The notes beneath the pieces were generated by a model. That model saw only the letters and a list, made by a program, of their open reading frames with translations, had not been told where the DNA came from and made no database searches. From contig CADCUR010000115.1 of the NCBI GenBank assembly GCA_902805935.1, forward strand, positions 1 through 35,579: a DNA stretch of 35,579 nt, in the 5' to 3' direction. A program made the position numbers and the translations under genes. Positions 1-35,579 of this stretch are shown one piece after another. Origin of the DNA: an uncultured Pyrinomonadaceae bacterium. Its GTDB lineage: Bacteria; Acidobacteriota; Blastocatellia; Pyrinomonadales; Pyrinomonadaceae. How positions within the stretch are numbered: position 1 is the first letter of the stretch; every line of letters begins with the position of its first letter.

Positions 1-540
1 TTGTAATTATGCAAATTAAGTTCCGTTTGTTTTCACAAATAATTTTGCGACCCGAATCTCAAAATTATCCTATGCTAAAGTTAAATCTTTGTTAAAAACC
101 AGTAGCACCCGGTTTTATTGCCTGTAAGTTTTATTGAGAATATGGTCGGCAAACTTATATGCCTTTTGAAACGATATAATTGTCGGATGCGAAAAAAAAT
201 TAAATCGTTGAAAACAAAATTGCAATTCGCTGATTCGAATTATCTTGTGGCAACTTTTGAGCTGCATTGGCGTTCTAATACAGGAGCGAAAAATTCTGTC
301 ATTTTTTGATTGCCGGTAAATGGCAAGCGGTTTCGATGATTTAGTCTTTTAGGTATTTTGAGCGATTTGTGCGGTTCGGTAGATGAATAAATGATAATTA
401 TTTTTTTTGAAAAATTTATTGGTTGAGCAGATAATATCGGTTTGGTGAAATATATTGTGTTGGGTATTTGAGCGTTTTGAGCGTTTTATTGAAACTTGAC
501 TTTATAGTAATAATAGTTTAGATTAAACGCGCAATAAAAA
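1..540. other. AT-rich region without a supported gene
   Basis: No convincing gene is visible. A 63-codon reading frame at 118-309 has only a TTG start, no ribosome binding site and no recognisable features, so I leave it out. The stretch holds repeated TTTGAGCG words: one copy near 353 and a tandem pair of TTTGAGCGT at 467-475 and 476-484, just upstream of the PilZ-like gene. No clear promoter hexamer pair could be fixed. Confidence 0.4.
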
Positions 541-606
541 TTGTCTAAGGCGTTTAGACATCGGTTACGGGAAATATTATCAAACGAAAAAGGGGGCTTT
601 ATTATT

Positions 607-1008
607 ATGTCGCGTTTAGGATATACGGAAGTTGAAAATAAAACGCCGGTGCAGCATCGGATTATGGCTAATCTGACGGTGCAGGCGAGTTGGATTGATG
701 CGGAGAGCGGAAACGCGGTTTCCATTAATGGTTTTACCGAAAATCTAGGCGAGAACACGGCGTTGGTTAATTTGGAAGTTTTGCCGCCGGTCGGCAGCGA
801 AGTTAAGTTGAGAATCTTTGATGAGGAAAAAATTATCATCGAAGTTCCGACGCAGGTCATACGGGTCGAGCGCGATCCAAGCAAACCGCTTGCCGCGCTT
901 TCAGTTCTCGAAAACTTGAAAAAATGGAAGCAGAACGCTTTGACCGCCGCCCAAAATTGGGTGACGCGAAATTGGCAGCTTAATTACGAAGAAGAATGGG
1001 TTAATTAA
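607..1008 (+). CDS. PilZ-like domain protein (degenerate)
   Basis: A 133-residue soluble protein. Residues about 14-105 read like a PilZ beta-barrel: a start with HRIMANLTVQASW, then TENLGENTALVNLEVLPPVGSEV, which matches the usual T-x-N-[IL]-S-x-x-G-A-[LF]-V strand and the following P-x-G-x-x-V turn. The canonical c-di-GMP residues (RxxxR and the D/NxSxxG serine) are not preserved, so ligand binding is doubtful. The tail is rich in Trp and Asn. I chose ATG 607 because AGGGGG lies about 11 bases upstream; a TTG at 541 in the same frame would add 22 residues with no better site. The gene stands alone and is closed by a strong hairpin at 1041. PilZ is inferred by pattern only. Confidence 0.6.
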   Translation: MSRLGYTEVENKTPVQHRIMANLTVQASWIDAESGNAVSINGFTENLGENTALVNLEVLPPVGSEVKLRIFDEEKIIIEVPTQVIRVERDPSKPLAALSVLENLKKWKQNALTAAQNWVTRNWQLNYEEEWVN

Positions 1009-1040
1009 ACCCGAATCTTTTTTGTTCATTTTTGTGAATG

Positions 1041-1078
1041 AAGAGCGGAGACGAGTATTTACACTCGTCTCCGCTTTT
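1041..1078 (+). terminator. Strong hairpin terminator after the PilZ-like gene
   Basis: AGCGGAGACGAGT at 1044-1056 pairs perfectly with 1063-1075 around a six-base loop. It is flanked by AA before and TTTT after, as expected for Rho-independent termination. Confidence 0.75.
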
Positions 1079-1142
1079 GCCTTGATCAGGATTTTCATCT
1101 TAGGCGAACGAAAGATAAATCGGACGCATCTTTATAGGACGA

Positions 1143-2210
1143 ATGAAAAAGATTATTTCCATATTTCTGATTTTATTTTCGGCGAATTTTGTCGTCGCGC
1201 AGGCGGTTCAGCAAAAGCCTCTGACGCAAGCCGAATACGTCAAAATGCTCTACGATTTGCAAAAAAATCCGGGCGTAAAAGACGAACTTGTCGAAGCGAT
1301 ACGAAAACGCGGCATCGCATTTGAACTGACCGACGGCTTGCGCGGGCTGACGGCTTCAAAAAGCCGAAGCGACGCGGATTTGCGCCGCACGCTCGAAGAA
1401 GCCGCGCGCCGTAAAGCCAATCCTGAACGGGCAAAGCTGCCTACGGAAAATGAATCAGCGGAAGTTTTAAATAAAGCTCGTGAAGCGACTTTAGCGGCGG
1501 TTGAGGAAATGCCTGATTTCGTTGTTAAACAGCAAATCGCGCGTTCCGCCGCTTACGCCGGAACGGATAACTTTCGCAACCTCGACCGTTTGGTCGTCGC
1601 CGTCAGTTATCGTTCGGAAGGACGCGAAGAATACCGGATTTTATCGCGCAACGGGATTTTAGAAACTAACCCGCAGTTGAAACAATCTTACGAAGAAGTC
1701 GGCGGCACAAGTTCGACCGGCGAATTCGTGACGGTTCTGGCGAAGATTTTCAAACCCGAAAGCGAGACGAAATTTGAACTCGTTGACACTGACATCATCC
1801 GCGACCGTCGCGCTCTGGTTTTCGATTATTCGATTAAGCGCGATAAAGCGAAACAGGTCATTACAGTCGCGGGCGCGTTTGACGACACGACGATAACTGG
1901 AATGAAAGGCAGAGTTTGGATTGACCGCGAAAACTTTCGCATCCTGCGCGTTGAAAGCCAGGCGACCGAAATTCCCGACAATTTTCGGATTCGCGCGGCA
2001 CGTCGAACGATTGATTATGATTGGGTGACGATTAGCGATGAAAAATATCTGCTGCCGTTGCTGTCGGACGTGCGTTTGACATCGAAGGAAGACCGCCAAA
2101 CATTTGAAACGCGCAATGTCATTCGATTTAAGGATTATCAAAAATACGGTTCGGAAGTTAAAATTTTGGATGACGATGAAGAGGTGCCGGAAGAAAAACC
2201 GAAGCAGTAA
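1143..2210 (+). CDS. Secreted LolA/MucB-like protein of unknown function
   Basis: A 355-residue protein with a clear signal peptide (MKKIISIFLILFSANFVVAQA, cleavage near VAQ-A). After a charged N-terminal part (residues 25-115), the C-terminal two thirds alternate beta-strand-like segments. The segment GMKGRVWIDRENFRILRVES near residue 265 is typical of the outer-membrane-lipoprotein-sorting (LolA/LolB) half-barrel fold, with DYDWVTISDEKYLLPLLSDV following. Such proteins are common and uncharacterised in acidobacteria. The function is not known; periplasmic or cell-surface location is inferred. Start ATG 1143 directly precedes the signal peptide. The gene is monocistronic and followed by an oppositely oriented small gene. 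Confidence 0.55.
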   Translation: MKKIISIFLILFSANFVVAQAVQQKPLTQAEYVKMLYDLQKNPGVKDELVEAIRKRGIAFELTDGLRGLTASKSRSDADLRRTLEEAARRKANPERAKLPTENESAEVLNKAREATLAAVEEMPDFVVKQQIARSAAYAGTDNFRNLDRLVVAVSYRSEGREEYRILSRNGILETNPQLKQSYEEVGGTSSTGEFVTVLAKIFKPESETKFELVDTDIIRDRRALVFDYSIKRDKAKQVITVAGAFDDTTITGMKGRVWIDRENFRILRVESQATEIPDNFRIRAARRTIDYDWVTISDEKYLLPLLSDVRLTSKEDRQTFETRNVIRFKDYQKYGSEVKILDDDEEVPEEKPKQ

Positions 2211-2230
2211 GCAGTGAATTCGAGTGATTT

Positions 2231-2374
2231 TTACAGAGCGAAATAAGCAATCAGCGCGGGAACAATCAGCCACAGCAGACCTTTGATAAAGAAAAACAAA
2301 AAGCCCGCCGCGGCAAAGCGTTTTATCCATTTGGCAAAGCCTTTCGTTTCGTTCGGGCGTTCGGTTTCCTGCAT
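2231..2374 (-). CDS. Small single-pass membrane protein, 47 aa
   Basis: ATG at 2374, stop at 2231. The product is hydrophilic and basic at first (MQETERPNETKGFAKWIKRF) and then strongly hydrophobic (GFLFFFIKGLLWLIVPALIAYFAL), so one transmembrane helix is predicted with the N-terminus inside. It fills most of the gap between the LolA-like gene and the VanX-type fusion gene, on the opposite strand. The ribosome binding site is weak. I do not recognise a family. The composition is that of a real small membrane protein rather than a chance frame, but this is inference. Confidence 0.5.
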   Translation of the reverse strand: MQETERPNETKGFAKWIKRFAAAGFLFFFIKGLLWLIVPALIAYFAL

Positions 2375-2441
2375 TTCAACTTAAAAATAACCAGTTTACC
2401 CGAACATTTCAAATTGCTTTGTGATAAGTTTGTCCGAAGTT

Positions 2442-3860
2442 ATGAAAAGACGTTTCTTGACAATTGAAGCGCGGATTGTTTGGATAATCTTAACAGCGTG
2501 CGTCTGCATCTCGGCGCAGAACGCGCCGCCGAAAGAGGAAAACAAACGCGAGGCTGATTTGATCGAACTAATCACGCTTGATAAAACCCTGAAACTCGAC
2601 ATTCGCTATGCGCGGACGGATAACTTCGTCGGCAAAGCCGTTTACCCAGAAGCACGGGCGTTTATGCAACGACCCGCCGCCGAAGCCCTTGTCAGAGTTC
2701 ACCAAAAGCTCAAAAAACATAATCTCGGACTGATGATTTTCGACGGCTATCGTCCTTGGTCGGTAACGAAACTTTTCTGGGAAGTGACGCCGGAAGACAA
2801 ACGAAAATTCGTCGCCAACCCGCAAACCGGCTCGCGCCACAATCGCGGCTGCGCCGTTGATTTGAGTATGTTCGATTTGAAAACCGGAAAACTTGTCGAG
2901 ATGCCGACCGACTTTGACGATTTCACCGATAAAGCCAGCCCGAACTATGATGGCGCGAGCGAGCCGCAAAAGAAAAATCGAGATTTGCTGCGCCAAATGA
3001 TGGAAGCCGAAGGCTTCACGGTCAACAAAAACGAGTGGTGGCATTTCGATTATAAAGACTGGGAAAATTACGCGATTTACGACATCGCTTTCTCGCAAAT
3101 CGGAAACGTTGACGTAAAAATCTCCGAAGCGGTCATCGAAGAAAAGTCAGGCTGGAAACAGTTTTTCGACGCCGCTCAAGTGACGGGCGGAATTTACGTT
3201 TATGATTTGCGGAAAAACAAATTTTCGATTTACGACCGCGAGCGAATGAATCGAGGTTTCGTGCCGGCTTCGACTTCAAAAATCATGCACTCGCTCATTT
3301 TCTTGGACTTGGGCGCGCTCAAAGACGAAAACGAAGTTTTGAAATGGGACGGCGTGCGGCGGCGGGTCGAGGCGTGGAATCGAGACCACAGTTTGCGCTC
3401 AGCATTTAAAGCGTCGGCAGCGTGGTTTTATGTCGAAGCGTCAAAGCGCGTCGGACGCGAAAAAATGCAGAAGTATTACGATGAATCGAATTACGGCAAT
3501 CGCAATACGAACGGGTTCGGCAAGGATTATTGGGTTGCGGGCGATTTGCGCGTCACGCCGAAACAGCAGATTGATTTTCTCGTCCGTTTTTACGAAAACC
3601 GCTTGCCTTTTTCGCCGCGTGCGGTTGCAGTCGTCAAAGATATATTAATAGAAGAGCGAACCGACAAATACGTTTTGCGAGCGAAAACCGGCTGGTCGGA
3701 TTCATACGCGCCGCAGGTCGGTTGGTTTGTCGGTTACGTGGAGAAAGAAAATGAGGTTTATTTTTTCGCCGCCGAAATTGATATTAAAAAAAACGAAGAC
3801 GCGGCGAAGCGAAAGGAAATTACCAGAAATGTTTTGAAGAGTTTGCAGATTATCGAATAG
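2442..3860 (+). CDS. Secreted VanX-type D,D-dipeptidase fused to class D beta-lactamase-like domain
   Basis: A 472-residue exported protein with two recognisable enzyme domains. Residues 1-25 are a signal peptide. Residues about 40-220 match the M15D D-Ala-D-Ala dipeptidase (VanX/DdpX) family: GYRP 102-105, the zinc motif SRHNRGCAVD 131-140 (His133, Asp140) and EWWHFDY 198-204 (Glu198, His201). Residues about 235-470 match class D (OXA-like) serine beta-lactamases or the BlaR/MecR sensor domain: STSK 277-280 with nucleophile Ser277 and Lys280, SAAW 325-328 in place of SxV, YGN 351-353, Trp364 and KTG 415-417. All catalytic motifs of both halves look intact in one frame. ATG 2442 precedes the signal peptide; an in-frame GTG at 2421 is possible. 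The likely role is cutting D-Ala-D-Ala or handling beta-lactams in the periplasm. It lies 30 bases before aroA. Confidence 0.85.
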   Translation: MKRRFLTIEARIVWIILTACVCISAQNAPPKEENKREADLIELITLDKTLKLDIRYARTDNFVGKAVYPEARAFMQRPAAEALVRVHQKLKKHNLGLMIFDGYRPWSVTKLFWEVTPEDKRKFVANPQTGSRHNRGCAVDLSMFDLKTGKLVEMPTDFDDFTDKASPNYDGASEPQKKNRDLLRQMMEAEGFTVNKNEWWHFDYKDWENYAIYDIAFSQIGNVDVKISEAVIEEKSGWKQFFDAAQVTGGIYVYDLRKNKFSIYDRERMNRGFVPASTSKIMHSLIFLDLGALKDENEVLKWDGVRRRVEAWNRDHSLRSAFKASAAWFYVEASKRVGREKMQKYYDESNYGNRNTNGFGKDYWVAGDLRVTPKQQIDFLVRFYENRLPFSPRAVAVVKDILIEERTDKYVLRAKTGWSDSYAPQVGWFVGYVEKENEVYFFAAEIDIKKNEDAAKRKEITRNVLKSLQIIE

Positions 3861-3890
3861 CTCCTCCGGCAAAAAGTTTGCTTTCAATCT

Positions 3891-5219
3891 ATGAAAATCC
3901 AACCCGCCGCTTCGCTTAACGGAGTAATCCGTCTGCCCGGCGATAAATCCATTTCGCACCGCGCAGCGATTTTCGCTTCGATGGCGACCGGAAAAACGCG
4001 CATCGAAAACTACGCGACGAGCGCCGACTGCGCTTCGACTTTAAATTGTCTGAGAAATCTCGGCGTTGAAATCCGGCAGGAGGATTCAACGGTTTTCGTT
4101 AAAGGCGTCGGCGCGGACGGATTTACAAAACCGCCAAGAGAACTCGACTGCGGCAACAGCGGAACGACGATGAGGCTTTTAGCCGGAGTTTTGGCGGGAC
4201 AGAATTTCGATTCTGTTTTAACCGGCGACGCGAGTTTGTCGAAACGTCCGATGCGCAGAATCATCGAGCCTCTGACCGAAATGGGCGCGCGAATCGAATC
4301 CGAAAACGGTTGCGCGCCTTTGAAAATCCACGGTGCGAATCCGCTGCAAGCGATTTCATATAAACTTCCGGTCGCCAGCGCGCAGGTAAAATCCTGCCTT
4401 CTTTTAGCTGGCTTAAACGCCAAAGGAAAATCCCGCATCCGCAATCCAAAATCCCAAATCGAAACTCCGACTTCGAGAAATCACACCGAACTGATGCTGC
4501 GTTATCTCGGCGCGGAAATCGAAGAAAGTTATATCGAAGCCGAAGGCGGATTCGTGCAGGAAATTTCCGTCGCCGGAAATTCAACGCTCGTTGCCAAAGA
4601 TTTAAAGGTTCCTTCAGATGTTTCATCGGCGGCGTTTTTCATCGTCGCCGCAAGCTGTCTGGAAAATTCGGAAATCGTATTGGAAAACGTCGGCTTGAAT
4701 CCGACGCGGACGGCGATCCTCGACGCTTTGCAATCGTTCGGCGCGGACATCGAAGTGTTAAATCGAAACGAAATTTGTAATGAAGTTGTCGGTGACGTGC
4801 GGGTTCGCGGTCGAAAAATTCTCGTCTCGAAAGCGGCGTCAAATTTAATCGGCGGCGATATAATCGCTAACCTAATAGACGAGATTCCGATTCTCGCCGT
4901 GTTCGCCGCGCAAATCGAAAACGGTTTGGAGATTCGCGGGGCGGCTGAACTGCGCGTTAAAGAATCGGACAGAATCGCGGCGGTTGTCGAAAATCTGCGC
5001 CGGATGAATGCGGCGGTCGAAGAATTTCCTGACGGTTTTCGCGTCGGAAAATCCAGTTTGAAAGGCGCGACGGTTGATTCGTTCGGCGACCACCGGATTG
5101 CGATGGCTTTTGCGATTGCCGCGCTGTTTGCGGAAGGCGAAACGGAAATCATCGGCGCGGAATCGGCGGGCGTTTCGTTTCCCGAATTTTTTCAAACGCT
5201 CGCCGGTTTGCGCCGATAA
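3891..5219 (+). CDS. aroA: 3-phosphoshikimate 1-carboxyvinyltransferase (EPSP synthase)
   Basis: Sixth step of the shikimate pathway: transfers enolpyruvyl from PEP to shikimate 3-phosphate in the cytoplasm. The 442-residue protein has the N-terminal LPGDKSISHRA motif (Lys19, Ser20), CGNSGTTMRLLAG at 87-99, SKRPMRRI near 117 and the C-terminal GDHRIAMA motif. Length is normal for the family, apart from a short insertion at residues about 180-191 (KSRIRNPKSQIE), where relatives have a tight link before SRxHTE. That insertion is encoded by an AATCCAAA-type heptamer repeat. The gene follows the VanX-type fusion gene by 30 bases and precedes aroK, so it is probably part of a short run of co-directional genes. 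Confidence 0.95.
   Translation: MKIQPAASLNGVIRLPGDKSISHRAAIFASMATGKTRIENYATSADCASTLNCLRNLGVEIRQEDSTVFVKGVGADGFTKPPRELDCGNSGTTMRLLAGVLAGQNFDSVLTGDASLSKRPMRRIIEPLTEMGARIESENGCAPLKIHGANPLQAISYKLPVASAQVKSCLLLAGLNAKGKSRIRNPKSQIETPTSRNHTELMLRYLGAEIEESYIEAEGGFVQEISVAGNSTLVAKDLKVPSDVSSAAFFIVAASCLENSEIVLENVGLNPTRTAILDALQSFGADIEVLNRNEICNEVVGDVRVRGRKILVSKAASNLIGGDIIANLIDEIPILAVFAAQIENGLEIRGAAELRVKESDRIAAVVENLRRMNAAVEEFPDGFRVGKSSLKGATVDSFGDHRIAMAFAIAALFAEGETEIIGAESAGVSFPEFFQTLAGLRR
4442..4461. repeat. Heptamer-type repeat inside aroA
   Basis: CAATCCAAAATCCCAAATCG is a two-unit copy of the ATCCAAA heptamer that also occurs in the aminotransferase gene (18578-18613) and, inverted, in speD (29859-29890). 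It encodes NPKSQI and sits where EPSP synthases usually have a short loop. Confidence 0.6.
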
Positions 5220-5234
5220 CTTTAAAAAGAGAAC

Positions 5235-5281
5235 CGCCTGCCCGCATTCTTTATCATCTTCAAAACTTGCAGGCGATTTTT
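5235..5281 (+). terminator. Possible terminator after aroA
   Basis: CGCCTGC at 5235-5241 pairs with GCAGGCG at 5269-5275, followed by ATTTTTC. The loop of 27 bases is long, so this is a weak call. Confidence 0.35.
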
Positions 5282-5285
5282 CACC

Positions 5286-5313
5286 TTGTAAATCCTGCTT
5301 ATCCTGTTAAAAT
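5286..5313 (+). promoter_or_regulatory. Possible promoter for aroK
   Basis: TTGTAA (5286) and TAAAAT (5308) are 16 bases apart, 33 bases before the aroK start. The same stretch resembles a dispersed AATCCTG-type repeat, so the match may be coincidental. Confidence 0.35.
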
Positions 5314-5345
5314 TTCCAACTGTATTTTTGTGCCGAAAAAATCCG

Positions 5346-5873
5346 ATGAGCGTTGAAACGAGAATAGTTCTGACCGGCTTTATGGGCGTTGGCAAATCAA
5401 CCGTCGCGCGTTATCTCGCATCCTTGCTCAAATGCGAAAGAATTGACCTCGACGCTTTCACCGAACAAACCGAAAAAAGAACCGTCGCCGAAATCATCAC
5501 GACCGAAGGCGAAACTCGTTACCGGCAAATCGAAACCGAGAATCTGCGCCGGATTTTGTCAAACAAACAAGCGCGGGTGATTGCGCTCGGCGGCGGCGCG
5601 TGGACAATTGCCGAAAACCGCCGCCTGATAAAAGAAGAAAGCCTGACGACCGTCTGGCTCGAATCGAGCTTCGAGCATTGCTGGCGCAACATCAAACTTT
5701 CAAAACGCGAGCGTCCGCTGGCGAAAAACAAGCTGGAAACAAAATGGCTTTTTGACGACCGGCAGCGGTTTTACTGTCTCGCCGACTGGCATTTTATCGT
5801 CAAGCCCGACCTGACTTCTTTTGAAATCGCCAGAAAAATTGCCGAGGAAGTTTTTTCAATGAAGTTTGAATGA
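5346..5873 (+). CDS. aroK: Shikimate kinase
   Basis: Phosphorylates shikimate at O3 with ATP, the step before AroA. The 175-residue product has the P-loop GFMGVGKST (Lys17), the Mg/shikimate acidic motif DLD (34-36), the substrate arginine region ETRYRQIE (56-63), the GGG shikimate loop (82-84) and the lid RERPLA. ATG 5346 places the P-loop at the usual distance from the N-terminus; an upstream in-frame TTG at 5328 is less likely. It lies 126 bases after aroA with a hairpin and a possible promoter between, so the two pathway genes may be transcribed together or separately. In many bacteria aroK pairs with aroB; here the partner is aroA. Confidence 0.93.
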   Translation: MSVETRIVLTGFMGVGKSTVARYLASLLKCERIDLDAFTEQTEKRTVAEIITTEGETRYRQIETENLRRILSNKQARVIALGGGAWTIAENRRLIKEESLTTVWLESSFEHCWRNIKLSKRERPLAKNKLETKWLFDDRQRFYCLADWHFIVKPDLTSFEIARKIAEEVFSMKFE

Positions 5874-5901
5874 AAATTTTTATAAATACCGCGAATTCGG
5901 A

Positions 5902-5930
5902 TTGACAAGCCGATGTCATTTGAGTAATTT
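5902..5930 (+). promoter_or_regulatory. Sigma70-type promoter of the BON gene cluster
   Basis: TTGACA at 5902-5907 and TAATTT at 5925-5930 are separated by 17 bases. Transcription would start near 5937, leaving a leader of about 120 bases before the BON lipoprotein. Confidence 0.6.
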
Positions 5931-5966
5931 TTCAATAACCGTTAAAAAGAAGACGGAAAGGATGAG

Positions 5967-5996
5967 CCGCAAAAGCCCTGAGACGGATTTTTGCGG
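5967..5996 (+). promoter_or_regulatory. Hairpin in the 5' leader of the BON lipoprotein gene
   Basis: CCGCAAAA (5967-5974) pairs with TTTTGCGG (5989-5996) around a 14-base loop. A smaller CCGT/ACGG hairpin lies just upstream. There is no long T-run, so it may be a structured leader rather than a terminator. Function unknown. Confidence 0.35.
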
Positions 5997-6055
5997 TTTA
6001 GATTTGTAGATACTTATATTAAATATTTTTCGAGTATTTCTCAGGAGGAAATAAG

Positions 6056-6418
6056 ATGAAAATTAAAGTTTTAGCAGTTCTCGGTCTGGCGGCGGTCGCC
6101 GGTATAGCTGGTTGCCGTAGCGCAGCCAACACGAACACGACGGTCACGACCAATACGAACACCGGAACGATGAACGCCAACGTAACGATGGCGACGCCAA
6201 CGATGTCAACGCCGACGGCGGCACCGGACACGGCAACAAAAGCTACTGTTGAGGATGCTTTAAGGAAAAAAGGCATTACAGGCGTCACTGTTGATGCAAC
6301 CACTTCGGGCGTAACTCTTCGCGGCAGCGTGGCGAAAAACAAAATGGCGGAAGCCGTCCAAGTCGCTCAAGAAGCGGGCAAGAAACCAGTCAAGAATGAG
6401 TTGTCGGAAATGAAATAG
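6056..6418 (+). CDS. BON-domain lipoprotein
   Basis: A 120-residue protein with a lipoprotein signal peptide: MKIKVLAVLGLAAVAGIAGC, lipobox IAGC with Cys20. A low-complexity Asn/Thr linker (residues 22-60) leads to one BON domain (about 62-118: ATVEDALRKKGITGVTVDATTSGVTLRGSVAKNKM), whose V-T-L-x-G-x-V core is typical. BON domains usually bind phospholipid membranes or partner proteins in the periplasm. The ribosome binding site AGGAGG seven bases before ATG is excellent, suggesting high expression. It forms a cluster with the Kbp-like gene (27 bases downstream) and the secreted BON protein after that. A related minus-strand BON lipoprotein lies at 19216. Confidence 0.85.
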   Translation: MKIKVLAVLGLAAVAGIAGCRSAANTNTTVTTNTNTGTMNANVTMATPTMSTPTAAPDTATKATVEDALRKKGITGVTVDATTSGVTLRGSVAKNKMAEAVQVAQEAGKKPVKNELSEMK

Positions 6419-6445
6419 TTTTTTAATTAAAAGGAGAGCAAGATT

Positions 6446-6835
6446 ATGTTAATGGAAAAATACCAATCCTTAATTGATATGGCGAACCAGTTGGGCATCT
6501 CAGGGCTTAACGTCGTGGAAAGCGATAACGTGCTGAAAATTGACGGCGTTGCCGGCAGCGCCGAAGCCAAACAGCAGCTTTGGGACGAATACGGGCGGCT
6601 CGACCCGGATTATCGTTCGGGCGATGTGGTGATGAACATCTCCGCGCCCGAAGGCGACGCTTCATCCGATGGCGGTTCGGGTTCGAGTTACACGGTTCAA
6701 TCGGGCGATTCTTTAAGCAAAATCGGCTCGAAATACGGCGTGAGCTGGCAGAAAATTTTCGACGCCAACCGCGACAAGCTCGACGACCCGGACAAAATTC
6801 AACCCGGACAAGAACTGACTATTCCGCAAGGATAG
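6446..6835 (+). CDS. BON-LysM protein, Kbp (YgaU)-like
   Basis: A 129-residue protein without signal peptide. The N-terminal half (residues 1-70) is a BON-like alpha/beta domain (LNVVESDNVLKIDGVAGSAEAK), then a Gly/Ser linker, and a C-terminal LysM domain (YTVQSGDSLSKIGSKYG ... NRDKLDDPDKIQPGQELTIP). The same order and size occur in E. coli Kbp/YgaU, a cytoplasmic potassium-binding protein. Homology of architecture is seen; potassium binding here is inferred. AAGGAG precedes ATG 6446 at good spacing. It is probably cotranscribed with the BON lipoprotein upstream, and a strong terminator at 6862 ends the unit. Confidence 0.8.
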   Translation: MLMEKYQSLIDMANQLGISGLNVVESDNVLKIDGVAGSAEAKQQLWDEYGRLDPDYRSGDVVMNISAPEGDASSDGGSGSSYTVQSGDSLSKIGSKYGVSWQKIFDANRDKLDDPDKIQPGQELTIPQG

Positions 6836-6861
6836 AAAGTTTTCCAATCTGAATTTACAAG

Positions 6862-6906
6862 GCACTTTGGTTTGTCTGCATCGGCAGGCGAATCAAAGTG
6901 CTTTTT
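6862..6906 (+). terminator. Rho-independent terminator after the Kbp-like gene
   Basis: GCACTTTG (6862-6869) pairs with CAAAGTGC (6894-6901). The stem continues inward with CTGC/GCAG around an ATCG loop, and TTTTT follows. Confidence 0.85.
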
Positions 6907-6923
6907 CGTTTAAGGAGAAAATT

Positions 6924-7844
6924 ATGATTTACGCTCTTAAAACTTTTGTTTTCGTTTTATTTCTTGTGCCAATTGTCAATGCGCAAAATTTATCACGCGA
7001 GCAAAAAATCCAAAAAATCCAGGAATTGAACGGTCAAATCAAGATACTCGAAAAAGATATTTTATTGCCTGACGCGAAGGATTCGGAAAAGGCGGGGAAA
7101 GAAAATCTCAATGTCATCAGAATTCTTCCGCGCGAAAAATACGACCACAAACTTACAATTCAAGGCGGTGGCTCTTACTACTCTTTTACCAAAAAATCAC
7201 ATAATTATCAGGACACGGCGCAAATTGGCTTGGAGCAAAATAATTTAAAGGTCGGTTTCGCTGGCGCTAATTACGGTTTTATCGCTGATTTGGGAGAGAC
7301 TTCATTAGTTGACATTTCGAAGGAAACTCTTGAAGTAAACTTTCTCAATAATTACAGACCGCCGACGAACGAACCTGAGATTAGAATCGAACAGCGCAGA
7401 GCGCACGATTATAAAATTGACGGACTATCTTATAAAGACAGGTTGCCCGCCGTAGTCGGACACGCTTACGTTTTGCGGGCGATAAGTTTTGATGAAGCGG
7501 ACATTCTTGTCGCGCTTAAAATTCATCGCAAAGATACGGACGGAAGTTTAATAATTTTCTGGAAGTTAATTGAACAATTTGAAACGCCCCACATCGAAAG
7601 AGAGATACCATCTGCGATTATTCAACAAAATTCCGAAACGGAAAGCGAAGTTTCAGATTATGCTGCGGCGCAAGCCGTTCAAATCGCGCTCGTGCAGAGA
7701 GAATTGAATAACGTTTCAGTGGAGGCGACGACAAAGACAATTACTTTACGCGGAAATATACCGAAAGGAAAAATGGCTGATGCGGTCAGGATTGCCATGG
7801 AAATTGGTAAAAGAAAAGTTAAAAATCAACTCACCGAACAATAA
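6924..7844 (+). CDS. Secreted protein with C-terminal BON-like domain
   Basis: A 306-residue protein with signal peptide MIYALKTFVFVLFLVPIVNA-QN. A short heptad-like helix (SREQKIQKIQELNGQIKILEKD) follows, then a region of about 170 residues that I do not recognise. Residues about 248-306 (VQRELNNVSVEATTKTITLRGNIPKGKMADAVRIAMEIGKRKVKNQL) closely resemble the BON domain of the lipoprotein at 6056, including GKMADAV versus NKMAEAV and the KxxVKNxLxE ending, so the two are likely paralogous modules. ATG 6924 has AAGGAG just upstream. It follows the terminator at 6862 and may have its own promoter. Function unknown; periplasmic location inferred. Confidence 0.6.
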   Translation: MIYALKTFVFVLFLVPIVNAQNLSREQKIQKIQELNGQIKILEKDILLPDAKDSEKAGKENLNVIRILPREKYDHKLTIQGGGSYYSFTKKSHNYQDTAQIGLEQNNLKVGFAGANYGFIADLGETSLVDISKETLEVNFLNNYRPPTNEPEIRIEQRRAHDYKIDGLSYKDRLPAVVGHAYVLRAISFDEADILVALKIHRKDTDGSLIIFWKLIEQFETPHIEREIPSAIIQQNSETESEVSDYAAAQAVQIALVQRELNNVSVEATTKTITLRGNIPKGKMADAVRIAMEIGKRKVKNQLTEQ

Positions 7845-7854
7845 ATTTTACCGA

Positions 7855-9285
7855 TTAAGGATTGATTAAAACGTAAAGTCTGTCTGCCCAGTCGGATTTG
7901 CTGCTACGCAAAATTTCGTATTGAATCGCGGCTGAATCGCGGTCGCCAGCTTTGAGATAGGCTCGTCCGAGATTGTAACGCGCTCGTTCGAACTCTGGAT
8001 TGTAACCGACAGCGTTGTTAAACGCTTCGACGCTTTCCGGCGTTTTTCCCATCTCCAAATAGCTTTCGCCCAGATAATTATACGTTTTCGCGTCGGGCTT
8101 GTAGGTTTTCAACTGCTCGAAGGCTTCGATTGCCGAGGAAAATCGTTTTTGTTTGAAATACGCCGCGCCGAGTTGTTCCCAGGCATTGGCGTAATCGGGT
8201 TTGATGGCGACGGCGCGTTTGTAGGCGAGAATTTCTTCATCGCTGCGGTTTAATTTGTTCAGACTCAAACCGAGCGCGTATTGCGTGTCGGCATTACCGC
8301 CGTCGAGTTTCGTCGCCTGCCGATAGGCTTCCGCCGCGTCTTTGTATTGTCCGAGCGCAAAGCTCGACGCACCGATGTTGACAAAGGTTTCCGCCCATTC
8401 GGGTCGCAGCTTTGCCGCTTGCCTTGAAGCCTTCAGCGCCTCGGCGTGACGCCCAAGCATTCCGTAACAAAATCCGGCTTGATACCAGCTTTCTGCGTAT
8501 GCCGGGTCAATCTCGACGGCTTTTTCAAAATACGCCGCCGCCCGCGCGTATTCGTCGCGCGATAAAATTCCCAAGCCCTGCGAATACAACGCTTGCGCGG
8601 CGGCGCGTTTGTTTTTTTGCGCTTCAACGTTGAGCGACGAAAAAGTCTGCAACTCGCCGATTTTTAATTGCGTAATTCTCTGACTCGGAACGGCGAAATT
8701 CAAACTCTGACCTTCGGCGGCTTGGAGAGTAGCGACGCCGATGACTTGCCCGCGCATATTAACAACCGGCGAACCGCTCGAGCCGGGAGAAATCGGCGCG
8801 GTGATTTGAATGATTTTTCCGTAGCCGGGAATTTCGCGCACCGCCGAAACGATGCCGTTCGAGACCGAGCCTTCCAAACCGAACGGATTACCAACGACGA
8901 CGATTGATTCGCCTTCCTGCGGTGCGGACTGCACGAGCGGCAAAGGCGCGGCGGACCCCGGTGGCACTTCGACTTGCAGCAAAGCTAAATCGCCTTCGCC
9001 GTCAATCGCCAGAACGCCGCGCGCCGCAAATTTTTTGCCGTCAATCAAATGAACTTCGACCCGACTGGATTTTTCGATGACGTGCCGGTTGGTAATGATT
9101 CTGTCGTTGGAGATGAAAAAACCGCTGCCGCGCGAAAGCGTCACGCCCTTCGCGTCGAAAGTTTCGATGGCGACCGCCGAAGGCTTGATGCGGCGCACGA
9201 GTTCCGGCAAAAAATCCTGTGCGGACGCACCCGAAGCGAAAGCCAGAAGCAGGAAAGCGATTTTAAGAGCGGCGTATTTCATCAA
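7855..9285 (-). CDS. HtrA/Deg-like serine protease with TPR repeats
   Basis: A 476-residue exported protein. Residues 1-22 are a signal peptide (ASGASAQ). Residues about 25-205 form a trypsin-like protease domain with the catalytic triad His68 (TNRHV), Asp99 (GDLALL) and Ser170 (PGSSGSPV). There is no PDZ domain; instead residues about 225-470 carry about seven tetratricopeptide repeats (for example AAAYFEKAVEIDPAYAESWYQAGFCYGMLGR). The TPR part probably recruits substrates or partners in the periplasm. The protease is the only gene of its transcription unit visible, since 120 bases separate it from the upstream gene. It converges with the secreted BON gene, with only 10 bases between the two stop codons. 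Confidence 0.9.
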   Translation of the reverse strand: MMKYAALKIAFLLLAFASGASAQDFLPELVRRIKPSAVAIETFDAKGVTLSRGSGFFISNDRIITNRHVIEKSSRVEVHLIDGKKFAARGVLAIDGEGDLALLQVEVPPGSAAPLPLVQSAPQEGESIVVVGNPFGLEGSVSNGIVSAVREIPGYGKIIQITAPISPGSSGSPVVNMRGQVIGVATLQAAEGQSLNFAVPSQRITQLKIGELQTFSSLNVEAQKNKRAAAQALYSQGLGILSRDEYARAAAYFEKAVEIDPAYAESWYQAGFCYGMLGRHAEALKASRQAAKLRPEWAETFVNIGASSFALGQYKDAAEAYRQATKLDGGNADTQYALGLSLNKLNRSDEEILAYKRAVAIKPDYANAWEQLGAAYFKQKRFSSAIEAFEQLKTYKPDAKTYNYLGESYLEMGKTPESVEAFNNAVGYNPEFERARYNLGRAYLKAGDRDSAAIQYEILRSSKSDWADRLYVLINP

Positions 9286-9405
9286 AGCGTTTTTATATTT
9301 TCCAACCGAAGTATAAAGGTTTTACTCGAATCAAACAAACTCAAACGGATGAGACGATTTGCCAGGTCAGATGCCGGATTTTGATTGGTTCGTTGCCGCC
9401 AATAA

Positions 9406-9783
9406 CTAATTTCTTGCTTCACGAAGCGAGAAATACCGTCGCAGAAGGTAAAGATAAATTAGCAGATTGAAACCGACGAGAAACAATCCGAGCGTTATTC
9501 GCATTTCGGGCGAGAGCGGCGCGTATAAAACGGCGGAAACGTAGTAATCAATAAAACCCGTTTCGTAGCCCGCCTCGCCGCCAAGCTGCCGGAGACTATT
9601 TTCGAGCGTCGTCAGCGGACACGCCCACCAGAGGAATTCGATTAAGATGCCCCATACAACCGCCGGAACGTGCAGCCACGCCAGCCGCCGCCGACGCAGA
9701 ACGAGCAGTCCGCCAAGCACTACGAAAATGACAAAGCAAAAATGCAGAACGAGGACGATTTCAGCCAGGACGCGATATGCCAT
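9406..9783 (-). CDS. DUF2784 family membrane protein
   Basis: A 125-residue polytopic membrane protein with about four hydrophobic segments (residues 5-27, 36-55, 80-92 and 94-115). The sequence LVLHFCFVIFVVLGG, the WLHVPAVVWGILIEF segment and CPLTTLENSLR are hallmarks of the DUF2784 family, whose function is unknown. It starts 9 bases after the stop of the CarH-like regulator gene and is therefore probably in one operon with it. No signal peptide beyond the first membrane helix is seen. Confidence 0.85.
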   Translation of the reverse strand: MAYRVLAEIVLVLHFCFVIFVVLGGLLVLRRRRLAWLHVPAVVWGILIEFLWWACPLTTLENSLRQLGGEAGYETGFIDYYVSAVLYAPLSPEMRITLGLFLVGFNLLIYLYLLRRYFSLREARN

Positions 9784-9792
9784 TGCTAAAAT

Positions 9793-10668
9793 TTATTGTT
9801 TGGTTTTTAAGCGCCGCGTAAATTCAGCGACTTCCCCGAAACTCTGCGCGTAAAGTTCAGCGGGAAAACGCCGCCGGATTTGCTCGTCGGCGAGCGCTCT
9901 GCCGCCTAAAATAACCGGGATTTTGAACTTGCCGGCTTGCTCTGTGAAAATTTTATAATCGCGCGCGTTGCGTTCCATATCGTTCATCACCGTGACAGAA
10001 ATACAAATCAATTCGGGCGTATGCTGCGCGATTTCCTCCGCCAAGCTGTAAAGCGGCGTGTTCGCGCCGAAGTTTAAAACTTCCCAGCCTTCGTTTTCAA
10101 AAATTGTCTGCGCCAGGTGCGTCGGAAGTTCGTGAAAATCTGCTTCCATCGCGCAGCATATCGCCAGCGCGCCGTTCATCGCGGGAACGGGAAGCACGTT
10201 GCGCAATTTGAAAACCGCGTTGCACGCCGTGCGAGTCGCAATATGTTCCTGCGTGATGCTAAGTTCGCCGTTATACCAAAGCTCGCCGACGCGCCGCATC
10301 GCCGGACAAATCAAATCGTCGAAAATGCCCGGCAAAGACTCGCCGTGCAGATGCGCTCCAATTAACTTGTTAGCCGCTTCTTCCTCGCACCCGCCGACGA
10401 GCGAATGAAAAAGAGCCGATTCGGATTGATGGAGACTTGCGCGGCAGCGCGTCGCCGCGCGAACGGCGGATTCGTCGCCGTTGGAAATTTTCAATCCGAG
10501 ATTTTGTTCGCGCTGAAAACGGGCGACTTCCTCGACGCGAAAACGCCGGTGTCCGCCGCTTGTCCGCTCGGAGCGCAACAGTCCTGCATCTTCCCAACGC
10601 TTCACGGTCGCGTCGCTCACGCGGCACAAACGCGCCACCTCTTTAGTGGTAAAGCATTTTAATTCCAT
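9793..10668 (-). CDS. CarH/LitR-like MerR regulator with cobalamin-binding domain
   Basis: A 291-residue transcription factor. Residues 5-55 are a MerR-type winged helix (FTTKEVARLCRVSDATVKRWEDAGLL, then GGHRRF). Residues about 75-160 form a helical bundle with the W-x9-EH motif (Trp131, Glu141, His142) of photoreceptor CarH. Residues about 165-285 are a B12-binding Rossmann domain with DFHELP (His179 as the probable lower ligand) and NFGANTP. The CarH light-state histidine next to Trp131 is Tyr132 here. In the known family, adenosylcobalamin drives tetramer formation and repression in the dark, and light releases DNA. I chose ATG 10668 because the HTH starts at once; an in-frame ATG at 10752 would add 28 residues but lies inside the putative operator. 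The gene is followed by DUF2784. Confidence 0.85.
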   Translation of the reverse strand: MELKCFTTKEVARLCRVSDATVKRWEDAGLLRSERTSGGHRRFRVEEVARFQREQNLGLKISNGDESAVRAATRCRASLHQSESALFHSLVGGCEEEAANKLIGAHLHGESLPGIFDDLICPAMRRVGELWYNGELSITQEHIATRTACNAVFKLRNVLPVPAMNGALAICCAMEADFHELPTHLAQTIFENEGWEVLNFGANTPLYSLAEEIAQHTPELICISVTVMNDMERNARDYKIFTEQAGKFKIPVILGGRALADEQIRRRFPAELYAQSFGEVAEFTRRLKTKQ

Positions 10669-10746
10669 CAGTTTGTTTTTTAAATGACTCTCTATCAAAA
10701 TTCTAACAAATTTTTCTGAACGACGAAGCGGAGGGAGAATATCGTC

Positions 10747-10790
10747 TTGCATATCTTACATAATCTTACATAAACCGCACAAACCGAACA
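10747..10790. promoter_or_regulatory. Candidate operator: helically phased TTACATA repeats
   Basis: TTGCATA (10747), TTACATA (10756) and TTACATA (10766), then ACAAA (10779) and ACA (10788), recur every 9-11 bases on one face of the helix. CarH-type proteins bind head-to-tail repeats of about 11 bp, so this is a plausible autoregulatory site for the adjacent regulator. Confidence 0.4.
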
Positions 10791-10837
10791 AATCAAATCC
10801 GAGATATTGTGGGCATATCGAATAAAAAGCTGGATAT

Positions 10838-10866
10838 TTGACAGCAAATCTTTTGAGCGGTATTAT
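10838..10866 (+). promoter_or_regulatory. Strong sigma70-type promoter upstream of rpiB
   Basis: TTGACA at 10838-10843, 17-base spacer, TATTAT at 10861-10866. The predicted start near 10873 gives a leader of about 180 bases before rpiB. Confidence 0.65.
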
Positions 10867-10923
10867 AAAAATCGCACAAACCGCTCATCGGCTTGAGATG
10901 GATTTGAGCAAATTATAACGAGC

Positions 10924-10991
10924 AAGGGGCAGTCAAAGCCGTTGTTGTTTTATCCGAAGCGACAACGGCTTCTTTTACGTAGTTTGCCCTT
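10924..10991 (+). ncRNA. Structured leader or small RNA upstream of rpiB
   Basis: AAGCCGTTGT (10936-10945) pairs with ACAACGGCTT (10962-10971). An outer stem joins AAGGGGCA (10924-10931) with TTGCCCTT (10984-10991) with one bulge. It lies within the transcript predicted from the promoter at 10838, 64 bases before the rpiB start. It could be an attenuator, a riboswitch-like leader or the terminator of a short RNA. I match it to no known family. Confidence 0.4.
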
Positions 10992-11054
10992 TTCGTTCTT
11001 TTGGATTCCTGCAAATTCGGTTAAAATCAAAACAAACGAATAGAGGAAATACAA

Positions 11055-11510
11055 ATGACAAAACGAATCGCCATCGGCGCAGACCACGCGGGTTTTGCGG
11101 ACAAGGAAAAAATCAAACGGCAACTCGACATGCTCGGCGTCGAATATGAAGATATCGGAACCGATTCGACCGAATCGGTCGATTATCCGATTTACGCTCA
11201 GAAGGTCGCGGAAAAAGTGGCGAGCGGCGAGGTCGAGCGCGGAATTTTAGTTTGCGGTTCGGGTAATGGAATGCAAATCGCGGCGAATAAAGTTCGCGGC
11301 GTGCGCGCCGCCCTCGCCTGGAACGAGGAAACGGCGCGGCTCGCCCGCGAGCACAACGACGCTAATGTTCTGAGCGTCCCGGCGCGGATAATTTCCGCCG
11401 AAGAAGTGTCGAAAGTTATCAAATCGTATCTCGAAGCTGAATTCGAGGGCGGACGGCACGCGCGAAGAATCGGCGAAATCAGCGATTTGGAAAAATCCGA
11501 GATGTCTTAA
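11055..11510 (+). CDS. rpiB: Ribose 5-phosphate isomerase B
   Basis: Interconverts ribulose 5-phosphate and ribose 5-phosphate in the non-oxidative pentose phosphate pathway. The 151-residue protein shows the RpiB/LacAB family motifs IGADHAG (7-13), the catalytic cysteine in VCGSGNGM (Cys67), VRAALAW and the His100 region REHNDANVLSVPAR. Length is typical. AGAGGA precedes ATG 11055. It stands alone on the plus strand, between the CarH-like regulator (divergent) and the CapD-type gene, and has its own promoter and a structured 5' leader. A hairpin 20 bases after the stop probably ends transcription. Confidence 0.95.
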   Translation: MTKRIAIGADHAGFADKEKIKRQLDMLGVEYEDIGTDSTESVDYPIYAQKVAEKVASGEVERGILVCGSGNGMQIAANKVRGVRAALAWNEETARLAREHNDANVLSVPARIISAEEVSKVIKSYLEAEFEGGRHARRIGEISDLEKSEMS

Positions 11511-11529
11511 TTGACGCTGCCAAAAATAG

Positions 11530-11585
11530 AACCGTGAAACGACACGAAAATAGAATAATTATTCGCGTCGTTTCGCGGTTAAAAT
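11530..11585 (+). terminator. Long hairpin after rpiB, dispersed-repeat type
   Basis: Bases 11530-11548 pair with 11562-11580 in 17 of 19 positions plus a G-U pair, then TTAAAATTTT. The right arm (TTCGCGTCGTTTCGCGGTT) resembles the right arm of the decayed hairpin at 13855-13914. Confidence 0.6.
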
Positions 11586-11847
11586 TTTCCTTTCGTTAAT
11601 TTCGTTAATAAAAAAATTCTTTTAACTGTCTAAATTATTTTGCCGGTAAGAAAAACTCGTTATCGCTTTTGATTTAATCTTTTGTCTAAGCAGTTGCTGG
11701 CTGGTAAATTCTGTCGGCAAACGATTGAGCGGTCAAGACTTTTCGTGCAGTTTATTCTTGACTCTTTCGGCTTTGCCAAGTAATTTGAATTTAAGTTTGG
11801 TTTCCTTGATTACAACTCGTGTGAAAAATTTACCACAAAACGACCGA
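11586..11847. other. AT-rich leader region before the CapD-type gene
   Basis: No gene is supported. The frame of the dehydratase stays open back to a TTG at 11725, but the residues before 11848 are not conserved-looking. I see no convincing promoter pair. Confidence 0.3.
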
Positions 11848-13794
11848 ATGGGTGAGCGATTCTGGTTTTTGCGCCGTCCGGTGCAATTGGCATTGGACAT
11901 CGCCGTATTGTGCGGCGCGTTTTTTCTGGCGTATCTGTTGCGCTTCGACTTTGAGATTGGCGAATACTATTTCGACAATGCGCTCAACCAATTGCCGTTC
12001 GTCGTCTTCGTCCAGTTTGTCGCTCTATTTCTCGTCGGCACGTATTCAATTATTTGGCGCTATGTCAGTCTCGACGACATCAGAGCGTTTTTGAAAGCTG
12101 CATTAATCTCCGCCGTTATTTTAATTTTAATCAGATTGCTCGTTTCAAATGAACAGTTCGCGCGCTGGCAGGTTCCGCTTTCGATTATTTTGATAGACAC
12201 GGGTTTGGCTTTTGCGGGTTTGCTCACCCTAAGGCTGCTGCGTCGCTTCGCTTACGAATTCGGCGAAAAACGCACGTTTCAAAACGGCAAACGCCGCTTT
12301 AAACCGACGGCGACGCTTTTTGTCGGCGCGGGTAGAGTCGGCGCTTTAGCCGTCCGGGACATTTTGGGACGCGCCGACGCCGAACTCGATGTGAAAGGCT
12401 TTATTGACGATGACCGCCGCAAAAAAGGCGGCAGCGTCGGCGGCATCAAAGTTTTAGGCACGACCGACGATTTGGCGCGTCTGGTCGGCGAACTCTCCGT
12501 CGAGCAGGTCGTCATCGCCTTTGACAAAGCGCAGGGCAAAGATATACGGCGCGTCATTGATATTTGCCGCGAAATTCCCGTCCGAACACAGATTGTGCCG
12601 AGTCTGCACGAAATCATCCACGGACGCGTTCAAGTCAGCCGCATCCGCGACGTGCAAATCGAAGACCTTTTGGGACGCGAAGCCGTCCGGCTCGACGACG
12701 AAAATCTGCACGAGCTTTTAAACGGCAAAATCGTAATGGTGACGGGCGCGGGCGGCTCAATCGGCTCGGAACTGGTCCGCCAGATTACGGGGTTTAATCC
12801 GAAACTTCTTTTGCTGGTCGAAAGAAACGAATACGTCTTATTTCAAATCGAACGCGAACTGTCGAAAAATTTTCTGCAAATCAATTTTATTCCGCTCATC
12901 GCCGACATCGGCGACGAACCGAGAATGCGCGAGATTTTCGCCGAATATAAACCATCGGTCGTTTTCCACGCCGCCGCGCACAAGCACGTTCCGCTGATGG
13001 AAAAAAATCCGACCGAAGCGATTAAAAACAACGTGCTGGCGACGAAGACGATCGGCGAACTCGCGGGCGAAGCGGGCGTCAAAAATTTTGTTTTAATCTC
13101 GACCGACAAAGCCGTCAATCCGACTTCTGTAATGGGCGCCTCCAAACGCATCGCGGAAATCGTTCTGCAAAATTTGAATCGAATTTACGCGACCAATTAC
13201 GTCGCCGTCCGCTTCGGCAATGTGCTGGGTTCAGCCGGTTCGGTCGTGCCGATTTTCCGCGAGCAAATCCTAAAGGGCGAAGCGATTACGATTACCGATA
13301 AGGAAATGACCCGTTATTTTATGACGATTCCCGAAGCCTCGCAATTGGTTTTGCAGGCGGGCGCGCTCGGCAAAGGCGGCGAGATTTTTATACTCGATAT
13401 GGGCAAGCCGGTCAAAATTCTCGACCTCGCCGAAGATATGATTCGCCTTTCGGGACTCGAACCTTACGAAGACATTGACATCATTTTCACCGGCATCAGA
13501 GGCGGCGAGAAACTTTTTGAAGAACTCGAAATCACGGGCGAGAATCTTTTGAAAACGACGCATCCGAAAATTTTCATCGGCAAAATCGCCACTTATTCCG
13601 GCGAGGAAGTCGGCAACATCGTCAGCAATTTCCGCCAGGCGGTCGAGGAAAACAACGCGGCGAAAATCCGCCGTCTGCTTAATCATTTTCTGCCGGAAGC
13701 AAAAATTTCCGAAGAGAAACAGAAAATGCTGGCGGCGAAAGCCGCGCCGTCTGAAAGTTTAATCGCCAATCAATCTTCTGCGCTCGAAATTTAA
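11848..13794 (+). CDS. Membrane-bound UDP-sugar 4,6-dehydratase, CapD/WbpM type
   Basis: A 648-residue nucleotide-sugar dehydratase for surface polysaccharide or glycan synthesis. Four N-terminal membrane helices (residues about 12-130, RRPVQLALDIAVLCGAFFLAYLLRFDF) precede a first Rossmann domain (LFVGAGRVGALAVRDIL) and a C-terminal SDR domain with NAD motif VTGAGGSIGSELVRQ. The active-site segment STDKAVNPTSVMGASKR has Met in place of the usual SDR Tyr, as in WbpM and PglF. The likely product is a UDP-4-keto-6-deoxy sugar. Starts at TTG 11725, GTG 11821 and ATG 11848 are all open; none has a clear ribosome binding site. ATG 11848 fits family length best. It precedes galE by 148 bases in the same direction. 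Confidence 0.9.
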   Translation: MGERFWFLRRPVQLALDIAVLCGAFFLAYLLRFDFEIGEYYFDNALNQLPFVVFVQFVALFLVGTYSIIWRYVSLDDIRAFLKAALISAVILILIRLLVSNEQFARWQVPLSIILIDTGLAFAGLLTLRLLRRFAYEFGEKRTFQNGKRRFKPTATLFVGAGRVGALAVRDILGRADAELDVKGFIDDDRRKKGGSVGGIKVLGTTDDLARLVGELSVEQVVIAFDKAQGKDIRRVIDICREIPVRTQIVPSLHEIIHGRVQVSRIRDVQIEDLLGREAVRLDDENLHELLNGKIVMVTGAGGSIGSELVRQITGFNPKLLLLVERNEYVLFQIERELSKNFLQINFIPLIADIGDEPRMREIFAEYKPSVVFHAAAHKHVPLMEKNPTEAIKNNVLATKTIGELAGEAGVKNFVLISTDKAVNPTSVMGASKRIAEIVLQNLNRIYATNYVAVRFGNVLGSAGSVVPIFREQILKGEAITITDKEMTRYFMTIPEASQLVLQAGALGKGGEIFILDMGKPVKILDLAEDMIRLSGLEPYEDIDIIFTGIRGGEKLFEELEITGENLLKTTHPKIFIGKIATYSGEEVGNIVSNFRQAVEENNAAKIRRLLNHFLPEAKISEEKQKMLAAKAAPSESLIANQSSALEI

Positions 13795-13854
13795 CGGGAA
13801 AAATTTTGACTAATTTTAACTGTTGTTTCCCAGCAAAGGAAAAGGAGAATTAAG

Positions 13855-13914
13855 CCCGAAACAACACAAAATATCACATACGATTCAGTTTAATTTTCGT
13901 GTGTTATTTCGCGG
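13855..13914. repeat. Imperfect hairpin between the CapD-type gene and galE
   Basis: CCGAAACAACACAAAAT at 13856-13872 pairs imperfectly with the segment ATTTTCGTGTGTTATTTCGC ending near 13914. It resembles the hairpin after rpiB and looks like a decayed copy of the same family. Confidence 0.4.
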
Positions 13915-13942
13915 TTTGAACGATTAGGGTTAAAATAATTTT

Positions 13943-14923
13943 ATGGCAATTTTAGTGACCGGCGGCGCGGGTTATATCGGCAGCGTCGCGGTTGAAGATT
14001 TACGCGCACAAAACGAAACGGTCGTCGTTTTAGACAATCTCGTTTACGGTCATCGGAAGGCGGTTGATTCGTCCGTCGCTTTTTACGAAGGCGACATTGG
14101 CGACGCTTCGCTCGTCGAAAAAATTATCAAGCAGCATAATATCGAGGCGTGTATGCACTTTTCGGCGTTCGCCTTCGTCGGCGAATCGGTCGAGAAACCG
14201 CAGATTTATTACGAAAATAATTTTGTTCAGACGTTGAAACTGCTTGATGTTTTAATCGAAAATAACGTCAAAAAATTTATTTTCTCTTCGACGTGCGCCA
14301 CTTACGGCGAGCCGCAATACGTCCCGATTGACGAAAAACATCCGCAATTTCCGACCAGTCCTTACGGCTGGTCGAAATTTATGGTCGAACGCGCGCTCGT
14401 GGATTACGACGCAGCATACAATTTAAAGTATGTCGCGCTTCGATATTTTAACGCCTGCGGCGCGTCCGAAGCGTGCGGCGAAGACCATCATCCCGAAACG
14501 CATCTGATTCCGCTCGTATTATTTACCGCGCAAGGGCGGCGCGATTCGATTGCGATTTTCGGCGACGATTACCCGACGCCGGACGGCACGGCGATCCGCG
14601 ATTACATACACATCTCCGATTTGAGCCAGGCGCATCTGCTCGCGCTAAAACATTTGCGCGTCGGCGGCGCGTCGGAATTCATCAATCTCGGCAACGGCGG
14701 CGGCTATTCGGTCAAAGAAGTCATCGAAGCCGCCAGAAAAATTACCGGCGCAGACATCAAAGCCACGGTTGCGCCGCGTCGAGCGGGCGACCCGTCGCGT
14801 CTGGTTGCCGACGCAAAAAAGGCGCGTGAAGTTTTAGGCTGGAATCCGCAATATCCCGAAATCGAACGAATTATCGAAAGCGCGTGGACTTGGCATTCAC
14901 TGAATCCGAACGGTTACGAATAG
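13943..14923 (+). CDS. galE: UDP-glucose 4-epimerase
   Basis: Interconverts UDP-glucose and UDP-galactose (or the GlcNAc forms) for surface sugars. The 326-residue extended SDR has the NAD motif [10 protein letters not shown] (5-14), the [11 protein letters not shown] segment (114-124), the catalytic YGWSK (Tyr141, Lys145) and [10 protein letters not shown]. The C-terminal [23 protein letters not shown] is a GalE hallmark. Length is normal for bacterial GalE. No good ribosome binding site precedes ATG 13943, and the start codon could be reached by a short leader. It follows the CapD-type dehydratase, consistent with a role in cell-surface glycan precursors. Confidence 0.93.
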
Positions 14924-14927
14924 CGAA

Positions 14928-15012
14928 TAATAATCAAAAGTAGTGTTACGGAAGTTGATTTTGTAACACAACTTGATATTCTAATATCAACGAACAAAAC
15001 TTTTGATTATTA
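14928..15012. repeat. Nested palindromic element between galE and the TonB receptor gene
   Basis: A perfect 14-bp outer stem (TAATAATCAAAAGT at 14928-14941 with 14999-15012) encloses two inner hairpins. These are GTGTTAC/GTAACAC (14943-14949, 14963-14969) and TTGATATT/AATATCAA (14973-14980, 14983-14990). As RNA it folds as a three-way junction ending six bases before the start codon of the receptor. It could be a leader RNA, a terminator for galE or a small non-autonomous element. Confidence 0.55.
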
Positions 15013-15017
15013 AATTT

Positions 15018-17375
15018 ATGCGAATTGTAACCTTTTCCGCCGTCCTCTTATCTCTCCTTTTTGCTTTAAGTATCCGCGCTCAAAACACACGCACGTTTTC
15101 CGGCGCGGTCATCACGCAGCAATTCGAGTTGATTCCCGGTGTGTCAATCGAAATCGAAACGTCGGGCGAAAAAATAACTGCGACGACCGACGCTGAAGGC
15201 GCGTTTTCCGTGCAAGTTCCGAATGAATCTATTTCCGTCAAATTTTCCGGCAATAATATCGCGCCGGTCACCAGAATTTTCGCGGCTAATGATACGCTCG
15301 TTCGTTTGCAAATCAAAACGTCTTTTGTCGTGCGACCGATAAATGAAAACGTGACGATTGAGGCGAACACGATTACGCCGGAAGTCGAATTTCGCAACGA
15401 CTCTGTTTATAAAAACACTTTATTCGGACGCGACGACCAATTAATTCAAACATTGAATGCCGGAATCAACGCGGGACAGCACGAAGGCGGCGGAAAATCG
15501 CTGGAGATTCGGCGTTTCGGTTTCAACACCGACCACGGCGGCGTGAACGGCGGCGTTAAAATTCTCGTTGACAACATTCAGCAGAATCAGGGAACGCAGG
15601 GTCATGGACAAGGCTATTTGGGAAATTTAAAGTCGCTGTCGCCCGAACTCGTCGAAAACATTTCGATTATCAACGGACCGTTTTCCGCCGCTTACGGCGA
15701 TTTTTCAGGGTTGGGCGTGGTGCAAATTCGCCAGCGCGAAAGTTTGCCAAACAAATTTACAGCGCGGATTCAAGGCGGCTCATTCAACACGGGACGCGGA
15801 TTTTTCGCTTACAGCCCGCAAATAAAAGATGTGTCGGCGTTTATCGCTTATGAGCCGAGCTATACGGACGGACCTTTTGAAAATCCGCTCAGATATCGAC
15901 GCGATAATTTCACGGGAAATTTTACGTGGAAATACAAAGATAACGAAGCCGTCGGATTTAAATTCAACGTCGGGCGCAACGATTTTACGTCATCGGGACA
16001 AATTCCGCTCGACGAAGTTTTCGCCGGACGGCTAGACCGTTTCGGATTTATTGACCCGGAAAACGGCGGAAAAGTCGAGCTTGGAACCGTCGGCGCTTAT
16101 TTTCGCAAAGAATGGAATTCGGGCGCGACTTTCAAAGCCGACGCATTCGTCGGACGCTCGCTTTTTGATTTGTGGTCGAACTTCACGTTCTTTTTAGCCG
16201 ACCCGCTTTACGGCGACGAAATTCAGCAGCACGATTCGCGCCTTCAGGAAGGCGCAAACGTTCAATACTTGCATCCGTATAAATTTTTCGGCACTCAAGC
16301 AATCGTCACCGTCGGCTCGAATTTTCATTTCAATCAAATCAACGTCGGGCTTTATCCGTCAATTGCCAGAAACCCGAACCGTAAATTTCTCCCAGAGAAT
16401 TTGAGTAACCCGGATGTGCTTTTAACTTCGGCACAGGCGAACGTCAATAATTACGCCGGTTACGTGCAGAACGGAATGGATTTTTTTAACGGTCACCTGC
16501 ACGTCGAAGCGGGGCTTCGCTGGGATTATTTCAGCTTCGACGTTGACGGTTTTGAGTTGAGCGACACGGAAACGATTCTCAGAGGTAAAGAAAGCGCCGC
16601 GCGTTTTCAGCCGAAATTAGCTGTTGCGTGGGCGCCTTTTGAACGATTTCCGATGACATTTTACGGAAACTACGGGCGCGGCATCGCTTCGCAAGACGCT
16701 CGCGGAGTGGTTCGCAATCCTGATGCGCCGAAAATTTCGACGACGGATTTTTATCAAACGGGAACTTCATACAACACGCGGAGATTTTCGGCGACGAGCA
16801 GCTTCTTTTTCATTGACCGCTCGAACGAGCAAGTTTATATTCCCGACGACGGCTCAATCGAGTTCGCCGGACGGTCGCGCTCTTACGGAATCGAAGCGAA
16901 AACCAGCTTAAGAATCAATCGCTTTTTAAGTTTCAACGGCGGCTTGACGCAGGTTTTGAAAGCGTTTTATCCGGGAGAATTTTTCGAGGCAAACAACTCG
17001 CGCCGCCGCGTCTCGATTGACAGCGCGCCAAAGACAGTTGCTAACGGCAGCTTCGTTTTGTCGGAGTTGGGCGGCTTTAATTCCTCGCTAAGCTGGCGGC
17101 ATATTTCGAATTACCGTTTAGACGGCGAAGACGACGCGATTCGCGCCGCCGGTCACGATGTGGTTGATTTTTCAATTTCCAAACGCTTGCGGCGATGGAT
17201 TGACCTTAATTTTTCGGTTGATAATCTTTTCAACAAACGCTACTTTGAAACGCAAAACTTTTTCGAGTCGCGCATCTGCCCGACGTGCGAGCCGTTCGAG
17301 AGAATTCACGCCACGCCCGGTTATCCGACAACGTTTAATGTCGGCGTAACTTTCCGGTTGGGCGCGAAAGAATGA
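15018..17375 (+). CDS. TonB-dependent outer membrane receptor
   Basis: A 785-residue outer-membrane importer. It has a signal peptide (MRIVTFSAVLLSLLFALSIRAQ), then a carboxypeptidase-regulatory-like fold at residues about 24-105 (FSGAVITQQFELIPGVSIEI ... TDAEGAFSV), a plug at about 110-240 (LEIRRFGFNTDHGGVNGGVKILVDNI, SPELVENISIINGPFSAAYGDFSGLGVVQI) and a beta-barrel to the end (SVDNLFNKRYFETQNF, FNVGVTFRLG). Substrate unknown: no siderophore or B12 gene lies next to it, and the HGQGYLG and HDSR stretches hint at metal contact only weakly. ATG 15018 directly precedes the signal peptide. There is no visible ribosome binding site, and a folded element lies right upstream. Confidence 0.9.
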   Translation: MRIVTFSAVLLSLLFALSIRAQNTRTFSGAVITQQFELIPGVSIEIETSGEKITATTDAEGAFSVQVPNESISVKFSGNNIAPVTRIFAANDTLVRLQIKTSFVVRPINENVTIEANTITPEVEFRNDSVYKNTLFGRDDQLIQTLNAGINAGQHEGGGKSLEIRRFGFNTDHGGVNGGVKILVDNIQQNQGTQGHGQGYLGNLKSLSPELVENISIINGPFSAAYGDFSGLGVVQIRQRESLPNKFTARIQGGSFNTGRGFFAYSPQIKDVSAFIAYEPSYTDGPFENPLRYRRDNFTGNFTWKYKDNEAVGFKFNVGRNDFTSSGQIPLDEVFAGRLDRFGFIDPENGGKVELGTVGAYFRKEWNSGATFKADAFVGRSLFDLWSNFTFFLADPLYGDEIQQHDSRLQEGANVQYLHPYKFFGTQAIVTVGSNFHFNQINVGLYPSIARNPNRKFLPENLSNPDVLLTSAQANVNNYAGYVQNGMDFFNGHLHVEAGLRWDYFSFDVDGFELSDTETILRGKESAARFQPKLAVAWAPFERFPMTFYGNYGRGIASQDARGVVRNPDAPKISTTDFYQTGTSYNTRRFSATSSFFFIDRSNEQVYIPDDGSIEFAGRSRSYGIEAKTSLRINRFLSFNGGLTQVLKAFYPGEFFEANNSRRRVSIDSAPKTVANGSFVLSELGGFNSSLSWRHISNYRLDGEDDAIRAAGHDVVDFSISKRLRRWIDLNFSVDNLFNKRYFETQNFFESRICPTCEPFERIHATPGYPTTFNVGVTFRLGAKE

Positions 17376-17378
17376 ATT

Positions 17379-17405
17379 TTGCCATCGAAAAAAAAAGAGT
17401 ATAAT
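17379..17405 (+). promoter_or_regulatory. Promoter placing DUF29 transcription at its start codon
   Basis: TATAAT at 17400-17405 with a weak TTGCCA at 17379 (15-base spacer). The -10 box ends seven bases before ATG 17413, so the transcript would be leaderless. Confidence 0.45.
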
Positions 17406-17412
17406 CCGGGTT

Positions 17413-17850
17413 ATGGAAAGAGTTTTATATCAAAAAGATTACTACGGCTGGTTGCAGGAAAACGCGCGGCTGATTCGTGAAAAAAAGTTTTCTGAAATTG
17501 ATACGGAAAATCTCATCGAAGAATTGGAGTCTATGGGGAAAAGCGAAAAGCGCGAGCTGTCGAGCCGTTTGACCATTCTGTTGATGCACCTGCTTAAATG
17601 GCAGTATCAAGCGGTCAAACGCTCGACGAGTTGGCGCAATACAATCGCCGTGCAGCGCATTGATGTTCGAGAATTGTTAGAAGACAGTCCGAGTTTGAGA
17701 AACGAAGTTTCAGACCGAATCGAAACCGCCTACGAAAAAGCCAAACTCGCCGCCGAAGTTGAAACCGGAATCGAAAAGCAAAATTTTCCCGCCGCCTGTC
17801 CGTTTTCGTTAGAGCAAATTTTGGATGAAAACTTTTTGCCGAACGAGTAA
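17413..17850 (+). CDS. DUF29 family protein
   Basis: A 145-residue soluble protein. It has the DUF29 signature YxxDYYGWLQENARLIREKKFSEIDTENLIEELESMGKSEKRELSSRL and LLMHLLKWQYQ, followed by SWRNTIAVQR and a helical C-terminal part ending in PFSLEQILDENFLP. The family is frequent in cyanobacteria and patchy elsewhere; its function is unknown. No Shine-Dalgarno sequence is present and the -10 box abuts the start codon, so translation may be leaderless. The gene ends six bases before the aminotransferase ATG, so the two are probably cotranscribed. A functional link is not evident. Confidence 0.9.
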   Translation: MERVLYQKDYYGWLQENARLIREKKFSEIDTENLIEELESMGKSEKRELSSRLTILLMHLLKWQYQAVKRSTSWRNTIAVQRIDVRELLEDSPSLRNEVSDRIETAYEKAKLAAEVETGIEKQNFPAACPFSLEQILDENFLPNE

Positions 17851-17856
17851 AACTGA

Positions 17857-19134
17857 ATGCAAACCAAATTAACTAAAAACAGAATTTCAAAAAAAGCGGC
17901 GAGCTTCACCGAGTCGGTGATCCGCGAGATGACGCGCGAGGCGGTTAAATACGAGGCGGTTAATCTCGGACAGGGCTTTCCCGATTTCGCCGCGCCCGAA
18001 GACATTAAACGTAAGGCGCAAGAGGCGATTGCCGCCGATCATAATCAATACGCGATAACTTGGGGCGTAAAAAGTTTCCGCGACGCGATTGTCGAAAAGA
18101 CAAAATGGTTTTTGAATTTGGACATTGACGCGGAAACGGAAATCACCGTCACCTGCGGCTCGACCGAAGGAATGATTGCCGGAATGATGGCGACCGTTGA
18201 CGCAGGCGAAGAAGTCGTCGTCTTCGAGCCGTTTTATGAAAATTATGCGCCCGACGCGATTTTGTCGGATGCCGTGCCGGTTCACGTTCCGCTTTACCAA
18301 ACGGCGGACGGCTGGCATTTTGAAAAGGATGAATTGCGCGCCGCTTTTAACGAACGGACGAAAGCGATAATCATCTGCAATCCGAACAATCCGACGGGCA
18401 AAGTTTTCTCGCGTGAAGAATTAGAATTCATCGCCGATTTATGCAAAGAATTCGACGCGATTTGCTTTACTGACGAAATCTACGAACACATCATTTATGA
18501 TTTTGGATTGCCGATTTTGAATTTTGGATTGAATGAAAACCAGCAATCGGACGAAAACCGACTGCCACTTCCTCAGACAATCCAAAATCCAAAATCTAAA
18601 ATCCAAAATCATATTTCTATGGCGCAGATTGACGGAATGCGCGAGCGAACGGTCGTCGTTAATTCGCTCTCGAAAACTTATTCGGTCACGGGCTGGCGCG
18701 TCGGTTACGTGATTGCGCCGCCCGACATCACGTCGGCGATTCGCAAAGTTCACGACTTTTTAACCGTCGGCGCGGCGAACCCTCTGCAGCACGCGGGCGC
18801 ATATGCGCTCGGTTTGCCGGCGAGTTATTACGCCGAACTGCAAAAAGAATACCAGCGCAAGCGCGATTTTATCGTTCCGGTTTTGCAAACGGCTGGTTTC
18901 AAATGCGAGATGCCGCAAGGTGCGTATTACGTGATGACCGACATTTCCGATTTCGGTTTTAGAGACGATGTTGAATTTACGAAATATCTGATTCGTGAAA
19001 TCGGCGTGGCGGTCGTGCCGGGTTCGTCGTTTTATCACGATAAAACTTTGGGTTCGCAAAAGGTCAGGTTTTGTTTTTGCAAAAAAGACGAAACGCTTCG
19101 TGCGGCGGCTGAGAGGCTGCAAAAACTGAAATAA
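17857..19134 (+). CDS. PLP-dependent aminotransferase class I/II
   Basis: A 425-residue fold-type I aminotransferase. Motifs: VNLGQGFPDF (35-44), NPNNPTGK (175-182), FTDEIYEHIIYD (204-215) and SLSKTYSVTGWRVGY with the PLP lysine Lys273. The QGFPDF start resembles the kynurenine/glutamine or methionine aminotransferases (YbdL/KAT group), which use 2-oxo acids; the exact substrate is not decided. Family members have only about three residues between YD and HISMAQ. Here 36 extra residues (216-251) are encoded by a palindromic repeat element. They sit in a surface loop ahead of the active-site lysine strand, and both flanking motifs stay intact. It follows DUF29 by six bases. Confidence 0.92.
   Translation: MQTKLTKNRISKKAASFTESVIREMTREAVKYEAVNLGQGFPDFAAPEDIKRKAQEAIAADHNQYAITWGVKSFRDAIVEKTKWFLNLDIDAETEITVTCGSTEGMIAGMMATVDAGEEVVVFEPFYENYAPDAILSDAVPVHVPLYQTADGWHFEKDELRAAFNERTKAIIICNPNNPTGKVFSREELEFIADLCKEFDAICFTDEIYEHIIYDFGLPILNFGLNENQQSDENRLPLPQTIQNPKSKIQNHISMAQIDGMRERTVVVNSLSKTYSVTGWRVGYVIAPPDITSAIRKVHDFLTVGAANPLQHAGAYALGLPASYYAELQKEYQRKRDFIVPVLQTAGFKCEMPQGAYYVMTDISDFGFRDDVEFTKYLIREIGVAVVPGSSFYHDKTLGSQKVRFCFCKKDETLRAAAERLQKLK
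18496..18613. repeat. 118-bp palindromic heptamer element inside the aminotransferase gene
   Basis: Left arm 18496-18531 and right arm 18578-18613 are inverted repeats identical at 32 of 36 positions, built of degenerate ATCCAAA heptamers. The 46-base centre carries a small TCGG/CCGA hairpin. The element is read through in frame. Confidence 0.8.
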
Positions 19135-19160
19135 AATGCGAGCGGTGAAATTGCAAAACA

Positions 19161-19197
19161 AAAACCTGTCATTCGTTTGAATGACAGGTTTTTCTGT
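19161..19197. terminator. Bidirectional terminator between the aminotransferase and BON genes
   Basis: AAAACCTGTCATTC (19161-19174) pairs perfectly with GAATGACAGGTTTT (19179-19192) around a GTTT loop. It has A- and T-tracts on the two sides and serves converging genes. Confidence 0.85.
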
Positions 19198-19215
19198 TTT
19201 ACATAATTAAAACGT

Positions 19216-19770
19216 TTATCTTCTGTTCGCGTTTGCGTTTGTCGTTGCGCCCGCGTTGCCGCCGGTCGTTTGATTAGTCACCGAATCATTGGCTTGAACT
19301 TTTAATTCATCTTTCACGCCTTTTTGTCCTTCGATGCCTTTAGCAGCAGCTACAGCAGCCGTTTTCTGCGCGGCGGTGCCTACCGTTCCTCTCAAAGTGA
19401 TGACATCATTGTTGACATCAACATTGATGGTCGAATCGCGCAAATCATTGCTTGTCGCCAACGCGGACTTCGTTTTGAACCAAATCCAGCTATCGTTGGC
19501 GCCCTGACCAATGGTGCTAGCTCCTTTCTCGGCTTCGTATTTCGTGCGGTCGCGGTCATAGTCAGCACGGGAAACATTTGAATTCAGCACCGTGTTAGTC
19601 GTGCCAGTGTTCATCGCTGCATTCGAGTTGCTGTTAACGACAACCGCGACGTTTGAATTTGCCCCGTTCACTGCTCTGTTAGCAGTCACATTTGCAGTAT
19701 TGGTTGCCGTACTGCAGCCGATTGAAGCCGCGGCTAAAGCGGCGGCAGTAAAAATTGTTAGTCTTCTCAT
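19216..19770 (-). CDS. BON-domain lipoprotein with Asn-rich linker
   Basis: A 184-residue lipoprotein: signal MRRLTIFTAAALAAASIGC with Cys19. Residues 20-70 are a low-complexity Asn/Ala/Val/Thr linker. Residues about 90-162 form a BON domain (WFKTKSALATSNDLRDSTINVDVNNDVITLRGTVGTAAQKTAAVAAAKGIEGQKGVKDELKV), the OsmY-like type. The C-terminus is again Asn/Thr-rich. GAGGAA lies eight bases before the ATG. It converges with the aminotransferase over a shared terminator and diverges from the PDZ gene. A periplasmic, membrane-tethered envelope-stability role is inferred from the family. Confidence 0.87.
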   Translation of the reverse strand: MRRLTIFTAAALAAASIGCSTATNTANVTANRAVNGANSNVAVVVNSNSNAAMNTGTTNTVLNSNVSRADYDRDRTKYEAEKGASTIGQGANDSWIWFKTKSALATSNDLRDSTINVDVNNDVITLRGTVGTAAQKTAAVAAAKGIEGQKGVKDELKVQANDSVTNQTTGGNAGATTNANANRR

Positions 19771-19805
19771 TGTAAATTCCTCTTCTTCTTCTTCTTAAAA
19801 TTAAA

Positions 19806-19835
19806 AATATAAAGTTTAAAAACTTTACAAAGCAA
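19806..19835 (-). promoter_or_regulatory. Possible promoter of the BON lipoprotein gene
   Basis: On the minus strand TTGCTT (19835-19830) and TATATT (19811-19806) are 18 bases apart, 36 bases before the start codon. Confidence 0.4.
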
Positions 19836-20043
19836 TCCTAGTATATTCAGCCCGCGCTTGGCAAAAGCAAAAGCGCCCGAAAATCGTGTTTCGTGGGTAA
19901 ATTTATTAATTTTTTTATCCGGTTTCGAGCGTGTTTTTCGCCGCAGAAGCAACTTTATTCTTTGGCGGCGCAACAAATTCGTTAAATTTTCCCGAGAATT
20001 TTTACAGAAATTCTCACATCAATCAAAATTTTTTGGAGGTTTT

Positions 20044-21051
20044 ATGTTACGCAAAATAATAGCTTTTACCGTAATTTCGGTTGTCGGTTCGGTGGCGGCT
20101 AACGCACAGGAAACAATCATCGCGCCGAAAGGTAACGTTACGAAAAGAGTTCAAAGTATCTTTTTAGACGCGCCTTTCGAGCGCAGTTACCTGGGCGTTC
20201 AGACCGTCGAAATAACAAAGGAAAATTACGCCAAGTTCGGACTCGCGCAGGTGCGCGGCGTCGGCATCGAAAAGGTCGTCGAAAATTCACCGGCAGCAAA
20301 CGCCGGTCTGCAAAACGGCGACGTGATTGTGCGTTTTGAAGGCGAAGAAGTAAAAAGCGTTTTGAAATTAACGCGCTTGATCGGCGAGGTCGCGCCGGAG
20401 CAGACCGCCAGAATAACGGTTCTGCGCGGCGGCAGCGAACGCGAGTTCAGCGTCACGCTGGGCAAGCGAGAATTACCACCGCCGCCGATGGGCAATTTCC
20501 GTTTTGAAAATACACCGGCGCTGCCAGCCTTGCCGCGAACGCCACAAGTGCAAACCGTTCCGTTGCCTTCTTTTGAAAGCGGCGACGGAAATAATGTTTT
20601 CATCTGGCGCGGTGCCGCGAGCCGTCAAATCGGAGTCGGCGTCACGGCTCTGACCAAACAATTAAGCGATTATTTCGGCGTGCCGGAAGGCAGAGGACTT
20701 TTAATCAACAATGTCCGCGAAAATTCACCGGCAGCAAATGCCGGTCTGAAAGCCGGCGACATCATCGTCGAAATAGAAGGCAAGGAAGTTAAAGGGCAGA
20801 CGGATTTGATTCGCGCCCTTGGCGAAAAAAAGGAAGGCGACGTTTCGCTGACTATCATCCGCGACCGCAACAGGCAAACCGTGCGCGTCACGCCTGAAGC
20901 GTCCAAAGACGGAGCGATGCGTTTTGAAGAATTTGAAAACTTATTTGAGGCTCATCCGGGTCAAATGAATCTTCGGTTTCAGACACCGCAACCGTTAGTC
21001 GCGCCCATTCCGGCAACTCCTCCGCTGAGAATCGCGCCGCGCATTTTATAA
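20044..21051 (+). CDS. Periplasmic protein with two PDZ domains
   Basis: A 335-residue exported protein with signal peptide (MLRKIIAFTVISVVGSVAANAQ). Two PDZ domains follow. The first lies at about 45-140 (YLGVQTVEITKENYAKFGL ... ENSPAANAGLQNGDVIVRFEGEEV). The second lies at about 200-300 (QIGVGVTALTKQLSDYFGV ... ENSPAANAGLKAGDIIVEIEGKEV). A Pro-rich linker joins them. There is no protease domain, so it probably acts as an adaptor or regulator of envelope proteases. GGAGGT before ATG 20044 fixes the start; the frame upstream to 19858 is open but not coding-like. The two PDZ segments share a 30-base stretch identical at 29 positions. Confidence 0.88.
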   Translation: MLRKIIAFTVISVVGSVAANAQETIIAPKGNVTKRVQSIFLDAPFERSYLGVQTVEITKENYAKFGLAQVRGVGIEKVVENSPAANAGLQNGDVIVRFEGEEVKSVLKLTRLIGEVAPEQTARITVLRGGSEREFSVTLGKRELPPPPMGNFRFENTPALPALPRTPQVQTVPLPSFESGDGNNVFIWRGAASRQIGVGVTALTKQLSDYFGVPEGRGLLINNVRENSPAANAGLKAGDIIVEIEGKEVKGQTDLIRALGEKKEGDVSLTIIRDRNRQTVRVTPEASKDGAMRFEEFENLFEAHPGQMNLRFQTPQPLVAPIPATPPLRIAPRIL

Positions 21052-21061
21052 AGTAGAAATA

Positions 21062-21136
21062 AAGTGAAAAAGTGAAAAGGTGAAAAAGGGAAAAAGTTAG
21101 CTGTAAGTATTCAAGCTAACTTTTCCCCTTTTTTAC
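21062..21136. terminator. Bidirectional hairpin built on GTGAAAA-type repeats
   Basis: Four GTGAAAAA-like units lead into a long stem: the stretch ending AAAAAGTTAGCT (to about 21102) pairs with AGCTAACTTTTCCCC (21114 onward), then TTTTTT. It lies between converging genes. Confidence 0.7.
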
Positions 21137-21149
21137 TAATGAATTCATT

Positions 21150-22202
21150 TTAACCGATAAGGCGAAAATTTTCATTGTTTTTGCGTTTCCAAACGAAGCC
21201 GTCGAGAACGTAATGCGTCAGTTGCGGCACGGCGAGCAGCGGCACAAGATACGTTTTCCAATCGCTCGTATTCCAGTTCGCACCAAAAAGATAATCGCGC
21301 TCGTGCCACACGCCGCGATGCCAGAAAATTTCTTCCGTGTAAGCCAAAGCCCACAGAGTAGCGAGAAAAACAATCCAGTGGCTCGACACGGATTTGTAAA
21401 ACCGCCCGGCAGTTTCGCGCCGCTGACGAGCGTAAAAATAAACAAGAGCGAAATACGGAACGCCGTGAATGATTACGTTCGTCACCGTAAAAGCGTAATC
21501 GGAATCGAGCGCGACGATGCCGACATACCAGCAAACGGCGGTTGTCAAAACGATGATGTCTTTGCCGACGTTCAAAAATCCGGTCGTGAAGTAAAGATAA
21601 ATTGATTTGCCGAAATAAGCGATTAAAGCCAGAACGTAAACGGGAAAAAGAATCTGCTCGACAACGCGCGGCAAGTTGAAAAAATCATTCTCGACAAACC
21701 ATTGAAAGTTACGCGGCAAACTCGTCATCCAAAACGCGAGCGGATAAATTGTAGCCAGATAAATCGCCAAGGCATCAATCCACCAAGTGAGATTTGATTT
21801 CTCTTTCAATTTTGCGCGGTAAAGATTTACCCAGCCGTATTGCTGACGCACAAAATGAAAAACCGCAAGCAAAGCTAACACGCGCCAAAACGTCAGCGCG
21901 CTTTCCGAATAAAGCGCCACGCCCGTCGCATAGCCGAAAACCGGGACGAGCGTGTAAAGCCAGATTCTTCTTTTGAATTCTTCCGCGTCAAAATAAACGC
22001 GAAAAGAAGTTGACCAAACGTGCGCCACATCAATCAACAGCACGGCGGAAATCCAAGTCCAATCCGGCGATTCATCGTTTAAGATTCCAAGCTGCCAGCC
22101 GACCGCGAGAAGAATGAGCGACACGACCGCGCTGCCGAGAAAAACCGACAAATCAATTTCTCGGGAAAAAAGCCAGTAATTTTGTTTGGTCGCAAGTTCC
22201 AC
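21150..22202 (-). CDS. Polytopic membrane protein of unknown function
   Basis: A 350-residue protein with about eight to nine hydrophobic segments and no recognised family. Histidines and aromatics cluster in or near the helices: DVAHVWSTSFRVYFD (58-72), FHFVRQQYGWVN (115-126), IHGVPYFALVYFYARQRR (near 245) and HRGVWHERDYLFG (near 295), ending with THYVLDGFVWK. Such spaced His residues could bind a metal or haem, but this is only a suggestion. The start is GTG 22202, seven bases after the stop of the upstream flavin oxidoreductase gene, so the two are almost certainly one operon. Confidence 0.6.
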   Translation of the reverse strand: MELATKQNYWLFSREIDLSVFLGSAVVSLILLAVGWQLGILNDESPDWTWISAVLLIDVAHVWSTSFRVYFDAEEFKRRIWLYTLVPVFGYATGVALYSESALTFWRVLALLAVFHFVRQQYGWVNLYRAKLKEKSNLTWWIDALAIYLATIYPLAFWMTSLPRNFQWFVENDFFNLPRVVEQILFPVYVLALIAYFGKSIYLYFTTGFLNVGKDIIVLTTAVCWYVGIVALDSDYAFTVTNVIIHGVPYFALVYFYARQRRETAGRFYKSVSSHWIVFLATLWALAYTEEIFWHRGVWHERDYLFGANWNTSDWKTYLVPLLAVPQLTHYVLDGFVWKRKNNENFRLIG

Positions 22203-22209
22203 GAAACGA

Positions 22210-23817
22210 TTATACTTTCAAAATTTCATTTGCCGCACGCAATCCGTGATAAAACGCTTCCTCGAAGAGAGCGATGCCGCTTAAATCCGAATGCGCGAAA
22301 TGAATGTTGCGATACGGCTTGTTTGCCTGCTGGCGCGCGCCGCTCCACAGGAAATTCGGGCGCGGCGAAATCATCGCGTGTCCCCAGCGCATTATGTCAA
22401 TTCGAGTTGTTAATTGAAAAATATCTTTATGAGCGCGGCTCAAATCCGTCAAACAAATGTCGGCAAGATCGCGCCAGCCGAGACTGAAAAGTTTCGCCCG
22501 CGCGTTGTCTTCGGCGCACATCGGATAATAATAAGTCAAAACGCATTCGCCGTAATCAATACCTTTCTGATGCGTCGCGTTCACGTAACCCAAGCCGGGA
22601 CTTTCATACAAAACGTTGTCCCAAGCGAGCGGGAAATCTTTGGCAAATTGCGTCTTTGGTCGGTCTCGCAAAAACAGATTCGCCACGAACCAACTATTGT
22701 GGTGAAATTCTTGCACAAACGCGGGCGCGGATTGTTTGAAATCTCTAATCAAATAATTTGCCGTGAAAATCGGCGCGGCGAAAACGACCGTTTCGCAATG
22801 AAAACCTTTTAGCTCTTTTGTTTCCGTGTTCAGACAAATAACGTCAACGCCCGTTTCATTCGGTATGATTTCGAGCGCGATGGTTTTCAGCCGCGTTTTG
22901 TCTTTTATTCGTTCGTATAAATGATTGATGAATCTGCCGTTGCCTTCGGGAAAAGTGATAAAGGCTTGCGATTCGTCGCCGCTTTTGCGAACGCGCGAGC
23001 AGAAATAAAAAAGTCCCGCCCACGCCGAAGTCTGCTCTAATTTCAAACCGTAATCGTCGCGGCAGGCGTAATCGCAATACTGTAATAATCTCTCGGAAGT
23101 GAAATTTTTTTGACGAAGCCAATCGGCAAACGAAATTCTATCGAGCGCCGTCGCTTCAGCGTCGGTCGAGCAATTCGCAACCGGCACGACGAAAGCGCGT
23201 CTGCCTTTCGAGTCGCGCCAATTTACCCAGTAATCAATCTGCTTTTGAAATTCCGCCAGTTGAATTTTGTCCGCTTCGCTTGCGCCGACATTCAAATAAA
23301 GTCCTTCATACCAGCGACCTTTGTAAAAAATTCTTTCTTCCGGTTCGCGGCAGAGAAATTGTTCTTTGATTGTAATGTCGCCGTCTGAATTCACGCCGTC
23401 GGTCAAATTTATTTCGTCGAGCAGAGCGATCAATTCCGCATTTTCCCGAAAAGGCACGGGCAAATAATGCGCGCCCCACGGATAACCGATTAATTTCGAT
23501 TCGCCGCTTTGCGAAGTTCCGCCAATTTTGTTTTCGAGTTCGACGAGAACGTAATCGTTAAAGTTTTCTTTTTGAAATTTCCAAGCGGCGGCGAGTCCGG
23601 CAACGCCGCCGCCGACAATCGCCGTTTTTACCGTTTCCCAATTTCCGGCGGGAACTTCAGCGTTTCGGTTTTCTCTTAAAAGATGTCCGGCGTTGACGTT
23701 CGCGCCGACAATTTCGCCGTCGGGAAAATCATTTGCGGAATTTGAACTGCGGCACGCCGCGAGCGCGAAGGGTAAACCTAGAAACGCGGACAAGATTTCA
23801 CGGCGGGTGAACTGCAT
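22210..23817 (-). CDS. Exported FAD-dependent amine-oxidase-like oxidoreductase
   Basis: A 535-residue protein. The N-terminus combines a twin-arginine motif (TRREILSAFLG) with a lipobox (ALAAC, Cys22), so it is probably a Tat-exported lipoprotein folded with its cofactor. The FAD dinucleotide motif is AIVGGGVAGLAAAW (66-79), followed by LVELENKIGGTSQSG, as in phytoene-desaturase or monoamine-oxidase-like flavoproteins. The middle holds WGAHYLPVP and LLDEI, the C-terminal part RIDIMRWGHAMISPRPNFLWSGARQ. The substrate is unknown. It lies directly upstream of, and is coupled to, the polytopic membrane protein, which may be its membrane partner. Confidence 0.8.
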   Translation of the reverse strand: MQFTRREILSAFLGLPFALAACRSSNSANDFPDGEIVGANVNAGHLLRENRNAEVPAGNWETVKTAIVGGGVAGLAAAWKFQKENFNDYVLVELENKIGGTSQSGESKLIGYPWGAHYLPVPFRENAELIALLDEINLTDGVNSDGDITIKEQFLCREPEERIFYKGRWYEGLYLNVGASEADKIQLAEFQKQIDYWVNWRDSKGRRAFVVPVANCSTDAEATALDRISFADWLRQKNFTSERLLQYCDYACRDDYGLKLEQTSAWAGLFYFCSRVRKSGDESQAFITFPEGNGRFINHLYERIKDKTRLKTIALEIIPNETGVDVICLNTETKELKGFHCETVVFAAPIFTANYLIRDFKQSAPAFVQEFHHNSWFVANLFLRDRPKTQFAKDFPLAWDNVLYESPGLGYVNATHQKGIDYGECVLTYYYPMCAEDNARAKLFSLGWRDLADICLTDLSRAHKDIFQLTTRIDIMRWGHAMISPRPNFLWSGARQQANKPYRNIHFAHSDLSGIALFEEAFYHGLRAANEILKV

Positions 23818-23931
23818 TTTTCCAAAATGGCTTTCGCGGACGATTTAATTTTTCACGTTATATAATTTCCGAACGACCGGCAACTGACAGGTGATAATTT
23901 TGCGGAACACAAACTAAAAACCAAATGTTTT

Positions 23932-24192
23932 TTATTCGACGAGTTCGCCGATGCCGTAATCGTGGCGCAGGGATAGATAGCTGTGCGCCTGCACTTCGTC
24001 GCTGACGCGCGGGCTTAATTCGAGTTCGCGCAGCGGCAGGCGGTCGCTTAGTTTTTTCAGAGACCATTCGAGAAATTGCCGCAGCGTTCCGCCGTTCTGC
24101 GCGGCGAAATCCGCCTCATCGCGTTCCATCTGCGCGACGACTTCGACCGCCGTCGCGCCCCGGTATTCTTTGTCGTTAAAACGAAAAATCAT
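23932..24192 (-). CDS. Small conserved-looking hypothetical protein, 86 aa
   Basis: A soluble acidic protein (MIFRFNDKEYRGATAVEVVAQMERDEADF ... LSDRLPLRELELSPRVSDEVQAHSYLSLRHDYGIGELVE). The opening beta-hairpin and the helix QFLEWSLKKL suggest a compact alpha/beta fold. No family recognised. Codon use matches neighbouring genes and the frame is intact. The Shine-Dalgarno match is poor. It lies alone, 114 bases from the flavin oxidoreductase gene (same strand) and diverging from the PAS gene. Confidence 0.55.
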   Translation of the reverse strand: MIFRFNDKEYRGATAVEVVAQMERDEADFAAQNGGTLRQFLEWSLKKLSDRLPLRELELSPRVSDEVQAHSYLSLRHDYGIGELVE

Positions 24193-24345
24193 TTGTTTGA
24201 TAACTTAAAGCTCGAAAAATTCGCCGCGGAGAGTATGACGACTTTATATCATTTCTTATGATAACATCTACCGTAAAAATGCGGTTGCCGCGTCAGTGTT
24301 TTCTCTGATGCGAAAAATTATTTCGGGGAGCGGTAATTATTTTAG

Positions 24346-25236
24346 ATGAGAGACGACAAACCGGGAACAACTAAACTCGGGCGGCAGGAAATCGAATTTC
24401 GCCTGCGCGAGCGCGAACGTTTTTTGCGGACGCTCATCGGCAATCTGCCGGGCGTGGTTTTTCGCTGCCGCGCCGATGCGGAATTCACCAAGGAATTTTT
24501 GAGCGACGGCTGTTTTGATTTGACCAGCTACCGCGCCGAAGAACTCGTCGGCGCGAATGCCCTGATGACGTGGACCGAGTTGATGCATCCGGAAGACCGC
24601 GAGCGCGTCCTGACGGAAGTTCGCCGACTGATTGAAGAACCGTCGCTTGAAGGGCGGCAATTTCAAGTTTCCTATCGCATCAACGCCCGCGACGAATCGG
24701 TCAAGCACGTCCGCGACCGCTTTCGCTTCGTTCGCGACAGCTTGGGGAAAATTTCCGCGCTCGAAGGTTTTATCACCGACATCTCGAAGGGAACTTTGGC
24801 GGACGAGCGCGTTCGTGAATCGGAAAATCGGTATCGTTTGCTCGCCGAAAATATGCGCGACCTCGTGTGTCTGCACGACCTCGAAGGACGTTATCTATAT
24901 GTCTCGCCGTCGTCGGAAACTTTGCTCGGCTACGCTCCCGAAGAACTCGTCGGCACGTCGCCGTATGATTTGTTTCACCCGGAAGATGTCGAACGACTGC
25001 GCGACGACGCCCGCCTGCTCAAAGGAGAAACCGGAATTGTTCTCGAATATCGAATGCGCGACAAACGAAGTGAGTATTGCTGGTTGGAAACGATGGCGCA
25101 AACCGTCGTTGCGCCAGGCGGCGCGGTCGTTCAACTGCAAACCGTTTCGCGCGACATCTCAAAACGCAAGGAAGCCGAAATCGAAACCAGAGCGGCGCAG
25201 GACGAACTCGCGCGTCTGCTTTTCAGCGAACTTTAA
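24346..25236 (+). CDS. Double PAS-domain sensor protein without output domain
   Basis: A 296-residue cytoplasmic protein. Two PAS/PAC units lie at residues about 22-145 (LIGNLPGVVFRCRADAEFTKEFLSDGCFDLTSYRAEELVG ... LEGFITDISKGTLADERV) and about 160-280 (YRLLAENMRDLVCLHDLEGRYLYVSPSSETLLGY ... VVQLQTVSRDISKRKEAE). Its last residues (ARAAQDELARLLFSEL-like helix) form the short coiled coil that normally leads into a kinase or GGDEF domain. None follows: the stop is real and a terminator begins 16 bases later, so it is either a stand-alone sensor or a truncated one. Ligand unknown. Confidence 0.85.
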   Translation: MRDDKPGTTKLGRQEIEFRLRERERFLRTLIGNLPGVVFRCRADAEFTKEFLSDGCFDLTSYRAEELVGANALMTWTELMHPEDRERVLTEVRRLIEEPSLEGRQFQVSYRINARDESVKHVRDRFRFVRDSLGKISALEGFITDISKGTLADERVRESENRYRLLAENMRDLVCLHDLEGRYLYVSPSSETLLGYAPEELVGTSPYDLFHPEDVERLRDDARLLKGETGIVLEYRMRDKRSEYCWLETMAQTVVAPGGAVVQLQTVSRDISKRKEAEIETRAAQDELARLLFSEL

Positions 25237-25252
25237 ATCGAAAAACAAATCG

Positions 25253-25300
25253 AGCCGCAGATGTCCGTCTGAATTCTGACATTTGCGGCTTGGGCTTTTT
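25253..25300 (+). terminator. Terminator after the PAS gene
   Basis: AGCCGCAGATGTC (25253-25265) pairs with GACATTTGCGGCT (25278-25290) with one mismatch. TGGGCTTTTT follows. Confidence 0.7.
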
Positions 25301-25431
25301 ACAAGTTCGAAATATACCGCGAATGATTAAATCTTGGTTCTGCGTGACGCGCCGCAAAAATTGCGCGACTAACTTGCCGCCTTTGAAGTTTTCGGCGAGA
25401 TGTTTAAGATAAAAACAAGGAGAAATTAAAA

Positions 25432-25722
25432 ATGCCAAACGAATTTAACAAGCAGAAACAGGAAGCCGATGAAGACCGCGACCCGCAAAACGTAAAACGA
25501 GACGGATTTACGGCAGAGGAACTAGGTGAAGCATCGGCTTATAACGATACGACCGAACTAGCCCAGCAGATGCGGCGCGGCGACGAAACAAAAGGCGACC
25601 CGAACGACCGCGATGTCGTCGGCGCCACGAACGCCGCCAACGACGACAAAAAACCAGTGCCGCGACATCAGCGCGGCGGCGACGACGTTGCCGACAAAAA
25701 CCCGGAAACCATGGAAAATTGA
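25432..25722 (+). CDS. Small disordered hydrophilic protein, 96 aa
   Basis: An extremely charged protein (MPNEFNKQKQEADEDRDPQNVKRDGFTAEELGEASAYNDTTELAQQMRRGDETKGDPNDRDVVGATNAAND ...) without hydrophobic core, probably intrinsically disordered. Only a short helix (TAEELGEASAYNDTTELAQQM) is likely ordered. AAGGAG eight bases before ATG is excellent, so it is translated. No family recognised; composition resembles small stress or desiccation proteins, but that is a guess. It lies between the PAS terminator and the converging polyamine cluster. Confidence 0.6.
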   Translation: MPNEFNKQKQEADEDRDPQNVKRDGFTAEELGEASAYNDTTELAQQMRRGDETKGDPNDRDVVGATNAANDDKKPVPRHQRGGDDVADKNPETMEN

Positions 25723-25811
25723 AAGAGAAGATTGAAGAAAGTTTAAGAAAGAAATGGCGGCGCGAATAAATCGCTGAGCGGTAAATCGTCAATGATTTTC
25801 AAAGTCGCAAA

Positions 25812-27338
25812 TTACTCGAATCTGCGCCACTCGCTTTCGTAATACCTTACAAGCGCTTGGTTATCGAGCCGGTTGATTTCGATTTCTTCGCTGCTCGGCA
25901 AAGCGGTGTCTGACGAAAACTCGAACATTGAAGCGAGCGTCTTGTCATTCAAAAACTTTAAGCCCAAATTTTCGGGAATCGTCTGCGGCGCGTCGAACGC
26001 ATCGAGTTTAGCCAAAGCATAACCCCAAATTCCGAAACTCGGAACGGTCGTTTGATAAGGTTTGACGGAAAAGCCCGCCGAACGAAGCGTTTTGATAATG
26101 CACCAGTAAGAATTTCTGGCAATCAGCGGCGACGTGCATTGAATGACGACCGAAGCGTTTGGTTTTAATTTCGATTTCAACAGATTGTAAAAGCGCGTCG
26201 TGTAAAGTTTTCCGAGCGCGAAATTATTCGGATCGGGAAAATCTACAATTGCCGCGTCGAACGATTCGACCTGATTGTTGTCGAGCCAAACGTAAGCGTC
26301 TGCGTTGACGATTGTCACACGCGCGTCTCCAAAAGCATTTTTATTAAGCTCAGCCAGCGCGGGCAAAGCCGTAGAAAGTCCGGTCATCGCCGGGTCGAGG
26401 TCAACGAGCGTGACCGATTCGACCGACGGATATTTTAAAATCTCTCTGATTGCCAAACCATCGCCGCCGCCGAGGACTAAAATTCTTTTCGGACTGGCGG
26501 GCGCGGCGAGCATCGCCGGATGAACCAACGCTTCGTGATAGCGGTATTCGTCAAACGAATTGAATTGCAGATTGCCGTTCAGAAAAAGCGCGTAGCCGGT
26601 TTTGCCTTTCGTGACGACGATGCGCTGATACGAAGAGCTTTTCGCGTAAATTATATTGTCAGTAAAAAGGTTGTCTTCAGCTAAAGAAGTCAGCGCATCG
26701 GCTTTGATAAACGCGATGGCGAGCAAGACAATAATGACGAAACCTTTGACGCGCAGAATGTTCACGTCGCGTTTTCTGATTAAATTTTCCAGCAGCCAAG
26801 TTCCCCAAATTCCGACGCCGGCGTTCAAGATTCCGAAAACCAAGCTCGTTCTGGTCAATCCTAATTTCGGCACGAGAAAAATCGGAAACAAAAGCGAGGC
26901 GACGAGCGCGCCGACGTAATCGAGCGCGAGAACGCGGGCGACGAGTTTTTTGAAATCGAGTTCGTCTTTCAAAATCCGCATCAGCAGCGGAATTTCCAAA
27001 CCGACCAGAACGCCGATGCCAAAAACCAATCCGTAAAGAATCACATTGAAATAGGAAACATTGGCGAAGCTGAAGAAAAGCAACGGCGCGGAAAACCCGC
27101 CTAAGACGGCGACGGCGAGTTCGATTTCGACAAAATGTTTGGCTAAATTTTTATCGAGAAAACCCGACAGCCACGAACCGACGCCCATCGCCGAAAGATA
27201 AATGCCGATAATCAGAGAGAACTGCGTCACCGAATCGCCGAGAACATAACTCGCCAGAGTTCCCGCCAGCAATTCGTAAATTAAACCGCAGGTGGCGATG
27301 ACGACAACATTGAGAAATAAAAGCGGTGTGCGATTCAT
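25812..27338 (-). CDS. Membrane-embedded spermidine-synthase-like aminopropyltransferase
   Basis: A 508-residue protein with about seven membrane helices in residues 1-215, followed by a spermidine-synthase domain at about 225-430. Motifs: YQRIVV (237-242), LFLNGNLQFNSFDEYRYHEALVHP (251-274), SAM motif LVLGGGDGLAIREI (287-300), LVDLDP (311-316) and the catalytic-region DFPDPN (366-371). The fold transfers an aminopropyl group from decarboxylated AdoMet to an amine. The membrane part suggests a lipid, a peptide or an exported product as acceptor rather than free putrescine, but this is inferred. It is the last gene of the speD-DUF4178-DUF350 block, 87 bases after DUF350. Confidence 0.88.
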   Translation of the reverse strand: MNRTPLLFLNVVVIATCGLIYELLAGTLASYVLGDSVTQFSLIIGIYLSAMGVGSWLSGFLDKNLAKHFVEIELAVAVLGGFSAPLLFFSFANVSYFNVILYGLVFGIGVLVGLEIPLLMRILKDELDFKKLVARVLALDYVGALVASLLFPIFLVPKLGLTRTSLVFGILNAGVGIWGTWLLENLIRKRDVNILRVKGFVIIVLLAIAFIKADALTSLAEDNLFTDNIIYAKSSSYQRIVVTKGKTGYALFLNGNLQFNSFDEYRYHEALVHPAMLAAPASPKRILVLGGGDGLAIREILKYPSVESVTLVDLDPAMTGLSTALPALAELNKNAFGDARVTIVNADAYVWLDNNQVESFDAAIVDFPDPNNFALGKLYTTRFYNLLKSKLKPNASVVIQCTSPLIARNSYWCIIKTLRSAGFSVKPYQTTVPSFGIWGYALAKLDAFDAPQTIPENLGLKFLNDKTLASMFEFSSDTALPSSEEIEINRLDNQALVRYYESEWRRFE

Positions 27339-27341
27339 ATA

Positions 27342-27433
27342 AGGGACGAGGGATGGGGGTTAAAGGATGAAGAAGAACAAAAGCCAAATTGGATTTGGAT
27401 TTATTCATCCCTCATCCTTCATCCCTCATCCCT
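27342..27433. repeat. Inverted CATCCCT heptamer repeat between DUF350 and aminopropyltransferase genes
   Basis: Right arm 27401-27433 holds four CATCCCT/CATCCTT units at exact 7-base spacing. The left arm (27342-27374) is a degraded inverse copy. The right arm also supplies the last two codons and the stop codon of the DUF350 gene. Confidence 0.75.
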
Positions 27434-27680
27434 GAATTGCCGCCGCGATAATCAGCGCGATGCCGATCATAATCGAGCCGACGACGATACCGAGCGCGAC
27501 GTTCTGGTCGTGTTCGATTTCCTTTTTGATCGGAAACATACGGCTTAAAATTCCGTAAGCGACGGCGAAAAAAGCGATCCCGATGAAAACGAAAATCAGC
27601 GTCGTCACCAAAACTTCCGCCAGCGCATCGAACTTGACGACGAACGCCAGCGCGTTAAAATTTAAAATTGTCGTTAACAT
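27426..27680 (-). CDS. DUF350 membrane protein (YjfL-like)
   Basis: An 84-residue polytopic membrane protein with two to three helices (LAEVLVTTLIFVFIGIAFFAVAYGIL and NVALGIVVGSIMIGIALIIAAAI) around the conserved loop PIKKEIEHDQNVALGIVVGS. That E-x-D-x-N-x-A-x-G pattern defines DUF350, found next to PspA-like and polyamine genes in other bacteria. GGAGGAAAATA before ATG 27680 is an excellent site and overrides longer in-frame starts. Its start overlaps the stop of the 49-residue small protein by one base (TAATG), so the two are translationally coupled. Confidence 0.88.
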   Translation of the reverse strand: MLTTILNFNALAFVVKFDALAEVLVTTLIFVFIGIAFFAVAYGILSRMFPIKKEIEHDQNVALGIVVGSIMIGIALIIAAAIQG

Positions 27681-27829
27681 TATTTTCCTCCACGAAACCC
27701 GGTGTAAATAAACGGCACTCCAAGCCGCGAACGGCTGCCCGAATTGGCGAACTCCCAACCGAACCATGACGACGCAGCGTAAATTAAAATCACTCCGATC
27801 CCGAAAATTAAAAAAAGAGTTTTGAACAT
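27680..27829 (-). CDS. 49-aa membrane protein coupled to DUF350
   Basis: ATG 27829 to TAA 27680. The product opens with one hydrophobic helix (MFKTLFLIFGIGVILIYAAS). A Gly/Ser/Arg-rich tail follows (SWFGWEFANSGSRSRLGVPF) and ends in IYTGFRGGK. Its stop overlaps the DUF350 start in TAATG, and its 3' end contains the DUF350 Shine-Dalgarno sequence, strong signs that it is a real gene of this operon. It lies just downstream of a perfect 25-bp inverted repeat that separates it from the DUF4178 gene. No family recognised. The conserved-looking C-terminal GxxFIYTGFRGG could face the periplasm or cytoplasm. Confidence 0.65.
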   Translation of the reverse strand: MFKTLFLIFGIGVILIYAASSWFGWEFANSGSRSRLGVPFIYTGFRGGK

Positions 27830-27842
27830 AATTTAGTTTCAG

Positions 27843-27907
27843 GTTTCAAGTTCTAGGTTTCAGGTTTTTGTTCTATGACTTGAAACCTGAAACCTAGAAC
27901 TTGAAAC
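27843..27907. repeat. Perfect 25-bp inverted repeat of GAAACCT heptamers
   Basis: 27843-27867 and 27883-27907 are perfect inverted repeats with a 15-base loop, built of 7-base units (GAAACCT, GAAACCT, AGAACTT, GAAACTT). It follows the DUF4178 stop codon by two bases and may attenuate transcription into the downstream genes. Confidence 0.85.
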
Positions 27908-27909
27908 TT

Positions 27910-29844
27910 TTAAGAACTGCTTGAGCTGAACATACTTTCGCTCCAGCGTTTTGACTCAAACATAAATTTGCGAATCAAACCAAACATCGGCAGCAGTGCC
28001 AGCACGCCGAACGCCAGACAGAAATTCACGCCGCGATTGATATTCTGCTCGACTTTGACCGTCACCGGCAACGGTTCTTGAAAATTCTGCCACGTGCCTT
28101 CGACGCGCAGCGTATATTTTCCGGCGGGCAAGGATGAAAGCGTCGCGTCCTGCGTCTGCGCGCCTTCGGTCCACGCGCCGTCGCTGTCCGAACCTTGATA
28201 ATACTCAATCGGCACACTGACCGACTCGATTTCGTTGTTCTGTTCGTTGATTAAATCAACGTCCAAATCAGCGAACGAATTATTAATTGGCGCATAAGCC
28301 GTAATCCGCACGTTGCGGTTGCCGCGCAGTTCAAACGGCGGCGAGAAAATTGTTTGCGCCGTCGTCGCGCTTGCCGTCGGCGGCAGAACGATTTGCTGAT
28401 TCAAAGGCGTGCTTGAAAAACCGCTCAAAGGAATCATCAGCGCCGCGACGACAAGCAGAGCGCCGAGCATCAGCAAACCGTATTTGATATAAAATCCATC
28501 GGGCGCGGGCTGATTCGGCGCGACCGAAAAAGGCTTCGGCAAATCGGAAAGGTTAAACGCTCGTTCGATTTCGCGGTTCGTCATGTAAGTGCCGCTCGAC
28601 CAATTCACTTCCGAATTTGTGATTTCCTGCGAAAGCATCAGCGGCGGCGCGATGTAATCAATCGCCCGCACCGTTTCGCCCTGCTCGACGCGCCAGTAAA
28701 ATTCGCCGTGCACGTGTTCGACGCGCGCGGGCGCGTCTTGAAAAATTCTGTATTTTTTGCCCTTGTATCGAACCGTCGGCGGCATTCCGGTCGGCGATCT
28801 GAGAATGCCGATTGATGCGTCCACGTCAGCCGCGTTGATTGGCTCGACAAAATTCCAATGATTGTCCGAATGAACGAGCCAGCGAAAGCCGATGTTCGGA
28901 TTGTAAAGCAGATATTCGTGCCAGAAATAAGTTTCGCCTTCAATCGAAACGCTGCGGACGACCGCGCCGATGATTTTAAATTTCGCGTCGTTCGCAAAAG
29001 TGCCTTCCGAGCCGATTTTTAGAACGAACGGATTTTCGATTTTGGCGAGCGCGCGGAGAAATTTCAGATTGCCCTGATTAACGTCAAGAAGAGAATTACA
29101 AAATGGACAAGTCACGCGCTCGGCTCGATCTGGCGCGTTGAGTTCGAGGCTGCCGCCGCAATTCGGACAGCCCATTTTGCCGACAGCAACTTTTCGTGCT
29201 TCGCGCTGAGCCGGTCGCGCGTCAGAAAGTCCTATGTCGGCGAGCGAAACTTCTTGACCGACAAACGTCCACGGCGGATTCATCGAATAATCAATCGTGG
29301 CGAACGCGACGCCTGCGCCCGACAAATCGGCGTAATCGCTGCGCTCGTTCGGCGTTAATTTGTATGGGATTTCGCCGTCCGCCGCGATTGCCGTCGCCGT
29401 GCCTTTTTCCGTAACGACGAACGATTGGTTCGGAATTTCCGAAATCGTCTGCCCAATTCGCAGCGTTTCAAACGCCGGAACGGATGCGCTCGCGGGCAAC
29501 GGCTGATAAAAAGTCAGATAAAATTTTCCCTGCGCTTCGGCGAGCCATCCGACCCAGCCGTTCGAGAACGTCGCATACCATTCGTCCCACACGCCGCCGA
29601 GTTCGTGGCGATTCTGGGCGCGCCCCGTGAGTTCAAAACGATTACCTTTATACGTTCCTTTCAGTCCGATTTTCAAAGGCGATTCGGATTCGGCGATCTC
29701 CGCGACTTTGCCTAAATCCTCTAAATTCCTATCGGTTCGCGCCACCGCCGAACGGCAAAACGGGCAGACGAGAACGATGGTCGAACCGGCTTTGAATTCA
29801 ATCGGCGCGGCGCACGACGGGCAATTGGCGGCAAGAACGCTCAC
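27910..29844 (-). CDS. Zinc-ribbon and DUF4178 domain membrane protein
   Basis: A 644-residue protein. It starts with a zinc ribbon (CPSC 8-11, CPFC 27-30) followed by a DUF4178 domain at about 50-195 (GLKGTYKGNRFELTGRAQNRHELGGVWDEWYATFSNGWVGWLAEAQGKFYLTFY). A second zinc ribbon (CPNC ... CPFC near 220-245) and a second DUF4178 domain (about 265-430: SEGTFANDAKFKIIGAVVRSVSIEGETYFWHEYLLYNP) follow. Two membrane helices near 460-480 and 610-630 bracket a beta-rich domain, and the protein ends SSSSS. The start is GTG 29844, overlapping the speD stop by four bases (GTGA). DUF4178 has no known activity but recurs with DUF350 and polyamine genes. Confidence 0.85.
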   Translation of the reverse strand: MSVLAANCPSCAAPIEFKAGSTIVLVCPFCRSAVARTDRNLEDLGKVAEIAESESPLKIGLKGTYKGNRFELTGRAQNRHELGGVWDEWYATFSNGWVGWLAEAQGKFYLTFYQPLPASASVPAFETLRIGQTISEIPNQSFVVTEKGTATAIAADGEIPYKLTPNERSDYADLSGAGVAFATIDYSMNPPWTFVGQEVSLADIGLSDARPAQREARKVAVGKMGCPNCGGSLELNAPDRAERVTCPFCNSLLDVNQGNLKFLRALAKIENPFVLKIGSEGTFANDAKFKIIGAVVRSVSIEGETYFWHEYLLYNPNIGFRWLVHSDNHWNFVEPINAADVDASIGILRSPTGMPPTVRYKGKKYRIFQDAPARVEHVHGEFYWRVEQGETVRAIDYIAPPLMLSQEITNSEVNWSSGTYMTNREIERAFNLSDLPKPFSVAPNQPAPDGFYIKYGLLMLGALLVVAALMIPLSGFSSTPLNQQIVLPPTASATTAQTIFSPPFELRGNRNVRITAYAPINNSFADLDVDLINEQNNEIESVSVPIEYYQGSDSDGAWTEGAQTQDATLSSLPAGKYTLRVEGTWQNFQEPLPVTVKVEQNINRGVNFCLAFGVLALLPMFGLIRKFMFESKRWSESMFSSSSS

Positions 29845-30236
29845 GCTTCACCCCCGGCGATTTTGGAATTTAGATTTTGGATTTTGGATTTTTCGTTGCC
29901 GCGTTCAATTTTCTGCACATTAACCGTTTTCGCGCCGAGCATTTCCATTAAATTCGCTTCCCAATTCCACGTCGGGCGCGTGCGGCAGCAGTAAAGATTG
30001 AAAGTGGCGGTTTTGTATTCGGGGTAAGTGTGGCAGGCGAGATGCGATTCGGTAAGCGCGACGAGCCCCGTGATGCCTCGCTCGCCGCCGAATTGATGCC
30101 AGAAACCTGCGCCGAGGGTTTTCAAATTCAAATCGGCAACGAGGCGGCTGAAAACTTCGCGCAAAGTTTCGACCTCGCGCAGTTTTTCCGCTTCGCAGTC
30201 AAAGGCTTCGATTAACCATTCAGTTCCGACAATCAT
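29841..30236 (-). CDS. speD: S-adenosylmethionine decarboxylase proenzyme
   Basis: Makes decarboxylated AdoMet, the aminopropyl donor. The 131-residue protein is of the short bacterial/archaeal class: autocleavage site LTESHLACHTYPEY with Glu63-Ser64 (Ser64 becomes the pyruvoyl group), His69 and Cys83/Cys84 as catalytic residues. The body ends near residue 114; the final 17 residues (NEKSKIQNLNSKIAGGEA) are encoded by an inserted ATCCAAA heptamer repeat and are not part of the family. It is the first gene of the polyamine block and overlaps the DUF4178 gene by four bases. Start ATG 30236 with weak ribosome binding site. Confidence 0.93.
   Translation of the reverse strand: MIVGTEWLIEAFDCEAEKLREVETLREVFSRLVADLNLKTLGAGFWHQFGGERGITGLVALTESHLACHTYPEYKTATFNLYCCRTRPTWNWEANLMEMLGAKTVNVQKIERGNEKSKIQNLNSKIAGGEA
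29859..29890. repeat. Heptamer repeat forming the speD C-terminus
   Basis: GATTTTGGAATTTAGATTTT and following TGGATTTTGG are four 7-base units of the type found in the aminotransferase and aroA genes. They extend speD by about 10 codons without breaking the overlap with the next gene. Confidence 0.7.
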
Positions 30237-30315
30237 CTGTAATTATTTTGCTTACGTTTCTTCGGCGACAAAAGTTTGTCGCAATTTATCGTGAACCTCG
30301 AAAAATTTTCTGCGT

Positions 30316-30321
30316 TATAAT
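30316..30321 (+). promoter_or_regulatory. Possible -10 box before the lipoprotein gene
   Basis: A perfect TATAAT ends 14 bases before the ATG at 30336. No good -35 hexamer is visible at the right distance. Confidence 0.4.
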
Positions 30322-30335
30322 GTTACGTGTGAAGT

Positions 30336-31301
30336 ATGTCGAAAAAAACTATAACCAAAAAATCCTCGTTTGTCATTTTATTGACGATTTTTTGCAGCCT
30401 TTTTTCCGGCTGTTTTTCGATTTCCTCAAGCCCGACCGCGAATGACAACCGCGCCGCCGGAAACGTCTCGACCCGTTACGAAAAGGCGGAAATCGTCGGC
30501 GCCATCAAAACCGACGAGATAACGGAAAGCAGCGGCATCGCCGCTTCAAAATGTCAGCCGGACGTTTTCTGGACGCACAACGATTCGGACGGCGGCACGT
30601 TTATTTTCGCAGTCAACTCAAAGGGCGAAAAGCTTGGCACGTGGGAAGTAGGAAATTCAAGAAACACCGATTGGGAAGACATCGCCGCTTTGAGAAACGC
30701 CGACGGCGAATGTTTTCTATATATCGGCGACATCGGAGACAACAGGCGGGCGCGCGAGTTTTTGGCAGTGTTTCGCGTTCCCGAACCGACAATTTCGGCG
30801 ACGGGTAAAACTTCAAACGAGAAAACGCCGCTTTACGCCGAATCAATCGAACAGATTAGATTTCGCTATCCCGACGGAAGTCATGATGCCGAAACCCTGC
30901 TCGCGCATCCGCAAACCGGCGACTTGTATATTTTGACGAAACGCTTACGCGGCGCGGCGAGCGTCTTTAAACTCTCGAAAAACTACACTCCGAAAAGAAT
31001 CAACCCGCTCGAAAAAATTGCAGATTTCTCGGTTCCCGCCGTTCCGAACGGATTTTTAACCGGCGGCGACATTTCGCCCGACGGCAGGCGCGTCGTTCTC
31101 TGCGATTACTTTTCGGCTTACGAAATCGTTCTGCCCGAGGCGGCGAAAAACTTTGACAACATCTGGCGCGAAAAACCTTTAATCGTCGAACTCGGCGAAA
31201 GAGAACAGGGCGAAGCGGTTTGTTATGCGGCTGACGGCGCGGCGATTTATGCAACGAGCGAAAATGCAAATTCCCCGATTATCAAAGTCAGGCGAAAATA
31301 A
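30336..31301 (+). CDS. Lipoprotein with predicted beta-propeller
   Basis: A 321-residue lipoprotein: basic N-terminus, hydrophobic stretch and lipobox LFSGC (Cys26). Residues about 55-320 look like a repeat-built beta-propeller of the SdiA-regulated/esterase-like type: ESSGIAASKCQPDVFWTHNDSDGG, DWEDIAALRNADGECFLYIGDIGDNRR, GSHDAETLLAHPQTGDLYILTKR, FLTGGDISPDGRRVVLCDY and EAVCYAADGAAIYATSE. The DWEDIA and DIGDN segments are shared with phytase-like and SdiA-regulated proteins. Enzyme activity is uncertain. It diverges from speD with 99 bases between. Surface or periplasmic location inferred. Confidence 0.7.
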   Translation: MSKKTITKKSSFVILLTIFCSLFSGCFSISSSPTANDNRAAGNVSTRYEKAEIVGAIKTDEITESSGIAASKCQPDVFWTHNDSDGGTFIFAVNSKGEKLGTWEVGNSRNTDWEDIAALRNADGECFLYIGDIGDNRRAREFLAVFRVPEPTISATGKTSNEKTPLYAESIEQIRFRYPDGSHDAETLLAHPQTGDLYILTKRLRGAASVFKLSKNYTPKRINPLEKIADFSVPAVPNGFLTGGDISPDGRRVVLCDYFSAYEIVLPEAAKNFDNIWREKPLIVELGEREQGEAVCYAADGAAIYATSENANSPIIKVRRK

Positions 31302-31400
31302 GTCCAAGTCCAAAGTTATAAGTCTGAAGTCTCAAGTTAAACGCCGCAAGTCAGGCGTGTTTTACGACTTTGGACTTTAGAACTTTGAACTTTGGACTTT
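31301..31400. repeat. Inverted AAGTCCA/ACTTTGG heptamer array with central hairpin
   Basis: Left arm (31301-31340) and right arm (about 31361-31400) are degenerate 7-base repeats in inverse orientation. A central ACGCC/GGCGT hairpin lies at about 31340-31357, and TTTTT follows. It probably terminates the lipoprotein transcript. Confidence 0.7.
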
Positions 31401-31427
31401 TTGAGCGCCGGTTAATTTGTTTATAAT
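31401..31427 (+). promoter_or_regulatory. Possible promoter of the dienelactone hydrolase gene
   Basis: TTGAGC (31401) and TATAAT (31422) are 15 bases apart, a slightly short spacer, 36 bases before the start codon. Confidence 0.45.
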
Positions 31428-31462
31428 CAATTTTGTAATAATTTTACGGAGGACTTTATTTT

Positions 31463-32134
31463 ATGCGAACCGAAACTTTAGAGTTCAGCAGCGTTTTAGG
31501 CGACACGACCGCCTACGTCGCTTTGCCGGACGAAACTGACGCCGACACGAAAGCCGTGATTGTCGTTCAGGAATACTGGGGCTTGAACGACAACATTAAA
31601 AAAATCGCCGGACGCTACGCCGACGAAGGTTTTATCGCCGTCGCGCCGGATTTATACTTGGGAGAAGTTACCGCAGACAAACAGGAAGCGGCGAAATTGA
31701 TGAAAAATCTCAAAACCGAAGACGGCTTGGACATTATCAATAAAACGATCATTACGCTACAGGACAAACACGGCGTGACGAAAATCGGCATCACAGGTTT
31801 TTGTATGGGCGGGACTTTCGCGCTCGAAGCCGCGTGCAAACTCGAAGGCTTGCGCGCCGCCGCGCCTTTTTACGGCGACATTCCCGACGAATTTACTTTG
31901 AAAGGCTTGAAATGCCCGGTGCTTTTTATTTCGGGAACGAAAGATCAATGGATAGACCCGGAAAAAGTCGCTGAACTCGAACGCATTGCGAAAACCGAGA
32001 CGCTGCCCATCGAGTCGGTTAAATACGAAGCCGACCACGCGTTTTTTAACGAAACCAGACCGGAAGTTTACGACGAAGCGGCGGCAAAAGACGCCTGGAA
32101 AAAGGTGATTGCGTTTTTTAACGAAAACCTTTAA
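31463..32134 (+). CDS. Dienelactone hydrolase family protein
   Basis: A 223-residue alpha/beta hydrolase. The nucleophile is Cys114 in GITGFCMGG, the acid is probably Asp161 (GTKDQW) and the base His192 (EADHAFFN). Glu37 (QEYWG) matches the residue that activates the cysteine in dienelactone hydrolase. The natural substrate is unknown; family members hydrolyse cyclic or small esters. No aromatic-degradation genes lie nearby, so a general detoxification role is as likely. GGAGG lies ten bases before ATG 31463. A hairpin just after the stop ends transcription. Confidence 0.92.
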   Translation: MRTETLEFSSVLGDTTAYVALPDETDADTKAVIVVQEYWGLNDNIKKIAGRYADEGFIAVAPDLYLGEVTADKQEAAKLMKNLKTEDGLDIINKTIITLQDKHGVTKIGITGFCMGGTFALEAACKLEGLRAAAPFYGDIPDEFTLKGLKCPVLFISGTKDQWIDPEKVAELERIAKTETLPIESVKYEADHAFFNETRPEVYDEAAAKDAWKKVIAFFNENL

Positions 32135-32158
32135 CCGGAAATTTTGACGGTTAAGAGG

Positions 32159-32204
32159 CGCGGAGTTTATTCGTGATTTAATGACGAATAAATTCCGCGT
32201 TTTC
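32159..32204. terminator. Bidirectional terminator overlapping the GGDEF gene end
   Basis: CGCGGAGTTTATTCGT (32159-32174) pairs with 32184-32199 at 15 of 16 positions, then TTTTCTC. The right arm codes for the last residues of the diguanylate cyclase. Confidence 0.65.
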
Positions 32205-33441
32205 TCAATGCAGCGCCGGCGAAGTTTCGGAGCCGCTGACTTGCGGCGAAAGAAACGTCTTCCGTCTTGTCCGCGTCTTTGCCGCGCTGTTTGGCGAGAT
32301 ACATTTTCGCGTCGGCTTCTCTGACCGATTTCTCTAAATCGTTAATGTCGCTGAAATTGGCAAACCCGAACGAGACTCCGATTGATATTTTTTCCGGCGC
32401 GCCGAACAATTTTACATCTTTCAAAAGCGCATTGAGTTCGCCCATTCTCTCAATTGCCTGAGCAGTGTCAAACCCGGGCATCACAACGAAAAACTCGTCG
32501 CCGCCCCAACGAAAAATCAAATCGTCAGTTCGCACGAGAGAGCTGATGGCACGCGCCGCCGAACTGATTGCCGCGTCGCCTGTAGCGTGTCCGAAGCGGT
32601 CGTTAATCGGCTTTAGATTATCAATATCAAACACGCCGACGCAGCCCGAAATCGCTTTCTCGTCACGATTTTGTTTTTGCAGAAAACTGTAGAAGGCGTG
32701 GCGCGTAAAGGCGGCGGTCAGTGGGTCAACGTGAGCGAGCTGTTCGAGCCGGTCGTGTGCTTCTTTGAGTTTGCGATTAGTTTCCTCAACGTCCTCGCGG
32801 ACTTTTTCGAGCAGTACGATGACCATTCCGAAACCGAGCATCACTTGCAGCACAAGGTCAATTATCGAACTGAAAGACAGATGCGTTTCCAAAAGCGGCG
32901 AATATAAAGTGTGACGCAAACTGAAGACAATCGTGTAGTAAAGAAAATCGAGCGTTAGCAACGCGAGCGCTGCTTTCATCACCCGCCAGCCCGTGTTATT
33001 TGGCGAAATTTTGCCGGGCATTCGCAGCGCAAAAAACGCGAGTGCGAAAGCCGCCGCCATAATAAAAGAATGAAAGTTAAAAATCTTTATAAATTCGTTG
33101 TTGTAAGCAGCGACTAAGGCGGCAGTCAAAGCTGCCGGAGCCGCGAGCGCAAACAAGCCCCGAAGGTTAATGGTTTTGCCGCAGGCGTAATTTCGGCAGC
33201 CTGCAACGAGCAAATAAGCGAATGCGTATTCGCCCAAGTAATAAATCAAAAAAAACGGCTTGGCGAACGATTGATAATTTAGAGCCAGATAAAAACCGGC
33301 TAATGCCAGACACAGCGCAAGCCACGCATACTTCCAATATTTCAGAGCAGTGGATTTTAGCGAACTGTCTAGAGAAAACGACAGCAGCGCAACCAGCAGA
33401 ATGCCGAAAAATTGAATCGTCAGAGTGACCTTTAAATCCAT
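32167..33441 (-). CDS. Membrane diguanylate cyclase (GGDEF)
   Basis: A 424-residue inner-membrane signalling enzyme. Six to seven helices fill residues 5-215 as a sensor domain of unknown ligand. A short coiled coil (KVREDVEETNRKLKEAHDRLEQLAHV, 213-238) leads to the GGDEF domain (about 240-400) with DPLTAAFTR, DIDNLKPINDRFGH and the active motif GGDEF (313-317). An RTDD at 304-307, five residues ahead, is an intact inhibitory I-site. It should make c-di-GMP with product feedback. No EAL domain. The PilZ-like gene at 607 is the only other c-di-GMP candidate in the window. The last residues are encoded inside a terminator hairpin. Confidence 0.95.
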   Translation of the reverse strand: MDLKVTLTIQFFGILLVALLSFSLDSSLKSTALKYWKYAWLALCLALAGFYLALNYQSFAKPFFLIYYLGEYAFAYLLVAGCRNYACGKTINLRGLFALAAPAALTAALVAAYNNEFIKIFNFHSFIMAAAFALAFFALRMPGKISPNNTGWRVMKAALALLTLDFLYYTIVFSLRHTLYSPLLETHLSFSSIIDLVLQVMLGFGMVIVLLEKVREDVEETNRKLKEAHDRLEQLAHVDPLTAAFTRHAFYSFLQKQNRDEKAISGCVGVFDIDNLKPINDRFGHATGDAAISSAARAISSLVRTDDLIFRWGGDEFFVVMPGFDTAQAIERMGELNALLKDVKLFGAPEKISIGVSFGFANFSDINDLEKSVREADAKMYLAKQRGKDADKTEDVSFAASQRLRNFAGAALRKRGIYSSLNHE

Positions 33442-33574
33442 GACTTTTTGAGTTTAACGAACTATAAAAAACCTTAGCGATAAGGTCGCGTATGGATTTT
33501 CGTGAGATGCAGAAACTCACGTAATGGTTCGGTATAAGAAATTTTAACGTGTCACAAAAAATTTGTCTATGTTT

Positions 33575-34528
33575 TCAAAGATTTCGGCGGCGCTGATTTT
33601 TAATGATTTCGTGGAGTTCCGCAGCGTCAGGCAAAGCGGTTCTCGCGCCGAGAGCGCGGCATTTAAGCGCGGCGACGGCGTTCGCCATTTGCGCCGAATC
33701 TTCGACGGTCTCGCCTCGGATTAAACCGTAGAGCAGACCGACGCGAAACGCATCGCCCGCGCCGGTCGTGTCGCGGCAACCGCCGGGAACCATAAAGCCC
33801 GCAGTTTTGACAAACTCGTTTTCACAGAAAAGGAGCGAGCCTTCGTCGCCGAGCGTCATACCGACAATGCAACAGCCGAATCGCGCTTTTATCTCGCGCA
33901 GCGCGGCTCGCCGGTCTCGTATGCCGACGAGCTTTTCGGGAAATTCGGCTGAACAAATCAGAATGTCAACGTGCGGCAGCAGTTCGGCGATTCCGTCGAA
34001 AACATTGTCAACATCGCTCGACACAATCGTGCCGGTCGCTTTCGCCTTTTGCGCCATTTGCCGGCAAGCACGGGCGTCGTGCGTGGTGAAATGCAAAATT
34101 CTTCCCAACGCCGCCGCGTCGAGCGGCGCCGCGGTCTCGTCATAAGCCAGCAGTTTATCGCGCTGCCAGATGACGGTTCGCTCGCCGTTTTGCTCGTCAA
34201 TCACGATAAAGGCGATTTGCGTTTTCGCGCCCGCGATTTGTTCGGCGAACGAGATGTCAACCGCCGCGTCGCGCAGTGTCTGCAACCCGAAATCGCCTTC
34301 GCGGTCGTCGCCGAAACGCCCGACGTAAGCCGTTTTCAAACCTAACCGCTGTAATCCGACCATCGTCGTCGCCACTTCGCCGCCAGCAGCCCGCGTATAA
34401 TCGGAAAGTTCGATTTTCGACGAATACGCCGGAAAGGTCGGAACTTGAATCAAAAAATCAACCGCGTTCGTGCCGAATCCAACGACATCGAACTGTTTAT
34501 TTTTCGGCAAAGCAAAAGGAAATTTCAT
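33575..34528 (-). CDS. PfkB family sugar/nucleoside kinase
   Basis: A 317-residue ribokinase-fold kinase. The N-terminal motif VVGFGTNAVDFLIQVPTFP and GGEVATTMVGLQRLGLKTAYVGRFGDD, plus the C-terminal signature DTTGAGDAFRVGLLYGL with the catalytic Asp in GAGD, are clear. The substrate (ribose, fructose, adenosine or other) is not decided by sequence alone. I prefer ATG 34528 over TTG 34534. It diverges from the LysW-like gene over 195 bases and lies alone on its strand. Confidence 0.9.
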   Translation of the reverse strand: MKFPFALPKNKQFDVVGFGTNAVDFLIQVPTFPAYSSKIELSDYTRAAGGEVATTMVGLQRLGLKTAYVGRFGDDREGDFGLQTLRDAAVDISFAEQIAGAKTQIAFIVIDEQNGERTVIWQRDKLLAYDETAAPLDAAALGRILHFTTHDARACRQMAQKAKATGTIVSSDVDNVFDGIAELLPHVDILICSAEFPEKLVGIRDRRAALREIKARFGCCIVGMTLGDEGSLLFCENEFVKTAGFMVPGGCRDTTGAGDAFRVGLLYGLIRGETVEDSAQMANAVAALKCRALGARTALPDAAELHEIIKNQRRRNL

Positions 34529-34723
34529 AATCAAAAGGCAATTGTTACAGACAGTTTGAGATGATTGAGCCGACGAATTTTAGCGGTCGAAAAAAACGCA
34601 AAACGCTCTTGCCAAACCGTCGGCAAACGAGTTAGATTGACAATCATACATATAATTTCATTTAACTTTTTTAAGTGAAGAAACGCAATAAATATACTTT
34701 AGATTGTTTGGAGAAAAGAAAAA

Positions 34724-34915
34724 ATGCCGACCACAGCTTGTCCCGAATGCAGCGAAGACGTTTATGTTGATGCCGACTCCGAGCAGGGCGATACTGTCAC
34801 TTGCGACGAATGCGGAACTGATTTGGAAATCGTCGGACTCGACCCGATTGAACTCGATATACACGAAGAAGACGCGGATGATTTTAAGGAAGACGCCGAC
34901 GAATACGAATACTAA
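34724..34915 (+). CDS. LysW-like zinc-ribbon protein with atypical C-terminus
   Basis: A 63-residue acidic protein. The zinc ribbon has Cys6, Cys9, Cys27 and Cys30 (ACPECS ... TCDECGTDLEIV), followed by GLDPIELDI, a near match to LysW, the amino-group carrier of lysine/arginine biosynthesis. In LysW the chain ends in EDWGE and the C-terminal Glu carries the intermediate. Here the tail is longer and ends DADEYEY, with no C-terminal Glu. No lysX, lysZ or argX gene is in the window. A strong ribosome binding site (GGAGAA) precedes the ATG. Either a divergent carrier or a LysW-like protein with another role. Confidence 0.8.
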   Translation: MPTTACPECSEDVYVDADSEQGDTVTCDECGTDLEIVGLDPIELDIHEEDADDFKEDADEYEY

Positions 34916-34933
34916 CCGTTCAGATTCGAGCGG

Positions 34934-35579
34934 CTACTGGTTTGACGGTTTGTTCTCGTAACCGTTGCGGTTTTGCTTGATTTGAAGGTTTTTCGGAGTT
35001 TCGATTCTGACGCGGCGAAACCGTCCGTCGCGGCGCGCGTCCGGTTTCGGATAAAACGCTAAAACGTAGGAAGACGTAATTTCTTCCGCCAGCGATTTAA
35101 AGAGCGGCTCGAAACTTTTTTGCGTCGCGTAAAAAGCGCGTCCGCCGGTTTTCTCCAGCAATCCGCTGGCTTCAAGCGGCGTGAGCAGCGGTTTTTTATC
35201 TCTCTGGAGACGCGAAAACGACGGCAGAAGTATCGAATAGACCGTCGTCTCCGCGTCATTGGCACGTTCGACGACGGTTTTCGGCGAAACCACGTCGCCG
35301 ACCGGAAAACCGTCGGTGATTAAAATAACGGCGCGTTTCGGAATTTTGTCTCTAACGGCGGACGGCGATTTTTTTCTCAGCAGCCGAATCGCATCGTCAA
35401 CCGCGTCGTAAGCGTGTGTGGAAAGACCGTCTTGCTCACGAAAAAGTTTCTCAAAACTTTTTTCGAGCCGGTCGGGACGATTGGTAAAAGACTGCAAAAT
35501 TTTGACTTCCATTCCGAAAGTCATCAAGGCGAAATAAGAATCGTAATCGGCGAGTTTTTGGACGAAAACGCGGAGCGCG
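34934..35579 (-). CDS. VWFA-related acidobacterial protein, C-terminal part
   Basis: Incomplete: the frame runs off the right edge without a start (ALRVFVQKLADYDSYFALMTFG continues upstream of the ATG at 35527, which is internal). About 214 residues are visible. They carry the second half of a von Willebrand factor A domain (AVILITDGFPVGD, TVYSILLP, EKTGGRAFYATQ) and the ending EEITSSYVLAFYPKPDARRDGRFRRVRIET. That combination defines the VWFA-related domain so common in Acidobacteriota. It is normally exported; the signal peptide would lie beyond the window. It converges with the LysW-like gene, with 18 bases between stops. Confidence 0.9.
   Translation of the reverse strand, partial: ALRVFVQKLADYDSYFALMTFGMEVKILQSFTNRPDRLEKSFEKLFREQDGLSTHAYDAVDDAIRLLRKKSPSAVRDKIPKRAVILITDGFPVGDVVSPKTVVERANDAETTVYSILLPSFSRLQRDKKPLLTPLEASGLLEKTGGRAFYATQKSFEPLFKSLAEEITSSYVLAFYPKPDARRDGRFRRVRIETPKNLQIKQNRNGYENKPSNQ

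Follow-up and report, generated by a model that had tools for sequence, protein, structure and literature searches.

Class D (OXA) beta-lactamase domains are known in combination with only a short list of other domains. Across 24,916 OXA-domain proteins, one survey reported BlaR types, fusions of class C with class D, one group with an N-terminal extension and one crotonase fusion, and recorded no M15 partner (PMC9045261). Among the class C-class D fusions, LRA-13 has been characterised as a bifunctional beta-lactamase, with Oxalobacteraceae hosts and a blaR1-like neighbour (PMC5967600). Here we describe a gene of an uncultured Pyrinomonadaceae bacterium (Acidobacteriota) that adds a zinc D,D-dipeptidase to this list. 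Like LRA-13, its product combines a class D domain with a second enzyme in one protein; in LRA-13, however, the partner is class C, whereas the present protein gives no PF00144 match. It also resembles BlaR1/MecR1 in carrying a zinc peptidase and a class D-fold domain on one chain, but BlaR1 is a multi-pass membrane protease of the M56 type with a sensor domain, while we predict an exported M15D enzyme. The open-access literature, with most subscription journals outside its scope, yielded no paper joining an M15 dipeptidase to a class D domain. As far as we found, the pairing of the two is undescribed, although each half alone is a familiar enzyme type, and here the survey and the literature agree with the first-pass annotation of this DNA, whose author knew of no described enzyme with this architecture.

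The window analysed (the whole stretch of 35,579 nucleotides) encodes the fusion in a single uninterrupted ORF at 2442-3860 on the plus strand, where the parts of the gene, aroA and the 355-aa upstream gene described below also lie. The ORF specifies 472 amino acids, in which an M15D dipeptidase domain is followed by an entire class D beta-lactamase domain, and the annotation's claim of one continuous frame for both was borne out by Pfam and NCBIfam. The ATG at 2442 agrees with the N-termini of homologues. It is followed by a putative signal peptide (aa 1-25, 2442..2516), in which a basic segment precedes a hydrophobic stretch ending in a likely cleavage site, ISA/QN; homologues appear to have AFA/QN-type signals. 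Judging by these features the protein is likely exported; alternatively, the lipobox-like LTAC at aa 17-20 could belong to a lipoprotein signal. A charged linker (aa 208-236, 3063..3149) separates the two domains. The fusion gene lies 30 bp upstream of aroA (EPSP synthase; 3891..5219, Pfam 1.6e-117) and downstream of a conserved gene of 355 amino acids without a Pfam family (1143..2210), which adjoins M15 likewise in relatives. Its assembly has no other M15 gene and no other class D gene above cut-off; a second class D model match (G000:C174) scored 22 bits, far under the cut-off of 250, and was rejected.

The N-terminal half contains a Peptidase_M15 domain of the M15D, VanX/DdpX-like kind (aa 38-207, 2553..3062; Pfam 4.6e-36; PDB 1r44, VanX, 1.1e-20). 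Its Pfam score of 124.9 bits, against 27.4 bits for VanY, favours a dipeptidase over a carboxypeptidase. The domain can be aligned to 1r44, the VanX crystal structure, through DGYRP, SxHxxGxAxD and EWWH, sharing with VanX and DdpX the Arg of DGYRP and the ExWH zinc site, and this combination of domain and motifs places it in M15D. The zinc motif reads SRHNRGCAVD (aa 131-140, 2832..2861; ligands His133 and Asp140) and is followed by EWWHF (aa 198-202, 3033..3047; catalytic Glu198, zinc ligand His201), the residues being assigned from the VanX alignment. Salmonella PcgL is a periplasmic D,D-dipeptidase of the same M15D type. The first reading of the protein as VanX-type therefore stands as to family and motifs, but not as to equivalog assignment: the M15 half scored 98.8 bits with VanX (cut-off 320) and 147.4 bits with DdpX/PRK10178 (cut-off 176), reaching neither, and it differs from both enzymes in carrying an OXA tail. 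No vanHA-type genes were found beside the fusion gene, whose neighbours are aroA, aroK and others. Only one Ddl ligase match in the genome is strong (238 bits, the others at most 46 bits), which gives no second ligase of the D-Ala-D-Lac kind, and nothing points to a glycopeptide system of the VanA type; VanX glycopeptide resistance was rejected on the neighbours, the ligase count and the VanX cut-off. All fused copies that cover the metal and catalytic residues keep them intact, with one exception, G031 (L003:1-861), which has EWWN near its contig start where the zinc ligand His of EWWH is expected; the dipeptidase half may really differ there, or the contig edge may have introduced an error. 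The AlphaFold model of the M15 half was poor and was left unused, because few sequences cover this half and the alignment was shallow.

The C-terminal half (aa 237-472, 3150..3857) scored 264.3 bits over aa 238-471 with the NCBIfam model bla_class_D_main (NF012161), above its cut-off of 250, and matched the Pfam Transpeptidase family (penicillin-binding/class D domain) over aa 260-466 (1.2e-37). An AlphaFold model of aa 230-472, built from 11 sequences, had a pLDDT of about 90 over most of the OXA half and is predicted to take the OXA fold, its best PDB matches being mostly to the OXA-48 family (TMt 0.94-0.97, about 1.3 A). By sequence, the nearest solved class D structure is 6nhs, a Nostoc class D protein, followed by the OXA-48 family. 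The features shared with class D enzymes are the fold, PAST-x-K, YGN, the omega-loop Trp, KTG and the C-terminal Arg; unlike those enzymes, the OXA half sits behind M15D and lacks a signal peptide of its own. By motif comparison, motif 1 is STSK (aa 277-280, 3270..3281), within PASTSK, where Ser replaces the usual Phe72; motif 4 is YGN (aa 351-353, 3492..3500) and motif 6 is KTG (aa 415-417, 3684..3692). Each of these three motifs, like the two zinc motifs, had been picked out in the first-pass annotation. Motif 3, the active-site SxV motif, reads SAA in the window (aa 325-327, 3414..3422), so that Val120 is changed to Ala, and SAV in the other fused copies. With that exception, all five fused copies scored retain the motif 1 Ser and Lys, SxV, YGN, the omega-loop Trp, KTG and the C-terminal Arg. 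PASTSK, in place of PASTFK, sets the fused OXA clade apart from all 27 other sequences compared, and its motif 5, YWV or YWN with Leu158 changed, differs from nearly all of them. Known enzymes have Phe72 packed into the core next to the active-site motifs, and their Val120 and Leu158 cap the carboxylated lysine (PMC12389319). Since residues 72, 120 and 158 pack near or cap this lysine, deacylation could be weak in the fused clade. Conserved motifs are in any case no guarantee of activity, as YbxI and BAC-1 illustrate (PMC9045261). With the motifs retained but PASTSK and motif 5 altered, we rate beta-lactamase activity of the OXA half as likely, though not established.

To describe the distribution of the fusion, 119 Pyrinomonadaceae genomes were searched. 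Besides the window genome, G000, three of them (G028, G029 and G030) have full-length fusions at 65-69% identity, a fourth has a fusion cut by a contig end (G031) and a fifth has a fusion with a frameshift in the OXA half (G010). Motifs and frame are kept in five genomes at 58-69% identity. Homologues in three independent public assemblies (L002, L003, L004) comprise a full copy in JALHNX010000055.1, one with its 5' part cut by the contig edge in CADEFG010000009.1 and a frameshifted one in MWYY01000085.1. Most relatives have the M15 protein alone. The fusion was not seen in 162 genomes from other families of the class, nor, outside the family, in 396 genomes drawn across the phylum. A genome-collection scan using the OXA half only as query returned stand-alone Bacteroidota OXAs besides the Pyrinomonadaceae fusions, and among the best 5000 records from a plasmid collection there was no match covering 80% of the query. 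The fusion is thus genuine and carried by a lineage of Pyrinomonadaceae.

Trees were then compared with the locus. Among the 62 M15 domains placed in a tree, those of the five fusions included (G000, G028, G029, G030 and the frameshifted G010) fall inside one clade (support 96/92), which also contains G033 and unfused genus-mates. In the OXA tree the fused domains (G000, G028, G029, G030 and G031) form one clade (100/100) on a long stem, and the nearest sequences, weakly placed, are stand-alone OXAs. The order in which the fused copies branch has weak support and is not quite the same in the M15 tree as in the OXA tree. The 355-aa upstream gene is common to G000, G011, G015, G016, G029 and G030. 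On the other side, aroA sequence lies 3' of M15-OXA in G000 and G010 and directly 3' of an M15 gene without OXA in G011 and G016. In G033 (L058:290-400, G033:C21) the last 27 OXA codons persist, in another frame, just downstream of the stop of an otherwise intact M15 gene (78% identity, E 2e-7; 75% DNA identity). Finally, the linker is alignable between fused copies, which indicates a single junction. From the two trees, the common locus and the G033 remnant, the simplest history, and a well-supported one, would be one in-frame fusion event followed by repeated loss. Several independent fusions are disfavoured by OXA monophyly, the alignable linker and the common locus. Lys-rich tails after the M15 stops of several unfused genomes were considered as remains of the linker and rejected; because such tails also occur in lineages without any OXA sign, only G033 was counted as a remnant. 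The tail in G017 (L060) resembles the linker, but it has no OXA sequence match and hence was not counted. The apparent single origin, the OXA-less relatives that share the locus and the fossil in G033 make it possible to follow how a beta-lactamase fusion arose and was lost.

Pairwise comparisons gave dN of 0.12-0.34 against dS above 1 for the OXA half, and dN of 0.08-0.21 against dS of at least 0.9 for the M15 half, the dS values being near saturation. The corresponding pN was 0.11-0.27 for OXA and 0.07-0.18 for M15, with pS of 0.53-0.82. As pN is well under pS, both halves appear constrained, and at the level of codon comparison purifying selection is shown for each. The OXA half is nonetheless dispensable, since it is absent or frameshifted in several relatives.

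On balance, we lean towards an exported bifunctional protein, D,D-dipeptidase and beta-lactamase in one, in which the fusion gave the OXA domain export and expression. The N-terminal half would be a periplasmic zinc D,D-dipeptidase cleaving D-Ala-D-Ala-type dipeptides, and the C-terminal half a class D serine beta-lactamase opening beta-lactams with the help of a carboxylated lysine and by way of an acyl-enzyme on serine. Once, in an ancestor of a few Pyrinomonadaceae genera, a class D domain that lacked a signal peptide would have been joined in frame behind a conserved M15D gene, acquiring the export signal and expression of the dipeptidase, and would later have been lost in several descendants. 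Export, catalysis by both halves and a benefit to the host are what we infer. Either role put forward in the first-pass annotation, an intrinsic resistance factor or a cell-wall recycling enzyme, may apply; our preference is for a dipeptidase that carries an active beta-lactamase.

We noted that M15D has other fusion partners in Acidobacteriota. These architectures were read from long frames around M15 hits at fetched loci that were chosen partly for long frames, hence the counts are no census. A class C-type serine hydrolase (PF00144) followed by a DUF3471-like linker and a C-terminal M15D domain was found at 13 fetched loci from several families of the phylum (L043, L085, L042, L044-L048, L086, L087, L092, L097, L098), with products of about 760-890 aa; in a pattern search most of the class C-type partners had S-V-S-K, a YSN-type motif and HGG or HNG. 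Six fetched loci had the linker and M15. M15D followed by a YkuD-like (L,D-transpeptidase) domain was seen at five loci (L084, L088-L091) of one family (f29) only, the YkuD-like calls being weak (Pfam 0.0004 and 0.039, both under the gathering score). M15D followed by a PF04199 cyclase domain was found at two loci (L083, L095), and Amidohydro_3, linker and M15D at one (L049:2-2599), in a Pyrinomonadaceae genome; we take its amidohydrolase domain to be D-aminoacylase-like. The class C-type proteins resemble our fusion in joining M15D to a serine beta-lactamase-fold enzyme. Such recurrent fusions to serine beta-lactamase-fold, amidohydrolase and YkuD-like domains suggest that a large soil phylum may have a D-amino-acid peptide pathway of which little is known, and they make it possible to test what environmental relatives of beta-lactamases do in nature.

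This choice of partners, which suggests D-amino-acid or cell-wall chemistry, together with the divergent catalytic-lysine pocket and long stem branch of the fused clade, speaks for a cell-wall enzyme in which the class D-fold domain, no longer a real beta-lactamase, would act with the M15D half as a D,D-peptidase or esterase on peptidoglycan stem peptides. We consider this unlikely. The OXA half passes the class D model cut-off and keeps the carboxylation-linked Trp, YGN and KTG; the class C-type partners lie on the opposite, N-terminal side, with a DUF3471-like linker and in a separate M15 clade; and D,D-peptidase turnover is not known from class D proteins. More speculative, and somewhat less probable still, is the view that the exported M15D dipeptidases of Acidobacteriota serve as a fusion hub for enzymes of the cell wall and of D-amino acids, and that the class D module has changed from a beta-lactamase into one of the coupled steps in the turnover of D-Ala peptides; a single protein would then release D-Ala-D-Ala-type products and cleave them next.

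Absence of OXA from genus-mates, its decay in G033 and the frameshift in G010 would also fit a working M15 half with a nearly neutral, decaying passenger. That reading seems distinctly doubtful, since five genomes preserve the motifs and the reading frame at the identities above and OXA dN is well below dS.

Still harder to sustain is a BlaR1/MecR1-like sensor or sink for beta-lactams, whose class D-fold domain would be acylated, hardly deacylated and so regulate the zinc-enzyme half. In its favour, BlaR1 also has a class D-fold domain paired with a zinc protease (PMC9045261), and the lysine pocket of the fused clade is altered. The topology argues against BlaR1/MecR1 identity, with a single predicted N-terminal hydrophobic segment; there is no M56 match, the BlaR1 model scored 190 bits against a cut-off of 400, and no regulator was seen beside the gene. 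BlaR1 has a polar residue at the SxV position, whereas the fused copies have SAV or SAA. That assembly or sequencing error joined two genes has next to no likelihood: all assemblies are draft or metagenome and one homologue is frameshifted, but the same junction recurs in independent assemblies and species, where homologues hold both domains in one frame even though M15 alone is commonest among relatives, and both objections foreseen in the first-pass annotation, an error at the junction and domains always encoded separately, thereby fall away.

Two minor observations concern the neighbourhood and the other architectures. At 604-1008 of the window lies a second gene conserved upstream of M15 in Pyrinomonadaceae, without a Pfam family and PilZ-like by eye. 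Some copies of the YkuD-like domain have a GTAGCTAL string near its end.
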